From contig NZ_CAUM01000101.1 of assembly GCF_000350085.1 (NCBI RefSeq), positions 1-64,000 on the forward strand: 64,000 bases of DNA. Reading direction: 5' to 3'. This document shows positions 1 through 64,000 of this stretch, in pieces. A program made the position numbers and the translations under genes. The notes under the pieces were generated by a model. It made no database searches and had not been told where the DNA came from. It worked only from the letters and a program-made list of their open reading frames with translations. The first letter of the stretch is position 1. Each line of letters starts with the position of its first letter. This stretch comes from Mesorhizobium metallidurans STM 2683 (GTDB lineage: Bacteria; Pseudomonadota; Alphaproteobacteria; Rhizobiales; Rhizobiaceae).

Positions 1-66
1 CGGAGAGCATTGCCAACTGGTCAAAACCGCGCCGACTTGGCACAGTCGAGCAAACAGGAGTCTTTC

Positions 67-1878
67 ATGGCAAAGAAGCCGTCCGCGACCAAACCCCGGC
101 CCTGGCCCGAGATGGCGACGCATCTGGTCGATGTCGCGATGGGGCGCACGCCCGCCGACCTCGTCATCCGCAACGGGCGTTGGGTGAATGTCCATTCCGG
201 CGAGATCATTGCGGGCACCGACATTGCCATCGCCGGCGGCCGCTTCGCCTATTGCGGGCCGAATGCCGGTCATGCCATCGGCCAGGGCACGAAAGTGGTT
301 GATGCCGGCGGGCGCTATCTGGTGCCGGGCCTTTGCGACGCGCATATGCATGTCGAGAGCGGCATGGTGACGGTCACGGAGTTCTGCCGCGCCGTCATCC
401 CGCATGGCACCACCTCGCTGTTCATCGATCCGCATGAGATCGCCAATGTGCTTGGCTTGCCGGGTGTGCGGCTGATGCATGACGAGGCGGTCGCCATGCC
501 CGTCAACGTGCATGTGCAGATGCCGTCCTGCGTGCCTTCGGCGCCGGGGCTGGAACATGCCGGTGCCGAATTGACGGTCGCTGATGTCGTCGAGGCTATG
601 ACCTGGGAGAACATTATCGGACTCGGCGAAGTGATGAATTTCCCTGGCGTCGCCGCCAATGATCCGGTCATGTCCGGAGAGATCGCCGCGACGGTGAGGG
701 CGGGCAAGACAGTCGGCGGACATTACGCCTCGCGCGATCTCGGCCTGCCGTTCCACGGCTATGTCGCCGGCGGGCCTGAGGACGATCATGAAGGCACGCG
801 CGCCGAGGACGCCATTGCCCGGGTCCGCCAGGGCATGAAGGCGATGCTGCGGCTGGGCTCGGCCTGGTATGATGTTGCCTCGCAGATCAAGGCGGTGACG
901 GAAGGTGGCATCGATCCACGCAATTTCATCCTCTGCACCGACGACAGCCATTCCGGCACGCTTGTCCACGAAGGCCATATGGACCGGGTGGTCCGCCATG
1001 CCATTCAACAAGGCTTGAAGCCGGTGACGGCGATCCAGATGGCGACGCTCAACACCGCCCAGCATTTCAGGCTGGAGCGCGAGATCGGTTCGATCGCGCC
1101 GGGACGGCTCGCCGACCTCCTGATCGTCTCAGATCTGGCGGCAATGACCATCGACGAGGTCTATGCTCGCGGCGTCAGGCTGGCCAAGGGCGGCAAGCTG
1201 GAAATCGACATTCCGGCCTATGACTATCCCAGAACGGCCAAGAACACAGTCAAACTCGGCAAGAAGCTCAAGGCAGACGATTTCGACATCGCCGCCCCCA
1301 AGGGTGCCAACGAGGTGCGGGTGCGCGTCATCGGCGTCATCGAGAACCAGGCGCCGACGCGGGCGCTGGAGGCCGATCTGCCGGTGGAGGACGGGCTGGT
1401 CGCCATGGATCGCCGCAACGATGTCTGCCAGATTGCGCTGGTCGAGCGCCACAGGGGCACAGGCGGCGTCACCAACGCGTTCGTCTCCGGCTTCGGCTAT
1501 ATGGGCGATTGCGCGATGGCCTCCAGTGTGGCGCATGATGCGCACCACATCATCGTCGTCGGCACCAACAAGCAGGACATGGCGCTGGCGGTCAATCGAC
1601 TGGGTGAGGTCGGCGGCGGCGTGGTGCTGTTCTCCAGCGGTAAGGAGCTGGCGCTGGTCGAAATGCCGATCGCCGGGCTGATGTCGGACGAACGCGCGGA
1701 AATCGTCGCGGCCAAGGCGGAGAAACTCACCGAGGCGATGCGCAAGATGGGCTGCTCCCTCAACAACGCCTACATGCAGCATTCGCTGTTGGCGCTGGTC
1801 GTCATTCCGGAATTGAGGATTTCCGATGTCGGCCTGATCGACGTGACGACCTTCCAGAAAGTCGACCTGTTCGTCTGA
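67..1878 (+). CDS. ade: Adenine deaminase
   Basis: Cytosolic amidohydrolase that deaminates adenine to hypoxanthine for purine salvage. The N-terminal part holds the metal-binding HxH motif (DAHMHVESG, about residues 91-99) and a later CTDDSHSGTL stretch supplies the metal Asp. The C-terminal third is the adenine-deaminase-specific domain (VTNAFVSGFGYMGD, then GGGVVLFSSGKE). At 603 residues it has the full family length. An in-frame ATG at position 10 exists, but the start at 67 is preferred because an AGGAG lies 6 bases upstream. No partner gene is adjacent; the next gene is convergent. Confidence 0.95.
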   Translation: MAKKPSATKPRPWPEMATHLVDVAMGRTPADLVIRNGRWVNVHSGEIIAGTDIAIAGGRFAYCGPNAGHAIGQGTKVVDAGGRYLVPGLCDAHMHVESGMVTVTEFCRAVIPHGTTSLFIDPHEIANVLGLPGVRLMHDEAVAMPVNVHVQMPSCVPSAPGLEHAGAELTVADVVEAMTWENIIGLGEVMNFPGVAANDPVMSGEIAATVRAGKTVGGHYASRDLGLPFHGYVAGGPEDDHEGTRAEDAIARVRQGMKAMLRLGSAWYDVASQIKAVTEGGIDPRNFILCTDDSHSGTLVHEGHMDRVVRHAIQQGLKPVTAIQMATLNTAQHFRLEREIGSIAPGRLADLLIVSDLAAMTIDEVYARGVRLAKGGKLEIDIPAYDYPRTAKNTVKLGKKLKADDFDIAAPKGANEVRVRVIGVIENQAPTRALEADLPVEDGLVAMDRRNDVCQIALVERHRGTGGVTNAFVSGFGYMGDCAMASSVAHDAHHIIVVGTNKQDMALAVNRLGEVGGGVVLFSSGKELALVEMPIAGLMSDERAEIVAAKAEKLTEAMRKMGCSLNNAYMQHSLLALVVIPELRISDVGLIDVTTFQKVDLFV

Positions 1879-1896
1879 AATCAGTGCCCTCGAAGG

Positions 1897-2268
1897 TCAG
1901 CCGGGGCGCGAGACGTTCTGCGCAAACATCACGCGATGGCCGTCCGGTGTCCGCACCCCCATCTCGCGCATGTCCCATGGCTGCGTCGTCGGCGGGAAGA
2001 GGATGTCGGCGCCGCGCTCGCTGATGTCCCGGTGGAACAGATCGATCGCGTCGACTTCGACATAGCCGAAATATTGGTGGTCGCCGAGGTCGCGGGGAGG
2101 GATCGCGTCCGGGCAACTGCCCAGGCGGATCAGGCATTCGTCGCGCTGAACGAAGACCCAGCCTTCGGGTTCGAGGACCCTGGCAAAGCCCATGACGTCC
2201 ACCCACCACTTTGCCGTGGCACCTGCGTCCGGCACCGCCAGTACAAAACTCGTATGCTGAAGGGCCAT
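1897..2268 (-). CDS. VOC family (glyoxalase/bleomycin-resistance fold) protein
   Basis: A 123-residue single-module vicinal oxygen chelate protein. It has the N-terminal beta-alpha-beta start (HTSFVLAVPDAGATAKWW), the central FGYVEV strand and the C-terminal TPDGHRVMFAQN element seen in bleomycin-resistance-like members. Whether it is an enzyme or a binding protein cannot be told from the sequence. It converges with ade (18 bp between stop codons) and lies just upstream, on the same strand, of the hydrolase ending at 2285. Confidence 0.85.
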   Translation of the reverse strand: MALQHTSFVLAVPDAGATAKWWVDVMGFARVLEPEGWVFVQRDECLIRLGSCPDAIPPRDLGDHQYFGYVEVDAIDLFHRDISERGADILFPPTTQPWDMREMGVRTPDGHRVMFAQNVSRPG

Positions 2269-2284
2269 GGCGTGGCTCCCTTGT

Positions 2285-3442
2285 TCAGCCCCCCGTGGCG
2301 ATGGTCAACACCCTGAAAGGCGTGGTGATGACGACCTCGGCGACGGAACCGACGGCCTTGCCGAGGCCTTGGCCGATATTGTTGAGCTGTGCCGGGTCAG
2401 GTTCTTCCGATGCCAGGCCGGCCGGGGTGCGCAGGCGGTTGCCGAGCAACTGCACCAGGATCGGATTGTCGGCGAATTTGGCATGGTTCAACCGGTCGCC
2501 GCCCTTGGTCTGGCTGAGGTCGACCACAGACACGCCATAGCTGGCGAGGTCGGCCGCATCGCCATAGTCACCGACGCGCGGCTTGTCGCCCGAGATCAGC
2601 GACGAAAGCTTCAGAGCCCGATCGTCGGCGGAAAGCAGGATGGCGAACGGCCTGTCGGGCTTGCCGTAGCGGATCATCTGCTTCTTGAACACGTCGACAT
2701 CGATGTCCGGCGAGGCCAGGATGACATAGCCGATCTTGCCGCCGAGATCGCGGTCGCCGGTGATGGCAAGCTGGCGCAGCGCCTCCATCGTCACCCAGGT
2801 TCCCATCGAATGGGCGATGATGTCGATGCTCTTGACCCGCGTTTTGGCCAACATTCGCAGCGTCGCCTCAAGATCGTCGCGCGCGGCGTTGGCGCTTTCC
2901 TTGTCATAGATATAGCCGGTGGTCTTGCCGCTCGACGCCCAGGAGAACAGCACCGGCGTTCCAGGATATTTCGTATCATGCACAATCTGCGTCAGCCTAT
3001 AGATGCCGTCGTCGAAACCGTTGTTGAAACCATGCACGAAAACCAGCGCGCGGTCGCCGCGCATGGTGATGTTGGCGCCGACCGCCTTGGCGAATTGCGG
3101 AGCGCCCTCGTAATAGGTGACGCGGGTGGCGGTGAAATCCTTCGCCGGATTGCTCTCCGCGGATCCCTTGGCTCGCTCGATGGCGCCCACCTGATGGGTC
3201 TTGGGAACAGTCACATCGACGCTGGCATAGCTGGTGGTCAGCGAGCGATCGCCGTCAAACACCTGTCGCGGGTCTTTGGTCGCTTTCTGGCGGGTGGTGG
3301 CGACGAAAATCTCATGTGTGGCCGCGATGTCTGAGGCCGGCGCCGCGACTGTCGTCTTGTTGAGAAGGTCGTGTGTATTCCGGCCGGCGCAGCCGGTGAC
3401 AGCGAGCGCCAACGCAACGACGATGAAAATCTTCGAACGCAC
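2285..3442 (-). CDS. Lipoprotein alpha/beta hydrolase, DUF900 type (copy 1)
   Basis: Predicted envelope-anchored esterase-like alpha/beta hydrolase of 385 residues. I place the start at a GTG (3442) because this gives a textbook lipoprotein signal (KIFIVVALALAVTGC) with the lipidated Cys at about residue 17; a GGGAG lies about 11 bases upstream. An in-frame ATG at 3553 would add 37 residues of non-signal sequence. The DUF900 core shows FVHGFNNGF for the oxyanion region and the nucleophile elbow IAHSMGTW. The catalytic Asp and His are probably in SPDIDVDVF and LNHAKFAD. It is closely paralogous to the next gene (3568-4641); substrate unknown. Confidence 0.85.
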   Translation of the reverse strand: MRSKIFIVVALALAVTGCAGRNTHDLLNKTTVAAPASDIAATHEIFVATTRQKATKDPRQVFDGDRSLTTSYASVDVTVPKTHQVGAIERAKGSAESNPAKDFTATRVTYYEGAPQFAKAVGANITMRGDRALVFVHGFNNGFDDGIYRLTQIVHDTKYPGTPVLFSWASSGKTTGYIYDKESANAARDDLEATLRMLAKTRVKSIDIIAHSMGTWVTMEALRQLAITGDRDLGGKIGYVILASPDIDVDVFKKQMIRYGKPDRPFAILLSADDRALKLSSLISGDKPRVGDYGDAADLASYGVSVVDLSQTKGGDRLNHAKFADNPILVQLLGNRLRTPAGLASEEPDPAQLNNIGQGLGKAVGSVAEVVITTPFRVLTIATGG

Positions 3443-3567
3443 GGTCGCGTTGGCTCCCGCAGGGGGTTCACGATGTTTTGAACTGTTTCGATAAAGCCAG
3501 CAGCCGGCCCGGTCCAGTTGAAAGTGATCCGATGGTGCCGCAATCGTGAACAAGCACGACGAAGGCC

Positions 3568-4641
3568 TTACTGCGTGAGCAGGTTGATGCGGTCGGTCAC
3601 TTCCCGGTCGCTGGCAAATCCGTCATCCTCGCGCAAGCGCTGACCGATCATCTTCACCAGGGCAGGATTGTCGGCGAACTTGGTGTGGTTGAACCTGTCC
3701 GATCCCTTGACGCTGGAAAGATCGACGACGGTCACGCCGTAGGAGGCAAGGTCGGCGGCGTCCTTGTAGTCGCCGACGCGCGGCCGCGAGCCGGCGATCA
3801 GGCCGGAGAGCCTGAGCGCCCGGTCGTCGTCGGACAGCAACAGGATGAAAGGCTTGTCGGGCTTGCCGTAGCGGCGCATCTGGCTCTTGAACACGTCGAC
3901 ATCGATATCGGGCGAGGCCAGCACCACGTCGCCGAGCTTGCCGCCGAGATCGCGGTCGCCGGTGATGGCGAGCTGGCGCAGCGCCTCCATGGTCACCCAG
4001 GTTCCCAGCGAATGGGCGACGATGTCGATACGCCGCGCCCCGGTCTGGGCCAGCGTCCTCAGCGTCACCTCCAACTGGTCGCGGGCGGCACTGGCGCTCT
4101 CCTTGTCGTAGACGTAGTCGGTGGTCTTGGCGCCCGAAGCCCAGGAAAACAGCACCGGCGTGCCGGGGTAGCCGGAATCTTGGACGATCTGGGTGAGGCG
4201 GTAGACGGCGCTGTCGAAGCCGGTGTTGTAGCCGTGGACGAAGACCATGACGCGGCCGCCGCGCGCGGCGATATCGGTGTTGAGCGCGCTGGAGAACTGC
4301 GGCTGGGTATCGTAGCCGACGACCTCCGAGGCCATGAAATACTTCGCCGGGTCGTTCGACTTGCCGCGTGAACGCCGTTCGATCTGCCCGGTCTGGTGGA
4401 TACCCGGCACGGTGACGTTGACGCGGGCGTAGTTCAGCGTGGCCGAGCGCTCACCGTCGAAAACCGTGTTGGGGTCGTCGGAGCGCTTGCGCGTCGTGGC
4501 GATGAAGATCGAGTGGTTGCCGGCGATTTCGGTCACCGGCGAGGACACGATGGCGCTGCCGAGCAGCTCCTCGGTTTGCCGGCCACCGCAGCCCGCCATC
4601 AGCAAGGCAAGCACAAAAATGCAAATCGTCTTCAAATGCAC
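3568..4641 (-). CDS. Lipoprotein alpha/beta hydrolase, DUF900 type (copy 2)
   Basis: Tandem paralogue of the gene at 2285-3442, 357 residues with a GTG start chosen because it opens directly into a lipoprotein signal (ICIFVLALLMAGC). An in-frame ATG at 4953 would add over 100 residues of low-complexity basic sequence and overlap ilvA. Core motifs match copy 1: FVHGYNTGF, IVAHSLGTW, SPDIDVDVF and FNHTKFAD. Copy 1 has a C-terminal extension of about 30 residues that this copy lacks. The 125 bp between the copies could hold a promoter, so they need not be one operon. It is divergent from ilvA. Confidence 0.85.
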   Translation of the reverse strand: MHLKTICIFVLALLMAGCGGRQTEELLGSAIVSSPVTEIAGNHSIFIATTRKRSDDPNTVFDGERSATLNYARVNVTVPGIHQTGQIERRSRGKSNDPAKYFMASEVVGYDTQPQFSSALNTDIAARGGRVMVFVHGYNTGFDSAVYRLTQIVQDSGYPGTPVLFSWASGAKTTDYVYDKESASAARDQLEVTLRTLAQTGARRIDIVAHSLGTWVTMEALRQLAITGDRDLGGKLGDVVLASPDIDVDVFKSQMRRYGKPDKPFILLLSDDDRALRLSGLIAGSRPRVGDYKDAADLASYGVTVVDLSSVKGSDRFNHTKFADNPALVKMIGQRLREDDGFASDREVTDRINLLTQ

Positions 4642-4951
4642 GTAAAAATTCCAATTCCGGCCCGAGGGCCATCCACCTCCGCGACATCTCCCCGACAGGC
4701 GAAGTGCGGCGGAAGTAAGTCGTGTCCAGCGGAAATCTGATCGGCGTCTGGCGACAGCCATCGCAGTGTGGCGCGAAAGCCAGAATGGCGGCAGGAAGGC
4801 CGACAGCATGAACAAACGCCTCCAAGTGCCTGCAAGGATATTGGGAATTCCCTTGGCGGCACGCATGATGGGCCGGACAATGGCTTTGCAAGGCCGGATA
4901 TGCAATAGGCGGAGATGAAACGCGCGCAAGGCGATCCCGGATGATCCTGCC
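4642..4951. other. Divergent intergenic region, hydrolase copy 2 / ilvA
   Basis: This 310-bp stretch must hold the promoters of the GTG-initiated lipoprotein gene (leftward) and ilvA (rightward). I see no repeat, riboswitch-like structure or additional credible gene in it. Confidence 0.4.
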
Positions 4952-6208
4952 ATGAACAGTTTTTCTTCTCGCGTCGCTGCCGCCGCTGCCGCGATCCGGC
5001 AGATTTTCCCGGAGACGCCGCTGCAGGAAAACGACTATCTGTCGAAGAAGACCGGCGCGCGCATACTGTTGAAACGCGAAGACCTGTCGCCGGTTCGCTC
5101 CTACAAGATCAGGGGCGCCTTCAATTTCTTCCGCAAGACGCTCGCTGCCGGCAACGATGCCGAGCTGTTCGTCTGCGCTTCAGCCGGCAACCATGCGCAG
5201 GGCTTTGCCTTCGTCTGCCGCCATTTCAGCAGACGAGGCGTTGTCTTCATGCCGGTGACGACGCCGCAGCAAAAGATCGACAAGACGCGGCTGTTCGGCG
5301 GCGAATTCGTCGAGATCAGGCTGGTCGGCGATTTCTTCGACGACTGCTACCGCGCCGCCCTGGAATTCACCGAAAGTGCCGGCGCACACATGGTGCCGCC
5401 CTTCGACCACAGGGACATCATCGAGGGACAGGCGACCGTCGCCTACGAAATATCAGACCAGATGCCTGGGGCGCGGATGCCTGACATCATCATGCTGCCG
5501 GTCGGCGGCGGCGGTCTGGCCGCGGGCGTGACGCATTATTTCGCTGACCGGCGCCGCGACACGCGCTTCGTCTTCTGCGAACCGGCTGGCGCGCCAAGCC
5601 TGAACGAAAGCCTCGCCACCGGAAAGCGTGTCAGGCTCGCCAGGGTCGACAATTTCGTCGACGGCGCTGCCGTGGCCGAGATCGGCCGCGAGCCGCTGCG
5701 GCATCTCAAGGATTTTCCTGCCGAGGCGGTACGGCTCATCCCGGAAAACCGGCTCTGCGCGACCATGATCGAGATGCTCAACGTCGAGGGCGTGGTGCTT
5801 GAGCCGGCCGGCGCATTGGCGATCGACGCGCTGAAGGATTTTTCCAGGAAGGAAATCAGGGGCAAGACCATCGTGGCGGTGGTTTCGGGCGGCAATTTCG
5901 ATTTCGAGCGGCTGCCGGACGTGAAGGAAAGGGCGCTGCGCTTCGAAGGGTTGAAGAAATACTTCATCATCCGTTTTCCGCAACGACCAGGCGCATTGCG
6001 CGACTTCCTCGAAATGCTCGGGCCCGACGACGACATCGCCCGCTTCGAATATCTGAAGAAATCGGCGCGCAATTTCGGCTCGGTGCTGATCGGCATCGAG
6101 ACCAAGGACCGCCGCAATTTCGATCTGCTCAAGGCGAATTTCGACGCCGAGGGCGTCCAATATCAGGACATTACCGACAACGAGACGCTGGCGGGATTCA
6201 TCATATGA
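4952..6208 (+). CDS. ilvA: Threonine ammonia-lyase (threonine dehydratase)
   Basis: PLP enzyme that converts L-threonine to 2-oxobutanoate, the first committed step of isoleucine synthesis. The PLP lysine is K52 in SYKIRGAFNFF; the phosphate-binding glycine loop is VGGGGLAAG. A C-terminal domain (about residues 325-418, FIIRFPQRPGALRDFLEML) is a single ACT-like regulatory module, so this is the shorter allosteric form (418 residues) rather than the double-ACT form. The start ATG is the first residue before a family-typical N-terminus. The downstream DUF1697 gene starts 12 bp after the stop codon and may be co-transcribed. Confidence 0.93.
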   Translation: MNSFSSRVAAAAAAIRQIFPETPLQENDYLSKKTGARILLKREDLSPVRSYKIRGAFNFFRKTLAAGNDAELFVCASAGNHAQGFAFVCRHFSRRGVVFMPVTTPQQKIDKTRLFGGEFVEIRLVGDFFDDCYRAALEFTESAGAHMVPPFDHRDIIEGQATVAYEISDQMPGARMPDIIMLPVGGGGLAAGVTHYFADRRRDTRFVFCEPAGAPSLNESLATGKRVRLARVDNFVDGAAVAEIGREPLRHLKDFPAEAVRLIPENRLCATMIEMLNVEGVVLEPAGALAIDALKDFSRKEIRGKTIVAVVSGGNFDFERLPDVKERALRFEGLKKYFIIRFPQRPGALRDFLEMLGPDDDIARFEYLKKSARNFGSVLIGIETKDRRNFDLLKANFDAEGVQYQDITDNETLAGFII

Positions 6209-6220
6209 GCGGGCAATAAA

Positions 6221-6781
6221 GTGAGTGATCGGGGAAAGGTCTTTGTCGCGCTGTTTTCCGGCATCAATGTCGGCGGCAACCGCATCGTCAAAATGGCGGA
6301 ACTCAGGTCGTTCTTTGGAGAACTCGGCTTTGCCGACGTCGCTACCTATGTGCAGAGCGGCAACGCGGTTTTCCGGTCGCGCAAGGGCGACGCCGCCAGC
6401 CTGACCAAACAGCTGGAAGCCGCCTTCGAGAAGAAGTGGGGGTTCCACTCGCGCATCATGGTGCGCGACCTCGACTGGTTCGAGCGGCTGGTGAAGGAAA
6501 ATCCCTACCCTGATGTCGTGGGAGAGCCGACGAAGCTGCACGCCTATGTGCTCGAGCGAGCACCGACCGCCGACGAGATCGCACGGCTCGCCGAAAAATG
6601 CACCGGTCCCGAAAACTTCGAGATCAAGGGCGACGTGCTTTACCTGCACGCGCCGGACGGGCTCGGCAAATCGGTTTTCGCCAATCTCATCCCGCGCACC
6701 CTCAAAGTGCCCGGCACCGCCCGCAACTGGCGCACGGTCCTGACGCTGCTGGAAATGGCCGGCCAGGCCGGCGCTGGCTGA
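6221..6781 (+). CDS. DUF1697 domain protein
   Basis: A 186-residue protein that fits DUF1697 across its whole length: the opening FVALFSGINVGGNRIVKMAE, then YVQSGNAVF and the closing RTLKVPGTARNWRTV. The family has no assigned biochemical role that I know of. The start is GTG with a weak ribosome-binding site, 12 bp after ilvA, which suggests read-through from that gene. It converges with the DUF2218 gene. Confidence 0.88.
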   Translation: MSDRGKVFVALFSGINVGGNRIVKMAELRSFFGELGFADVATYVQSGNAVFRSRKGDAASLTKQLEAAFEKKWGFHSRIMVRDLDWFERLVKENPYPDVVGEPTKLHAYVLERAPTADEIARLAEKCTGPENFEIKGDVLYLHAPDGLGKSVFANLIPRTLKVPGTARNWRTVLTLLEMAGQAGAG

Positions 6782-6792
6782 ACTCAGGCCAC

Positions 6793-7086
6793 TTAAGCAG
6801 CCTGAGCGCGGTTCCAGTCGAAGGTCAGTTCCTCGCGGAAAGCGAAGCGTTTGATATGGTCGGCGACGACTGTTTCCAGACGCTCGAGCGAACCGGCTTC
6901 ATCTGATGTCACCGCGATATGCAGGGCGGTTGTATTGGCATCCAGAACCGTGCGGCCGAGCGTGAGCTCGATGGCGCCGTGGTTCGGGTCGAACTCGACG
7001 GGAAATTTGTGCGCCCAATGCTTGCAGAGCTGCTGCAGGTAGCGGCTGGCATGTTCGGTGGCGACATCGACATGGCTGGTCGGCAT
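6793..7086 (-). CDS. DUF2218 domain protein
   Basis: A 97-residue protein with the DUF2218 pattern: HASRYLQQLCKHWAHKFPVEF at the N-terminus, a short beta region, and ADHIKRFAFREELTFDW near the C-terminus. It appears cytosolic, with no signal or membrane segment. In other bacteria such genes often sit beside metal-uptake or siderophore genes, but nothing here supports that role. Confidence 0.85.
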   Translation of the reverse strand: MPTSHVDVATEHASRYLQQLCKHWAHKFPVEFDPNHGAIELTLGRTVLDANTTALHIAVTSDEAGSLERLETVVADHIKRFAFREELTFDWNRAQAA

Positions 7087-7214
7087 GATGGATTCTCCTG
7101 GGGCGCGGCGCGCCCGTTACACGATATGACGCCAGCCTTGGGAAGCCGGCGCCACGCCGGACAGATAGGCATCGTTCCGGCAAACGCCATAGCCGCTCCC
7201 GATGAGGTGATCGC

Positions 7215-7655
7215 CTACCAGGCTCCGGTGTTCGCCATCGAGGCCCAGGGCTCGGCCTTGTCCTTGGCCAGGCCTTTCTGCAGCAGCTCGATCGAGATGC
7301 CGTCCGGCGACCTGACGAAGGCCATGTTGCCGTCGCGCGGCGGCCGGTTGATGGTGACGCCCTTGTCCATCAGCCGCTGGCAGGTGGCGTAGATGTCGTC
7401 GACCTCATAGGCGAGGTGGCCGAAATTGCGGCCGCCCTTGTAATCTTCCGGATCCCAATTGTAGGTCAGTTCGATCAGGGGCGCCTTTTCGGCAATGCCG
7501 CTTTGCTCGTCTTCGGACGCGGCGAGGAAGATCAGCGTGTAGCGCCCCTGTTCGTTTTCATGGCGGCGCACTTCCTTGAGGCCGAGCTTGTTGCAGTAAA
7601 AATCGAGTGAGGCATCGATGTCGGCGACGCGGACCATAGTGTGGAGGTAGCGCAT
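7215..7655 (-). CDS. gloA: Lactoylglutathione lyase (glyoxalase I)
   Basis: Isomerises the methylglyoxal-glutathione hemithioacetal to S-lactoylglutathione. The 146-residue sequence has the glyoxalase I layout: [21 protein letters not shown], the metal-site [22 protein letters not shown], and the C-terminal [11 protein letters not shown]. The likely metal ligands are the His in HTMVRV and GHLAYEV and the Glu in LIELTYN and IELLQ. The start at 7655 is supported by GAGGA about 6 bases upstream; longer readings run into promoter sequence. Confidence 0.92.
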
Positions 7656-7850
7656 GTGATTTCCTCGAATTGTTGGGTTGCGGCGGAACATAGGGGCCGC
7701 CCGGCCAAAGGGCAATCGCTGCAACAAATCGGGTATTCCGGTATTGAACCGTGAAAAAAGGCACGTCAGGTCTTGCACACCCGGGAAGGCGCGGTGTTAA
7801 TCTCATGTCAAGAATCAGTTGTGGTGTTCTTGGCAAAAGGGGGCGTTCTT

Positions 7851-8447
7851 ATGGGGGAAAAGGCCTCTTTCATGGGGCGGGACGGGACTGGTAGCGACGC
7901 CTTGAATCAGGACGAGAGGGGCGACGCGGCAGACCTCGTCGAAGTTGCGGGCGCCATCAAATGGTTCGACGTGGCCAAGGGCTACGGTTTCATTCTCCCG
8001 GATGACGGCTCTTCAGGCGATATCCTCCTTCACGTGACCTGTCTTCGCAAGGACGGCTTCCAGACGGCACTGGAAGGCGCGCGCGTTGTCTGCCTCGTCA
8101 AGCATGGCGAGCGCGGCTTGCAGGCGTTCCGTGTGCTCTCCATGGATGTCAGCACCGCGATCCATCCGGCGGAAATGCAGGATCAGCGCACACATGTCTC
8201 GGTCACGCCGGAAAGCGGTCTCGAACGGGCGCTGGTGAAATGGTTCAACCGAACCAAAGGGTTTGGCTTCCTGACCCGGGGCGAGGGCACCGAGGATATT
8301 TTCGTCCATATGGAGACGCTGCGTCGCTACGGCATCACCGAGCTCAGGCCCGGTCAGGTCGTGCTGGTTCGCTTCGGACGTGGCGACAAAGGCCTTATGG
8401 CTGCCGAAATTCACCCGGATATGGGGACCTTGCCGGTCTCGCATTAG
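7851..8447 (+). CDS. Cold-shock protein with two cold-shock domains
   Basis: A 198-residue nucleic-acid-binding protein with two complete cold-shock domains. The first starts near residue 33 ([15 protein letters not shown]), and the second follows a linker of about 35 residues ([15 protein letters not shown] ... [11 protein letters not shown]). Both RNP1 motifs (KGYGFI and KGFGFL) and the second RNP2 (DIFVHM) are kept; the first RNP2 reads DILLHV. The start at 7851 is chosen because AAAAGGGGG lies about 8 bases upstream. The double-domain arrangement is common in alphaproteobacteria. The DUF192 gene begins 25 bp after the stop. Confidence 0.92.
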
Positions 8448-8472
8448 GACGATTTCCGGCCGAGGACTTTGA

Positions 8473-9036
8473 ATGGCTCACAGGAACTGGTTGACGGCGA
8501 GTGCGCTCTGTGCCGCGATCGCCGTCATCGTCGCCACCGGCGTTTTTTTCTATTCGCAGCAGCCGACTTCGGCGGACGGCCGGGCAATGATACTTCCCGT
8601 CGATCCGCAGCCGCTGATCGCGGTGACGAAGGGCGGCGAACGCTCCTTCTCCATCGAGGTCGCCGACACCTCCGCCGAGCGCGAGGCCGGCCTGATGTTT
8701 CGCGAACAGATGGCAGACGATCACGGCATGCTGTTCGTGTTCGAGGCGCCCAGGGAGGTGAATTTCTGGATGAGGAATACGCCGCTGCCGCTCGACCTGA
8801 TCTTTGTCGGCCAGGACGGCAAGATCCGCTCGATCAAGCGAGGCGAGCCGGAATCCGAGGCGATCGTCTCGTCCGGCCTGCCGGTGCGCTTCGTGCTCGA
8901 GCTCAAGGCGGGCACCGCGGCCAGGGAGGGCATCGAATACGGCGACCTGTTGCGCCATCCGGCAATCGGCACCGCTCCCGGGTCCGGAATGCGGCCGGCG
9001 GACAAGGGCGACGCGCCGAACGTCGGCGGCAACTGA
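8473..9036 (+). CDS. DUF192 domain protein, exported
   Basis: A 187-residue protein with an N-terminal hydrophobic segment (about residues 7-26), consistent with export or a membrane anchor. The DUF192 domain follows: SIEVADTSAEREAGLMFRE, then FVFEAPREVNFWMRNTPLPL. Function in the family is not firmly established. It is 25 bp downstream of the cold-shock gene, so the two are probably one transcript. A palindromic intergenic repeat begins 10 bp after its stop and may act as the transcript's 3' hairpin. Confidence 0.88.
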   Translation: MAHRNWLTASALCAAIAVIVATGVFFYSQQPTSADGRAMILPVDPQPLIAVTKGGERSFSIEVADTSAEREAGLMFREQMADDHGMLFVFEAPREVNFWMRNTPLPLDLIFVGQDGKIRSIKRGEPESEAIVSSGLPVRFVLELKAGTAAREGIEYGDLLRHPAIGTAPGSGMRPADKGDAPNVGGN

Positions 9037-9045
9037 TACAACCGA

Positions 9046-9121
9046 TGCATGTCGCCCAAAAAGCCTGCCCTCGGGGCTTGACCCCGAGGATGCGCAGCGT
9101 TTTTGGGGTAACGACATGCAT
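9046..9121. repeat. Mosaic palindromic intergenic repeat, long form (copy 1)
   Basis: The outer arms are TGCATGTCG...CGACATGCA and the next pair are CCCAAAAA...TTTTTGGGG. Nested inside is a separate hairpin with stem CCTCGGGG/CCCCGAGG and loop CTTGA. The core matches four other intergenic sites in this window. It lies between a DUF192 gene and an alpha/beta hydrolase, where it could also serve as a 3' hairpin. Confidence 0.85.
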
Positions 9122-9156
9122 GAAAAACGACATGCGTGAAAAGAGACCTTTCGCCG

Positions 9157-9924
9157 ATGCAGTTTTTCTCCCATGACGGGTTCGATCTTGCCTTCCTCGA
9201 TCGCCAGCCGGCGTCGGGCAGAGGCGATCCGGTGCTGATGATCCACGGCTTCGCTTCGAGCCACTACGTCAACTGGGTGTCGCCCGGCTGGTTCAAGACG
9301 CTGAACGATGCAGGCTACCGCGCCATCGCCTTCGACAATCGCGGCCATGGCTCTTCGTCGAAGAGCTACGAAGAGGCCGACTATACGCCGGACCGGATGG
9401 CGTCGGACGCTGCTGCCCTGCTTGACCATCTCGGTATCGAACGCGCCCATGTGATGGGCTATTCGATGGGAGCGCGGGTGTCGGCATTCCTGGCGCTTTC
9501 CGACCCGGAAAGGGTGGCGACACTGGTCTTGGGCGGCCTTGGCATCGGGCTGGTCGATGGCGTCGGCGACTGGGATCCGATCGCCGATGCGCTGCTGGCC
9601 GAGGATACGAGCAGGATCAGCCATGCGCGCGGCCGCTCGTTTCGCGCCTTCGCCGACCAGACCCGAAGCGACCGCCGGGCGCTCGCCGTCTGCATTGTCG
9701 GTTCCCGGGCATCGATGAGCGAGGACGATGTCGCGCGCATTGCCCAGCCGACCCTGATTGGCGTGGGGACCAGGGACGACATCGCCGGCTCGCCGGACGA
9801 ACTGGCCGCCTTGATGCCGAATGCCAGGGCCTTCCATATCGAGGGTCGCGACCACATGCTGGCGGTCGGGGACAAGAGCTTCAAGCAGCGGGTGCTGGAG
9901 TTCTATGCCGAAAACCCACTCTGA
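9157..9924 (+). CDS. Alpha/beta hydrolase
   Basis: A soluble alpha/beta-hydrolase-fold enzyme of 255 residues. It shows the oxyanion HGFASSHYVNW, DNRGHGSSSKS after strand 4, the nucleophile elbow GYSMGAR, an acid in VGTRDDIAG and the C-terminal His in EGRDHMLAVGD, so the triad looks complete. The ATG at 9157 (QFFSHDGFDL...) is chosen over a GTG at 9136, which abuts the palindromic repeat and has no ribosome-binding site. Substrate unknown; the cap region resembles general esterases or peroxidase-like hydrolases. Confidence 0.88.
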   Translation: MQFFSHDGFDLAFLDRQPASGRGDPVLMIHGFASSHYVNWVSPGWFKTLNDAGYRAIAFDNRGHGSSSKSYEEADYTPDRMASDAAALLDHLGIERAHVMGYSMGARVSAFLALSDPERVATLVLGGLGIGLVDGVGDWDPIADALLAEDTSRISHARGRSFRAFADQTRSDRRALAVCIVGSRASMSEDDVARIAQPTLIGVGTRDDIAGSPDELAALMPNARAFHIEGRDHMLAVGDKSFKQRVLEFYAENPL

Positions 9925-10002
9925 GCGAGTGGCTACATGAAGCGGTGCCGATCGAAGTGCCGCAAGCCGCAGAATCCCTAAGCCTGAGACATTCAACTTG
10001 CC

Positions 10003-10503
10003 ATGGTCGATCTTCTCGTCACTTACATGGAGATGACCGGGCCGCCCTTCGGTGACGGTCTTGTTGCCCCTGCACAGGGCACTGCCGTTGCCCGCGAAAT
10101 GCTTGATGTAGCCGATTACATAAGCCTTTACCGTGCGGTTGGCGAGGCTGTGCAATGGGATCAGCGGTTGCGCCTGCCATCCGAGGAGCTCAAGCGCCTT
10201 CTCGCCAGGCCGTCGACGCATCTCCATGTCTTGCGCGTTGACGGCGAGAGCGCCGGCCTGTGCGAATTCACCGGCATTGGCCAGCCGGTCGTCGAGCTGG
10301 CCCATTTCGGACTGGTCCCCGCCTTCCAGGGCCGCAAGCTCGGGCCGTATCTGCTGGATTGGTCGCTTCGTGCCGCCTGGTCGATGCGCCCGGAAAAGAT
10401 ATGGCTTCACACCGACACCCACGACCATCCGGTCGCGCAATCGGTTTACAGGCGCGCCGGGTTCAAGGCCTATGCGCAACACATGGAGACTTTTCCGGAT
10501 TAG
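10003..10503 (+). CDS. GNAT family N-acetyltransferase
   Basis: A 166-residue acetyltransferase. The acetyl-CoA-binding motif A is degenerate but recognisable (FGLVPAFQGRKLGPYLL), followed by a late VYRRAGFKAY strand-helix typical of the fold. The substrate cannot be inferred. It converges with the HD-domain gene, and the two stop codons interlock in the four bases TTAG. Confidence 0.83.
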   Translation: MVDLLVTYMEMTGPPFGDGLVAPAQGTAVAREMLDVADYISLYRAVGEAVQWDQRLRLPSEELKRLLARPSTHLHVLRVDGESAGLCEFTGIGQPVVELAHFGLVPAFQGRKLGPYLLDWSLRAAWSMRPEKIWLHTDTHDHPVAQSVYRRAGFKAYAQHMETFPD

Positions 10504-11114
10504 GAGGCCAGCCCGAGCGCCTTGAGCGAGCGCGCCATATTTTGCCTGGCCTGCGGTTCGAACCTCTGCCGGAATTCCTGCGTGTGGAAAATATGCGGGC
10601 GGGCAAGGAAAGTCTTCAGGACCGCACCGCGGCCGGCGCGCCACATCGGCTCATCGACCCAGCCATACTCCCGGCGCACCGCTTGCTCATAGGCGTCGAA
10701 GGCATCCGGCGCCGCACCCAGGATCGCCAGGTCCATGTCGAGGAAAAGTGCTGCGTCGCGGATAAAATCCCCACTGCCAGGGCTTTGAAGGCTGGGCAAC
10801 TCATGCGTGGCGGTGGCTGATATCATCGCCGCGATGCGCTCCAGACGCTCCGCACCCGTTCGGCCGGCGAGTTTTCTCCCGGCGAGCGCGGCACTCCTGG
10901 CCTCGTTGTCCTTGGCCCGGCTGTCATAGATGGCGTCGTGGAACCAGATCGCCGCTTCGACGGCTTCAGGGTCGCTCAGCAACGCCCGATACTCGCCTGC
11001 CAGCGCCAGCATTGCCTCGATATGGGCGAGGTTGTGATAGTGGCGGTCCTTTGCCCGATAGAGCGCGGCAAGCTCGCGTTTCAGCGGTTCGTCAATCAAG
11101 GGTTCGTTTTCCAT
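10500..11114 (-). CDS. HD-domain protein, predicted metal-dependent phosphohydrolase
   Basis: A 204-residue protein resembling the predicted HD-superfamily phosphohydrolases. It has HYHNLAHIEAML at about residue 25 and the HD pair in WFHDAIYD at about residue 57, preceded by helices that complete the metal site. The C-terminus is helical. The natural substrate of these proteins is not settled. Its stop overlaps the stop of the GNAT gene by 3 bp. Confidence 0.85.
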   Translation of the reverse strand: MENEPLIDEPLKRELAALYRAKDRHYHNLAHIEAMLALAGEYRALLSDPEAVEAAIWFHDAIYDSRAKDNEARSAALAGRKLAGRTGAERLERIAAMISATATHELPSLQSPGSGDFIRDAALFLDMDLAILGAAPDAFDAYEQAVRREYGWVDEPMWRAGRGAVLKTFLARPHIFHTQEFRQRFEPQARQNMARSLKALGLAS

Positions 11115-11200
11115 GGCCGCTTGATTTTCCGTGAACCAAATCCATTTGACAAAGCACTAAGGAAAATTGAGTTCACCCGTGCTATGATCTGGCTTATAGA

Positions 11201-11245
11201 GCATGTCGCCCAAAAGTGCGCAGCGGTTTTGGGACAACGACATGC
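11201..11245. repeat. Mosaic palindromic intergenic repeat, short form (copy 2)
   Basis: The arms are GCATGTCG...CGACATGC with inner CCCAAAA...TTTTGGG. This copy lacks the nested hairpin seen in the long forms and reads GTGCGCAGCGG in the middle. It lies in the divergent space between the HD-domain gene and cysE. Confidence 0.85.
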
Positions 11246-11285
11246 TGAAAAACAGCGACTTAATGCGCATCGCTTGAATCTTTTT

Positions 11286-11317
11286 AATCGAGATGCGCAT
11301 TAATCGAGATGCGCATT
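11286..11317. repeat. 16-bp perfect tandem duplication upstream of cysE
   Basis: AATCGAGATGCGCATT occurs twice head to tail, and each unit contains the palindrome ATGCGCAT. A third ATGCGCAT lies at 11263-11270. The block is 45 bp upstream of the cysE start, so it falls in the leader or promoter. Confidence 0.8.
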
Positions 11318-11362
11318 AAGTGCGGCCGGAGAATAGGCAAGCCGGCAGTCCGGAGACGTCAG

Positions 11363-12211
11363 ATGAACAGCATCACCATTGCCCGCCCCACCATGGTGCA
11401 GCCAATCGACCCGATCTGGCGCTCGATCCGCGACGAAGCGATGGAAGCGGTCAACCGCGATCCGCTGCTGGCGGCGTTCCTCTATTCGACCATCCTCAAC
11501 CAGGAAAGCCTGGAAGAAGCGGTCATCCATCGGCTGGCCGAGCGCCTCGACCATCAGGACATCGGTTCCGATCTCATCCGCCAGACATTCAAGGCGATGC
11601 TGGCTGACGACAAGGACTGGTCGACGACCGTGCGCGTCGACATCCAGGCCTATTACGATCGCGATCCGGCCTGCGACCGCTTCATCATGCCGGTGCTCTA
11701 TTTCAAAGGCTTTCACGCCATCCAGACCCACCGTCTGGCGCATTGGCTGTGGATCCAGGGCCGCAAGGATTTCGCGCTCTATCTGCAGAGCCGGTCGTCC
11801 TCGGTCTTCCAGACCGACATCAATCCGGCTGCCCGCATCGGCAAGGGCATCTTCCTCGACCACGCCACCGGCTTTGTCGTCGGCGAAACCGCTGTCATCG
11901 AGGACGACGTGTCGATCCTGCACGGGGTGACGCTGGGCGGCACCGGCAAGGCCGGCGGCGATCGTCATCCCAAGATCCGCCGCGGCGTGCTGATCGGCGC
12001 CGGCGCCAAGATCCTCGGCAACATCGAAATCGGCCATTGCTCGAAAGTCGCGGCGGGCTCGGTGGTGCTGTCGCCCGTGCCGCACAACAAGACGGTTGCC
12101 GGCGTGCCGGCCCGCGTCGTCGGCGAGACAGGCTGCGACCAGCCTTCGCGGCAGATGGACCAGCTTTTGCCGTCGCAGACGATGGAGCATGTCGTCAGCT
12201 TCGACATCTGA
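11363..12211 (+). CDS. cysE: Serine O-acetyltransferase
   Basis: Transfers acetyl from acetyl-CoA to L-serine, the step that commits serine to cysteine synthesis. The N-terminal helical domain spans about residues 10-150. A left-handed beta-helix of hexapeptide repeats follows (ILHGVTLGGTGKAGGDRHPK, GAGAKILGNIEIG), with the catalytic His in LHGVTLGG. The C-terminal tail ends in SFDI; an Ile C-terminus is what docks into cysteine synthase in the known complex. Length is 282 residues. The start at 11363 has GGAG about 8 bases upstream; a longer in-frame start at 11309 lies inside the repeat region. Confidence 0.94.
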   Translation: MNSITIARPTMVQPIDPIWRSIRDEAMEAVNRDPLLAAFLYSTILNQESLEEAVIHRLAERLDHQDIGSDLIRQTFKAMLADDKDWSTTVRVDIQAYYDRDPACDRFIMPVLYFKGFHAIQTHRLAHWLWIQGRKDFALYLQSRSSSVFQTDINPAARIGKGIFLDHATGFVVGETAVIEDDVSILHGVTLGGTGKAGGDRHPKIRRGVLIGAGAKILGNIEIGHCSKVAAGSVVLSPVPHNKTVAGVPARVVGETGCDQPSRQMDQLLPSQTMEHVVSFDI

Positions 12212-12261
12212 CGTCAAAGCGCTCGGAGGCGTACCGCTGAATTCCGGCCGTGCGCGCCGGG

Positions 12262-12358
12262 TGCTCTGGTTCTCTCGCCAGGGCAATCGCTTCAGATCAA
12301 TTATCGATCTCGGCGCCGCCCCTCATCCGCCTGACGCGATTGCTCTGGTTCTCTCGCC
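12262..12358. repeat. Direct repeat pair, 18 bp
   Basis: TGCTCTGGTTCTCTCGCC is present at 12262-12279 and again at 12341-12358. Both copies lie in the gap between cysE and the DUF3126 gene. This suggests a local duplication; no function is evident. Confidence 0.75.
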
Positions 12359-12435
12359 GGCTTGCCTTTACATCGCCATTGTCGACGTGCCAGAAGCGCT
12401 TTCAAACGAATAAGCCCGACGATCGGAGAAGATTT

Positions 12436-12639
12436 TTGAAGCCGGACGAAATCAGAAAGCTGGACGCCTATTTCAAGCGCGTCTTCCAGAATCCCAAAAT
12501 CGAGGTGAAGGCGCGGCCGCGCAAGGACGATTCGGCCGAGGTCTATGTCGGCGACGAATTCCTCGGCATCGTCTTCAAGGACGAGGACGACGGCGACTAT
12601 AATTTCTCGATGGCGATCCTCGACATCGATCTGGCCTGA
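12436..12639 (+). CDS. DUF3126 family protein
   Basis: A 67-residue alphaproteobacterial protein that fits DUF3126 from end to end: KPDEIRKLDAYFKRVFQNP, then DSAEVYVGDEFLGIVFKDED and a closing MAILDIDL. The start is TTG at 12436, supported by GGAGAAG a few bases upstream and by the family N-terminus. An upstream in-frame ATG would add 62 unrelated residues from repeat-containing DNA. It follows cysE, its usual neighbour in related genomes as I recall. Role unknown. Confidence 0.88.
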   Translation: MKPDEIRKLDAYFKRVFQNPKIEVKARPRKDDSAEVYVGDEFLGIVFKDEDDGDYNFSMAILDIDLA

Positions 12640-12723
12640 GCCAGGAGTTTGTGGCTGGTCGAACCTGCGTCGATGCAGGCCGGCCAGTTCTTTACGCTAG
12701 AAATTTGTAATAAATACAACGCG

Positions 12724-13467
12724 CTAATGCCCGGTCTTCAGGATGCGCGCGGCCTCGGCGGCGATGGCCGTATCGAGCGCCTGCCAGTCGCCCAGGAATT
12801 CCCTGGGAAAGCGGTAGCTGAGGCTGAGACTGTCGCCGACCTGGATGTCGCGTTGGCAAGGCGCCAGCGATTCCGCCGCACTCGGTCCGCTCAGGCAACG
12901 CGCCACGAACGGATCCTTGCCAGGGCGGTTGGCGACCGCCAGCACCTCGTTGAGATAACCTGATTTCTCGGTGAAACCGTAGAGCGTGGTGCCGCCCGGG
13001 CCAGGCGTGCCGGGCTGCGCGATCAATCCGCTGTAGATCGGTGCGAAACGGCCGCTCATGTCGCGCGACATCATCTGCTGCTCGAACGACAGGAAGATGA
13101 TTTTTCTGCGGGCCCCGGTGTGATTGAAATCGTCGCGCGCGGCCGTGCTGTAGCCGTCCATTTCGGGATAGCGCAGATAGAGGTCGAGGCGCGAGGCGAT
13201 GCCGTCGCGCCGGGCCTGGTCGAAGCGGATGAAATTGGCGGGTACGGCGATGACATTGTTGCCGATGACGACCTCATGGATTGTGGTGTCGTCCGTATAA
13301 CCGGCCATGGCGATCAAGCGGCCAAACCATTTGCCGCCAAGGCTGATTGCCACCGAAATCAATGCCAGCGTCGCGAACGCGTAGAGCACCCGCTTCATCA
13401 GCGTGGAATCGACAACAGTGAGTTGCGGTCCCTCGGCGGCTACTTGCTTCATCGCGATCCCCGACAT
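12724..13467 (-). CDS. Membrane-anchored protein of unknown function
   Basis: I do not recognise a family. The 247-residue product has one N-terminal transmembrane segment (about residues 25-45, after MKRVLYAFAT) and a long extracytoplasmic domain. That domain has two Cys (ARCLSG and LAPCQRD), which could form a disulfide. The segment NNVIAVPANFIRFDQARRDG looks like a structured, conserved core. It is divergent from the small membrane protein at 13594. Confidence 0.7.
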   Translation of the reverse strand: MSGIAMKQVAAEGPQLTVVDSTLMKRVLYAFATLALISVAISLGGKWFGRLIAMAGYTDDTTIHEVVIGNNVIAVPANFIRFDQARRDGIASRLDLYLRYPEMDGYSTAARDDFNHTGARRKIIFLSFEQQMMSRDMSGRFAPIYSGLIAQPGTPGPGGTTLYGFTEKSGYLNEVLAVANRPGKDPFVARCLSGPSAAESLAPCQRDIQVGDSLSLSYRFPREFLGDWQALDTAIAAEAARILKTGH

Positions 13468-13593
13468 CGGCCATCTGTCCCAAAGTATCCCTTCGGGTGT
13501 CCCCCTTTGGGTGTCCTAGGGCGGCACATCAGGCGCGGCATGGCTCTTGCAGCGCACCTCTCGAACGCGACTGTGCGATTTCATGGTAAATGG

Positions 13594-13941
13594 ATGGTAA
13601 AGATGGGTCCGGTCGAACATACACTCTTCGCTTTTATGTTTGGGCTGACGGCGTGCGGCCTGGTCGGATCGGCAATGGAGCTGATATCGGGCCGCCGGCT
13701 TGCCTTTGCCGAACCCTATGTGTCGCCGAAGCATATGCTGCGCTCACTGGTCGCGACGGCATGCGCCGGCCCCCTGATGTTTGCCAACGACGCCCTGGAC
13801 GCCTGGCGGGAAGGCCATATTTCGACATTGGCGCTTATCTCCTGCGGCTGCACCGCGACGATCTGGGCGTTGGCTTTGGGTATCGCGCTGATCGACATTG
13901 CATCCCGGGCCGGCACGCTTCTAGTCTCTGCGAACCTTTAG
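13594..13941 (+). CDS. Small conserved membrane protein of unknown function
   Basis: A 115-residue protein with hydrophobic segments near residues 8-25, 50-65 and 85-105, so probably two or three membrane passes. ATG codons at 13594 and 13603 are both possible; a still longer reading would have no membrane-protein character. A palindromic repeat starts 2 bp after its stop. No function can be given. Confidence 0.65.
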   Translation: MVKMGPVEHTLFAFMFGLTACGLVGSAMELISGRRLAFAEPYVSPKHMLRSLVATACAGPLMFANDALDAWREGHISTLALISCGCTATIWALALGIALIDIASRAGTLLVSANL

Positions 13942-13942
13942 T

Positions 13943-14012
13943 GCATGTCGCGCAAAAGCATGCCCTTGGGCTTGACCCGAGTGTGTGCAGCGGTTTTGCG
14001 ATAACGACATGT
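13943..14012. repeat. Mosaic palindromic intergenic repeat, long form (copy 3)
   Basis: The arms are GCATGTCGCGCAAAA...TTTTGCG-ATAA-CGACATG, with a nested partial hairpin around CTTGGGCTTGACCCGAG. It has the same architecture as copy 1 (9046-9121), with paired base changes in the arms. It sits between the small membrane protein and the gamma carbonic anhydrase gene. Confidence 0.85.
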
Positions 14013-14047
14013 TTAAGGCTTAGTGTGAGACGATTCGGAGGCGAGAA

Positions 14048-14575
14048 ATGCCGCTCTATGCGATCGACGGAAAGGCGCCCGGTTTCGAGGACGCGGACAG
14101 CAACTGGGTCGCGCCCGACGCCACGCTGATCGGCGATATCAGGGTCGGCCGCAATGCGGGTTTCTGGTTCGGCGTCGTCATTCGCGGCGACAACGAGCCG
14201 GTCGTCATCGGCGCCAACACCAATGTCCAGGAACACACGGTCATGCACACCGATCCCGGCTTCCCCCTGACCATCGGGCAAGGCTGCACGATCGGCCACC
14301 GCGCGCTGCTGCATGGCTGCACGATCGGCGACAACAGCCTGATCGGCATGGGCGCCATCGTGCTGAACGGCGCCAAGATCGGCAGGAATTCGCTGGTCGG
14401 CGCCGGCGCGCTGGTCACCGAAGGCAAGGAATTCCCCGACAATTCGCTGATCATCGGCTCGCCCGCGCGCGTGGTGCGGGAACTGGACGATGCCGCGGTC
14501 GCCAGGCTGCGCGGCTCGGCCGCGCACTACGTCGCCAACGCCAAGCGCTTCAAGGCGGGGTTGAAGAAGGCGTAG
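14048..14575 (+). CDS. Gamma-carbonic anhydrase family protein
   Basis: A 175-residue left-handed beta-helix protein of the YrdA/PaaY/gamma-CA group. Hexapeptide turns are clear (DATLIGDIRVGRNAGFWFG, GANTNVQEHTVMH). The three zinc His are expected in QEHTVMHTD and IGHRALLHG, all present. Whether it hydrates CO2 or acts as a thioesterase is unknown for most members. GGAGG a few bases upstream supports the start. A strong hairpin region follows the stop. Confidence 0.9.
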   Translation: MPLYAIDGKAPGFEDADSNWVAPDATLIGDIRVGRNAGFWFGVVIRGDNEPVVIGANTNVQEHTVMHTDPGFPLTIGQGCTIGHRALLHGCTIGDNSLIGMGAIVLNGAKIGRNSLVGAGALVTEGKEFPDNSLIIGSPARVVRELDDAAVARLRGSAAHYVANAKRFKAGLKKA

Positions 14576-14604
14576 GCCAGATCCGATGCCGTTCCATAAT
14601 CAGC

Positions 14605-14682
14605 GGAGCCGGCCCGGGGACGGGGCCGGCTCCTAAAACCCGGTCGTTGGGGACGGGGAGGGTGGGGACTCGACCGGGTTTT
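14605..14682 (+). terminator. Double hairpin downstream of gamma-CA gene
   Basis: The first hairpin, 14605-14633, has stem GGAGCCGGCCC/GGGCCGGCTCC. Directly after it, AAAACCCGGTCG (14635-14646) pairs with CGACCGGGTTTT (14671-14682), enclosing a G-rich loop. The second hairpin's 3' arm ends in TTTT, so it can act as a rightward intrinsic terminator. It could also fold on the minus strand. Confidence 0.65.
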
Positions 14683-14690
14683 CTCCTTAA

Positions 14691-14777
14691 GCGCGTCGCA
14701 TGAATGCGACGCACTTGACCTCTGTTTTATGCATGTCGTTGTCCCAAAACCGCTGCGCACTTTTGGGCGACACGCAT
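14691..14777. repeat. Mosaic palindromic repeat, short form, inverted, compound (copy 4)
   Basis: From 14731 it reads as the reverse complement of copy 2. Its left flank holds an additional small palindrome, GCGTCGCAT-GA-ATGCGACGC (14693-14712), whose arm sequence also occurs in copy 5. It ends 10 bp before the stop of the BTLCP gene on the minus strand. Confidence 0.8.
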
Positions 14778-14786
14778 TGGCGTCCT

Positions 14787-15395
14787 TCAGCGGACGCTGG
14801 CGACCGCGTCGGAGCGGCCGCCGTTGATCGTTACCCAAACGCCCGAATTCTGGCTCGATTGGCGCTTGAGGTAGGTATAGTTGGTGGCCGTCCAGGGCAA
14901 CACCTCGGACTTCAGATTGTCGAGAATGAATTCGCCGAGGCTGGTGCGCACGGTCAGCACCGCGTGGCCGTCGCCATTCGGCTGGCGCGCGACCGTCACC
15001 AACAGGTCGCCGGCCGGAACGCCGATAGCCATCAACTCGCGGCGCTTCTCCAGCGCATAGTCCTCGCAATCGCCGAACCCGCTGTCGGAATAGGACCAGA
15101 CCTCTTCCTTGCCCCACTGTTCCATGTCGGTGCGCGGCTCGATCCTGGTGTTGACCGAATTGTTGATGCTCACGATCCTCGCCCACAGCTTGCGGGTCAA
15201 TTCGACCGGCGCCTGCTTCGGCGTCCTCTGGCTGCATTCCCGCGGCAGCTTCTGGCAGAATTCGTAATGGCCGATCGGCTGTGTGGTGCGGCCGCCGGTA
15301 TGCATGAAGGCAGGTTCCGCTGCCGCTGCCGTTCCCCATGCGGAAAGCTGCATCGCCATTGCCAAGAGCAACAGCTTGCCCCTCGTCTTTTTCAT
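14787..15395 (-). CDS. Transglutaminase-like cysteine peptidase (BTLCP), periplasmic
   Basis: A 202-residue exported protein with a clear signal peptide ending at about residue 26 (AAAAEPAF). The bacterial transglutaminase-like core has the catalytic Cys in GFGDCEDYALEKRREL, the His in GDGHAVLTVRT and the Asp in FILDNL. Relatives such as LapG are calcium-dependent proteases controlled by c-di-GMP receptors, releasing surface adhesins. No LapD- or adhesin-like gene is adjacent, so that role is not shown here. Confidence 0.9.
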   Translation of the reverse strand: MKKTRGKLLLLAMAMQLSAWGTAAAAEPAFMHTGGRTTQPIGHYEFCQKLPRECSQRTPKQAPVELTRKLWARIVSINNSVNTRIEPRTDMEQWGKEEVWSYSDSGFGDCEDYALEKRRELMAIGVPAGDLLVTVARQPNGDGHAVLTVRTSLGEFILDNLKSEVLPWTATNYTYLKRQSSQNSGVWVTINGGRSDAVASVR

Positions 15396-15705
15396 TGTTC
15401 AGTCTCCCCGTTTGAGGAGACAATGACACAGGTGGATTTATTCGGCGCAAAAGCGCGAAGTAGATATTAAGTAAAACGCCCATATAATAAACATAAAATT
15501 TGAATCATTTGAGTATAGGATTATTGAGGCATTTCTGGCTGGCTCGTATTCTCGCTCCCCTCGACCCAATCGGACCGGCTTTGGGAAAGTCCCAAGGGCG
15601 AACTGGAGGACAAAGCGCGGGCAAGCGGGCCGCGTCGGCTGGCGTGGGCCAACAAAAAACCGGCCGAAATGGGGCCGGTTCGGTTTGTGCAAGTGTTGCC
15701 GTCCG
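15396..15705. other. AT-rich promoter region and terminator between BTLCP and PilZ genes
   Basis: Both flanking genes read leftward. The stretch 15470-15530 is notably AT-rich (TTAAGTAAAACG, CATATAATAAAC) and is the likely BTLCP promoter. The PilZ terminator lies near 15650-15680. No further gene is credible. Confidence 0.45.
15650..15680 (-). terminator. Intrinsic terminator of the PilZ gene
   Basis: Read leftward, AACCGGCCCC-ATTTC-GGCCGGTT is followed at once by a T run (TTTTTTGTT). This is a standard rho-independent terminator 26 bp after the PilZ stop codon. Confidence 0.85.
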
Positions 15706-16347
15706 TCAGACGCCGGGGGCGTTGAATTCGGAATCGAGTGTTTCCGGCCGCTGGATGACCGCGAACTCGATGGCGACGCCGTCCTCGAAATGCCGCACCA
15801 CCTGGCCGCGCATCGTGCCCAGCATCACCTGGACGCCGATCGCCGGCTTGACGTCGATCTCGATCGCCGCACCGGAAAGCGACAGGTCGATGATGCGGCA
15901 CTGGTACTGGCGTCCGTCTGTAAGCTGAAGCACGCTTGTCGGGTTGCGCGGCGCCACGCGTTCATGACGGCGGTCTTCCGGCAGGTCAAGTTCGTGCTTG
16001 TTGGCAAGCCAGGTCAATTGCGCGGCGAGCTTATCCCTCTTGCGCTCCGACGCGATGACGGTCATCGCGAAACCATCCTGCAGGGTGCGGGTGATGACGC
16101 CTTCGATGCGGCCGATATGGTCGATATAGGCGATGACTTTCTCACCCGGCAAGCCGATGCGCTCGCAGCGCAACGATACATTGCCCGGCGACATGTCAAC
16201 CACCTGGCACGGATATTCGGTGCGATCCTCCAGCATGAAGCGTCCATAGATTTTCACGCGGACGCGCTGAAAGTTGCGCCTTTCGGCTTGGGACGGCGCG
16301 GATTCGACCGCCGCTGACCTCATGACTGCCTGCACCCCGTTTGGCAT
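15706..16347 (-). CDS. Tandem PilZ-domain protein
   Basis: A 213-residue cytosolic protein with two PilZ-like modules. The first begins at RRNFQRVRVKIYGRF (about residue 23) and includes VVDMSPGNVSLRC. The second begins at RRHERVAPRNPTSV (about residue 127) and includes CRIIDLSLSGAAIEI. The second matches the RxxxR...D/NxSxxG c-di-GMP-binding signature well; the first is also close. An alternative start 8 codons in (16323) is equally plausible. Possible c-di-GMP sources in the window include the GGDEF protein at 58828-60714. Confidence 0.88.
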   Translation of the reverse strand: MPNGVQAVMRSAAVESAPSQAERRNFQRVRVKIYGRFMLEDRTEYPCQVVDMSPGNVSLRCERIGLPGEKVIAYIDHIGRIEGVITRTLQDGFAMTVIASERKRDKLAAQLTWLANKHELDLPEDRRHERVAPRNPTSVLQLTDGRQYQCRIIDLSLSGAAIEIDVKPAIGVQVMLGTMRGQVVRHFEDGVAIEFAVIQRPETLDSEFNAPGV

Positions 16348-16437
16348 TCCGCGCGTGATGCGGGAATTTCACGGAAAACTACAGCAAAGCAAGTTAATAA
16401 AGGGGAAAGCCTGCCGCCGTTACTTTATGATTTGGCG

Positions 16438-17076
16438 CTATTCCTCGCGCCCGCCGTCGAATACGACGAGATGACGGATGCGGCGCGCCTGACCGAGCGC
16501 CGAAATCGTCTCTGGCGGATCGAATTCCAGGGGAGCGAGCGAAGGCACGTCGATAGCCGGCCTGTTGTTCAGGAACACCGGCTCCTTATCCGGATCGACG
16601 ACGCGGATCGAATCGATCAAGGCGTCGGCAATCGGGTCCGCGCCCAGCCAGAACGGCTTCTCCGCAGCGCTGATGACGCCGAGGCAGCGCGGATTTTCGA
16701 CGCCGCCATCGAGCGGCAGGGCGAGCAATTCGAACTTGTTGGAGCGGCCGTTGCGGCTGAACCCCTCATAGGTGACGAGCACCGCGGATTTCTGATCGAA
16801 GACGCCATCGATCAGCCTTGCGACGAGCCGCTGGTCCTTCTCGCGCCATAGCGAGGGAAAGGAGAACCCTTTCAGTTCGCGGCCATAGACCGCGCAAAGC
16901 CTGGTGCCGGCGAGCCGGAACACCGCTTCGCCGCGCGTGTCCTTTTCCAGGATGAACGTGTCGGCCAGCAGTGACTTGATGTCGGCCGGTTCGACTTCCG
17001 AGCGTTTCGGGGCAGGGCGTCCGTCACGCAGCCGGTTCCAATAATGGAACAGCGTGATCGATCCGTTCTGGTTCAT
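16438..17076 (-). CDS. PAS-domain protein (PAS_5 type)
   Basis: A 212-residue soluble protein of the short rhizobial PAS family. The sequence LFHYWNRLRDGRPAPKRSEVEP leads into a PAS-like core (FRLAGTRLCAVYGRELKGFSF). There is no output domain. The start is put at 17076, where GGAG lies about 10 bases upstream; a longer in-frame ATG at 17115 has no such site. Ligand and partner are unknown. Confidence 0.82.
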   Translation of the reverse strand: MNQNGSITLFHYWNRLRDGRPAPKRSEVEPADIKSLLADTFILEKDTRGEAVFRLAGTRLCAVYGRELKGFSFPSLWREKDQRLVARLIDGVFDQKSAVLVTYEGFSRNGRSNKFELLALPLDGGVENPRCLGVISAAEKPFWLGADPIADALIDSIRVVDPDKEPVFLNNRPAIDVPSLAPLEFDPPETISALGQARRIRHLVVFDGGREE

Positions 17077-17179
17077 GCTATGCTGCTCCGCGCATTCTGT
17101 CGTCTGATGTCCCATCGGTGAACAGAAGGGCGCCCTCCGATGACCTACATGCGTTGCGGAGCAGGATGCGTGCCAGCGT

Positions 17180-17374
17180 CGTTAACACTTGTTCACGGGT
17201 CGGGGCCGTTAAGGTTAACAAGTGGTTTACGTTGCGTCCGACAGGGGCCCGTGACACACCAAAACCACTCCAGAAGCGGTCGTTTCGTGACGATCGGCAG
17301 CAACTTCAGTCAAGAGTTTGGGGGTCGGGGACTCGACCAGCCGTTCAAGGGAAACCTTGGACGGCTTCTTTTTG
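17180..17374 (+). ncRNA. Candidate intergenic small RNA
   Basis: No protein gene is credible between 17077 and 17474, yet a rightward intrinsic terminator ends at 17374 with no plus-strand gene upstream for 2.5 kb. Upstream of it CACTTGTT (17186-17193) pairs with AACAAGTG (17217-17224), and a G-rich segment GGGGGTCGGGGACTCGACC precedes the terminator. I find no convincing -35/-10 pair, so the 5' end is a guess. Confidence 0.3.
17339..17374 (+). terminator. Intrinsic terminator with GAAA tetraloop
   Basis: AGCCGTTCAAGG-GAAA-CCTTGGACGGCT forms a 12-bp stem with one wobble pair and is followed by TCTTTTTG. It is 100 bp upstream of the rhomboid gene, so it would end a transcript that starts in this intergenic region. 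Confidence 0.75.
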
Positions 17375-17474
17375 ATTCGCGCCCCGCTTTGATTCGCAGG
17401 GACGATTCGCCATTTGTGATTTTGCCGGCCGTGGCCTAGATGCTCGCCAAGTCGAATCCTGGGACCAAGTGCAA

Positions 17475-18221
17475 ATGAGTGAACCAGTAAGGCAGTCGGA
17501 CATCGAACAGGGCGAACCGCGCGAGCCGGAGGAGCAGCGCCGTGAGCCGGTGTTCAATATGCCGCCTGTCGTGCTGGCGGTGATCGGTATTTGCGTCGCC
17601 GTTCACCTGATCCGGGTCTATGTGCTGACGGACCAGCAGGACCTGTCCCTGCTGATCCGTGCGGCCTTCATTCCGATCCGCTATTCCGGCCGCTTCGACC
17701 TTGATTTCTATGCATTTTCGAGCCCGTTCACCTATGCCTTCCTGCATGGCGGTCTTGCCCATCTCGCCATCAATATGGTGTGGTTGGCGGCTTTCGGCTC
17801 GCCACTGGCGAACCGCTTCGGCGCGCTTCGTTTCAGCCTGTTCTTCGCCGCGACCGGACTGGCGGCGGTGGTGCTGTTCTGGGCCGTGTATCCGCTCGGC
17901 CAGGCGCCGCTGGTCGGCGCGTCGGGCGCGATATCGGGCATGATGGGGGCCGCCGCACGCTTTGGCTTCCGCATCGACCGTTCGTCCGGCAAGGCCGCCT
18001 TTGCAGGCGCGCCGTTGCCGATGGCCGAGGTGTTGCGCTCGCGCGGCGTTGTGACCTTTCTCGCGGTGTGGATGGTGATCAACCTCGCCACCGGCCTCCT
18101 CGGCGCACCGGGGGTCGACGGCCAGATCGCCTGGGAAGCGCATATTGGCGGCTTTGTCGCCGGCTTCTTCGGCCTGCGGTTTTTTGATCGGCGTCAGCAG
18201 GCGGAGGAATTCACGGTCTGA
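17475..18221 (+). CDS. Rhomboid family intramembrane serine protease
   Basis: An inner-membrane protease of 248 residues with about six hydrophobic segments after a charged N-terminal tail. The catalytic Ser is in GASGAISGMMG and the His in AHIGGFVAGFF. HGGLAHLAINMVWL holds the conserved loop and the asparagine that supports the oxyanion. The ATG at 17475 is used; a GTG two codons earlier is possible. Substrates are unknown. Confidence 0.92.
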   Translation: MSEPVRQSDIEQGEPREPEEQRREPVFNMPPVVLAVIGICVAVHLIRVYVLTDQQDLSLLIRAAFIPIRYSGRFDLDFYAFSSPFTYAFLHGGLAHLAINMVWLAAFGSPLANRFGALRFSLFFAATGLAAVVLFWAVYPLGQAPLVGASGAISGMMGAAARFGFRIDRSSGKAAFAGAPLPMAEVLRSRGVVTFLAVWMVINLATGLLGAPGVDGQIAWEAHIGGFVAGFFGLRFFDRRQQAEEFTV

Positions 18222-18324
18222 GACCGCGCACACTTGAAATGCAACCGATCGCGGCGCACCATGTTCACTCTTATGTGAAAGCCGGTCAGGGCAGGAGCCG
18301 GCAAGTAAAGCTGAGGAGGACGCC

Positions 18325-18756
18325 ATGACTGTTAAGGCAATTCTCGAGAAAAAAGGCCATAACGTGTTGACGTGCGGGCCGAACGAAAAGCTGAGCGAGG
18401 CCATTCGCATCCTGACCGAACACAGGATCGGCGCGCTGGTCATCACCAATGGCGATCACAAGATCGTCGGCATTCTTTCCGAGCGCGACGTCGTGCGGGT
18501 CCTCGCCAAGGAAGGTGCCGCCGCACTCGATATCGCGGTGCGTTCGGCGATGACGCCCAAGGTGAAGATCTGCAATGAGAACCACACCGTCAACGAGGTC
18601 ATGGAGATCATGACCAAGGGCCGTTTCCGCCATCTGCCGGTGGAAAAGGACGGCCTGCTCGACGGCATCGTCTCCATCGGCGACGTGGTGAAACGGCGCA
18701 TCGAGGATGTCGAGCGCGAGGCCGAGGAGATCCGGGCCTATATCGCCACGGCATAG
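18325..18756 (+). CDS. Two-CBS-domain protein
   Basis: A 143-residue stand-alone CBS pair. The first module runs about residues 8-65 (LSEAIRILTEHRIGALVITN ... VGILSERDVVR) and the second about 77-130 (VNEVMEIMTKGRFRHLPV ... GIVSIGDVVK). Such proteins bind adenine nucleotides and sense energy state; no enzyme domain is attached. The start has a strong GAGGAGG site. It is followed by a hairpin (18760-18776) and converges with the YjhX-like gene. Confidence 0.9.
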   Translation: MTVKAILEKKGHNVLTCGPNEKLSEAIRILTEHRIGALVITNGDHKIVGILSERDVVRVLAKEGAAALDIAVRSAMTPKVKICNENHTVNEVMEIMTKGRFRHLPVEKDGLLDGIVSIGDVVKRRIEDVEREAEEIRAYIATA

Positions 18757-18759
18757 AGC

Positions 18760-18776
18760 GGCGGGAGAAACCCGCC
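18760..18776. terminator. Hairpin between convergent CBS and YjhX-like genes
   Basis: GGCGGG-AGAAA-CCCGCC is a GC-rich 6-bp stem directly after the CBS stop. It lacks a T run, so it may be a 3' stabilising hairpin rather than a true intrinsic terminator. Confidence 0.45.
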
Positions 18777-18804
18777 GACCGATGCCGGCCGGCGGATTTG
18801 CCTT

Positions 18805-19062
18805 CTACCTGTTGTCGAGTTCGGCGCGGACGAGTTGGAGTCCGCGCCGGGTGATGCGGTAAGGCCCGCCGCCCGCCGAGGAAACCGCTCTCTTCCGCTT
18901 CAGTTTTCGAAACAGACCAAGGTCGACGCCCGGATAACGCCAGCCATCGCGGGTCAGGCATTTGACGGAGGCGATCCGTTTCTTCTCGTTCTTTTCGATT
19001 TCGATGCGCCCGCCCTGCGCAAGCAGGTGCAGGATGCGCTGTTCAGTGCGCGATATGTCCAT
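18805..19062 (-). CDS. YjhX family protein (UPF0386)
   Basis: An 85-residue basic protein matching the YjhX/UPF0386 family from end to end: MDISRTEQRILHLLAQGGRI, CLTRDGWRYPGVDLGLFRKL and a closing YRITRRGLQLVRAEL. The layout is a winged-helix-like fold. E. coli YjhX was named a toxin paired with YjhQ; no YjhQ-type acetyltransferase gene is next to it, so toxin activity is doubtful here. Confidence 0.88.
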   Translation of the reverse strand: MDISRTEQRILHLLAQGGRIEIEKNEKKRIASVKCLTRDGWRYPGVDLGLFRKLKRKRAVSSAGGGPYRITRRGLQLVRAELDNR

Positions 19063-19344
19063 GTGATGGAATTCCCGGGAAAACAGAAAATGCCGCCGCC
19101 GCGAGAGTTCGCGGCACGGGGTTTCAGGTTTTCTGCCCTGCCTCGTCAGGAGGTCAGGGCCTTACCGGGACTGAGCGTAAGTGGACATCCACTCTCCATT
19201 GGGACGAGCCGCATATAGGCGAAAGCGGCGGAAAACGCCAGCCTGTGGCTTTGCGCTTGTCTCGCGGAACGGTTTGCACTAGCGAAGGCCAACACTCAAA
19301 TTTGCGAAAATCGCAATTCTCGCGAGCTACGAACGCAGGCCAAT

Positions 19345-20844
<1,500 letters not shown>

Positions 20845-20848
20845 GGCC

Positions 20849-21319
20849 ATGTTCGTCCGCACCGCCAGCGAGCGTGATCTTGTTGCGGTTAAGGCGCTAT
20901 TGGTCGAGACATGGCACGCCACCTACGACGCCATCTACGGCGTCCCCAAGGTCACCGCGATCACGGGGCATTCGATCGCCTCTCTCAGGGCGCGGTTGAC
21001 GCGGCCGAACTCCGAGTTCCTGGTGGCCGACGATGGCAAGCGCATCGGCGGCATGGCCTTCGCGGCAGCCACCACCGACCAGAAGATCATCCTGCTGAAC
21101 CAGCTCTATGTGCATCCGGACTGCCAGAGGCAAGGGTTCGGCCAGGCGCTGCTGGAGGAGGTCGAGGCTTGTTTCCCGGAGGCGCGAACGCTGCGTGTCG
21201 AGGTGGAAGAGGCAAATGCGCCGGCCATCGCCTTCTATCGCTCGAAAGGGTTTCTGCCCGCCGGCAATATCGCCGACTGTGGCGGTGGGACGCTGATTTT
21301 CGAGAAGGCGATCGGATAG
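20849..21319 (+). CDS. GNAT family N-acetyltransferase
   Basis: A 156-residue acetyltransferase with a well-formed acetyl-CoA site: LYVHPDCQRQGFGQALLEE, then NAPAIAFYRSKGF. A TTG at 20837 would overlap gatB; the ATG at 20849, 4 bp after the gatB stop, is preferred, and translation is probably coupled to gatB. Substrate unknown. Confidence 0.88.
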   Translation: MFVRTASERDLVAVKALLVETWHATYDAIYGVPKVTAITGHSIASLRARLTRPNSEFLVADDGKRIGGMAFAAATTDQKIILLNQLYVHPDCQRQGFGQALLEEVEACFPEARTLRVEVEEANAPAIAFYRSKGFLPAGNIADCGGGTLIFEKAIG

Positions 21320-21454
21320 GTGCCGCCCCGGACGATGTGGCCGACACCTGCGGTTTGCCTGGCGCCGGCATTGTCGCGGTATCTCGCCGGCGCATCCTTC
21401 TTGATGCGGACATAGCCGCCGCCGCGGCTATGCTCGCGGGTATATAGCCGTTTT

Positions 21455-22669
21455 TCAGGGCTTCTTCGGCCTTATGATGTCGAGCTTTTTTATCGGAACG
21501 GCTACTTTTGGTGGCTGGACCGAACTTGTTCCATCATCGACGGCCAATTCGCCGATGTTGAGATAGCGCACGGTGTAGCGCAGCTCGTAAGCCGGAACGC
21601 TGATCCATGTCGGCTTGGGATTGAACTTGTCTGGAGGCCGTGAATACCACTTCGGAATCCGCATGATTTGCGGACCGGCGCCAAAGCCGGCCGTCCTGGC
21701 CGATACCGCGAAAGCGCTGTCCCTGGGATTGTTCGGCGGCTGGTCGACATTGCCGATGACGGCGAGCAGATCGTATTTTCGCGCATCGAGCCTGACTGCA
21801 GGAAGGTTCAGCGCCGCCACGTCGCCTTCGCGCATCGTCAGCGCCTTCTGACGGCCGTCGTGGTTGGCGTAGACATTGAGATGGATGCTCTCCGAATCCG
21901 CGTAAAGCATGCTGTTGTGGGAACCGCGGGCGGTCAGCCGCGTGAGGCTGTCGAACGTCACTTCGATTGTCGGCCTGGCGACAGCGTCCGTCAACAGGTT
22001 GCGCCGCGGCACGGTCCAGAAGATGAGATCGTCGCCCGTGGCTTGCGTGCCGGCGTCGGAGCCATCGATGGCCGAGCATTTCGAATTCGGTACCGGCGTT
22101 GTTACAGGCAGGGGCGCTGAAAACGAGCTGCGCACCTGTGCATCGATGTAATTGCCGACATTGAACACGTCTTCGAGGATGTTTCCGCCTTCGAAGCTCG
22201 CCGGGCCTGGTTGTGAGCGGATAATGACTTGGCTGGAATCTGTCTGCCAGTTGTTACAGAAGACGTTGACGTCGATGGGAATGCCAATATGACGGTCGGA
22301 CGTCACAGGGATCGAGACCTTGATGGTCAGGATATACGGAACTTTGACAAACCAGCTGTTCGGCTGGTTCGGCATCTCCGTCGCAAACCGCGATGGCCGC
22401 CATTGTTGCAGCGATTCGATCGATGCACGTGACGAACGTCCCTGAGCACTGAGCTGTGCGTTGGTGGCGTCGACCTTCGCCTGCGCCAGGTTGCGGACGG
22501 TGTTGGTGATCAGGAAGACGCCGAGCTCGGCTTTGCAAGGCGCATTGGATTGCGCGGCGTTGCATCGAACAAGCGTCGGACTCGGGACCGGTGGCCCCGG
22601 AGGCGGCGGCTGGGCGGCCGCAACGGCCGCGATCAGGCAGAACAACAGGGTCGTGCAGGTTTTCAACAT
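21455..22669 (-). CDS. Large secreted protein of unknown function
   Basis: I do not recognise this 404-residue product. It has a clear signal peptide (LKTCTTLLFCLIAAVAAAQ) followed by a proline-rich stretch (PPPPGPPVPSPT). A mature region follows with Cys at several sites and many beta-prone segments (IPIDVNVFCNNW, ESIHLNVYANHDG). It is probably periplasmic or extracellular. The start at 22669 has GAGGA about 7 bases upstream. A pair of perfect palindromes lies 140-170 bp upstream, just after the LuxR-type regulator gene on the same strand. Confidence 0.75.
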   Translation of the reverse strand: MLKTCTTLLFCLIAAVAAAQPPPPGPPVPSPTLVRCNAAQSNAPCKAELGVFLITNTVRNLAQAKVDATNAQLSAQGRSSRASIESLQQWRPSRFATEMPNQPNSWFVKVPYILTIKVSIPVTSDRHIGIPIDVNVFCNNWQTDSSQVIIRSQPGPASFEGGNILEDVFNVGNYIDAQVRSSFSAPLPVTTPVPNSKCSAIDGSDAGTQATGDDLIFWTVPRRNLLTDAVARPTIEVTFDSLTRLTARGSHNSMLYADSESIHLNVYANHDGRQKALTMREGDVAALNLPAVRLDARKYDLLAVIGNVDQPPNNPRDSAFAVSARTAGFGAGPQIMRIPKWYSRPPDKFNPKPTWISVPAYELRYTVRYLNIGELAVDDGTSSVQPPKVAVPIKKLDIIRPKKP

Positions 22670-22809
22670 GATATCCTCGCTCAATCGTTGGAACCGACCT
22701 TCCGATTGAAGAAGAAGCACTTCGCTGACAGCGTTTCATCGCCCGCACGGGGGACAAATCGCGCAAAAGTCAGGAGCGGCGTCGAGCCTTCGGCCGATTG
22801 GCCGCTCCA

Positions 22810-22839
22810 ATCCTGTCAGGATACCAAGCCGGCTTGGTA
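22810..22839. promoter_or_regulatory. Two abutting palindromes upstream of the secreted-protein gene
   Basis: ATCCTG-T-CAGGAT (22810-22822) is followed without a gap by the perfect 18-bp palindrome TACCAAGCCGGCTTGGTA (22822-22839). There is no T run and no loop, which favours a protein-binding site over a terminator, though the LuxR-type gene ends only 63 bp away. Confidence 0.45.
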
Positions 22840-22901
22840 GCCCGGATTCTGGAAATGAGGCCCACGAGGCCTCGAAAACCTGCGACCTGTCAGGCGCAAA
22901 A

Positions 22902-24062
22902 TCAGTTCAAGCGCAGCGGCGGCGACAATTCGCGCATCAGGAGTTCGAGCCCGCGCTGATCGCCGGTGCCGGTCTTGTCGAAGATCGTCGCCAGTTGCGA
23001 CTTGACGGTGCCGTCCGAGACGCCGCCGGCTGTGGCGATTTCCTTGCGCGTCAGCCCGGCGGCGACATGACCGGCGACGCGCTTTTCCGCCGCGGTCAGT
23101 CCGAACAGCGCCGCAATCGCTTCTAGCGCCGGGACCGGCGCGGATCCTGCGGCAGCGATGAAGATGGCGGCGGCGGCGCGCCGCGACAGGCGCGCCGAAA
23201 TTTCGCGCCGTGCCAGCGGCATGACATGGGCCACCGCCGGAACGTTCGCCTCGGCCAGGGGGATGCTGATGCCGGCAGGCCCGAGAGCGAATTCGTCGCG
23301 CCTGCCGATCTGGACGGCGCGGCTGATCGCGGCATTGGCGTGCACATAGGTGAAGGAGAGCTGACCCCGCACGCAGCATACCGAAGTGTTTTCGGCCAGC
23401 AGCGCTTGGGCCGCCGGATTGGCGAAGATGATGTTCATGTCGTCGGCGACGATCAGTACCGGATGGTCGAGGCTTTCGACGATCGAGCGAAAAATCTCGG
23501 CCTTGCGCCGCTCGGCTTCGAACAGATCACCTATGGTCACCGCGCGCCGCACATGCGGTGCAAGCAGGCAAACCAGGTCGATATCCTCGCTCGATATCTG
23601 GCGCCTGTCCTTGTCGGTGACCACCATCAGCGTGCCGATGCGGGCCGGCTGCTTCATCAGCGCCACCCAGAAGAAGTCGTCGAGCCGGTTGGGCTGGACC
23701 CATTCACGCACGATGCGGCTTTCCAGCCACTTCTCTCGCGCCCCCGAACCTTGCAGCGCATAGATAGAATCGACAGTGAAGGGGACGTCGATCTCCATCC
23801 TGGGAACGGCGGCATAGAACGGCACTTCCGAGCCATAATCGTGCTTCAACGGCTCCAGGATGGCGGGGTCGCCACAAGATACCGAAAACCGGGCAGAGCT
23901 GCTGATCGTGTCGAGGACGGCGAGCATGGCAAGCTGTCCGTCCACCAGCCGGCAAACAGCATCGAGTGTCGACTGCCAGCGGTCGACATCGGCAATCGAA
24001 TCGTAAATCGCCTCGACGATCTGCGGCAGCGCGCGATCGGTCCTGTTCGCCAGCGAAGACAA
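22902..24062 (-). CDS. LuxR-type transcriptional regulator
   Basis: A 386-residue DNA-binding protein. The C-terminal helix-turn-helix (about residues 318-375) has LTAAEKRVAGHVAAGLTRKEI and VSDGTVKSQLATIFDKTGT, typical of LuxR/NarL output domains. The upstream part looks like a PAS-type sensor (FRSIVESLDHPVLIVADDMNIIFANPAA, about residues 190-220), and no receiver domain is seen. The start is TTG, with GGAAG 6 bases upstream. A dyad (24079-24094) overlaps the leader and may be a self-regulation site. Confidence 0.88.
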   Translation of the reverse strand: MSSLANRTDRALPQIVEAIYDSIADVDRWQSTLDAVCRLVDGQLAMLAVLDTISSSARFSVSCGDPAILEPLKHDYGSEVPFYAAVPRMEIDVPFTVDSIYALQGSGAREKWLESRIVREWVQPNRLDDFFWVALMKQPARIGTLMVVTDKDRRQISSEDIDLVCLLAPHVRRAVTIGDLFEAERRKAEIFRSIVESLDHPVLIVADDMNIIFANPAAQALLAENTSVCCVRGQLSFTYVHANAAISRAVQIGRRDEFALGPAGISIPLAEANVPAVAHVMPLARREISARLSRRAAAAIFIAAAGSAPVPALEAIAALFGLTAAEKRVAGHVAAGLTRKEIATAGGVSDGTVKSQLATIFDKTGTGDQRGLELLMRELSPPLRLN

Positions 24063-24078
24063 AGTTAACTTCCACGAT

Positions 24079-24094
24079 GACCTTGCGTAAGGTC
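24079..24094. promoter_or_regulatory. Dyad just upstream of the LuxR-type gene
   Basis: GACCTT-GCGT-AAGGTC lies 16 bp ahead of the TTG start of the regulator gene. The position fits an operator or a leader hairpin; nothing else supports it. Confidence 0.35.
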
Positions 24095-24261
24095 ACACAC
24101 AACCTCGTTGGCTCCGTCCTGTCTGTGACATGTCTCACAGCAGCTCCCGGTTGTGCTCTGGTTGCATCACTTGGGCTGCGCGGTCAAAGCGTCACTATGC
24201 AAGGCAGTCCGTGCCTTGCCGCGATACAAGCCGGAACAAAGGCTGGTTGAAGCTCGCCGGA

Positions 24262-25113
24262 TCAGGCGGAGGGAACTTCCACATTGTCGATCAGCCTGGT
24301 CTTGCCAAGCCAGGCCGCGGCGAGCAGCCGGCCGTCGCGGCCGAGCCGCCACGGGGCAAGCGTCAGGCCCTCACGCGCCGCGACATAGTCGACCTTGTCG
24401 AACCCGGCCTTGACCAGCGCGCGGCTGGCCTCGGCAATTGCGCTGTCTTCATTCGCGCCGGCCGCAAGCGCCGCCGCCGCCCTACGCAATATGGCGTTGA
24501 GCTGGCGCGCCACTTCGAGCTCGGCGTCGCCGAGATAGGCGTTGCGCGACGACATGGCGAGGCCATGCGCATCGCGCACCGTCGGCGCGCCGACGATTTC
24601 CACCGGCAGGTCGAGGTCGCGGCAGAGCTGCCGGACCACGCAAAGCTGCTGGTAGTCCTTTTCGCCGAAGATCGCGCAGTCGGGCGACGCCTGCAGGAAG
24701 AGCTTTGCCACGACAGTCGCGACGCCGTCGAAGAAGGTCGGCCGGAAATCCGACTCCAGCCCGGCGGCAGGTCCGCCGACCGAGATTTTCGTGGTGAAAC
24801 CGGCTGGATACATCTGCTTCACATCGGGCGTGAAGGCGAGCTGCGCGCCGGCTTGCCGTAGCCGCTCGAGATCGCGGGCGAGCTGGCGCGGATATTTGTC
24901 GAGGTCTTCGCTCGGCGCGAACTGCGTCGGATTGATGAAGATCGAAACCACGCAGCGATCGGCCTTTTCGAGGGCGATCTCGACCAGCGAGATGTGGCCG
25001 TCATGCAGCGCCCCCATGGTCGGCACCATCGCAATGCTGAGGCCGTCGCGACGCCAGTCGCGGATTTGCGCGCGAAGGGTGGTCACGCTGTCGACGACGA
25101 GGGGCCGGCTCAT
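24262..25113 (-). CDS. panC: Pantoate--beta-alanine ligase
   Basis: Joins pantoate and beta-alanine with ATP to give pantothenate, the precursor of coenzyme A. It has the nucleotide-binding motif VPTMGALHDGHISLVE, FINPTQFAPSEDLDKYPR, FGEKDYQQL and the KMSKS-like MSSRNAYL. Full family length, 283 residues. Its ATG overlaps the panB stop (ATGA), so the two are co-translated. Confidence 0.96.
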   Translation of the reverse strand: MSRPLVVDSVTTLRAQIRDWRRDGLSIAMVPTMGALHDGHISLVEIALEKADRCVVSIFINPTQFAPSEDLDKYPRQLARDLERLRQAGAQLAFTPDVKQMYPAGFTTKISVGGPAAGLESDFRPTFFDGVATVVAKLFLQASPDCAIFGEKDYQQLCVVRQLCRDLDLPVEIVGAPTVRDAHGLAMSSRNAYLGDAELEVARQLNAILRRAAAALAAGANEDSAIAEASRALVKAGFDKVDYVAAREGLTLAPWRLGRDGRLLAAAWLGKTRLIDNVEVPSA

Positions 25114-25964
25114 GCTTTGTCCAACGTATCGTTCTTGTCGGTAGCGGCGGGAAAGACATGGCCCGGACCGGGAAACGTTCGGTTTCGCACCTCCGCCGCA
25201 TAGCTGGCGGCGGCACCAGAGATGACGCTGCGCAGATCGGCATATTGCTTGACGAATTTCGGCACGCGGTCGACGGTCAAGCCCACCATGTCGTCGATGA
25301 CCAGGATCTGGCCGTCACAGTCGCTGCTGGCGCCGATACCGATGGTAGGGATGGAGATGTGCCGGGTGAGGTCGGCGGCGACAGTCTCGACAGTGCCTTC
25401 GATGACCACCGAGAACGCGCCGGCCTTTTCGACCGCGTCCGCATCGCGAAAAAGCGCTGCCACGTTGTCCTCGCTGCGGCCCTTGATCTTGTAGCCGCCG
25501 TCGCTTTCCACCGATTGCGGCAGCAAGCCGATATGACCCATCACCGGAATGCCGGCCGCAACGATCGCTGCGATCTGCCGGGCAACAGCGACGCCGCCCT
25601 CCAGCTTGACGGCCTGGCAGCCGGTCTCCTTGACGATCCGCCGCGCCGAGGCAACGGCTTGACGCGGCGTTGCCTCATAGCTTCCGGCCGGCATGTCGAC
25701 CACCACGCAGGCCTTGGCCGAGCCCCGCATCACCGCCTGACCATGGGCGATCATCATCTCCAGCGAGGCGCCGAGCGTGGTCTTGTGGCCATGCAGGACC
25801 ATGGCGACGCTGTCGCCGACCAGAAGCAGGTCGACATGGTCGTCGAGCAGGCGCGCGACCGGATAGGTGTAGGCGGTGAGGCAGACGATCGGTACGCCGC
25901 CCTTGCGCTGGCGAATGGAACCGGCGCTGATCCGCTGATCCGCGTCGGATGCGTCTGGGGCCAA
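25110..25964 (-). CDS. panB: 3-methyl-2-oxobutanoate hydroxymethyltransferase
   Basis: Transfers a hydroxymethyl group from methylene-tetrahydrofolate to 2-oxoisovalerate, the first step of pantothenate synthesis. It has VCLTAYTYPVARLLDDHVD, the metal Asp in LVGDSVAMVLHG, KLEGG and GHIGLLPQS. Length is 284 residues. The start is TTG, backed by AGGGAG about 7 bases upstream; no in-frame ATG is available. It overlaps panC by 4 bp. Confidence 0.95.
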   Translation of the reverse strand: MAPDASDADQRISAGSIRQRKGGVPIVCLTAYTYPVARLLDDHVDLLLVGDSVAMVLHGHKTTLGASLEMMIAHGQAVMRGSAKACVVVDMPAGSYEATPRQAVASARRIVKETGCQAVKLEGGVAVARQIAAIVAAGIPVMGHIGLLPQSVESDGGYKIKGRSEDNVAALFRDADAVEKAGAFSVVIEGTVETVAADLTRHISIPTIGIGASSDCDGQILVIDDMVGLTVDRVPKFVKQYADLRSVISGAAASYAAEVRNRTFPGPGHVFPAATDKNDTLDKA

Positions 25965-26234
25965 GCTTCATCTCCCTCAAGACCAGTCAACCATGTGCCC
26001 GCACGGGCGCGCGCAGAGCTTTAGGGAGGCGAAACAAGCTTGGCAAGCATCGTCCGGCCGGCGCGAAAGCGCCGTAAGCGGCGTTCTCGATGAGATGCGC
26101 AGCGAATTGCCTGGTTGGTCGCGAATCTTCGGCTTCTGCGGCGAATCCACGCGACAAAATTTCATCTAAAATTTAGGGGCGTCCACCATCACCCTCGGCG
26201 CGATGAAGAAGCTCTTGCGTGATAATGGTTATAC

Positions 26235-27341
26235 ATGCCGTCGATACCGCTGCCGTTCGTCATTTCGCTTGTTCTGCTCCTTATTCTCGTGCGGATGATC
26301 CGGCAGGGACAGGGAAAGCTCGGGCTCTTTCCGCTGCTCGTGACCGCCTTCGCCGTTCAGGCGACTGTGTCAGGATTGAACTGGAACGTCGGTTGGCATC
26401 CGGCACGCTTCATCCAGCCGATCCTCGCCGCTGTCCTGCCCGCGCTTTCCTTCGCCGCTTTCGATCAGCTTCGTCGCAAGAATTTGGCGAAACCCTCAGA
26501 CCTGTGGCCGCATTTAATACCGGCGAGCCTCGTCGCGGTTCTCGTCGCCTTCTGGCGTGCGCCAATCGACATTGTTCTTTTCGCGATCGATCTCGGATAC
26601 GGTCTCGCGCTCTTGCGAGTTGCGCGGCAAGGCCCGAGCGCGCTTGCGGCCGTGCGTCTCAGTGACGAGTGGACCGCGCATAAGGCGCTCGTCGCGGTCG
26701 CGCTTCTTCTCATTATCACCGCCTTTGTCGATGTAGCGGTATCGCTTGATCTCTCTTTTGGTGATGGGCAGCAGGCACCAATGCTCCTGACCGCTGCGAG
26801 CGTTCTGTGGTTGGCGGTCGCCGGTTACGCCGCAACGGTCGCGGACGACACTCGCCCTGACACGAAATTCAAAGCTACGGAGGAGGGTCTCGCATTCGTC
26901 ACCTTCGAGCCACTGCCTTCACACTCTTACTCCTCGCCGGTCAGCGAGGATCTTTCCGAGGCGGACGAGGTCGTTATACGCCGGATTGATGCACTGATGT
27001 CCGAGCAGCATCTTTATCGCGATCCGGACCTGACGCTGGACCGTCTTGCACGGCGCGCCGGAATGCATGCGCGACAGATTTCTGGAGCAATCAACCGGGT
27101 TCATGGCCGCAACGTTTCCCAAGTTGTAAATGAATACCGGGTCGGCGATGCGCGGCGGCGGCTGGTCTCGACACGCGATCCGGTGACGATCATCATGCTG
27201 GAATCGGGTTTTGGCACGAAGTCGAACTTCAACCGCGAGTTCCAGCGCGTCACGGGCATGACACCCAGCGCCTACCGCCGGGTTGGCGGCGAAACGTCCG
27301 CGGCGCCCGAAGCGCAAGACGGGTCACCTGTCGCCTCGTAA
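26235..27341 (+). CDS. AraC family regulator with membrane N-terminus
   Basis: A 368-residue protein whose first 200 residues form about six hydrophobic segments (from FVISLVLLLILVRMI to MLLTAASVLWLAVAGYA). The C-terminus is an AraC/XylS DNA-binding domain: LTLDRLARRAGMHARQISGAI, then VTIIMLESGFGTKSNFNREF and MTPSAYRR. This is the layout of membrane-bound AraC regulators that sense a signal in or across the inner membrane. The secreted hydrolase 205 bp downstream on the same strand is a possible target. Confidence 0.88.
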   Translation: MPSIPLPFVISLVLLLILVRMIRQGQGKLGLFPLLVTAFAVQATVSGLNWNVGWHPARFIQPILAAVLPALSFAAFDQLRRKNLAKPSDLWPHLIPASLVAVLVAFWRAPIDIVLFAIDLGYGLALLRVARQGPSALAAVRLSDEWTAHKALVAVALLLIITAFVDVAVSLDLSFGDGQQAPMLLTAASVLWLAVAGYAATVADDTRPDTKFKATEEGLAFVTFEPLPSHSYSSPVSEDLSEADEVVIRRIDALMSEQHLYRDPDLTLDRLARRAGMHARQISGAINRVHGRNVSQVVNEYRVGDARRRLVSTRDPVTIIMLESGFGTKSNFNREFQRVTGMTPSAYRRVGGETSAAPEAQDGSPVAS

Positions 27342-27545
27342 TCCTGCACCCAGGGGCTGAATTCATCGCGCGAAACGACCTTGATCGCGATCTCGGACGT
27401 CCAAGATCGCGTTCGAGGGCGAACCAGCCTGGATTCCGGTCAATCTTGGGGCCTGAACGCTCAAGCTCATTCTTATCGGCAAATATCCGAACTCCGGTAC
27501 GAGGATTGACAGCGTGACGATGATGACGAGCGCAAGAGGAAAACA

Positions 27546-28607
27546 ATGAAGTTCTTGATGAATGTCCTGGCCATGCTTTGGACCGTCGCGTCTTCGACGT
27601 TGGCGGTGCAACAGCCAGCCGTCGCCAGCGACAATGTCGGTGTGCGTCAGATTGCGGCTTTCTCCAGAGAGCGCGGGATCGATCTCGACGTGACCGTTTG
27701 GTATCCGGCATCTTCGGGTGGCAAATCGGTTATGCTTGGTGAGAGCATGTTTTTTGTGGGAACGCCCGCCATGCTCGGTGCCCCAATCTCAGATGGAAAA
27801 TTTCCTCTTATATTGCTGTCCCATGGCGCGGGCCTGGCAGGAAACGCGCAAGCCCTGAGCTGGATTGCGATGCCATTGGCGAAGCAGGGGTTCGTCGTGG
27901 CGGCCCCTACCCATCCCGGAAATACAGGCGCAAACCGATCTGCGACGGAAACGATGAAGCTTTGGCTGAGACCTGCGGATATCACCGAGACGTTGAATGC
28001 GATGGACAAAGACTCTTTTTTCGAAGAGCACCTCGAACATGACAAGGTAGGTACTCTCGGGCTTTCCATGGGCGGAAGCACAGCCTTGGCGATAGCTGGC
28101 GCCCGCATCGATGCAAAACGCTTGGCGGGCTATTGCGATACGGACGCTCTCAACCCTTCTCTCTGTGGATGGGTCAGGCAAAGCGGCGTTGATCTTCACG
28201 CCATGGATTTGACATCGGCCGGCCGCGACAATGAAGATACGCGTATAAGATTTGCCATGGCGATTGATCCTGCACCCGTCGATGTCTTCGAATTCAACAG
28301 CTTTTCCCGGATCTCAATTCCTGTTGAACTCGTAAATCTAGGTCAACCAGGGAAAATCCCCCTGACCGCGCAGGCCGCCAAAATTGCCAAAGCCATTCCG
28401 AATGCCACTTATTCCACAATCGGAGATGCGAGCCATTACAGCATGTTTGCCGAGTGCAAACCTGGTGCGCCTGAACTTGCCGAAGCTGAAAAGATTGGCG
28501 ATCCAATTTGTATGGATGGCGGAGGCCGCACACGGCGCGAAATCCATACGGAACTGATCGACATGGTCACTTCCGCCTTCAGTCGAGCATTGAAGGCAAG
28601 CCCTTAA
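27546..28607 (+). CDS. Secreted alpha/beta hydrolase (dienelactone hydrolase / PAF-acetylhydrolase-like)
   Basis: A 353-residue exported hydrolase. The signal peptide covers about residues 1-27. The core has LILLSHGAGLAGNAQ for the oxyanion region, the nucleophile elbow GLSMGGSTALAIA and a late GDASHYSMFAEC that carries the His. The opening IDLDVTVWYPAS is typical of predicted dienelactone-hydrolase-like and platelet-activating-factor-acetylhydrolase-like proteins. The gene looks less GC-rich than its neighbours, which may mean recent acquisition. A good AGAGGA site precedes the ATG. Confidence 0.85.
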   Translation: MKFLMNVLAMLWTVASSTLAVQQPAVASDNVGVRQIAAFSRERGIDLDVTVWYPASSGGKSVMLGESMFFVGTPAMLGAPISDGKFPLILLSHGAGLAGNAQALSWIAMPLAKQGFVVAAPTHPGNTGANRSATETMKLWLRPADITETLNAMDKDSFFEEHLEHDKVGTLGLSMGGSTALAIAGARIDAKRLAGYCDTDALNPSLCGWVRQSGVDLHAMDLTSAGRDNEDTRIRFAMAIDPAPVDVFEFNSFSRISIPVELVNLGQPGKIPLTAQAAKIAKAIPNATYSTIGDASHYSMFAECKPGAPELAEAEKIGDPICMDGGGRTRREIHTELIDMVTSAFSRALKASP

Positions 28608-28736
28608 ACATCGACTGTCCCGTATGCGTCCGCATCGTTTGCTGACGACCATTTGTACGGCACCTCAGGCAAAAGTCTTGCCTTCGCGATGACCTGACGC
28701 CATAAGCAGGCGACGGGCGCCCGCCGCGAGGATTTG

Positions 28737-29135
28737 ATGAAAACTTTCCTTCTGCAGTTTTTCACCTGGTGGAACGGCCAGACGCTGGGGACACGCTTCC
28801 ACACCTGGCGGCATGGCAAGGAAGTCGGGCAGGACGAGGCCGGCAACGTCTACTACGAGGGCGGTGTCGATTCGGAAGGCCGCACGCGCCGCTGGGTTAT
28901 CTACCGCAACTATTCGGAAGCCTCGGAGATCCCGCCGGGCTGGCATGGCTGGATCCATCATCGCGTCGACGTTGCGCCGCCGAGCGAAAGCTACAAGCCA
29001 CGCGATTGGCAGAAATCGCATCAGCCGAACCTCACCGGCAGCCCCGCCGCCTATCGCCCCAAGGGTTCGGTGCTGACCAATCAGCACCGCCCGCAGGTGA
29101 CGGGCGACTACGACGCCTGGACGCCGGGGCCATAA
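28737..29135 (+). CDS. NADH:ubiquinone oxidoreductase, NDUFA12-family subunit
   Basis: Accessory subunit of respiratory complex I shared by alphaproteobacteria and mitochondria, 132 residues. Conserved segments are TWWNGQTLGTRFHTWRHGK, VGQDEAGNVYYE, RRWVIY and IPPGWHGWIHH. The ATG at 28737 is used, since the TTG one codon earlier sits too close to the GAGGA site. It lies ahead of the DUF2155 gene and the aat-acc block. Confidence 0.93.
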   Translation: MKTFLLQFFTWWNGQTLGTRFHTWRHGKEVGQDEAGNVYYEGGVDSEGRTRRWVIYRNYSEASEIPPGWHGWIHHRVDVAPPSESYKPRDWQKSHQPNLTGSPAAYRPKGSVLTNQHRPQVTGDYDAWTPGP

Positions 29136-29260
29136 CCCTCGTCAACGCGGATCGATCCTTTGTCGCCACAATTGGCGTTTAGCTGCTTGCTGATCTCACC
29201 GCAGCAACTAGCCTTGGCGATCGACAGAATCACCCGGGCGCAAACCACCGGTATCCCCGC

Positions 29261-29776
29261 ATGAGCATTTTTGGCCGAATCCCGATGGGTGCACTGACGG
29301 CGACAACTGTCGCTTTTGGTGCTTTTGGCGTGGCCGCCGCGCAGACTCCCGCGGCGCCGGAGGCACCGGCACCGCCCGCGGCATCGGATCGCATCACCAA
29401 TCCCGTCGCCGAGTTCGCCGGCATCGACAAGATCACCGGCCGCATCATCACCTTCGATGTCTATATCGATGAGACGGTGCAGTTCGGCGCTTTGCAGGTA
29501 ACGCCGCGCGTCTGCTACTCGCGGCCGCAGGACGAACAGCCAAAGACCGATTCCTTCGTCGAGGTCGACGAGATCACGCTCGACCGCAAGATCCGCCGCA
29601 TCTTTACCGGCTGGATGTTTGCCGAAAGCCCCGGCCTCAATGCCGTCGAGCACGCCGTCTACGACGTCTGGCTGAAGGGCTGCAAGCAGAAGTCGGAGGT
29701 GCCGGCGCCCGACGCGGCCAAGGCCGATACACCGAAGTCCGACGGTGCCAAACCGGACGCCAGCAAGACGAATTGA
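29261..29776 (+). CDS. DUF2155 domain protein, exported
   Basis: A 171-residue protein with a signal peptide ending near AAAQTPAAPEAP, a Pro/Ala linker, and a DUF2155 core: ITGRIITFDVYIDETVQFGAL, VTPRVCYSRPQDEQPKTDSF, then RIFTGWMFAESPGLNAVEHAVYDVWL. The tail is charged and repetitive (DAAKADTPKSDGAKPDASK). Its place between NDUFA12 and aat is typical of rhizobia as I recall. Function unknown. Confidence 0.9.
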   Translation: MSIFGRIPMGALTATTVAFGAFGVAAAQTPAAPEAPAPPAASDRITNPVAEFAGIDKITGRIITFDVYIDETVQFGALQVTPRVCYSRPQDEQPKTDSFVEVDEITLDRKIRRIFTGWMFAESPGLNAVEHAVYDVWLKGCKQKSEVPAPDAAKADTPKSDGAKPDASKTN

Positions 29777-29839
29777 TCGTTCCGGAACTCGACCTGATCG
29801 GCACGACGGTTGCAGCCGCTCGACATACAGTAGTTCCCG

Positions 29840-30457
29840 TCAGGGAAAAAACACAGCCTCACCCTTCAGCGCCTCGGCCAGCATCTTCTCATATCTGCCG
29901 CGCGGCACGTCCACCGCGCCGAAGCGCTTGAGGTGCTCGGTGGTGAACTGCGTATCAAGCAGCGCGAAGCCGCGCGCCTTCAACCGCTCGACCAGGCGCA
30001 CGAGGCAGGCCTTCGAGGCGTCCGTTTCCCTGGCGAACATGCTTTCGCCAAAGAACACCCGGCCGAGCGAGACGCCGTAGAGGCCGCCGACCAGCCGGTC
30101 CTCGCGCCAGGCCTCGACCGAATGGCAATGACCCATGCGATGGAGCTCGACATAGGCTTCGCGGATCGGCGCATTGATCCAGGTCGAACGGCGCTCCTCG
30201 CGCCTCTCTGCGCAGCCGTCGATCGTCGCCTCGAAATCGAAATCGAAACGGATGTCGAACAAGTTTCGCCGCAGCGTCTTGCTCAGGCTCTTCGGCGTAT
30301 GGAAACCGTCGAGCGGGATGATGCCGCGCGTCTCCGGCCGCACCCAGAACACTTCCGGGTCGCTGGCGCTTTCGGCCATCGGGAAGACGCCCGAGGCGTA
30401 GGCCTTGAGCAGAAGATCTGTCGGGATGCGATAGCCTGGCGCGTAGGGACGGGTCAT
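29840..30457 (-). CDS. aat: Leucyl/phenylalanyl-tRNA--protein transferase
   Basis: Adds Leu or Phe from charged tRNA to proteins with N-terminal Arg or Lys, marking them for ClpAP through the N-end rule. The sequence [46 protein letters not shown] and [18 protein letters not shown] is diagnostic. It has 205 residues, the short alphaproteobacterial length. It is the last gene of a leftward run that begins with the M48 protease gene; accC ends 26 bp upstream. Confidence 0.95.
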
Positions 30458-30483
30458 CGCGTCATCATACTAGAAGTTGATGG

Positions 30484-31827
30484 CTATTCCTCTTTGGCCA
30501 GGTATTTTTCCAGCCAGTGGATGTCGTAGTCGCCATTGGCGATGTCGGCGTTGCCGACCAGGTCACGAAACAGCGGCAGCGTCGTCTTGATGCCATCAAC
30601 GACAAATTCGTCGAGCGCGCGGCGCAGCCGCATCATGCATTCGACGCGGTTGCGGCCGTGCACGATCAGCTTGCCGATCAGGCTGTCATAGTAAGGCGGG
30701 ATCTTGTAGCCGGAATAGACGCCGGAATCGACGCGAATGCCGAGACCGCCCGGCGTGTGGAAATGCGTGATCGTGCCGGGCGAGGGGGTGAAGGTGCGCG
30801 GATCCTCGGCATTGATGCGGCATTCGATGGCGTGGCCGTTGAACTTGATGTCCTCCTGCCTCACCGAAAGCCCGCCGCCCGAGGCGACGCGGATCTGCTC
30901 GTGCACCAGGTCGATGCCGGTGATCGCTTCCGTCACCGGATGCTCGACCTGCAGGCGGGTATTCATCTCGATGAAATAGAACTCGCCGTTTTCGTAGAGG
31001 AATTCGATGGTGCCGGCGCCGGAATAACCGAGATCGGCGATGGCCTTGGCGCAGACGCCGCCAATATGCGCGCGCTCCTCGGCATTGAGCGCCGGCGAGG
31101 GCGCCTCTTCCCAAACCTTCTGGTGGCGGCGTTGCAGCGAGCAGTCGCGCTCGCCGAAATGCACGCCGCGGCCGGCGCCGTCGCCGAACACCTGCACCTC
31201 GATGTGGCGCGGCTTTTCCAGGTATTTCTCGATATAGACGGCGTCGTCGCCGAAGGCAGCACCCGCTTCCGAGCGGGCCGTCTGCAACGCGATTTCAAGC
31301 TCGGCCTCGCTGCGCGCCACCTTCATGCCGCGTCCACCGCCGCCGGCCGAAGCCTTGATGATTACGGGATAGCCGATCTCGGCGGCGATGCGCCTCGCTT
31401 CCTTTTCCTCGGTGACCGCGCCGTCGGAGCCGGGCACAACCGGAATGCCAAGGCGTTTTGCCGTGCGCTTGGCCTCGATCTTGTCGCCCATGATGCGGAT
31501 ATGGTCGCCGGTCGGGCCGATGAAGGTGATGTTGTGCGCCGCGAGGATGTCGGCAAACTTGGCATTTTCCGACAGGAAGCCATAGCCCGGATGCACGGCA
31601 TCGGCGCCGGTGATCTCGCAGGCCGCGACGATCTGGTGGATGTTGAGATAGCTGTCGCGCGACGGCGGCGGGCCGATGCAAACGCTCTCGTCGGCGAGCC
31701 TGACATGCATGGCGTCGGCGTCGGCGGTCGAATGCACCACCACCGTCTGGATGCCGAGCTCCTTGCAGGCGCGCAGCACCCTCAGGGCAATTTCGCCGCG
31801 ATTGGCGATGAGGATTTTCTGGAACAT
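30484..31827 (-). CDS. accC: Acetyl-CoA carboxylase, biotin carboxylase subunit
   Basis: ATP-dependent carboxylation of the biotin on AccB, the first half-reaction of fatty acid synthesis. It shows [21 protein letters not shown], the ATP-grasp glycine loop [35 protein letters not shown] and [11 protein letters not shown]. Full length, 447 residues. Cotranscribed with accB (19-bp gap). Confidence 0.97.
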
Positions 31828-31846
31828 GTCTCGCCTGTTCCCGGCT

Positions 31847-32299
31847 CTACTCGATCACGACGAGCGGCATGCCATATTCGACCGGCTGCGCATCCTCGAA
31901 CAGGATCGCCGTCACCGTGCCGCCGCGAGGCGAGGGGATCTGGTTCATCGTCTTCATCGCCTCGATGATCAGCAGCGTCTGGCCTTCCTTGACCGTCTGG
32001 CCGACCTCGATGAACGGCTTGGCGTCGGGCGACGGCGCCAGATAGGCGGTGCCGACCATGGGCGAGGCCACCGCGTTCTTGGATATTTCGGCTGCCGCCG
32101 GTCCGGCCGCGGGCTGCGCCGCCGCCGGCGCATAAGCGGGCTGCGGCGCGGCAATCGCGTGCACGGCCGGCGCCTGTCGCGACACGCGCACCTTCAAGTC
32201 GCCCAGCTCGACCTCGATCTCGGTGAGGTTGGTGTCGTTCAGTATGCCCGCCAGATCGCGGATCAGCTGCTGGTCAACACCGGTCTTCTTTATCGACAT
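31847..32299 (-). CDS. accB: Acetyl-CoA carboxylase, biotin carboxyl carrier protein
   Basis: Carries the biotin carboxylated by AccC and presents it to the AccAD transferase. It has 150 residues: an N-terminal helix, an Ala/Pro-rich linker ([20 protein letters not shown]) and the biotinyl domain with the modified Lys in EAMKTMNQI. The start at 32299 has AGAAGG 7 bases upstream; an in-frame ATG at 32329 would overlap aroQ. Confidence 0.96.
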
Positions 32300-32325
32300 T
32301 TTCGAGCCTTCTGTTTGTTGGCCGG

Positions 32326-32760
32326 TCATAGGCGTGCGGCCAGCGCCTGCAGCGCCAGCGTGTAGCCGAGCGGCCCGAACCCGCAGATCATGCCGACGGC
32401 GACCGGCGAGACCATGGAGACGTGGCGGAATGGTTCCCGCGCATGGATGTTGGAAAGATGAACTTCGGCGACGGGCAATGGTGCTACGGCGCGGATGGCG
32501 TCGTGAATGGCGATCGAAGTGTGGCTGTAGGCGCCCGGATTGATGACGATGCCGGCGGCCTTGTCGCCGGCTTCCTGAATCCAGTCGACGAGATCGCCCT
32601 CATGGTTCGACTGGCGGAAATCGATGTCAAATCCCAACGCCGCGCCCGCCTGCTTGCAATCTTCAGCGATCGCGGCAAGCGTCTTGCCGCCATAGATGCC
32701 CGGCTCGCGCTTGCCGAGCGCGTTGAGGTTGGGACCGTTCAGGACGAAAACAGTTTTCAA
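32326..32760 (-). CDS. aroQ: 3-dehydroquinate dehydratase, type II
   Basis: Dehydrates 3-dehydroquinate in the shikimate pathway. It has [21 protein letters not shown], the catalytic Tyr in [21 protein letters not shown], the NPGAYSHTS loop and [14 protein letters not shown]. The dodecameric type II length of 144 residues fits. The start codon is TTG, with AAAGG upstream. It is 26 bp ahead of accB and shares its transcript. Confidence 0.96.
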
Positions 32761-32904
32761 GAATGCCGACCTTTCCCGGCACCGGCCTCAAGCCAGCGCA
32801 CTGGGCCTCTATAATGGGCTTAGACGCCTGCGAAAAGAGCGCAAGTGCGTTCTTTCGCTGTCCACAACAGGCGGGAAATGGCCTGCGGCGAAAACCGGTG
32901 TCGA

Positions 32905-33711
32905 TCAGAGTGCGGCCTTGGCAGCTTCGATCTTCTTCGCCAAGACTTCCTTGCCGAGCGCTCCGAACACCACCTCGTTGCCGACCACATAGGACGGCGT
33001 TCCGGTGATGGCCAGCTTGTTGGCAAGGTCAAGGGTCTTGGAGATGGCTTCAGCGATCGACGGGTCCTTCATCTTCTCGCGCAATTTCGCTTCGTCGGCG
33101 CCGAGCGAAAGCGCCACCTTGATGGCCGTGGCCTCGGTGGCGCGCCCCTGGCCGCCGAGAAGTGCGTTGTGGAACTCGCCATATTTCTCCGGATACATCA
33201 GATGGAAGGCCATCGAGACGACGCTTGCCTTTTGTGAATCCGGGCCGAGGATCGGGAATTCCTTGAGCACGAAGCGCAGGTCCGGATCGGCTTTCGTCAG
33301 CGCCCGCATGTCCTCGATGGCGCGTTTGCAGAAGCCGCAATTGTAGTCGTAGAACTCGACGATGGTGACCTTGCCGTTCGGGTTGCCGACGACGCCGTCG
33401 AAGGCCGAGTTGAAGATCTGGTCCTTGGCATTCTCGATGACGCCGAGACTGGCGATGCGCTGCTCTTCCTTCTGCTTGGCCTCAAGCGCGTCCTGGACCT
33501 CAAGCAGCACTTCCGGGTTCTTCAGGAGATAGTCGCGGATGATGCCCTCGACTTCGGCACGGTCGATCTTGGTATCGCCGGACACCGCTTGGGCCAGTAG
33601 AGCCGTATCGGCCTTTGCCGTCTGCGGATTTCCGGCCACGAATCCGAAAGCCAGCATGGCGAGAGCAACCGCCACTCCTGTGGTGCCGAGCAGAATTGCC
33701 TTTTTCATCAT
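32905..33711 (-). CDS. DsbA-family thiol:disulfide oxidoreductase, periplasmic
   Basis: A 268-residue exported thioredoxin-fold protein. The signal is KKAILLGTTGVAVALAMLAF; a helical stretch follows (about residues 45-90), then the Dsb core with the active site CGFC in YDYNCGFCKRAIEDM. The cis-Pro loop is TGTPSYVVG. The extra N-terminal helix resembles Com1/DsbG-like proteins that may work as isomerases. The start at 33711 has AGAGGA 6 bases upstream; a 29-codon longer reading lacks support. Confidence 0.9.
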   Translation of the reverse strand: MMKKAILLGTTGVAVALAMLAFGFVAGNPQTAKADTALLAQAVSGDTKIDRAEVEGIIRDYLLKNPEVLLEVQDALEAKQKEEQRIASLGVIENAKDQIFNSAFDGVVGNPNGKVTIVEFYDYNCGFCKRAIEDMRALTKADPDLRFVLKEFPILGPDSQKASVVSMAFHLMYPEKYGEFHNALLGGQGRATEATAIKVALSLGADEAKLREKMKDPSIAEAISKTLDLANKLAITGTPSYVVGNEVVFGALGKEVLAKKIEAAKAAL

Positions 33712-33811
33712 CCGTAATCCTCTTGCCTGGTTTTCCGGTCGGATTGGTTCAACTCGATTGGTCTGACTACCGGCTGGCCTGACTATATGTCGCCACACAT
33801 TGCCGGAAGGT

Positions 33812-35206
33812 TCACTTTTTCTTGCCTGGCGGCGCGTAGTTTATGATGTCCTGCGCGCGAAGCCAGCCCGGCTCGCCGCGCTTCAACTTTTGTTGCGCGC
33901 GCATGGCGAAGATCTTCGCATTCCTGTAGTCGCCGGAGTAGAAATGGCCTTCCGCGGTGGCAAGATCGGCGGCCGGGATTTTGCCGAGCTCGCCATTGGC
34001 CTGTGCCAGATAGCGGTAGCCCGCGACGTTTTCACGATCGCGCCCGAGCCCCTTGTTGATTTGCACCACCGCCTTCTCCAGCGAATCCGGCGTGCCGATG
34101 GCCATCAGCGCCTGCCCGTAGGAGACCGGCAGCAATCCGGATCGCGCCGGATCGAGGCTGACTGCCTTGGCATAGGCTTCCGAAGCATCCTTCGGCTTGT
34201 TCGCCTTCATCAGGATGTCGCCGCGTAACTCCTGGAAATAGGGGTTCTTCGGCTGCGCCTTGATCAGTGCATTGGTCTTGCCGAGCGCGGCAGCCAGATT
34301 GCCATAGAGATAGGTCGTCTGCGCAAGGCCATATTGCGAGGCAAGGCTGCCGGGGTTCTTGCGCATCAGCCGCACCGCGGCGGCCTGGCCCCCCATATAG
34401 GCGGCGATCTTGATGCGCATCATGTCGTGCCGCTGCTGCAGCGCCGGAGGGTCGACCTTGTCGACATAGGGGCTCTGCTTCACCAGGACTTCGAGATTGG
34501 CGATACGCTCCCGCGGCATCGGATGGCTGATCCGGTAGGGATCGACCTGCGCGCCGGACAGCGAGAGCGCGCTCTGGAAGCGGCCGAACGTCTTCAGCAT
34601 GCCCATGCCGGACTGGCCGGTAGCGTTGAGATAGGTGATTGCCGAGCGGTCGGCGGTCATCTCTTCGGTACGCTGATAGGCAAGGATGCTGCGTTGCGCC
34701 ATCTCGCCACCGCCCGCCGCGACGCCCATGCCAGCGCCGGCGAGGCCGCGGCTGTTGGTCGTGGCGCCGGCGACGATGGCACCGGCGCCAAGCAGCGTCG
34801 CGATGATGGCCATCGTCTTGGCGCGTTCGAGTTGCTCGCGCAATTTCTGCTGGTGACCGCCGGCGATGTGGCCGGCTTCATGCGCAATGACGCCAATGAT
34901 CTCGTTGGGCGTTTCGGCTTCCATCAAGGCGCCGGTGTTGATGAACAGACGACGCCCGGCGACGAAAGCGTTGAAACTCTGATCGTTGACCAGGACAATG
35001 TCGATGGCATCGTTTGACAGGCCCGCCGCCTTGAAGATCGGCCGCGCATAGTCGCGCACCAGGGCCTCGATCTCGGCATCGCGCACGACCGGCACGTTTT
35101 GCGCGAAGGCATTGACCGAGCCGGCAACGGCGACCATCGCGGCAAGCCAAAGCGTCGCGAAGACGCGCGCTGCCCTGGCAATCGTCAATCTGGGTCGGCT
35201 CAACAT
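33812..35206 (-). CDS. M48 family metalloprotease with TPR region (BepA-like)
   Basis: A 464-residue periplasmic zinc protease. After the signal peptide (cleavage about residue 35) comes the M48 domain, with the zinc motif HEAGHIAGGH and the third ligand in RTEEMTADRSAITYL. The C-terminal half contains TPR-type repeats (YFQELRGDILMKANKPKDAS), as in BepA (YfgC), which assists and proofreads outer-membrane protein assembly. It is the first gene of the leftward run continuing into DsbA. Confidence 0.92.
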   Translation of the reverse strand: MLSRPRLTIARAARVFATLWLAAMVAVAGSVNAFAQNVPVVRDAEIEALVRDYARPIFKAAGLSNDAIDIVLVNDQSFNAFVAGRRLFINTGALMEAETPNEIIGVIAHEAGHIAGGHQQKLREQLERAKTMAIIATLLGAGAIVAGATTNSRGLAGAGMGVAAGGGEMAQRSILAYQRTEEMTADRSAITYLNATGQSGMGMLKTFGRFQSALSLSGAQVDPYRISHPMPRERIANLEVLVKQSPYVDKVDPPALQQRHDMMRIKIAAYMGGQAAAVRLMRKNPGSLASQYGLAQTTYLYGNLAAALGKTNALIKAQPKNPYFQELRGDILMKANKPKDASEAYAKAVSLDPARSGLLPVSYGQALMAIGTPDSLEKAVVQINKGLGRDRENVAGYRYLAQANGELGKIPAADLATAEGHFYSGDYRNAKIFAMRAQQKLKRGEPGWLRAQDIINYAPPGKKK

Positions 35207-35350
35207 GACAGGTCCACTGGTAGACGAGCGGGCGAAGGATGAAAAGTCGGCACCGAAAACTTACTGAACTTGTGATCCTCACATCAATCGGGCATTTGTG
35301 CGGCGCGGCCGCCAGGGCCGGCGGCTTCGGGCGGCATGATGTGAGGTCAA

Positions 35351-36499
35351 ATGGTTGTTTCGCTTTCACGCCGCGGCGAGGTCGAGCCGTTCCACGCCAT
35401 GGACATTCTGGCGGAGGCGAATCGGCTGAAGGCCTCCGGCATTCCCGTCGTTTCCATGGCCGTTGGCCAGCCGTCCGACCCGGCGCCGGCCGGAGTGAGG
35501 CAAGCAGCAGCTCACGCCTTGAAGATGGGGCTCATCGGCTATACCGATGCACTGGGTCTGCCCAGCCTGCGCAAGGCAATCGCCGAGCACTATGCGGATC
35601 ACTACGGCCTTGATGTTCCCGCTAGCCGGATCGCCGTCACCACCGGATCGTCGGCAGCCTTCAACCTCGCCTTCCTGGCAATGTTCGATCCGGGCGACCG
35701 CGTCGCCATCGCCGCACCTGGCTATCCGGCCTATCGCAACATCATGGCGGCGCTCGGCATCGAGATCGTCGAGATCGAGCTTGACGGCGCCGCCTATCTT
35801 CATGCCGGGCGCTTGAAGGCCGCGCACCGTGAGAAGCCGCTGAAGGGCGTTCTGTTCGCCAGCCCGGCCAATCCGACCGGTGCGGTTATCCCTGCCAATG
35901 AGCTGTCGGCACTGGTCAAGACAGCGCAAGAGCTGGGCATCGCCGTGATCTCCGACGAGATCTATCACCGGTTGGCCTATACCGCGCCAGACACGACGGC
36001 GCTCGCCCATGGCCCGGATGTGACGGTGATCAATTCCTTTTCGAAATACTATTGCATGACCGGTTGGCGCATCGGCTGGATGGTGCTGCCGGAAGAATTG
36101 GTGCGGCCGGTCGAGCGCATCGCCCAGAGCCTTTACATCTCGCCGCCGGAGCTTTCGCAGATCGCTGCGATCGAGGCGTTCAAGGCGACCGGGGAATTGG
36201 AGGTGGTGAAGGCGCGCTATGCAGGCAATCGCGAGCTTCTGATGAAGCGTCTGCCCGAACTCGGCTTTGCGCTGGCGGCGCCGATGGACGGCGCCTTCTA
36301 TGCGTTTTGCGATGTCACCAGGCATACCAACGACAGCATGGTTTTCGCGCGCAGGATGCTGGCCGAGGCGCATGTGGCGGCGACGCCAGGCCGTGATTTC
36401 GATCCGCTCCAGGGCCATCGAACCATGCGCTTTTCCTATGCCGGCAGCCACGACGACATGATCGAGGCGCTGGCGCGCATCGAGTGCTGGCTGAAGTAG
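35351..36499 (+). CDS. Class I/II pyridoxal-phosphate aminotransferase
   Basis: A 382-residue fold-type I aminotransferase. It shows [12 protein letters not shown], the [11 protein letters not shown] loop, [21 protein letters not shown] and the Schiff-base Lys in [16 protein letters not shown]; the C-terminal Arg that binds the substrate carboxylate is in [10 protein letters not shown]. The substrate (aspartate, aromatic or other) is not resolved. GAGG lies close before the ATG. The glutaminase gene starts 11 bp after the stop. Confidence 0.92.
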
Positions 36500-36510
36500 C
36501 GAGGACGCCA

Positions 36511-37439
36511 ATGCCGGAACTCGAGCAGGCCTTGGCCGAAGTCGCCGTCGAAATGGCGGCACGGACGGATCGTGGCGAGGTCGCGACTTACATCCCGCAA
36601 CTCGGCAAGGTCGATCCGAAAAAATTCGGCATCGCCGCCGTGACGAATGATGGTCGCGTGCTGATGGCAGGCGATGCCGATGAGCCTTTTTCCATCCAGA
36701 GCATCTCCAAGGTGTTCACGCTGACGCTGGCGCTGGGCAATGTCGGCGATGCGCTGTGGCGGCGTGTCGGGCGCGAGCCTTCGGGCAATCCGTTCAACTC
36801 GATCGTCCAGCTCGAGCATGAGAACGGCATTCCGCGCAATCCGTTCATCAATGCCTGCGCCATCGTCATTTCCGACATTCTGCTCGCCGGCCATCAGCCG
36901 CGCGAGGCGATCGGCGAGATCCTGCGCTTCATCCAGTTCCTGGCCGATGACGACACTGTTGTCATCGACCGCGAGGTCGCTGCCTCCGAACGCGCCACCG
37001 GCTACCGTAATTTCGCGCTTGCCAACTACATGAGATCCTTCGGCAATCTCCATCATGCGCCCGAGCTGGCGCTGGGCGTCTATTTCCATCACTGCGCCAT
37101 CGCCATGAGCTGCCGGCAGCTGGCGCTGGCCGGCCGTTTCCTCGCCAATGGCGGCAAGAACCCGGCGACCGGGCATTCCGTCGTGTCGGCCGAGCGCGCC
37201 CGCCGCATTGGCGCGATGATGCTGACCTGCGGCCACTATGACGGCTCGGGCGACTTTGCCTTCCGCGTCGGCATCCCGGCAAGAGCGGTGTAGGCGGCGG
37301 CATATTGGGGATAGTGCCGGGCGTCGCCTCGCTTGCCGTGTGGTCGCCCGGCCTCAACGCCAATGGCAATTCCAAGCTGGGCTCGATCGCGCTGGAAAGG
37401 CTGGCCAGAATGATGAACTGGTCGATCTTCGCGCCGTAA
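36511..37439 (+). pseudogene. glsA: Glutaminase, frameshifted near the 3' end
   Basis: Hydrolyses glutamine to glutamate and ammonia in intact relatives. Frame 1 gives a normal glutaminase from 36511 (GAGGA upstream) with [11 protein letters not shown] (nucleophile Ser and Lys), [15 protein letters not shown] and GGKNPATG, but it stops early at 37291. One A appears to be missing near 37281-37283. Restoring it gives [18 protein letters not shown] and runs on to a stop at 37437, for 309 residues, the exact family length. The lost part carries the conserved SGVGGG loop, so the truncated protein is probably inactive. It could also be a sequencing error. Confidence 0.88.
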
Positions 37440-37446
37440 GACAGAA

Positions 37447-37484
37447 AAATCCCGCGCCTTTTTTCGAGAAGACGCGGGATTCTT
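37447..37484. terminator. Bidirectional intrinsic terminator, glsA / rne
   Basis: AATCCCGCG (37448-37456) pairs with CGCGGGATT (37473-37481), flanked by A and T runs on both sides. It serves the convergent glutaminase and rne genes in both directions. Confidence 0.85.
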
Positions 37485-37517
37485 TGGTCAGAAAATCATT
37501 CCAAACAACTGAAAAGC

Positions 37518-40463
37518 TTAGAAAAAGCCCTTCCGTTGCCACCAGCCGGCACGCTTCGGCTTGTCCTCGGTCTTGGCTTCGTCGGCGACGGTCGAGGAGA
37601 CGACCGGCACAACCGGAGCATCCACCGGCGCGGGCTTGCGCCGCGACGGACGGGCCTTCGGTGTTTCGTCGGCAGCCACCACGGCCATTTCTTCCGAAAC
37701 GGGCGCGGGGGGCTCGGCCGGAGCGGCCGGCGCGGCATCGGCTACCGTCTCGGCGACGATTTCCGCGGCCGCCTTCTTCGGCTTGGCGGCGCGACGCGGC
37801 TTCTTCGGCTTCTCCGCGCTCGGCGCGTCGTCATTGGCCGGAGCAAGGATCGCAAGCTCTTCGACCGGTGTTGCAGCGACCGGTTCGATTGCCGCAGGCT
37901 CGCTTTCCGGGGCGTCGGCCTCGGAAGCGACCGCTGCTTCGCCGGCGCTCGCCTCGGTCGCGTCTTCGCCGTCTTCGCGGCGATTGCGCTTGCCACCGCG
38001 CTTGCCACGCCGGCGCTTCTTGCCTTGGCCGTCATCCGAAGCTTCCGCCGCATCGATGACGCCGACCGGTGCTTCCCGGTCCGCTTCGGCACTTTCATCG
38101 CGTTCGTCGCCAGCATGTTCATCACTTGCCGCTTCGGCGGCGCCAGCCGCCGGCGTCGAGATGGAAGCACCTTCCACCGGCGCGCCATGCTCGCGGTCGC
38201 GGTCCTTGCCGCCACGCCGTCTGCGCCGCTTGCGGCGCTTGCGATCGCGGCCTTCGCCATCCTCACTGGGCCTTGGCTGCTGCGACTGCTGGCCGTGACG
38301 CGGCTGCTCCGCTTGTACGGGAGCCTCGTCCTCCTCCTCGATGACGATTTCGTCCTCGGGCTCTTCCGGCTCGACATAGGTGGGCAGGCTGCGCGTCTCG
38401 ACGAAGCCCTCCGGCTTTTCGGCCAGCGCGCCGCGGAAGATCGCGTAATGCTGGGCGCCGACCGTGTCGTCGGCCTCCATGGTGATGGTCAGGCCGAAGC
38501 GGCTTTCGAGTTCGACCAGTGTGCCGCGCTTGTGGTTGAGCACGTAGAGCGCGGTCGCCGCCGGCGTCCGCACCGTGATGTGGCTGCGTGAATCCTTGAG
38601 CAGGAATTCCTCGATCGCCCGCACCACCATCAGCGCCACGGATGAATCGGAGCGCACATGACCGGTGCCGCCGCAATGCGGACAGGGCTTCATCGTCGAT
38701 TCCAGCACGCTGGCGCGGATGCGCTGACGCGACATCTCCATCAGGCCGAAATGCGAGATGCGGCCGACCTGGATGCGGGCGCGATCGTTCTTGAGGTGAT
38801 CCTTCAGCCGCTTCTCGACGGAGCGGTTGTTGCGGTTCTCCTCCATGTCGATGAAGTCGATGACGATCAGGCCGGCAAGGTCGCGCAGCCGAAGCTGGCG
38901 GGCGACTTCCTCGGCCGCTTCCAGATTGGTGTGAAGCGCGGTATCCTCGATCGAGTGCTCCTTGGTCGAGCGGCCCGAATTGACGTCGATGGCGACCAGC
39001 GCTTCGGTCTGGTTGATGATGATGTAGCCGCCGCTCTTCAGCGTCACCTGCGGCTGCAGCATGCGGTCGAGCTGTGCCTCGATGCCATTGCGCACGAAGA
39101 TCGGCGTCGTGTCGCGGAACGGCTGCACGACCTTGGCGTGGCTCGGCATCAGCATGCGCATGAAGTCCTTGGCCTCGCGGTAGCCTTCGTCGCCGGAAAC
39201 CAGGATCTCGTCGATGTCCTTGTTGTAGAGGTCGCGCACCGAGCGCTTGATCAGGCTGCCTTCCTCATAGACCAGGGCAGGGGCCGTGGACTGCAGCGTC
39301 AGATTGCGGACGTTTTCCCAAAGCCGCATCAGATATTCGTAGTCGCGCTTGATCTCGGCCTTGGTGCGGCTTTCGCCGGCGGTGCGCAGGATGACGCCCA
39401 TGCCTTGCGGCACTTCGAGATCGGCGACGACTTCCTTCAGCCGCTTGCGGTCCACCGCGCTGGTGATCTTGCGCGAAATGCCGCCGCCGCGCGCCGTGTT
39501 CGGCATCAGCACGGAATAGCGGCCGGCAAGCGACAGATATGTGGTAAGTGCGGCGCCCTTGTTGCCGCGCTCTTCCTTGACGACCTGCACCAGCAGTATC
39601 TGCCGGCGCTTGATCACTTCCTGGATCTTATATTGGCGGCGCACCGGCTTGCGGCGGTTGCGCACTTCCTCCAGCGCATCCTCGGCGCCGACCGACTCGA
39701 CCTCATGGTCATCCGGATGCGAGGACTGCACCTCTTCCAGCATGCCGCGATCATTGTCGGTCGAGGTGGCTTCGCCGGCGGGCTCCGCCTGCGGCACGGC
39801 TTCGGAGATCACATCCGCTTCGATGCTGGCGGCGATGGAATTGGGTCCGCCTTCGGTAGAGGTCTCATCGTCGGCGACGTCCTCGCCGTGAGCCACTACA
39901 TCCTCGCCACGGTCGGCAACGTCCTCGCCATGATCCGCGCTATCAGGCGCGGTGGTACCATGTTCGGGGGCGGCGTCGACGTTTTCCGCGACTACATCCT
40001 CGTGGCTCTCATTATGATCGCCGCTTTCATTGGAATCGGCAGAATCGGCCGTGCTTGCGTCGCGCTTGTGCTCGCCGCGGTCACGGCTCTTGCCGCCACG
40101 CCGGCGGCCGCGCCGGCCGCGCTCGCGGCTCTGGCGGTCTTCGCCTTCGCCGTCCTCTTCGTCCTCGTCCTCGGCCTCCTGCGCTTCCGCGCGCAGCAGC
40201 GCCTGACGGTCGGCGACCGGGATCTGGTAGTAGTCGGGGTGAATTTCACTGAAGGCGAGAAAACCGTGACGGTTGCCGCCATATTCGACAAAGGCTGCCT
40301 GAAGGGAGGGTTCGACGCGAGTTACGCGGGCGAGGTAGATGTTTCCTTTGAGCTGCTTCTTGTCCTGGGATTCAAAGTCGAATTCTTCGATACGGTTACC
40401 GCGAACGACGACAACACGTGTTTCCTCCGGGTGGGAGGCGTCTATCAGCATTTTGTTGGGCAT
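37518..40463 (-). CDS. rne: Ribonuclease E
   Basis: Essential endoribonuclease of RNA decay and rRNA/tRNA processing, 981 residues. The S1 domain starts at LKGNIYLARVTRVEPSLQAAF but is split by an acidic/basic insertion of about 180 residues (about 95-275), a known alphaproteobacterial trait. The DNase I-like catalytic core has VAIDVNSGRS and IVIDFIDMEEN. The Zn-link is CPHCGGTGH. The C-terminal third is a disordered Arg/Lys- and Ala-rich scaffold that ends in KRAGWWQRKGFF, a likely RNA- or protein-binding microdomain. The insertion holds a repeated HGEDVAD/RGEDVV motif. Confidence 0.96.
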   Translation of the reverse strand: MPNKMLIDASHPEETRVVVVRGNRIEEFDFESQDKKQLKGNIYLARVTRVEPSLQAAFVEYGGNRHGFLAFSEIHPDYYQIPVADRQALLRAEAQEAEDEDEEDGEGEDRQSRERGRRGRRRGGKSRDRGEHKRDASTADSADSNESGDHNESHEDVVAENVDAAPEHGTTAPDSADHGEDVADRGEDVVAHGEDVADDETSTEGGPNSIAASIEADVISEAVPQAEPAGEATSTDNDRGMLEEVQSSHPDDHEVESVGAEDALEEVRNRRKPVRRQYKIQEVIKRRQILLVQVVKEERGNKGAALTTYLSLAGRYSVLMPNTARGGGISRKITSAVDRKRLKEVVADLEVPQGMGVILRTAGESRTKAEIKRDYEYLMRLWENVRNLTLQSTAPALVYEEGSLIKRSVRDLYNKDIDEILVSGDEGYREAKDFMRMLMPSHAKVVQPFRDTTPIFVRNGIEAQLDRMLQPQVTLKSGGYIIINQTEALVAIDVNSGRSTKEHSIEDTALHTNLEAAEEVARQLRLRDLAGLIVIDFIDMEENRNNRSVEKRLKDHLKNDRARIQVGRISHFGLMEMSRQRIRASVLESTMKPCPHCGGTGHVRSDSSVALMVVRAIEEFLLKDSRSHITVRTPAATALYVLNHKRGTLVELESRFGLTITMEADDTVGAQHYAIFRGALAEKPEGFVETRSLPTYVEPEEPEDEIVIEEEDEAPVQAEQPRHGQQSQQPRPSEDGEGRDRKRRKRRRRRGGKDRDREHGAPVEGASISTPAAGAAEAASDEHAGDERDESAEADREAPVGVIDAAEASDDGQGKKRRRGKRGGKRNRREDGEDATEASAGEAAVASEADAPESEPAAIEPVAATPVEELAILAPANDDAPSAEKPKKPRRAAKPKKAAAEIVAETVADAAPAAPAEPPAPVSEEMAVVAADETPKARPSRRKPAPVDAPVVPVVSSTVADEAKTEDKPKRAGWWQRKGFF

Positions 40464-41135
40464 TATTTCGTTTCCCGCCGGCAGCCGTCATCGCTTGCAG
40501 CTTGCGGGGAAAAGCCCTTCGCTGCGGGTGAACATGGGTGCCGGACATTTGAACGTCCGCCGGCCGCCGCTTGAGCGCCATGACGGTGCCGCCCGCTGCC
40601 ACAATGGCGCGGTTTGCTGCGGACCTTTCCATGATTGCGCTTGAAGCCATCGTAACCAGCGGATCCTTTTTGAACCAAAGCCCGGAAAATCCGGACCAGC
40701 TTGTTTGCTCGTACAGAGCCGGCGCGGAACAATCCCGGCCGTTTTCCTCACGCAGGCGCTTCCCCCGCCACGGGCCTACACCTGCGAAATTCGTCGCGAT
40801 CACCTGATGCCTTTTCGCCTGAAGCGAAGGAGCCGCCTTTCGTCTGACCTGATAGCAGGAAGCTGCGGAAGAGGACGGTTCCAGGATTGCAGTGATCCAC
40901 CATCGCTTTTATGATTTGGCGGGTTGGAAGGCAACCCCGATTTCCGATGCCGGCAAAAAGCAGTTCCGTTACGGCAGGTACAGGGTTTTCGGCCTTGCAT
41001 GAAAAGGCTTGGTTAACCTTCTCTGGATACCAATCGTTAATCGAGTTCGCGGCTTAACCGGCATTTCGACAGACGCCGACTCTTAAGTAATGAAGAGATT
41101 GGGCGTCTGGCGCCAAACGGAGCGACCGGAAAGAA
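40464..41135. other. Long divergent intergenic region, rne / amiC
   Basis: This 672-bp gap holds the leader and promoter of rne (leftward) and of the amidase (rightward). Rne leaders are often long and used for self-control, which would fit, but I cannot identify a specific element. Two TTAACC hexamers (near 41014 and 41055) are half-sites of the CtrA type; no full TTAA-N7-TTAA was seen. No credible protein gene. Confidence 0.4.
41072..41107 (+). promoter_or_regulatory. Leader hairpin upstream of the amidase gene
   Basis: GACGCC (41072-41077) pairs with GGCGTC (41102-41107), and CTCTT with AAGAG inside it. It ends 28 bp before the start codon, so it would fold in the mRNA leader if the promoter lies upstream. 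Confidence 0.4.
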
Positions 41136-42398
41136 ATGGGACTGACAGGCCTCACAGACAAGGGCAGGCGTGTCGGAGGCATTTTCTTCCGAGCCGCCTG
41201 CCTGCTGTTGTTGTTTGCCGCTTGTCTGGCTTTCCCGCCGGTTTCCTTTGCCGTCGAGACGCCGCTCCGCGCGACGAGCTACAAGATGGCCGGCGATGCC
41301 ACCAAGATGCGCATCGTCGTCAGTTTCGATCGCGAACCCGACATCAAATGGTTCCTCCTGCGCGGTCCCAACCGCCTGGTCATCGACCTGCCAAGCACGC
41401 GATTCGCCGTCAATGCCAAGGATGTGAAGGCGCGTGGCCTGGTCAGGAACGTGCGTTACGGCGATCTCGGCGAGGGGGTCTCGCGGCTGATCCTCACCGG
41501 CAAAGGCCCATTCGCCATAGACAGGCTCGATGTGCTCAAGAACGAGGACGGCAACGGCTACCGGATCGCCATCGACATGTCGGCTGCGTCGGCGCGGGAA
41601 TTCGATGTAGCACTTGCCAATCAGGCACTGACCACCGGTTCGACGGTCTCCGCCGACAAGGGCGGCCGGGTCGGCACCGGGCCGATCTCCAATCCGGGCC
41701 ATCGCTTCACCGTCGTCATCGATCCCGGCCATGGCGGCATCGACGGCGGCGCCGAGGGCCTGAACGGCACGATCGAAAAGAACGTCACGCTCGCCTTCGC
41801 CAATGAATTGCGCGACAAACTTGCCGCGGTCGGCAAATACGACGTGTTCATGACGCGCGAGAGCGACCAGTTCCTGCGGCTGGACGACCGGGTGCGCATT
41901 GCCCGCCAGCACGAGGCCGACCTGCTCATCTCGATCCACGCCGACACGATCAGCCTCAAGGGCATCCGCGGCGCGACCGTTTACACCGTCTCCGACAAGG
42001 CTTCCGACCCCGAAGCCCAGGCGCTTGCCGACCGTGAAAACCTCTCCGACCAGTTCGCCGGCATGGAGATCAAGAACGACAACAAGGAAGTGACCGACAT
42101 CCTGATCGACCTGATCCGCCGCGAGACGCACAGTTTCTCGATGAGTTTCGCCCATACTCTGGTCGGTCAGCTTTCCAGCAGCGTCGGCCTCATCAACAAT
42201 CCGCAGCGTTCGGCCGGCTTCAAGGTGCTGAAGGCGCCGGATGTGCCTTCCGTGCTGGTCGAACTCGGCTATCTCTCCAATGCCAAGGACGAGGCGCAAC
42301 TGCTCAGCGCCGACTGGCGCGGCAAGGCGGCCCAGAGCATAGCCAACGCCGTCGCGCTGTTTGCCTCGGCCAAGACCGGAACAGGAACCGGAGGCTGA
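41136..42398 (+). CDS. N-acetylmuramoyl-L-alanine amidase, AMIN + Amidase_3
   Basis: Periplasmic zinc amidase that cuts the peptide from muramic acid during cell division. It has a signal peptide (to about residue 42), an AMIN domain (about 45-150, PDIKWFLLRGPNRLVIDLP) that targets the septum, and an Amidase_3 domain with zinc ligands in VIDPGHGGIDGGAEG, the Glu in GTIEKNV and the His in ISIHADTI. The late VPSVLVELGYLSN holds the catalytic Glu. It has the AmiC layout, 420 residues. mrcA follows 213 bp later. Confidence 0.94.
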   Translation: MGLTGLTDKGRRVGGIFFRAACLLLLFAACLAFPPVSFAVETPLRATSYKMAGDATKMRIVVSFDREPDIKWFLLRGPNRLVIDLPSTRFAVNAKDVKARGLVRNVRYGDLGEGVSRLILTGKGPFAIDRLDVLKNEDGNGYRIAIDMSAASAREFDVALANQALTTGSTVSADKGGRVGTGPISNPGHRFTVVIDPGHGGIDGGAEGLNGTIEKNVTLAFANELRDKLAAVGKYDVFMTRESDQFLRLDDRVRIARQHEADLLISIHADTISLKGIRGATVYTVSDKASDPEAQALADRENLSDQFAGMEIKNDNKEVTDILIDLIRRETHSFSMSFAHTLVGQLSSSVGLINNPQRSAGFKVLKAPDVPSVLVELGYLSNAKDEAQLLSADWRGKAAQSIANAVALFASAKTGTGTGG

Positions 42399-42611
42399 TA
42401 TGCCGGCCGTCGCCCACAACCAGGGGCAGCGTTGCACGGTGACAACACCCTGTGCTTTTATATCAGGTATTCGAAACCGAAATCCTGGCCTGCCGTATTT
42501 TACCCACATGGTGGCGACATGGGTTTTCGAATGCGGATCGGGATCGTCTCGAAAGCTTGCGCGAAAGGCGGCTTCGTTTAGGAAATTCCCGAACCAAGGA
42601 CTGGAGCGGGC

Positions 42612-45068
42612 ATGATTCGTCTCATTGGCTATTTCTTCGGCATCGGCACCGCGCTGGCCCTTTTGGTCGCGGCGGGCGTGGCGATCTATATCAGCCATTT
42701 GTCGAAGGGTCTGCCCGACTACGAGGTCCTGGCCAAGTATGAGCCGCCGGTGACGACCCGCATCCATGCGTCGGACGGCGCGCTGATGGCCGAATATGCG
42801 CGCGAGCGGCGCCTGTATCTGCCGATCCAGGCGGTTCCGGATCGCGTCAAGGCGGCCTTCCTGTCGGCCGAAGACAAGAATTTCTACAACCACCCCGGCA
42901 TCGACATGACCGGCCTTGGCCGCGCGGTCCTGGTCAATCTGCAGAATTTCGGATCGGGCAAACGCCAGGTCGGCGCCTCGACCATCACCCAGCAGGTGGC
43001 GAAGAATTTCCTGTTGACCTCGGATCAGACATACGAGCGCAAGATCAAGGAGATGATCCTCGCCTTCCGCATCGAGCAGGCCTATTCGAAGGACCGGATT
43101 CTCGAACTCTATCTCAACGAGATCTTCTTCGGCTTCGGAGCCTATGGCGTCGCCGGCGCCGCGCTTACCTATTACGACAAGTCGGTGAACGAGCTCACCG
43201 TGGCGGAAGCGGCCTATCTGGCGTCCTTGCCGAAAGGGCCTAACAACTACCATCCCTTCAAGTATACCGCCCGCGCCATCGAGCGCCGCAACTGGGTCAT
43301 CGACCAGATGGTCGACAATGGCTACGTCACGCGAGAAGAGGGCGAGAAGGCCAAGGCCGAGCCGCTCGGCGTCACGCCGCGCCGCACCGGCACCTATCTG
43401 TTCGCCGGCGAATATTTCACCGAGGAAGTGCGCCGCCAGATCATCGCGCGCTATGGCGAGAACGCGCTCTACGAGGGCGGCCTGTCGGTCCGCACGACCC
43501 TCGATCCGAAGATGCAACTCATCGCCCGCAAGGCCATGCAGAACGGCCTGATGAAGTTCGACACGCTGCGCGGCTATCGCGGACCGGTGACGACTATTGA
43601 CGTATCCGGCGACTGGGGGGTGGCGCTGGGCGACGTCAAGGGGCTGGAGGACGTGCCCGAATGGTCGCTCGCGGTCGTTCTCGACAGTTCGGCAAGCGGC
43701 CTGTCCATTGGCCTCCAGCCAACGCGGCAGATCTCGGGCGACCTGGTGAAGGATCGCATCGAAGGCACCGTCAGCCGCGAGGACATGAGCTTCGCCATGC
43801 GTCATGTGGTCGATGGCAAGACCGTCAGGGCGAGATCGCCGGCGGACGTGCTGAAGCCGGGCGACGTCATCTTCGTCCAGAAGAACGACGGTTCGGACAG
43901 CGCCTACAGCCTGCGCCAGGTTCCCGAAGTGGAAGGCGGCATGATCGCCATGGATCCGCACACCGGCCGCGTTCTGGCCATGGTCGGCGGCTTCTCCTAC
44001 GCGCAGTCCGAATTCAACCGTGCGACGCAGGCCATGCGGCAGCCGGGTTCATCGTTCAAGCCGATAGTCTATTCGGCCGCCCTCGACAACGGCTATACGC
44101 CGGCCTCGGTGATCATGGACGGGCCGATCACCATCCAGAGCGGCAACACGACCTGGACGCCGAAGAATTACGACGGAACGGTGGCGGGGCCGGCGACCTT
44201 GCGGTCCGGCATCGAGAAGTCGCGCAATCTGATGACGGTGCGCCTTGCCAACGATATGGGCATGAAGCTGGTCGTGGAATATGCCGAGCGCTTCGGCGTC
44301 TATGACAATCTGGCGCCGTATCTGCCGATGGCGCTGGGTTCGGGCGAGACGACCGTGATGCGCATGGTGTCGGCCTATTCGATCATGGCCAATGGCGGCA
44401 AGTCGATCAAACCGTCGCTGATCGACCGCATCCAGGACCGCTACGGCAAGACGGTGTTCAAGCAGGACGAGCGCGGCTGCGAAAATTGCAACGCTGCCGA
44501 ATGGCAAAACCAGCCAGAGCCGGAACTGGTCGACAATTCCGAGCAGGTGCTCGATCCGATGACCGCCTATCAGATCACTTCGATGATGGAGGGCGTCGTC
44601 GAGCGCGGTACCGGCGCCACCATCGCCGAGCTCGGCCGTCACATCGCCGGCAAGACCGGAACGACAAACGACGAGAAGGATGCCTGGTTCATCGGCTACA
44701 CGCCTAATCTCGTCGTCGGCCTTTATATGGGTTACGATCAGCCGAAAGGTCTCGGCAAAGGCGCGACCGGTGGCGGCCTCGCCGCGCCGATCTTCAAGGA
44801 CTTCATGCGCGTGGCGCTGGACGGCACGCCCAATGTCGATTTCCAGGTTCCCGAAGGCATGAAGCTGATCGCCATCAATCGCAAGACCGGCATGCGTGCC
44901 GGCGAGGACGCCGCGGGCACCATTATCGAAGCCTTCAAGCCGGGCACCGGTCCCGCCGACAGCTATTGGGTGATCGGCATGGGTGCGGACGGATCCAACG
45001 CTTCTGGCGGGTCGCTGTCGCCACAGGCCAACCAGGCCATCCAGTCAGGCGGCGGCGGCCTCTACTAA
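42612..45068 (+). CDS. mrcA: Penicillin-binding protein 1A
   Basis: Bifunctional peptidoglycan synthase of the inner membrane, 818 residues. It has an N-terminal anchor (about 5-28), a GT51 glycosyltransferase domain (AFLSAEDKNFYNHPGID with the catalytic Glu, then RQVGASTITQQVAKNFLL), an OB-like insert, and a transpeptidase domain with SSFK in RQPGSSFKPIVYSAAL, SYS-type SAYSIMANGG and KTGTTN. All three transpeptidase boxes are intact. A GC-rich hairpin follows the stop. Confidence 0.96.
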   Translation: MIRLIGYFFGIGTALALLVAAGVAIYISHLSKGLPDYEVLAKYEPPVTTRIHASDGALMAEYARERRLYLPIQAVPDRVKAAFLSAEDKNFYNHPGIDMTGLGRAVLVNLQNFGSGKRQVGASTITQQVAKNFLLTSDQTYERKIKEMILAFRIEQAYSKDRILELYLNEIFFGFGAYGVAGAALTYYDKSVNELTVAEAAYLASLPKGPNNYHPFKYTARAIERRNWVIDQMVDNGYVTREEGEKAKAEPLGVTPRRTGTYLFAGEYFTEEVRRQIIARYGENALYEGGLSVRTTLDPKMQLIARKAMQNGLMKFDTLRGYRGPVTTIDVSGDWGVALGDVKGLEDVPEWSLAVVLDSSASGLSIGLQPTRQISGDLVKDRIEGTVSREDMSFAMRHVVDGKTVRARSPADVLKPGDVIFVQKNDGSDSAYSLRQVPEVEGGMIAMDPHTGRVLAMVGGFSYAQSEFNRATQAMRQPGSSFKPIVYSAALDNGYTPASVIMDGPITIQSGNTTWTPKNYDGTVAGPATLRSGIEKSRNLMTVRLANDMGMKLVVEYAERFGVYDNLAPYLPMALGSGETTVMRMVSAYSIMANGGKSIKPSLIDRIQDRYGKTVFKQDERGCENCNAAEWQNQPEPELVDNSEQVLDPMTAYQITSMMEGVVERGTGATIAELGRHIAGKTGTTNDEKDAWFIGYTPNLVVGLYMGYDQPKGLGKGATGGGLAAPIFKDFMRVALDGTPNVDFQVPEGMKLIAINRKTGMRAGEDAAGTIIEAFKPGTGPADSYWVIGMGADGSNASGGSLSPQANQAIQSGGGGLY

Positions 45069-45075
45069 TGGCGCT

Positions 45076-45107
45076 GGGCCGGCCTTCGAGCCGGCCCATT
45101 CTGCTTT
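45076..45107 (+). terminator. Terminator of mrcA
   Basis: GGGCCGGC-CTTCGA-GCCGGCCC forms an 8-bp stem starting 8 bp after the stop codon and is followed by ATTCTGCTTT. The T run is imperfect. Confidence 0.7.
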
Positions 45108-45158
45108 ACAGGCAGCGGTGCCGCCCCTATGTATCGCGCCGACCCAAGCTCTATCTTA

Positions 45159-45301
45159 GAGACTGTTTCGAAATTCGCTCGGGCGAGTCATATGGTGGTG
45201 GTTTCGAGAACCGGAGCGCAGCGGACATTTGGGTCCGTGAGCACCGGAAGCGCAGAAAACGCCATCAGATGGCCGCCAGAGTAGAATTTCCAAACGGTCT
45301 C
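45159..45301. mobile_element. MITE-like element, 143 bp, upstream of prfB
   Basis: The ends are imperfect inverted repeats: GAGACTGTTTCGAAATTC at the left, and the reverse complement of GAGACCGTTTGGAAATTC at the right (16 of 18 match). A TA dinucleotide flanks each end, consistent with a TA target duplication. It encodes no transposase, so it is non-autonomous. The end sequence resembles termini of IS5/IS630-like elements, from memory and unverified. It stops 45 bp before the prfB start codon. Confidence 0.7.
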
Positions 45302-45346
45302 TAAGCAACAGGGCACCATTTCAAGCACAGGACAGAACGAGCAGCC

Positions 45347-46478
45347 ATGCGCGCGGAAACGCAAAACATCGTCGACGAAATCAGGCAGGCGATAACCCTG
45401 CTGAGGAGGCATCTTTGACTGGGATCAGGCCATAAAGCGGCTTGAATACCTGAATGTGCGCGCCGAGGATTCAAGCCTCTGGAACGAACCTCTGGAAGCG
45501 CAGAAGATGATGCGCGAGCGCCAGGGCCTCGAGGAAGGCATCGCAGCGGTCAAAGGTCTCACTCAAGCGCTGGACGACAATGTAGGCCTGATCGAGCTTG
45601 GCGAGGAAGAGGGCGATGAGAGCGTCGTCGCCGAGGCTGAAGCTTCGATCCGTTCGATGCGCGGCGAAGCAAAGGCCCGCCAGATCGAAACGCTGCTTTC
45701 GGGCGAGGCGGACGCCAACGACACCTATCTCGAAATCCATGCCGGCGCGGGCGGCACCGAGAGCCAGGACTGGGCCTCGATGCTTCTGCGCATGTACACG
45801 CGCTGGGCAGAGCGGCGCCGCTTCAAGGTGGAGGTGCTGGAAGTGCATGACGGCGAAGAGGCCGGCATCAAGTCCGCCACGCTGCTGATCAAGGGCCATA
45901 ACGCCTATGGCTGGCTGAAGACGGAATCCGGCGTCCACCGTCTCGTGCGCATTTCGCCCTATGACAGCAATGCGCGCCGTCATACGTCTTTCGCCAGCGT
46001 CTGGGTCTATCCGGTCATCGACGACACGATCGAGATCGACGTTTCCGAATCCGATGTCCGCATCGACACCTACCGCTCATCCGGATCGGGCGGCCAGCAC
46101 GTCAATACCACCGATTCGGCGGTCCGCATCACACATCTCGCCACCGGCATTGCGGTCGCCTGCCAGGCCGAACGCTCCCAGCACAAGAACAAGGCGAAGG
46201 CATGGGAGATGCTGCGCTCGCGGCTCTACGAGGAAGAGCTGAAGAAGCGCGAGGCGGTGGCCAATGCCACCGAAGCGTCGAAGAGCGACATCGGCTGGGG
46301 CCACCAGATCCGCTCCTACGTGCTGCAGCCCTATCAGTTGGTGAAGGATCTGCGCACCGGCGTCGAGAGCACAAGCCCGTCGAGCGTGCTGGATGGCGAC
46401 CTCGACGATTTCATGGAAGCCTCGCTGTCGCAGCGCATCGAGGGCGGCGCCGGCGAAGTGGTGGCTGACATCGATTGA
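45347..46478 (+). CDS. prfB: Peptide chain release factor 2, programmed +1 frameshift
   Basis: Recognises UGA and UAA stop codons. The first reading frame starts at 45347 and meets an in-frame TGA at 45416 after 23 codons, within CTT-TGA-C. An internal AGGAGG (45404-45409) lies 3 bases before the CTT, exactly the arrangement known to drive autoregulatory +1 slippage. The second frame begins with GAC at 45417 and runs to 46478, giving 376 residues. The GGQ motif is in [13 protein letters not shown]. The codon-recognition tripeptide reads SPY ([15 protein letters not shown]) where E. coli has SPF. Confidence 0.96.
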
Positions 46479-46822
46479 CGGCTGGTGCGCCGCCATGTCG
46501 TTGAGCAGGCCGACTCGGTTCCAGATTTGGAGCCGAATGTCGAAAAACGACTTATAACAGGGTGTTCTAATATTTTATCATTCGTGCGCGATCCCTCCTG
46601 GAACCGTTTGCGGTTTGCGGAATTGATGCGCAGTCGGTTATTTGGCTGAGTATCAGCAATTTCTTGCGCCGGCCAAGGAATCAGCCCAGCATCAAGGCTT
46701 GGGAGAAAAAGCATTTATGGCCGGACGCGGCGTATCTGCGACCTGACGATCCGGCCACTGGGAAGACACGTTCCGGGCGGGCAAGCGAAACGCTTGATAA
46801 CTCGTTTGATAGGACTGCGCCC
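46479..46822. other. Intergenic region downstream of prfB
   Basis: 344 bp without a credible gene. It contains an AT-rich patch near 46550-46580 (TTCTAATATTTTATCATT) and a small GTCG-AAAAA-CGAC hairpin just before it. These are likely 3'-end or promoter sequence for the neighbours. Confidence 0.35.
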
Positions 46823-47215
46823 ATGCCTGCTTCAATGACCCGATCGGCTTCAACCGTACAAACGGCGGGCCGGCTGCTGTTTTCCCGATTCCTGTTCTAC
46901 TTGTTCACGACCGGAGCGATCGTGGTGCTGACGGCGCCTGCGTTTGCACACGATGCCGAGCCGACCGCTGCGATGCCGCAAGGCTGGAGTTATCCACTCG
47001 CCTGCTGTGCGAGCTATGATTGCCGCACGGCCAATACAGGCGAAGTCTTGGAAAAACCTGAGGGCTACGTGATTGCCGGCACGGGTGAGGTTGTTCCCAT
47101 GACCGACAAGCGCGTCAAGGACAGCCCGGATGGCGAGTTCCACTGGTGCGCTCGTCAGGCCGGTCTCGACGCCGGCAAGACCATCTGCCTGTTCGTGCCG
47201 CCGCGCTCCTACTGA
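46823..47215 (+). CDS. Small secreted cysteine-containing protein of unknown function
   Basis: A 130-residue protein. A membrane-spanning signal (FYLFTTGAIVVLTAPAFAHD) is followed by a compact mature domain with Cys in LACCASYDC, HWCARQ and TICLF, so one or two disulfides are likely. The segment MPQGWSYPLACCASYDCR resembles small conserved rhizobial periplasmic proteins of no known role. The ATG at 46823 is the likely start; 46835 is also possible. Confidence 0.75.
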   Translation: MPASMTRSASTVQTAGRLLFSRFLFYLFTTGAIVVLTAPAFAHDAEPTAAMPQGWSYPLACCASYDCRTANTGEVLEKPEGYVIAGTGEVVPMTDKRVKDSPDGEFHWCARQAGLDAGKTICLFVPPRSY

Positions 47216-47328
47216 ACACATCAGGCGGATTTCGTCGGTGACGGGCTGTTGACGGAGGGTTGTCAGCAAGGCTCGTCTATGGTGCCTTGTCGCCTCGGGT
47301 GCGGCGGACAAGCACGAGGGACTTTTTC

Positions 47329-47697
47329 ATGGTCATCAAGGCAAGCTGCCACTGCGGAGCGACGACATTCGAGGTTTCGCAAGCACCGCAAACCGTAACG
47401 CAATGCACCTGTTCCTTCTGCTCGAAGCGCGGTTCGTTGTGGGCCTACTACACCCCATCGCAGTTCAAGCTCACCAGCCCGATCGAGAATGTTTCCTTCT
47501 ATCGGTGGGGATCGAAGACCGTAAAGCATGGATTCTGCGCCACCTGCGGCTGCGGCACTTTCACCGAAACGCCGGACTGGTCAACCGGCAAGCCGGATTT
47601 CGACAATCCCAAGGTCAGTGTGAACTCGCGCCTGTTCGACGACTTCGACCTCGACAAGGTCGAAGTCGTCATCATCGACGGTAAGAATCTCTGGTAG
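47329..47697 (+). CDS. GFA/CENP-V family zinc protein
   Basis: A 122-residue member of the glutathione-dependent formaldehyde-activating (GFA, Mss4-like) family. The zinc-binding Cys are in ASCHCGATTFEV, QCTCSFCSKRG and FCATCGCGTF. Most such proteins have no tested activity, and formaldehyde metabolism should not be assumed. The start at 47329 has GAGGGA about 7 bases upstream. A 10-bp-stem hairpin follows the stop. Confidence 0.88.
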   Translation: MVIKASCHCGATTFEVSQAPQTVTQCTCSFCSKRGSLWAYYTPSQFKLTSPIENVSFYRWGSKTVKHGFCATCGCGTFTETPDWSTGKPDFDNPKVSVNSRLFDDFDLDKVEVVIIDGKNLW

Positions 47698-47729
47698 CCG
47701 ATCGCCTGACGCAGCGGCCGTGGATTGAG

Positions 47730-47771
47730 CGGGAAAAGCCATGGCCAGCCGCTTTTCCCGTTCCGCTTTTC
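47730..47771 (+). terminator. Terminator of the GFA gene
   Basis: CGGGAAAAGC (47730-47739) pairs perfectly with GCTTTTCCCG (47751-47760), followed by TTCCGCTTTT. It starts 32 bp after the stop. Confidence 0.7.
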
Positions 47772-47855
47772 GCCGCATTTCATGCTACAACGAGGCAGGA
47801 AGGGCTGATTTGGCGCGCCTTCGGCGTGACCGCGGTTTGGAGAGGGACGACCCCA

Positions 47856-48506
47856 ATGAAAAAGACTGTGCTCGTCGTTGTGGCGACGGCTGTACTCGTG
47901 AGCGCCTGCACCACCACCGATCCCTATACTGGTGATCAGAAGATCTCCAACACCGCGGCCGGCGTCGGTCTCGGCGCGCTGGCCGGCGCGGGCGTCGGCC
48001 TGCTCGCCGGCGGCAATGATCGCCGCAATGCACTGATCGGTGCCGGTATCGGTGCGCTTGCCGGCGGCGCCATCGGCGCCACCATGGACCAGAACGAGGC
48101 GGAACTGCGCCGGCAACTTGAGGGAACCGGCGTCAGCGTCACCCGCACCGGCGACCAGATCATCCTCAACATGCCGTCCGACATCACCTTCAACGTCGAC
48201 CAGGATGCGGTGAAGCCTGGCTTCTATCCCGTCCTGAATTCGGTGGCGCTTGTGCTGAAGAAGTTCAAGCAGACCACGGTCGACGTATTCGGCCACACTG
48301 ATTCTACCGGCAGCGCCGAGTACAATTTCGACCTGTCGCAGCGCCGCGCTTTGGCGGTGGCCAACTATCTGTCAGGGCAGGGCGTCGATTCCCGCCGCTT
48401 CGCTGTCACCGGCTTCGGCAAGACGCGCCCGATCGCCTCAAATGCCACCACCGAGGGCCGGGCGCAGAACCGCCGCGTCGAGATCCAGCTTTCGCCGCTC
48501 ACCTGA
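47856..48506 (+). CDS. OmpA-family lipoprotein (YiaD-like)
   Basis: A 216-residue outer-membrane lipoprotein. The lipobox is VLVSAC. Then comes a glycine-rich glycine-zipper region (about residues 30-75, GVGLGALAGAGVGLLAGG and GAGIGALAGGAIGA). The OmpA C-terminal domain binds peptidoglycan (VDVFGHTDSTGSAEYNFDLSQ and GFGKTRPIASN...GRAQNRRVEI). The start at 47856 has GAGGGA upstream. Confidence 0.92.
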   Translation: MKKTVLVVVATAVLVSACTTTDPYTGDQKISNTAAGVGLGALAGAGVGLLAGGNDRRNALIGAGIGALAGGAIGATMDQNEAELRRQLEGTGVSVTRTGDQIILNMPSDITFNVDQDAVKPGFYPVLNSVALVLKKFKQTTVDVFGHTDSTGSAEYNFDLSQRRALAVANYLSGQGVDSRRFAVTGFGKTRPIASNATTEGRAQNRRVEIQLSPLT

Positions 48507-48524
48507 GCAAAGCCGACAGAACGA

Positions 48525-48553
48525 AAACGGCCCCGGAAGGGGCCGTTTTGTTG
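48525..48553 (+). terminator. Terminator of the OmpA-family gene
   Basis: AAAACGGCCCC-GGAA-GGGGCCGTTTT is a perfect 11-bp stem ending in a T run. The A/T flanks allow it to work for the convergent helicase gene too. Confidence 0.9.
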
Positions 48554-48581
48554 GGCGTCCAAAGGACGCGCGGTGCTGGTG

Positions 48582-50177
<1,596 letters not shown>

Positions 50178-50367
50178 GTGTTGGCTGTCTTTGGCTGGTT
50201 CGGGGGCGCAACGGTAGCCGTCGCGGCAAGCGCCACGCGCCTGCGTTATTGTGCATTGCGATAGGCGGAAGCCCGCGATTTGTCAACAGAAACAGGCGGG
50301 AGCAGCACGATTGTGAAGTCGTAACCTTAATCCTAAGGCTTAATCATGATGGCGGGCATGCGCCGGC

Positions 50368-51141
50368 TCAATAGCGGAATTGCTCGGCAAGGATGCGTTC
50401 GTTCCACGAATGGTTGGGATCGAACAGCAGCGTCGCCGTCGCGTTCGGTGATTCCCTGACCGTGACCGAGGTCACCGCCTTGACTTCGGTGTGGTCGGCG
50501 GCGGCGTTCACCGGCCGCTTTTCCGGCTCCAGAATGTCGAAGCGTATGGTCGCCTTGTTGGAGAGCAGCGCGCCGCGCCAGCGGCGCGGACGAAACGGGC
50601 TGACCGGGGTCAGTGCCAGCAGCGGCGCGTCGAGCGGCAGGATCGGCCCGTGCGCGGACAGATTGTAGGCGGTCGAGCCGGCCGGCGTCGCGATCATCAC
50701 GCCGTCGCAGTTCAACTCCTCCAGCCGCTCCTGCCCGTCCACGGTAATGCGGATCTTGGCCGTCTGGTAGGACTGGCGCCACAGCGCGACCTCGTTGATC
50801 GCCAGTGCCGAGACGGTTTCGCCTTGATGCGTCACCGCTTGCATCTCCAGCGGACGGATGGTTTCGGCCACAGTCGCGGCGATGCGCTCCGCCAGGCCGC
50901 CGACGCGGTATTCGTTCATCAGGAAGCCGATGGTGCCACGGTTCATGCCGTAGACCTTCTTTCCCGTGCTCATCGTGTCGCGCAAGGTCTGCAGCAGAAA
51001 GCCGTCGCCACCCAGCGCAACGATGACCTCTGCCTTCTCGACCGATGCCTGGCCATAGCGCGCCGAAAGGCTCTCCAGCGCCGCATTGGCGTCGGCGGTG
51101 CCGGATGAGACGAAGGCGAAAGGACTGGCGGCTTTGCTCAT
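50368..51141 (-). CDS. nadK: NAD kinase
   Basis: Phosphorylates NAD to NADP. The 257 residues include [16 protein letters not shown] (the GGDG phosphate loop), [19 protein letters not shown] and the second loop [21 protein letters not shown]. The start at 51141 has GGGAG about 5 bases upstream; an in-frame ATG at 51297 would run through repeat-containing intergenic DNA. Confidence 0.94.
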
Positions 51142-51244
51142 GGCTCCCGAATGGCGGCCGGTTGCTGGGGCTGCGCCAGCGCCGGGGTAGCATGGGCAGG
51201 CATTTCTGCAAAGGGAGGCGCTGCCCGTCCAGTGCGGCGCCAAT

Positions 51245-51303
51245 GCATGTCGCGCAAAAGCGAAAGTGCGTCGCATCGATCCGATCAAACGCGACACGCT
51301 TTA
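51245..51303. repeat. Mosaic palindromic repeat, partial/variant (copy 5)
   Basis: It starts with the GCATGTCGCGCAAAAGC arm of the family, then switches to AAGTGCGTCGCATCGATC, the sequence found next to copy 4, and ends GCGACACGC. The right-hand CGACATGC arm of the other copies is missing. It is 104 bp upstream of the nadK start and may overlap its promoter. Confidence 0.7.
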
Positions 51304-51442
51304 GGCGATTGCTCGCGCATCGTGTCGCGGGACAAGCGAATGTGATGGTTAAGGCCAGGCTTAAACTCTCGTAAAGTCGGATCGGTCATGTTAGCCGGCA
51401 CTGGACGGGCGGCGTGGGGGCTAACCAGTCGAGGCCGATCTA

Positions 51443-51607
51443 TTGCCACTGGCACGCCTGATTATCGTCTTCCTGATGCTGGGAGGTTTCGCCCTGGCTT
51501 TTGCTCAACTAGTGCGCCAGTCCGAAGAAATGAGTTTCAGGCCTCAGCCCACGGCTTCACGCTGCGGCGACACCGCCGGCACACCGTGCCCGCAAAGGGC
51601 GCTGTGA
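51443..51607 (+). CDS. Small single-pass membrane protein (54 aa)
   Basis: A TTG start with GAGG 8 bases upstream opens a 54-codon frame. The first half is an ideal transmembrane helix (ARLIIVFLMLGGFALAFAQL) and the tail is polar with two Cys (SRCGDTAGTPCPQRAL). An in-frame stop lies 7 codons upstream, so the frame is closed. It is plausible rather than proven; no family is recognised. Confidence 0.5.
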   Translation: MPLARLIIVFLMLGGFALAFAQLVRQSEEMSFRPQPTASRCGDTAGTPCPQRAL

Positions 51608-51755
51608 ATTCGCCAGGCTCCTGAACGCGCCGCATGAATTCCTTCAGGCGCCAAGGTCGCTCATTGCAATTGCGGCCCGTCGCGATCTAGATGAACGCTG
51701 TGGCGGAAAAAGACACATGGCCTTGGATGGCCTGACGTCGAGGCTTGAAGTTTCC

Positions 51756-52727
51756 ATGGCGGGCAGCGTGTTGGTTTCAGGAGGCTGCGGCTTCATAGGC
51801 TCGCACTTGATCGATCGCCTGTTGCTGCGCGCCGATTTGGAGGCCTTGGTTGTCGTCGACAATCTGTGGACCGGCTCGCGGCAAAACATCGCGCATATCG
51901 CCGACCCGCGCCTGAGCCTGGAAATCCAGGACGTCGAGAGCTTCCGCTCCGATCGACGCTTCGACGAGATCATTCACCTTGCCTCGCCTGCGTCGCCAGC
52001 CTGGTTCATGCGCGAGCCGGCCCGCACCATCAAGGCCAATGTCGGCGGCGCCCTCAATCTTCTGCCGCTGCTCAAGCCGGGCGGCCGCTTCTGTTTCACC
52101 TCGACCTCTGAAGTCTACGGCGATCCGCTGATCTCGCCGCAGCCCGAGAGCTACAGAGGCTCCGTGGATTGCACCGGACCCAGATCGTCATACGACGAGA
52201 GCAAGCGCTGCACGGAGGCACTGCTGTTCGAGGCGCAACGTGTCGAGGGTCTCGACATTCGCGTGGCCAGGCTCTTCAACACCTATGGACCGCGAACCCG
52301 CACTGACGACGGCCGCGCGATTTCGAACTTCATAAACCAAGCAGTGACAACCGGTATCCTGACCGTCTACGGCGACGGTTCGCAATCGCGAAGCTGGGGC
52401 TATGTCGACGATATTGTGGACGGGCTGGAGCGGCTTTTCTGGCGCGACGATCTCTCATACCGAGGCCCGCTGAACATCGGCAACGACAACGAGGTGTCCG
52501 TGCTGCAGATCGCAAGATTCGTCTGCTCGCTGGTTCCGGGCAGTTCCATCGAGCACCATGCGCCACTGCCTCAGGATCCGACGAATCGTTGTCCGGACCT
52601 AACCCTGGCCAGGCGGGTTCTGCCCGGCTGGGAGGCGAAGACCGGCTACCAGGACGGCATCGAGCGCACGCTGGAATGGGTTCGGAAAGAGATTGCGGCT
52701 GTCGAAGCTGCCCCGGGCGCTCAATGA
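51756..52727 (+). CDS. UDP-glucuronate decarboxylase-like NAD-dependent epimerase/dehydratase
   Basis: Extended SDR enzyme of 323 residues. The NAD-binding GGCGFIGSHLIDRLL is near the N-terminus, the catalytic Tyr/Lys are in SSYDESKRCTEAL, and STSEVYGDPLISPQPESYRG is the hallmark of UDP-xylose synthases, which decarboxylate UDP-glucuronate. A sugar-nucleotide role in surface polysaccharide is likely, but no glycosyltransferase gene is adjacent. An ATG at 51717 would add 13 residues; neither start has a strong ribosome-binding site. Confidence 0.85.
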   Translation: MAGSVLVSGGCGFIGSHLIDRLLLRADLEALVVVDNLWTGSRQNIAHIADPRLSLEIQDVESFRSDRRFDEIIHLASPASPAWFMREPARTIKANVGGALNLLPLLKPGGRFCFTSTSEVYGDPLISPQPESYRGSVDCTGPRSSYDESKRCTEALLFEAQRVEGLDIRVARLFNTYGPRTRTDDGRAISNFINQAVTTGILTVYGDGSQSRSWGYVDDIVDGLERLFWRDDLSYRGPLNIGNDNEVSVLQIARFVCSLVPGSSIEHHAPLPQDPTNRCPDLTLARRVLPGWEAKTGYQDGIERTLEWVRKEIAAVEAAPGAQ

Positions 52728-52764
52728 CGCCTGATACGGCGACAGGAGGTCTGCGGGCTGCTGC

Positions 52765-53526
52765 CTATTGGTTCCGCGGCAGATGGCAGCCGGCCAGCCG
52801 TTTTTGACTGAGATACTCGTCGACAAGCTGGCGGTAGCGCACCTTGCCGAAGCTTGGGAAATGGCCGCCATGCACCACAGAGACATCGAGATCGCGCATG
52901 CGCAGCAGCGTCGCGAGATAGTCGTCGATATCCGAATGATAGACGTCATCGATCAGCGGGCCATCATAGATGATGTCGCCGGAGAGCAGGACGCCGGTCT
53001 TCCTCTCGTAAAGCGCGATCCCGCCCGGCGAGTGGCCTGGCGTATGGATGACCTCGAAGGCACGGTCGCCGAGATCGACGACGTCGCCCTGTTCGAGCAG
53101 ACGGCCGGCAGGCGCCGGCAGGATATGGTAGCGCGCCGTGTCCCAACCCTCCGGCATGCCATCGAACATCTCGTCGGTCGCATAGCGGTCGGCGACCGTC
53201 CATTCGTTGCGCGGATCGGCGAGGATTTCCGCTTCGGCCGGATGCACGCAGCGGTCGGGGAATTCATGGTGGCAGCCGATATGGTCGAAATGGGTGTGGC
53301 TGGCCACGCACACGAGCTTTCGCTCGCTCACCAACGGCACATGGCGCCTGAGGCTGAAATGGCCGAGACCAGTATCGAACAGAAGATCGCGATCGCGCCC
53401 GCGCACATGCCAGATGTTGCAACGGAAGAACGGCTTGATCCATGGCTCATGGATCAGCGTCACGCCGTCACTCATGTGGATGGTCTCGTACCAGTTGGGA
53501 GCATCGATGACCGGAAGCGTGTCCAT
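52765..53526 (-). CDS. Metallo-beta-lactamase-fold hydrolase
   Basis: A 253-residue MBL-fold enzyme with the metal motif HTHFDHIG near residue 75, GHSPGGIALYERKTGVLLSGD (third ligand region) and the late VVHGGHFPSFGK. The N-terminus IHMSDGVTLIHEPWIKPFFRCN is family-like. It starts 1 bp after the ABC ATPase stop codon, so it is the last gene of the importer operon and may act on the imported compound or its product. Class could be lactonase, thioesterase or quorum-quenching type; not resolved. Confidence 0.9.
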   Translation of the reverse strand: MDTLPVIDAPNWYETIHMSDGVTLIHEPWIKPFFRCNIWHVRGRDRDLLFDTGLGHFSLRRHVPLVSERKLVCVASHTHFDHIGCHHEFPDRCVHPAEAEILADPRNEWTVADRYATDEMFDGMPEGWDTARYHILPAPAGRLLEQGDVVDLGDRAFEVIHTPGHSPGGIALYERKTGVLLSGDIIYDGPLIDDVYHSDIDDYLATLLRMRDLDVSVVHGGHFPSFGKVRYRQLVDEYLSQKRLAGCHLPRNQ

Positions 53527-53527
53527 A

Positions 53528-54592
53528 TCAGTGCGTCAGCAGGATGAAATCGCCAGCGTCGCACGAAACCGCAACGTTGTCGCCGGTCTGGACGGAGGCC
53601 GAAGCCGGGGCCTTGGCAATGAACTGAAGCGCCGGATCTACGGTGGAAGTGGCCAGCACGCGCTTGAAGCTGCCCTGGAAGACGACGTCGCTTACCTCGG
53701 CAGTACCGAGCGCAACCGCGCCTCCAGCCGCGACAAGGACGAGATGCTCAGGCCGGACGGCGAGCGCGACTTTCGCGCCGGGCTGCAAGGTGCCGGGCAA
53801 CATGATCGCGCCGGCTGGCGTCGCGACCGAGATCGTCCCGTTCTTCGCCTCCGTCACGGTTCCCGACAGGATCGTGCTTTCACCCATGAAGGTGGCGGAA
53901 AAGCGCGTCGACGGCCGCGCATAGACGCGCTCCGGCGGGCCTTCGTCTTCGATGCGTCCGTCATTCATCACCACGCAATGGTCGGCCAGCGCCATCGCTT
54001 CTTCCTGGTCGTGGGTGACATGGATGAAGGCGGTGCCGACCCGCTTCTGGATCGCCTTCAGCTCGTCCTGCATCTGCCGGCGCAGCTTAAGGTCGAGCGC
54101 GCCGAGCGGCTCGTCGAGCAAGAGCACCGCCGGTTCGACGACCAGCGCGCGGGCCAGCGCCACGCGCTGCCGCTGGCCGCCGGAGAGCTGGTGCGGCTTC
54201 TTGTCGAAGGCGGACGCCAGGCCGACCAGCGCCAGCGCCTCGCGCGCCTTGGCGGCGCGCGTCGCGCCATCGACGCCTTGCATGCGCAGGCCGAAGCCGA
54301 CATTGGCGCCGACGCTCATATGCGGGAACAGCGCATAGTCCTGAAACACCGTGGTCGTCGGGCGCTTCGCCGGCGGCACGGACGTGCAGTCCTCGCCGCG
54401 TATGAACACCTTGCCTTCGCTTGGGCTGACAAAGCCGCCGAGAATGGAAAGCAGCGTCGTCTTGCCGGAACCCGAGGGGCCGAGCAGGATGGTGTAGCTG
54501 CCCGGTTCGATCTGCAGCGAGACGTTCTTCAGCACCGTCTGCTGGCCGAAGCGGTGCGAGACAGAGCTTATATCGACCAGGGGCGCGTTCAT
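53528..54592 (-). CDS. ABC transporter ATP-binding protein (PotA-like)
   Basis: Cytoplasmic ATPase of the importer, 354 residues. It has Walker A GPSGSGKTT, the signature LSGGQRQRVALARAL, Walker B AVLLLDEPLGALD and the H-loop in HVTHDQEEA. A C-terminal TOBE-type region (about residues 265-354) matches the spermidine/putrescine or iron-type ATPases. The start ATG overlaps the permease stop (ATGA). Confidence 0.95.
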   Translation of the reverse strand: MNAPLVDISSVSHRFGQQTVLKNVSLQIEPGSYTILLGPSGSGKTTLLSILGGFVSPSEGKVFIRGEDCTSVPPAKRPTTTVFQDYALFPHMSVGANVGFGLRMQGVDGATRAAKAREALALVGLASAFDKKPHQLSGGQRQRVALARALVVEPAVLLLDEPLGALDLKLRRQMQDELKAIQKRVGTAFIHVTHDQEEAMALADHCVVMNDGRIEDEGPPERVYARPSTRFSATFMGESTILSGTVTEAKNGTISVATPAGAIMLPGTLQPGAKVALAVRPEHLVLVAAGGAVALGTAEVSDVVFQGSFKRVLATSTVDPALQFIAKAPASASVQTGDNVAVSCDAGDFILLTH

Positions 54593-55371
54593 GCCGGCTT
54601 CCTCCGCAACAGCGTCAGTTCGAACAGCACCACCAGCACGATGGAGACGGCAAAGACCAGCGAGCCGATGGCGTTGGTCTTGGGATTGAGACCGGAGCGC
54701 AGCAGGTTCCAGATCTCGACAGGCAGCGTCGTATCGAAGCGGGTCAACAGGAAGGAGATCACGAACTCGTCCCAGGAGAAGGTCATCGACAGGAAGAAAC
54801 CGGCGAAGATCGCAGGCGCCATGACAGGCACGGTGATCAAGAGCAGCACCTTCCATTCGGGCGCGCCGAGGTCGCGCGCGGCGCGCTCGATATTGATCTG
54901 GTGGTCGCCCATCTGGCTGTAGATGATGGCAAAGCAGAGCGGCAGGTTGATCACGACGTGGCCGATGCCGGCCGCCAGCAGCGATTTCGGCACGCCGGCC
55001 CAGTTGAACAGCACCAGCAGCCCCATGCCGATGATGAGGTAGCTGACGGTCAGTGGCAGCGTGATCAACCCGCGCAGCAGGGCCGAGCCAGGCAACGTAA
55101 AGCGGGCAAACCCCCAGGCGGAGAGGAAGCCGAGCGTGACGGCGGCGAGCGAGGAGAGCACGGCGACGAGAAGCGAGTTGACCAACGCCGAGGTCAGCCG
55201 CGTGTCGGAAAGCACCGCGTCGTACCAGCGCAGCGAGGGGCCGGTGAAGGGCGGGATCGGAAACGATGTCGCCTGCAGCGAAAACAACACCAGCACGACC
55301 ACCGGCAGGAAGATGAAGCCGTAGACGGCAAGCGCGTAGAGCCAGGAAGCGATACGGACAAGAACGCGCAT
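54589..55371 (-). CDS. ABC transporter permease (PotC-like)
   Basis: Inner-membrane permease of 260 residues with about six transmembrane helices. The EAA loop for ATPase contact reads ERAARDLGAPEWKVLLLI. It is the second permease of the operon, overlaps the ATPase gene by 4 bp and is 1 bp from the first permease. Confidence 0.93.
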   Translation of the reverse strand: MRVLVRIASWLYALAVYGFIFLPVVVLVLFSLQATSFPIPPFTGPSLRWYDAVLSDTRLTSALVNSLLVAVLSSLAAVTLGFLSAWGFARFTLPGSALLRGLITLPLTVSYLIIGMGLLVLFNWAGVPKSLLAAGIGHVVINLPLCFAIIYSQMGDHQINIERAARDLGAPEWKVLLLITVPVMAPAIFAGFFLSMTFSWDEFVISFLLTRFDTTLPVEIWNLLRSGLNPKTNAIGSLVFAVSIVLVVLFELTLLRRKPA

Positions 55372-55372
55372 C

Positions 55373-56218
55373 TCAGGCCCGCTCGATCTTCAGCCAGCGG
55401 GCGCAGGCGAGATAGGCGACGGTGACAACCGCCATCAGGATGATCGACAGCGCCGAGGCGAGAGGAAAGTCGCCGCGCCGGCCGATCTGCATCATCACCA
55501 GCTGCGGCATCAAAAGCTCATTGTTACCGCCCAGGATCTGCGGCGTGATGTAGTCGCCGATGCAGAGCACGAAGGTGAGGAAGGCGCCGACCATGATCCC
55601 CGGCAGTGTCAGCGGCAGCACGACATGCAGGAAGGTGCGTACCGGCCCCGCGCCGAGATCGGCGGCGGCCTTGCGGTAGCTCGGGCTGAGCTGTTTCAGA
55701 TTGGCGAAGATCGTCAGCGTCAACAGCATGACGAAGAAATGCACGAAGCCGGTGACGGTGGCGAAGCGCGTATTGGCAAGCTGCAGCGGCTCGGCAACCA
55801 GGCCGAGATTGGTCAGCGCCCGGTTGATGACGCCGTTCTGCGACAGCACCAGCAGCCAGGAATAAGAACGCACGACGTAAGAAGTCCAGAACGGCAGCAC
55901 GGCCAGCATCAGCGCCAGCCGCTGCCAGCGTTCCGGCACCTGTTCGGCGAGGATCCAGGCGAAGGGGTAGGCGAGCAGCACCGAGATCACAGTGACGATG
56001 GCCGTCACCTCAAGCGAATTGACCATCGCGCGCCAATAGGACGGATCGGTGAGGAACTGGCTGTAGTTGGCGAGCGTGAAGCTGCCGCCTTCATGCGCCG
56101 TGAGGCTTGAAAGCCCCATGGCCAGGAAAGGCAGCACGAAGAACAGCAGCGTCCAGCCGAGCGCCGGCGTGACCAGCGCCCAGGGCAGGGCACGCGAATT
56201 GTTCGCGGTGACGCCCAC
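55373..56218 (-). CDS. ABC transporter permease (PotB-like)
   Basis: Inner-membrane permease of 281 residues with six predicted helices. The EAA-type loop is RKAAADLGAGPVRTFLHVVLP. The start is GTG, 9 bp after the binding-protein stop. It has the PotB layout with its first periplasmic loop. Confidence 0.93.
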   Translation of the reverse strand: MGVTANNSRALPWALVTPALGWTLLFFVLPFLAMGLSSLTAHEGGSFTLANYSQFLTDPSYWRAMVNSLEVTAIVTVISVLLAYPFAWILAEQVPERWQRLALMLAVLPFWTSYVVRSYSWLLVLSQNGVINRALTNLGLVAEPLQLANTRFATVTGFVHFFVMLLTLTIFANLKQLSPSYRKAAADLGAGPVRTFLHVVLPLTLPGIMVGAFLTFVLCIGDYITPQILGGNNELLMPQLVMMQIGRRGDFPLASALSIILMAVVTVAYLACARWLKIERA

Positions 56219-56227
56219 GACGGCCGT

Positions 56228-57298
56228 CTACTGCGCCTGCAGCATTTCGGTCCAGACGTCCTGCATCTTCTTGTCGAGATCGGCGTTCGGCGCTGGGTAG
56301 GACTGGGCGCGGGCGAGAAAGCCAGGCTGCTCGTCGAAGCGCAGGATCTTTTTCTGGTCGTCGGTGAGCGCCGCCTTGCTGTTCGCCGGCATGCCCCAGT
56401 AGCAGGAGGAGGTGGCAAGCCGCGCCTGGCCTTCCGGGCTCATAATGTACTGGATGAACTTCAGCGCCATGTCCTTGTTCTCTGAATCCTTGAACATGGC
56501 CAGCGACTGCGACCAGAGCACCGCACCCTCTTTCGGGATCGAGAAGTCAAGCGCCGGGTTTTCCTTGGCCAGCCCCGCCGTCACCCATTCGCCACCGCCG
56601 ACGAGTATGTCGACCTCGCCGGTGGCGAGTGCCGTCTGGCTGGCGGTCACTTCCCCGACCAGCTTGGCGTTGGCCTTCATCTTGAGCAGTTCGGCCTTGA
56701 TGGCGGGCAGGTCGGCTTCGGTCAGCTCCGCCGTTTTCTTGCCGATCGCCAGTGCCGCCATGCCGATGACCGGCAGATAATAGTCGTAGATGGCGATCTT
56801 GCCCTTGTATTTGTCGCCGGTAAGCGCCGCCATCGACTGCATGTCGGCCGGATCGACCTTGGTCTTGTTGTAGCCGATGGTGTTGTAGCCGAACTTTTCG
56901 GTGATGCCGTAGCGCTTGCCGCCGACGACGGTGGAGCCGTCCATCTTCACCTCGGGAAAGAGGTCGGCGACAGGCAGTTTGTCTTCGGGCAGAGGCTCGA
57001 ACAGACCCTTTTCGACGCCGCGCGGAATGTCGATGCTGTCGATCACCATCACGTCCCAGTCGCCGGGTTGCGACTGTTCGACGATGGCCAGCCCAGCGCC
57101 GGTGCCTTCGAACTCCTTGACATTGACCTTGACGCCATTGGCCTCCTCGAAAGGCTGCAGCAGCGCCGGGTCGGCATGATCGCACCAGATCAGCGCGTTG
57201 AGATCCGCGGCCTGGGCGCCGGTCGCGAGCAGCAGCGCCGCGGCCGCGGTTGCCGCGCGCAGATGTGATTTCAGAATGCACGTTAGATTGCTGGACAT
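56228..57298 (-). CDS. ABC transporter substrate-binding protein (PotD-like)
   Basis: Periplasmic binding protein of 356 residues with a signal peptide ending at ATGAQAADL. The opening LNALIWCDHADPALLQPFEEANG and YGITEKFGYNTIGYNKTKV place it with the PotD/AfuA-type family 1 proteins. The segment LVGGGEWVTAGLAKENP is the usual ligand-pocket area. The polyamine-binding acidic residues cannot be confirmed, so the ligand is open. The start at 57298 has GGGAG upstream. The gene is first in a five-gene operon (binding protein, two permeases, ATPase, MBL hydrolase). Confidence 0.93.
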   Translation of the reverse strand: MSSNLTCILKSHLRAATAAAALLLATGAQAADLNALIWCDHADPALLQPFEEANGVKVNVKEFEGTGAGLAIVEQSQPGDWDVMVIDSIDIPRGVEKGLFEPLPEDKLPVADLFPEVKMDGSTVVGGKRYGITEKFGYNTIGYNKTKVDPADMQSMAALTGDKYKGKIAIYDYYLPVIGMAALAIGKKTAELTEADLPAIKAELLKMKANAKLVGEVTASQTALATGEVDILVGGGEWVTAGLAKENPALDFSIPKEGAVLWSQSLAMFKDSENKDMALKFIQYIMSPEGQARLATSSCYWGMPANSKAALTDDQKKILRFDEQPGFLARAQSYPAPNADLDKKMQDVWTEMLQAQ

Positions 57299-57335
57299 CG
57301 AGTGTTCTCCCTTGCCTTTGTGGCTTGTTGCAAAA

Positions 57336-57367
57336 AATTGAACCAATTCTAAAATTGAGTCAATTCT
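57336..57367. promoter_or_regulatory. Tandem TetR-type operators
   Basis: AATTG-AAC-CAATT (57336-57348) and AATTG-AGT-CAATT (57353-57365) are two perfect dyads, each followed by CT, with centres 17 bp apart. They lie in the 91-bp gap between the divergent binding-protein gene and the TetR gene, so one repressor could control both promoters. Confidence 0.75.
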
Positions 57368-57389
57368 GTTTTTGTGGCAAACAGCCGAT

Positions 57390-58004
57390 ATGAGTGGATT
57401 GCGGGCAAGACAAAAGGCGGACCGGCACCGTCGCATCATCGAGGCGGCGGCGGATCTTTTCCGCGAGGCCGGCTATGAAGGCGCCAAGATCGAGACGATC
57501 GCGGCGCAGGCCGAGGTCTCGGTCGGCACTATCTACAATTACTATGAGAATAAGGGCGACATCCTCGGCGCCATCGTCTCGATGGAGGTCAACGAGGTGC
57601 TCAACGCCGGGCGCGGCGTCGTATCCAACCCGCCGGCCAATGTCGGCGACGCGTTGGACACGCTGCTCGGCATCTATATCGAGCATTCGCTGCACTATCT
57701 CAGCAAGGAGATGTGGCGCCAGGCGATGGCGATCTCGACGCAGCTTCCCGACAGTCCTTTCGGCCAGGCCTATACCGGGCTCGACCGGACGCTGACCGAG
57801 CAGATACGCGCGCTGATCGTCCGGCTGCAAGAGGTCGGCCTGGTGCGCCGCGATATCGACGGCCCGGCACTCGGCGAACTCATCTTCAACAACATGAACA
57901 TGATGTTCATCGAATTCGTGAAACGCGACGAAGCGAGGATCGCGGAGTTGCGCGCGGCGATACGCCGGCAGAATAGGATTTTGGTAGCGGCGATTGCGGT
58001 TTGA
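57390..58004 (+). CDS. TetR/AcrR family transcriptional regulator
   Basis: A 204-residue repressor-type protein. The N-terminal helix-turn-helix is clear: RHRRIIEAAADLFREAGYEGAK, then VSVGTIYNYYENKGDILGAI. The ligand-binding half is helical with no recognised subfamily. The start ATG is 23 bp from the second operator. It is divergent from the ABC importer-MBL operon and very likely controls it and itself. Confidence 0.92.
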   Translation: MSGLRARQKADRHRRIIEAAADLFREAGYEGAKIETIAAQAEVSVGTIYNYYENKGDILGAIVSMEVNEVLNAGRGVVSNPPANVGDALDTLLGIYIEHSLHYLSKEMWRQAMAISTQLPDSPFGQAYTGLDRTLTEQIRALIVRLQEVGLVRRDIDGPALGELIFNNMNMMFIEFVKRDEARIAELRAAIRRQNRILVAAIAV

Positions 58005-58028
58005 GAAGGTCTAATTAGTTGACCGTTG

Positions 58029-58044
58029 TTTAGAATAATCTAAA
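58029..58044. promoter_or_regulatory. Palindrome upstream of the DUF995 gene
   Basis: TTTAGA-ATAA-TCTAAA is a perfect dyad 53 bp before the start codon, in an AT-rich stretch. It looks like the iron control element bound by rhizobial Irr (TTAGAA-type arms), but the spacing is a base shorter than the form I remember. Confidence 0.4.
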
Positions 58045-58096
58045 GTGCTTGCTCGATGGAGGTACCGAACGACAATCAACGAGGGGGAGTAGCGTT

Positions 58097-58573
58097 ATGA
58101 GACGGATTCGTTCAGCAGCATTCCCTATTTTGGTCTCGATTCTGGCAGCGCAGGTATCGGCCGCATCGGCCGACAATTTGCCCAAGACCGCCAAACCTAT
58201 GTCGGCGGATGAATTGCGTGCCGTCTATTCAGGAAAGTCCGCTGTCTGGGACGACGCTCGCGCTTTCTTTGCTCCGGACGGGAGTGTCATCGGTTACAAT
58301 ACAAAGGGGAAGGTTACTTTTTCAGGCAGTTGGAGTGTTTCTTCAAATCGAAATTGCATGAAAGTTGCCTGGAAGTCGATCAAGTCGGCCGATACCGGTA
58401 AAGCGTCCGATTGCTGGCAGTGGTACAAGGACGGAAAGAAGATCTGGACGTTATGGTCGACCCGCTATGATGGCTCCAAACCCAAGAAGGATGATTATTA
58501 CCAAGGCGAGTTGAAGAGCCTGAAAGCCGGAGACAAGGTATCCAAGGAATACGCGAAACTGACTAAATCATAA
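58097..58573 (+). CDS. DUF995 domain protein, exported
   Basis: A 158-residue secreted protein. The signal peptide ends at SAASADN; the core follows the DUF995 pattern (MSADELRAVYSGKSAVWDD, GYNTKGKVTFSGSWSVSSN, then CWQWYKDGKKIWTLWS). Two Cys may form a disulfide. It is probably periplasmic and of unknown role. A strong GAGGGGG site precedes the ATG. The gene is visibly less GC-rich than most of the window and has an Irr-like palindrome upstream. Confidence 0.85.
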   Translation: MRRIRSAAFPILVSILAAQVSAASADNLPKTAKPMSADELRAVYSGKSAVWDDARAFFAPDGSVIGYNTKGKVTFSGSWSVSSNRNCMKVAWKSIKSADTGKASDCWQWYKDGKKIWTLWSTRYDGSKPKKDDYYQGELKSLKAGDKVSKEYAKLTKS

Positions 58574-58701
58574 GCCGACCTATGGATGTCGTATTCCGCC
58601 ACAGCTAATTGCCGCTAGCGAAGCTGCAGGCTTGAGCAGCAGTGACTCTAGTCACGCGCCCGAAGTGCGCACTCGGCAAGACATTTAGCATCTCAGTCCC
58701 T

Positions 58702-58720
58702 TCTCTCTCTCTCTCTCTCT
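58702..58720. repeat. TC dinucleotide microsatellite
   Basis: About nine and a half uninterrupted TC units, 107 bp upstream of the diguanylate cyclase start. Copy number at such tracts can change by slippage and alter promoter spacing; here that is only a possibility. Confidence 0.85.
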
Positions 58721-58827
58721 ACCGCCGCTGACTCGCCATAGGCGATAAAATTCACCATTCAATCAAATAAATAAGTCGAAGTAACCAATCAGAAATTCGC
58801 CGCCGTCGACAATGCCATCCGGTCTTT

Positions 58828-60714
58828 ATGCCGAAAGGTCCCCTGGTGGCTATCTGGCAACCTCTTTTCGCAAATCTTGCCGCCTCTGCTGTCATGCTGG
58901 TTGCCTGGAGTTCTGTCGGCGATTTCGTGGCCCGGTTGAACGAGACACGCCAGAAGCTGCTGTTTGGCGCTGTAATGACTGCGGGCACCATCGGCTCGAT
59001 GATGATGGCCTTCGAGGCATCCCCCGGCGTCTACAATGATTTTCGTGGGCCATTGATCGCCGTGACGGGCTTTTTCGGCGGCGTGCCCGCCGCTGTCATG
59101 GCAGCCGGGGCGGCCTTGATGTATCGCCTGTATCTCGGCGGAGCAGTCTTCTCGGGCGTTTTGAGCATCATGATTGCGACGACCATTGGGTTGGTTGGCT
59201 ATGCTCTGCGTGGATCCCGGCGCATCCGATACCTGGATCTCATGCTCATGGCTGCCGCGGTCGCGTCTTTCAGTTCCCTGGTTGTGCTGACGCTGCCCAT
59301 GGAAAAGCAGGCTGTTCTGATAGCGCAGCTTTGGCAGCGTGTTTTGCTGGCGTTTGTCGCCACCCTGCTTCTGGGCGCTCTGCTTCTGCAGGAAATGAGG
59401 CGCCGCGAGCTGTCCGTCGCCAACCAGCTTTTTCGCTCCATGGTCGATGCCTTGCCGGATTGCCTGAACATCAAAGGTATCGACGGCCGGTTTCTGGCGG
59501 CAAATCCAGCCACCGCGAAACTGATGGGAGCGGCGAGCGCGGACGATCTCCTCGGCAAAACCGATTTCGATTTCTTTCCGCCGGAACTCGCGAAAAAGTT
59601 TCGTGACGACGAACTGGCGGTGCTGCGGGAGGGAAAGCATGCGACCATCGAGCAGCCAGGCATTTTTGCCGATGGCTCGACCGGTTGGCTGTCGACCTTG
59701 AAGGCCCCGATGACGAACGATCTGGGCGATGTCATCGGGCTGATCACGCACAATCGCGATGTCACGCTGCGCAGGACGTTGCAAACAAGGCTCGAAGAGA
59801 CCCAGGCCTATCTGGATCAGGCGCTTGAGCACATGAATGATGGGCTGGCGATGTACGATCCGGATGGCACCATTCTGTTCTGCAACAATCGTTTTCGGGA
59901 ATTGTTTCCCCTCACGGCACATCTGCGGAAGCCGGGTTCCAGCTTCGCCGATATCATCCGAGCGTCGGTCAAACTTCGTGAGGAGCCGCTTGGTCCTCGC
60001 AAAAGCCTGGACGATCATCTTGCTGAAAAACTCGCGACGCTCCGGGAGGACGGTGAGAAACTGATCGAACTCGGTAACGGCAGAGTATTTGCCTCGCGCA
60101 CCAAGGTCTTGGCCAATGGCTGCACGGTGCAGACGATCTCGGATGTGACGGAGCGGCGCAGTTTCGAGAAGAGTCTCGAACGCCAGGCGCTGCATGATCC
60201 TCTCACCGGCTTGCCAAACCGCGCCTTCTTCAACCGCGAACTCAACAGGCTGGTCGACAAGGCGCGGTCGGAGGGCGGCGAGCTTGTCGTCATGCTTCTC
60301 GACCTCGACCGCTTCAAGGAGGTCAACGACAATTTCGGACATGCCGTGGGAGACATGCTTCTGGTCGAGATTGCACGACGTCTAGAGAAATCAATCAGGC
60401 GCGGTGACATGGTTGCCAGGTTGGGTGGCGATGAATTCGCCGTGCTGATGTATGGTCCCACGGACGGCACCGGCGACGTCAGCCTGGCGACACGGATCAT
60501 GAAGAACTTGTCGCAGCCGCTGAAGATGGACGACGTCACCCTGCTTCCCGGCGGATCCATCGGCTATACCGTCTTTCCCGGGGATCAGGCAGACCCGGAC
60601 GGCCTGCTCAAGAATGCCGACAAGGCGCTCTATCAGGCCAAGGCAAGAGGCCGGGGCACCTGGAAAGCCTATGACCCAAATGCGGTTGCGACGACAGCCG
60701 CTCGACGCGGGTAA
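58828..60714 (+). CDS. Membrane diguanylate cyclase with PAS domains
   Basis: A 628-residue c-di-GMP synthase. The first 190 residues have about five or six hydrophobic helices resembling the 5TM LytS-type sensor (FRGPLIAVTGFFGGVPAAVMA). Two PAS modules follow (about 205-315, FRSMVDALPDCLNIKGIDGRF; about 325-440, YLDQALEHMNDGLAMYDPDG). The GGDEF domain has an intact active site GGDEF (533-537) and the inhibitory RxxD site at R524-D527. No EAL domain. No good ribosome-binding site was seen at this ATG. Confidence 0.92.
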   Translation: MPKGPLVAIWQPLFANLAASAVMLVAWSSVGDFVARLNETRQKLLFGAVMTAGTIGSMMMAFEASPGVYNDFRGPLIAVTGFFGGVPAAVMAAGAALMYRLYLGGAVFSGVLSIMIATTIGLVGYALRGSRRIRYLDLMLMAAAVASFSSLVVLTLPMEKQAVLIAQLWQRVLLAFVATLLLGALLLQEMRRRELSVANQLFRSMVDALPDCLNIKGIDGRFLAANPATAKLMGAASADDLLGKTDFDFFPPELAKKFRDDELAVLREGKHATIEQPGIFADGSTGWLSTLKAPMTNDLGDVIGLITHNRDVTLRRTLQTRLEETQAYLDQALEHMNDGLAMYDPDGTILFCNNRFRELFPLTAHLRKPGSSFADIIRASVKLREEPLGPRKSLDDHLAEKLATLREDGEKLIELGNGRVFASRTKVLANGCTVQTISDVTERRSFEKSLERQALHDPLTGLPNRAFFNRELNRLVDKARSEGGELVVMLLDLDRFKEVNDNFGHAVGDMLLVEIARRLEKSIRRGDMVARLGGDEFAVLMYGPTDGTGDVSLATRIMKNLSQPLKMDDVTLLPGGSIGYTVFPGDQADPDGLLKNADKALYQAKARGRGTWKAYDPNAVATTAARRG

Positions 60715-60928
60715 CGACGCGTTTAGTCCGGCTCGCGCCTCAGCAAAGGATCGGCATGGTGCCGCGACATCGACGGGTCGGCCGAATACTGGCGCGCCGA
60801 CGTCAAAACACTCCGATGGCACAGCGTTCTTCGCGTGAACCACGATACGCCTATACACCCCGAGAAACGTAAGGCGCGAACGCGCGAGCCACTCCACGGC
60901 TTCCCATCAAGTGGGCTTAATCCCGATT

Positions 60929-61126
60929 CTAGCGAGCATGCCTGGGCGGCCGCGCGCGGGGAAACGGCACGATCGTCACCGGCGCCTTCCGGAATTCGGC
61001 GATGGCTATTTCCTCGATCAGCGCGTCGAGTGCCTGGCTGACGCTCTGGCTTGTTTCGTCGAGGCCGCAGAGGCGGTTTTGCGCACACTCCAAAAGCTCG
61101 CGCGCTGCCGCGAAGTCGCTTCGCAT
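60929..61126 (-). CDS. Small hypothetical protein (65 aa)
   Basis: A 65-residue product with a helical, leucine- and alanine-rich body (FAAARELLECAQNRL, VSQALDALIEEIAIAEF) and a basic Pro/Arg tail. AGGTG lies about 7 bases before the ATG. No overlapping gene competes. Helix-forming composition and an isolated position make it plausible, but no family is recognised. Confidence 0.45.
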   Translation of the reverse strand: MRSDFAAARELLECAQNRLCGLDETSQSVSQALDALIEEIAIAEFRKAPVTIVPFPRARPPRHAR

Positions 61127-61378
61127 GACAACACCTATTGGTTTGGCCGCCGCACGGATATTGTCAGCCCGCTAAATTGAGCGATTGCTAATATACACAG
61201 GAGAAGTTTAATCGAATGGCATTGAATGGCCGGGACTGGATGCCGGCCGAGCGCAGCTAGGCCGGTAGATATGGCGCTTGGTACCCCCATGCGAAATGCC
61301 TTCTAATCCCTGAGGCGGACGTTCGCTCCGGCTCGGCCGAATTCACGCCATGACCCATCTTGGGTTAGGTGGGGCCTC

Positions 61379-62332
61379 TCAGCAGTTCTTGCGCAACAGT
61401 CTACTGGCGATCGCATGGCTTATCTCTAAGTTCGCCTCGATCTCCAACCAAAGATATTGCCCCTCGGGGTTCGACTCGAAGAAGACGTACCCTAATTCAT
61501 CGGAGTAACGCATATCGACCGCACTGTAGACGAGCCCGAAATCCGCCACCATCTGAATCAGTGCCTCCTCCACGTCGGCGGGCAACGTCCAGGGGGTGAC
61601 CTCCGTCTCCACGAATCGTGTGTCGATCACATCCTCCAAAGGGGCGAAAATGATTCGCGCCGCAAAAACCCTGTCGCCGACGACCGTGGCGCGAATGTCG
61701 AATTCGCCCCTGATCCGCTCCTGGAAGATGGCCGGGCATGTAATCAATCTGTCGATCGACTCGAAGTCCTCAGTCCGAAGGCGTCGAGTTGGATGTATGC
61801 CCACGCGAGGGCTGTGAAACATCTTGTAGATTGTCTCACCACCCATTCTTTCGTGAAAATCTTTGACGGCGACAGGGTCGTTAGTTATGAGCGTCTCGGG
61901 AACTCGCAATCCCAATGCCTGAGCACGCGTTAACTGAGCAGGTTTATACGCAGCCAGCTGACTCTTGCCCGGTTCATTGAAAGAGTTCTCTACTAGTCCG
62001 TGAAGAGTTCCTGTAATTGCTATCTGGCGCTCTGTATGAGCTACCGAGAGCACACCTGTCTTTGCGCGCTCGTTGGAAATACTAATAGGGTATGCGGTTC
62101 TCCGCCACCATAGCCCGGCAATGTTGGCAAGCTGTAACGATTCAGCAGCCCCTCGACGGTCTAAGACTTGAAGGTCAAAACCACCTTTGCCTATGGTCGC
62201 GAGCAAGTCATACGAACTCGTAAATTCTTGGACGTCGAGAATGTATGCATCCCCTCCGAGCCGCTCGGTCGCGACCTTGACAGCGTGAGCATGTAAATCA
62301 TCGGAATGCGCTACGATTACTGCGGTGCCCAT
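61379..62332 (-). CDS. ATP-grasp peptide ligase, MvdC/MvdD (graspetide synthetase) type
   Basis: A 317-residue enzyme. The N-terminal pre-ATP-grasp part ends in IAGLWWRRTAYP (WWRR at 75-78), typical of microviridin-type ligases. The ATP-grasp core has NEPGKSQLAAYKPAQLTRA, ALGLRVPETLITNDP, FQERIRGEFDIRATVVGDRV, GLVYSAVDMRY and the Mg site ESNPEGQYLW (E286 and N288). Relatives join Ser/Thr or Lys side chains to Asp/Glu side chains of a ribosomal peptide, forming rings. It is 9 bp downstream of the candidate substrate gene and less GC-rich than the backbone. A general RimK-like ligase is the alternative. Confidence 0.83.
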   Translation of the reverse strand: MGTAVIVAHSDDLHAHAVKVATERLGGDAYILDVQEFTSSYDLLATIGKGGFDLQVLDRRGAAESLQLANIAGLWWRRTAYPISISNERAKTGVLSVAHTERQIAITGTLHGLVENSFNEPGKSQLAAYKPAQLTRAQALGLRVPETLITNDPVAVKDFHERMGGETIYKMFHSPRVGIHPTRRLRTEDFESIDRLITCPAIFQERIRGEFDIRATVVGDRVFAARIIFAPLEDVIDTRFVETEVTPWTLPADVEEALIQMVADFGLVYSAVDMRYSDELGYVFFESNPEGQYLWLEIEANLEISHAIASRLLRKNC

Positions 62333-62341
62333 CGATCGTCG

Positions 62342-62842
62342 TTAGATCGCGTGGCACCAATCATCAACCCCGGAGTCATCGTTAGCTCCGCCACTCCTGG
62401 TCGCGCTATTGCTCGAAAAAGCAACGTCGCTCCGAGGCACTAAGTTGTACCCAGTCTTCGAAATCCAATCGATCTCGCGCTCGCTCGGGCCCTTGCTGCA
62501 CGCTTTCGGTTCCAGATGGCCCGCCATGCTGAACGGAACGGCTCCGACCAAATCCGAAGCAGCGATGGAGTGTATTGTGGTCAACTGGGTGTTATGACTG
62601 ATGGTCAGGATCGCGTATGGCGGGCTGGGCAAGTCCCCGAGGCTACGGGGGATGACCGAAATGTCAGAAACTCGATTACGGGCGACTGAGTATCCGATTC
62701 CCGCGTAAGCGAAATTCACTGCTTCCGGCAAAACTTCAATTATTTCAACCAGAAGCCTTAGGTCATCGGCACTGGGTGGCGCGGAAGCTTCACCCTTGCT
62801 CAGACTGGGGTTCTCTTTTGCAAAGTCGTCGACACTGGGCAT
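62342..62842 (-). CDS. Candidate graspetide precursor or partner protein (166 aa)
   Basis: I recognise no family. The start ATG at 62842 has GGAG 8 bases upstream; a longer open reading on this strand runs back over the tRNA fragment and is not coding. The N-terminal 45 residues are polar then helical (SADDLRLLVEIIEVLPEAV), like a leader. The C-terminal 24 residues hold Ser143, 144, 146, Thr148, Ser150 and then Asp155, 156, 160, 161 before WCHAI, the hydroxyl-then-acid order seen in graspetide cores. The middle 90 residues are unexplained, and the protein is longer than most known precursors. Confidence 0.6.
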   Translation of the reverse strand: MPSVDDFAKENPSLSKGEASAPPSADDLRLLVEIIEVLPEAVNFAYAGIGYSVARNRVSDISVIPRSLGDLPSPPYAILTISHNTQLTTIHSIAASDLVGAVPFSMAGHLEPKACSKGPSEREIDWISKTGYNLVPRSDVAFSSNSATRSGGANDDSGVDDWCHAI

Positions 62843-62988
62843 CACCGTGCTCCGTTGAACACCGAAATATACCAAGGTTAACCGTAGCGTCACCTTCAGT
62901 ATTCGGTCAAGCCGCCTGGTGGAGAAAAGGCTCTGTCGGTGAAAACCCAGGCCGCCCGCCCGCCACCCGAAGCTCGAAGAGCGAAGGG

Positions 62989-63033
62989 TGGTGCCCCCGG
63001 ACGGGATCGAACCGCCGACCTTCGGTTTACAAA
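62989..63033 (-). other. 3' fragment of tRNA-Thr(TGT): integration site (attL-like)
   Basis: Reading leftward, TTTGTAAACCGAAGG continues into GGTTCGATC and ends in GGGGGCACCA. This is the anticodon loop (anticodon TGT), the 3' side of the anticodon stem, a complete T arm and the 3' acceptor strand with encoded CCA. The matching 5' half is absent from the next 100 bp, so it is not a functional tRNA. A tyrosine integrase starts 168 bp away, which fits a duplicated attachment core; the intact tRNA should lie at the far right end of the element. Confidence 0.8.
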
Positions 63034-63200
63034 TTTTGTGCCAGAACACCCCGAAGGGTAACAGACCCTACCGCTAGCGGAAACAAAATTAAGCAAAATC
63101 AATGTTTTAATGCTGATGGAGCACCGGTTTGCATATCGGTTCATAACGTAGTATCACATACCCGTGGTTACCCCTGATGTTACCCCGGAGCGATAAACCG

Positions 63201-64000
63201 ATGCCTGGACCGATCCCCGCGCAGCATAAAAAGGCCGCTGCATTCGTCAGCGCATTGAAGCCAACGGCAACGCGGCAAGAGATATCGGACGCCGCGCAAG
63301 CCGGGCTTTATTTGGTCATGCAACCGCAACCGAGCGGTGCGCTATCTTGGGCGGTGCGAACGAAGATCGACGGTAAGCCGGCGAAAGTAACCATCGGACG
63401 CTATGACGAAATCGGCAGCGGCGACCGCGCCAGCAACATCATATCGCCAACGCAAGCGCTCAACGTCACACAGGCACGGGCAGCGGCCGAAAAGGTCATT
63501 GCGGATGCGAAGCGTGGCAACGATCCCCGAACGCAAAAGATCGACAAGACAAGCGTCAACGCGTGGTTTGATGAATTCATCAAGACCGCTCGCGCAACCG
63601 GCTTCAAGGGCAGGGCTGTCAAGGCATCGACCGCAGACGAATACGAACGCATTATCTCGACCAACATCAAGCCGCACTGGAAACATGTCACCGACATTCG
63701 GACAATCGACTATCGCGATGTTGAGAAGCTTCTGGCGAAACTCACGCCGGGCGCACGTCGCAACGCCTTCGCGGTGCTGTCTGCATTCTTCCGTTGGAAA
63801 CCAGTTGCGCGAGCCATCGGCCGAAACATCATTGATCTGGCGGAAGCGCCAGCAAAGCCGCAAAGCCGCGACCGCGTTCTAGCGACCGACGAGATCAAGA
63901 CGGTTTGGAACGCTTCCGAAAAGTGCGGCTATCCGTTCGGGCCGATGGCGCAACTGCTCTTGCTCACGGGTCAGAGGAGAGACGAGATTGCCGAATTGAA
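63201..64000 (+). CDS. Tyrosine-type site-specific integrase (partial, runs off window)
   Basis: About 266 codons are present. The N-terminal arm-binding DUF4102-like domain shows YLVMQPQPSGALSWAVRTKI and KVTIGRYDEI; a SAM-like core-binding domain follows (VNAWFDEFIKTARATGF ... VLSAFFRWKPVARAIG). The catalytic domain begins near residue 225, and the first catalytic Arg is in LLLLTGQRRDEIAEL. The remaining HxxR and Tyr are beyond the window. GGAG lies about 12 bases before the ATG. P4-like integrases of this type insert at tRNA 3' ends, in line with the tRNA fragment next to it. Confidence 0.92.
   Translation, partial: MPGPIPAQHKKAAAFVSALKPTATRQEISDAAQAGLYLVMQPQPSGALSWAVRTKIDGKPAKVTIGRYDEIGSGDRASNIISPTQALNVTQARAAAEKVIADAKRGNDPRTQKIDKTSVNAWFDEFIKTARATGFKGRAVKASTADEYERIISTNIKPHWKHVTDIRTIDYRDVEKLLAKLTPGARRNAFAVLSAFFRWKPVARAIGRNIIDLAEAPAKPQSRDRVLATDEIKTVWNASEKCGYPFGPMAQLLLLTGQRRDEIAEL

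Follow-up and report, generated by a model that had tools for sequence, protein, structure and literature searches.

In characterised graspetides, a ligase phosphorylates Asp or Glu, which is then attacked by Ser, Thr or Lys (PMC13097080). The usual description of RiPP precursor leaders is of short segments that are mostly unstructured (PMC10858898). A Phhx(1,2)h motif is present in about half of the precursors of one survey (PMC8939145), fuscimiditide requires an RPFG element in its leader (PMC13003496), and a 'DFR' motif is named as critical for graspetide synthetases (PMC13097080). Cyclisation of a protein terminus by a graspetide ligase has been described with engineered substrates (PMC12291112). 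Literature searches for graspetides in Mesorhizobium or Phyllobacterium, for ATP-grasp RiPP precursors of Rhizobiales and for folded leaders of ATP-grasp RiPPs returned no report among the papers covered, and the main texts of PMC8939145 and PMC13097080 contain no word beginning with 'rhizob'; the family with an SGG core described below may already be listed in the published supplementary group tables (groups 1-43).

The window, that is, the whole stretch of 64,000 nucleotides of Mesorhizobium metallidurans STM 2683 that was analysed (contig NZ_CAUM01000101.1, positions 1 to 64,000), contains a two-gene locus that is probably, at a probability of about 0.75, a minimal graspetide cassette in which the precursor joins an SGG-turn core to a folded N-terminal extension. 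The graspetide class itself is known and, as far as seen, this core and the fusion of a folded domain to the precursor are the apparent differences; the locus looks like a variation on the known graspetides, since its tail is carried behind a small folded domain. The features of the locus are as follows.

61355 to 62929, minus strand: two-gene block common to a Phyllobacterium plasmid (92.6% identity over 1598 columns)
61379 to 62332, minus strand: ATP-grasp graspetide-type ligase P0001, 317 aa (profile matches and sequence comparison)
61691 to 61699, minus strand: D-x-R motif DIR, residues 212-214 of P0001 (D212 and R214 invariant in four relatives)
62342 to 62842, minus strand: predicted graspetide precursor P0002 with folded N-terminal extension, 166 aa (open reading frame and homologues in loci L011 and L009)
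62345 to 62425, minus strand: core tail VAFSSNSATRSGGANDDSGVDDWCHAI, residues 140-166 of P0002 (pLDDT below 50 for residues 123-166)
62375 to 62407, minus strand: core motif SATRSGGANDD, residues 146-156 of P0002 (pattern [ST]x[ST]xSGGxxDD)
62525 to 62536, minus strand: PFSM, candidate leader recognition element, residues 103-106 of P0002 (sequence conservation)
62570 to 62764, minus strand: predicted small all-beta domain, about residues 27-91 of P0002 (AlphaFold2)
62850 to 62853, minus strand: GGAG, Shine-Dalgarno-like, 7 nt ahead of the P0002 ATG (the sequence itself)
62866 to 62893, minus strand: promoter-like GTGACG-16-TATATT 5′ of the P0002 gene (consensus scan alone)

The two genes are laid out as an operon on the minus strand, with the P0002 gene upstream, the P0001 gene downstream and a gap of 9 bp (62333-62341) between them, as the sequence-only reading had proposed; the lower GC that it suspected is also found (0.555 for the P0002 gene and 0.538 for the ligase gene, against 0.617 for the window). 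By consensus scan, two promoter-like sites were found in the region against 1.1 expected by chance. To the left of the cassette lie genes for a GGDEF/PAS protein and for a DUF995 protein, and to its right an integrase followed by six further ORFs, namely one AAA_25 protein and five without a Pfam match. None of these listed neighbours was recognised as a transporter or protease, in agreement with the earlier remark that none is adjacent. The integrase, which has an arm DNA-binding domain (63177-63998), begins near a tRNA-3′-end-like stretch of 34 bp (62980-63013) that matches another contig at 91% (G000:C134:15112-15145), and the AAA_25 protein comes next. An attachment-site origin of the cassette was considered and dropped, and we claim no link between the two, because the tRNA-end-like stretch separates the cassette from the integrase.

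The motifs WWRR, VPETLITNDP and ESNPEGQYLW, from which a graspetide-type ligase had been proposed, are all present in P0001, and the assignment is borne out by the HMM search, by profile matches to solved ligases and by the D-x-R motif. The MvdD pre-ATP-grasp domain, PF21068, matches above its cut-off (32.4 bits against 27). The best NCBIfam match, TIGR04187 (181.2 bits, 2.8e-53), is below its subfamily cut-off of 350 bits, and P0001 is likewise below the equivalog cut-offs of TIGR04185 (128.5 bits against 425) and TIGR04184 (163.7 against 475); all three models align along its whole length. A profile built from P0001 and three relatives (A4) matched eight PDB sequences, consisting of six graspetide-type ligases (5ig9, 5ig8, 7m4s, 7mgv, 9bou and 7drm; E 1e-36 to 2e-60, full length) and two RimK structures (E 4e-4). 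We take all six to be graspetide ligases, and 5ig9 and 5ig8 to be microviridin ligases. Residues K170, D212, R214, D273, E286 and N288 are invariant across the four related ligases, and K170, D273, E286 and N288 presumably are the ATP/Mg residues. On sequence comparison, P0001 is a graspetide-synthetase-type ligase.

The same profiles bear on the proposal that the ligase adds amino acids to the tail, as in RimK-like glutamylation, or makes some other side-chain bond there rather than intramolecular esters. RimK-family matches are present (TIGR00768 at 2e-9, in addition to the RimK structures at 4e-4), as is a match to a phage S6-glutaminyl-transferase family (2e-7). However, graspetide-type ligases match more than 30 orders of magnitude better and do so along the entire protein, pre-ATP-grasp domain included, and the order of donors before acceptors with a GG turn would suit ring closure. 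This proposal is therefore very unlikely.

The C-terminus of P0002 carries the putative core. The sequence-only reading had described its 24-residue end, SSNSATRSGGANDDSGVDDWCHAI, as five Ser/Thr followed by two DD pairs; this order stands, except that one extra Ser lies between the DD pairs. The pattern [ST]x[ST]xSGGxxDD occurs in none of 20000 shuffles of P0002 and in six of 5000 ORFs (at least 30 aa, from all fetched loci), namely those of four related loci and of two overlapping fetches of the window locus, and the shorter SGGxxDD is likewise confined to those six, counts that are descriptive because the pattern was read from the same four loci. More independent support comes from L059, a locus in a genome of the same genus, which was found after the first three loci and carries the motif. 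The variants are SATRSGGANDD in the window, SGTRSGGSYDD in Phyllobacterium, TDSTSGGQKDD in a soil metagenome-assembled genome (MAG) and TNSFSGGQADD in L059; only these four loci carry the core motif, and two of them are near-identical. A chance origin of the tail was rejected on the motif scan and the homologous loci. In the last 28 residues, P0002 and its Phyllobacterium counterpart P0004 differ by five substitutions, none of which falls on the 11 Ser/Thr/Asp positions, although as a test this is weak (p 0.063). Because SGG sits between the donors and the acceptors, it is read as a hairpin turn and not as a leader-cleavage site. Judged by sequence, the core pattern of donors, SGG turn and DD acceptors is distinct enough for further members to be recognised.

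The pair has relatives elsewhere. A Phyllobacterium zundukense plasmid (L011) has both genes, with a ligase 95% and a precursor (P0004) 86% identical to those of the window, and P0004 is absent from the plasmid's gene table. The soil alphaproteobacterial MAG (L009), the sole relative among 10 pattern-matched genome contig stretches, has the pair at 43% (ligase) and 26% (precursor P0003) identity. The P0003 and P0004 genes are each directly upstream of their ligase gene, and P0002, P0003 and P0004 are homologous throughout (none of 2000 shuffles as good). When window positions 56001-64000 and the next 12.4 kb (L014) were compared with the 21 kb of L011, the two-gene block was the only match at E 1e-5; besides the two genes it takes in 87 bp on their upstream and 24 bp on their downstream side, and it has no other recognised gene. 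The block thus occurs in two genera, and because it is all that the compared stretches of the window's contig and of Phyllobacterium have in common, the pair probably moved as a unit. The search with P0002 found no relative besides the window's own in 385 genomes of the class and one relative among plasmids, and the search of plasmids with P0008, the L059 precursor, found none. The ligase patterns used gave no match among viral contigs, and two phage records contain distant ligase matches. In an unannotated uncultured phage of 485 kb, a stretch (LR745208.1:224394-224534) weakly matches residues 29-79 of P0002, within the beta domain (35%, E 0.09).

Between the window and Phyllobacterium, dN/dS is 0.23-0.28 for the ligase and 0.59-0.73 for the precursor overall, with 0.43-0.47 in residues 1-100 and 0.9-1.1 in the C-terminal 64 codons, and the indels are whole codons. 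The ligase is, by this measure, under purifying selection, and the pattern suits a core that would hold its bond-forming residues alone, the numbers being small. A decayed or merely coincidental gene pairing without a product is suggested by the lower GC and by the adjoining integrase and tRNA-end-like remnant, but both frames are open in three genomes at the identities given above, and the whole-codon indels and the selection on the ligase also speak against it; we consider decay or chance barely plausible.

The distribution of such ligases was surveyed at a threshold of E ≤1e-3, with the window's genome counted each time, weak RimK-like matches included and genomes overlapping between searches. 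On these terms, ligase matches were found in 7 of 101 relatives and, by taxonomic rank, in 9 of 146 genomes at genus level, 13 of 394 at family level, 19 of 397 at order level, 8 of 337 at class level and 36 of 239 at phylum level. One ligase of the same genus (L061, G1231:C1:4684860-4685828) has an in-frame TAG in the match and is perhaps broken. After addition of plasmid and MAG loci and exclusion of three plasmid loci, L106-L108, 85 non-duplicate ligase loci were compared by those ORFs whose end lies no more than 600 bp upstream of the ligase. The top four places in the profile ranking go to the window, Phyllobacterium, the soil MAG and L059, a rank that follows by construction because the profile was built from them. 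On the comparison of upstream proteins that the sequence-only reading had called for, the Ser/Thr-then-Asp tail is conserved upstream in all four, L059 included, and [ST]x[ST]xSGGxxDD was found upstream of the ligase in none of the other 81 loci. The sequence-only reading had named, as evidence against itself, ligase homologues paired with a different conserved short precursor. Distant ligases do pair with other proteins, but the window, Phyllobacterium and the soil MAG retain the P0002 type. Candidates for such a precursor (TKTxxExDD repeats, ETGEDQKGE and the Gly-rich DNTSIGDINISS) were found at distant ligases, outside the clade of the window ligase, and were set aside.

Several of the distant loci have precursor-like proteins of their own. 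Locus L013 (3693-3989) and L035 have related small proteins directly upstream of their ligases (none of 2000 shuffles as good), that of L013 ending in GGTISKSRDDLS; the L013 and L050 upstream proteins are at most borderline relatives (52 of 2000 shuffles). Gly-rich upstream proteins in L046 and L080-L085, with an NQSGKSGGD-like segment near the start and a DNTSIGDINIS-like end, are possibly another precursor family. In L002 and L022-L026, of the same order, conserved proteins directly upstream of the ligases have a signal-peptide-like start and a DSxQDSHPDGFKPGE end. Repeats of the TKTxxExDD type characterise precursor-like upstream proteins in L028, L029, L030, L042, L051, L070, L071 and L078. 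Repeat-rich upstream proteins in L021, L048 and L049 share a C-terminal segment like RGMLDAQGxxxWxQxxAAYxQ, seen in L048 as a short end, and the L012 upstream protein, which presumably includes a metalloprotease-like region, is perhaps similar to this segment in a looser, by-eye sense.

The ligase trees place the ligases of the window, Phyllobacterium and the soil MAG in one group (support 100/91), and this group joins the Allorhizobium ligase of L013, which has a very long branch (85/93, 49 rows). The L059 ligase branches with L012, L021, L048 and L049 in a fork that is open and has weak support. The four motif-bearing ligases do not form one clade in the best tree, and a single clade is not rejected (p-AU 0.43). 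The first tree, which gave the 100/91 group and the L059 fork, held a duplicate window row that was removed for the 49-row tree and the p-AU test.

The L059 precursor, P0008, has 131 aa and an N-terminus unlike that of P0002. Over the stretch from PFTL through the linker to the core, only two of 2000 shuffles score as high against P0002 (six of 2000 with the core cut off), and none of 2000 does for the same C-terminal part against P0003; once the core is removed, the P0003 and P0002 linkers resemble each other less strongly (33 of 2000 shuffles as good). Because P0008 resembles P0002 there alone, PF leader, linker and core are taken as the common unit, to which the predicted beta domain is attached in three of the four precursors. 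PF is invariant in P0002, P0003 and P0004, PFTL precedes the core in P0008, and P0003 carries two additional PF. The PFSM, PFGL and PFTL elements are located 41-56 residues ahead of the core motif; measured against Phhx(1,2)h, they are not strict Phh, and they lie at residues 51-103, outside the first 30.

This distribution also bears on the possibility that the upstream protein is a partner of the ligase, a chaperone or recognition factor such as MirC for rosaritide, with the gene for the actual precursor lying elsewhere. Graspetide systems with separate partner proteins are known (PMC13097080), and P0002 has a predicted folded domain that would fit such a role. Nevertheless, the conserved part of the protein includes the Ser/Thr-Asp tail and the PF leader, the only parts in which P0008 resembles P0002, and the block common to Phyllobacterium lacks any other recognised gene. 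A partner role is accordingly unlikely, and P0002 is best regarded as the predicted precursor itself.

AlphaFold2 of residues 22-102 of P0002 with the L009 homologue predicts six strands (mean pLDDT 76, pTM 0.66). The model of the whole of P0002 (two sequences) is of low confidence (pLDDT 53), with a beta region at residues 27-90 and nearly all residues from 92 onwards under pLDDT 50. Fold comparison of the beta domain gave weak likenesses to SH3/RuvA-type small barrels (best Z 4.2 over 52 residues, rmsd 2.7, 1tuc), Foldseek gave no match at E ≤0.001, and VIA likewise gave no convincing fold; because the fold matches are weak, the domain is named a small beta barrel and nothing further. The structure-sequence search with the precursor alignment reached a best E of 0.96, and the Pfam and NCBIfam precursor models matched none of P0002, P0003, P0004 and P0008. 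The sole NCBIfam match of P0002, a short POMP repeat at residues 139-153 (E 0.011, 15.5 bits against a cut-off of 15), is read as spurious because P0003, P0004 and P0008 do not have it. In PHROGs, P0002 and P0008 had no match and P0003 matched one family of unknown function (E 0.055). By eye, the N-terminal domain seemed common to P0002 and the upstream proteins of L013, L035 and L050, an idea that found no support (418 to 1691 of 2000 shuffles as good). The two forms originally suggested for P0002, an unusually long precursor with a new core pattern or a folded protein modified at its C-terminus, are both compatible with these models, in which a predicted beta domain leads into a part of low confidence.

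As a working model, the precursor would have three parts, a beta domain (about residues 27-91), a leader with PFSM (103-106) and a flexible core (about 140-166). The ligase would dock onto the leader segment and, with ATP, phosphorylate the Asp side chains of the DD pairs, whereupon the Ser/Thr hydroxyls upstream of the SGG turn would attack the phosphorylated Asp. The outcome would be at least two omega-ester rings about the GG turn, with the Ser/Thr arm set against the Asp arm. The two-gene cassette may need nothing beyond itself, and a graspetide precursor fused to a folded domain would offer a naturally occurring system for studying substrate recognition by these ligases. The tail may be freed by a protease whose gene lies elsewhere, or it may stay on the beta domain. 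A finished product that includes the beta domain, with the tail locked in a multi-ring ester hairpin around SGG and never released, is a possibility that we rather doubt. If so, graspetide chemistry would modify a protein terminus instead of making a peptide natural product, and a graspetide ligase would here cyclise a protein end in nature, something that to our knowledge is otherwise known from engineered substrates only.

Among known systems, the actinobacterial TgmA/TgmB-type loci are the closest by ligase family, TIGR04187 being the best NCBIfam match of P0001, and they resemble the window in that the precursor adjoins the ligase and in that the tgmA products of L068, L072 and L075 have a PW element in the leader and a tail with Ser/Thr before an Asp-rich part. 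They differ in that P0001 is under the TIGR04187 cut-off, the window lacks the tgmC methyltransferase present in L072 and L075, and TgmA of L068, L072 and L075 (88-99 aa) is shorter than P0002 and does not have its N-terminal domain. Proteusins use other modifying enzymes, and the domain of P0002 is predicted to be all-beta; the two are likened by description and not by sequence, in that proteusins too are RiPP precursors with long folding leaders (PMC13003496, PMC10858898).

The microviridin systems (MdnB/MdnC and MvdC/MvdD) provide the solved structures nearest to P0001, 5ig9 and 5ig8, and a PF-type leader, PFFARFL (PMC8939145), whereas P0001 is far under the MvdC/MvdD equivalog cut-offs and the window has a single ligase and another core pattern. 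Fuscimiditide and the graspimiditides (ThfA/ThfB) are similar in that a recognition element, RPFG, lies ahead of the core (PMC13003496) and, for fuscimiditide, in that two ester links give a stem and a loop (PMC13003496, PMC12291112). In contrast to P0002, the fuscimiditide leader has 67 aa and ThfA is described as a random coil, and an O-methyltransferase makes the aspartimide, for which the window locus has no such gene. Rosaritide (MirA-D) has Ser/Ser/Thr donors followed by three Asp acceptors, all joined as esters, and combines a TIGR04187 ligase with the requirement for an additional folded protein (PMC13097080). There the folded component stands apart as a protein of its own and a PCAT exporter gene is present, whereas in the window the domain is fused to the precursor. 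By analogy, rosaritide is a plausible model for the type of ring that the window's cassette would make.
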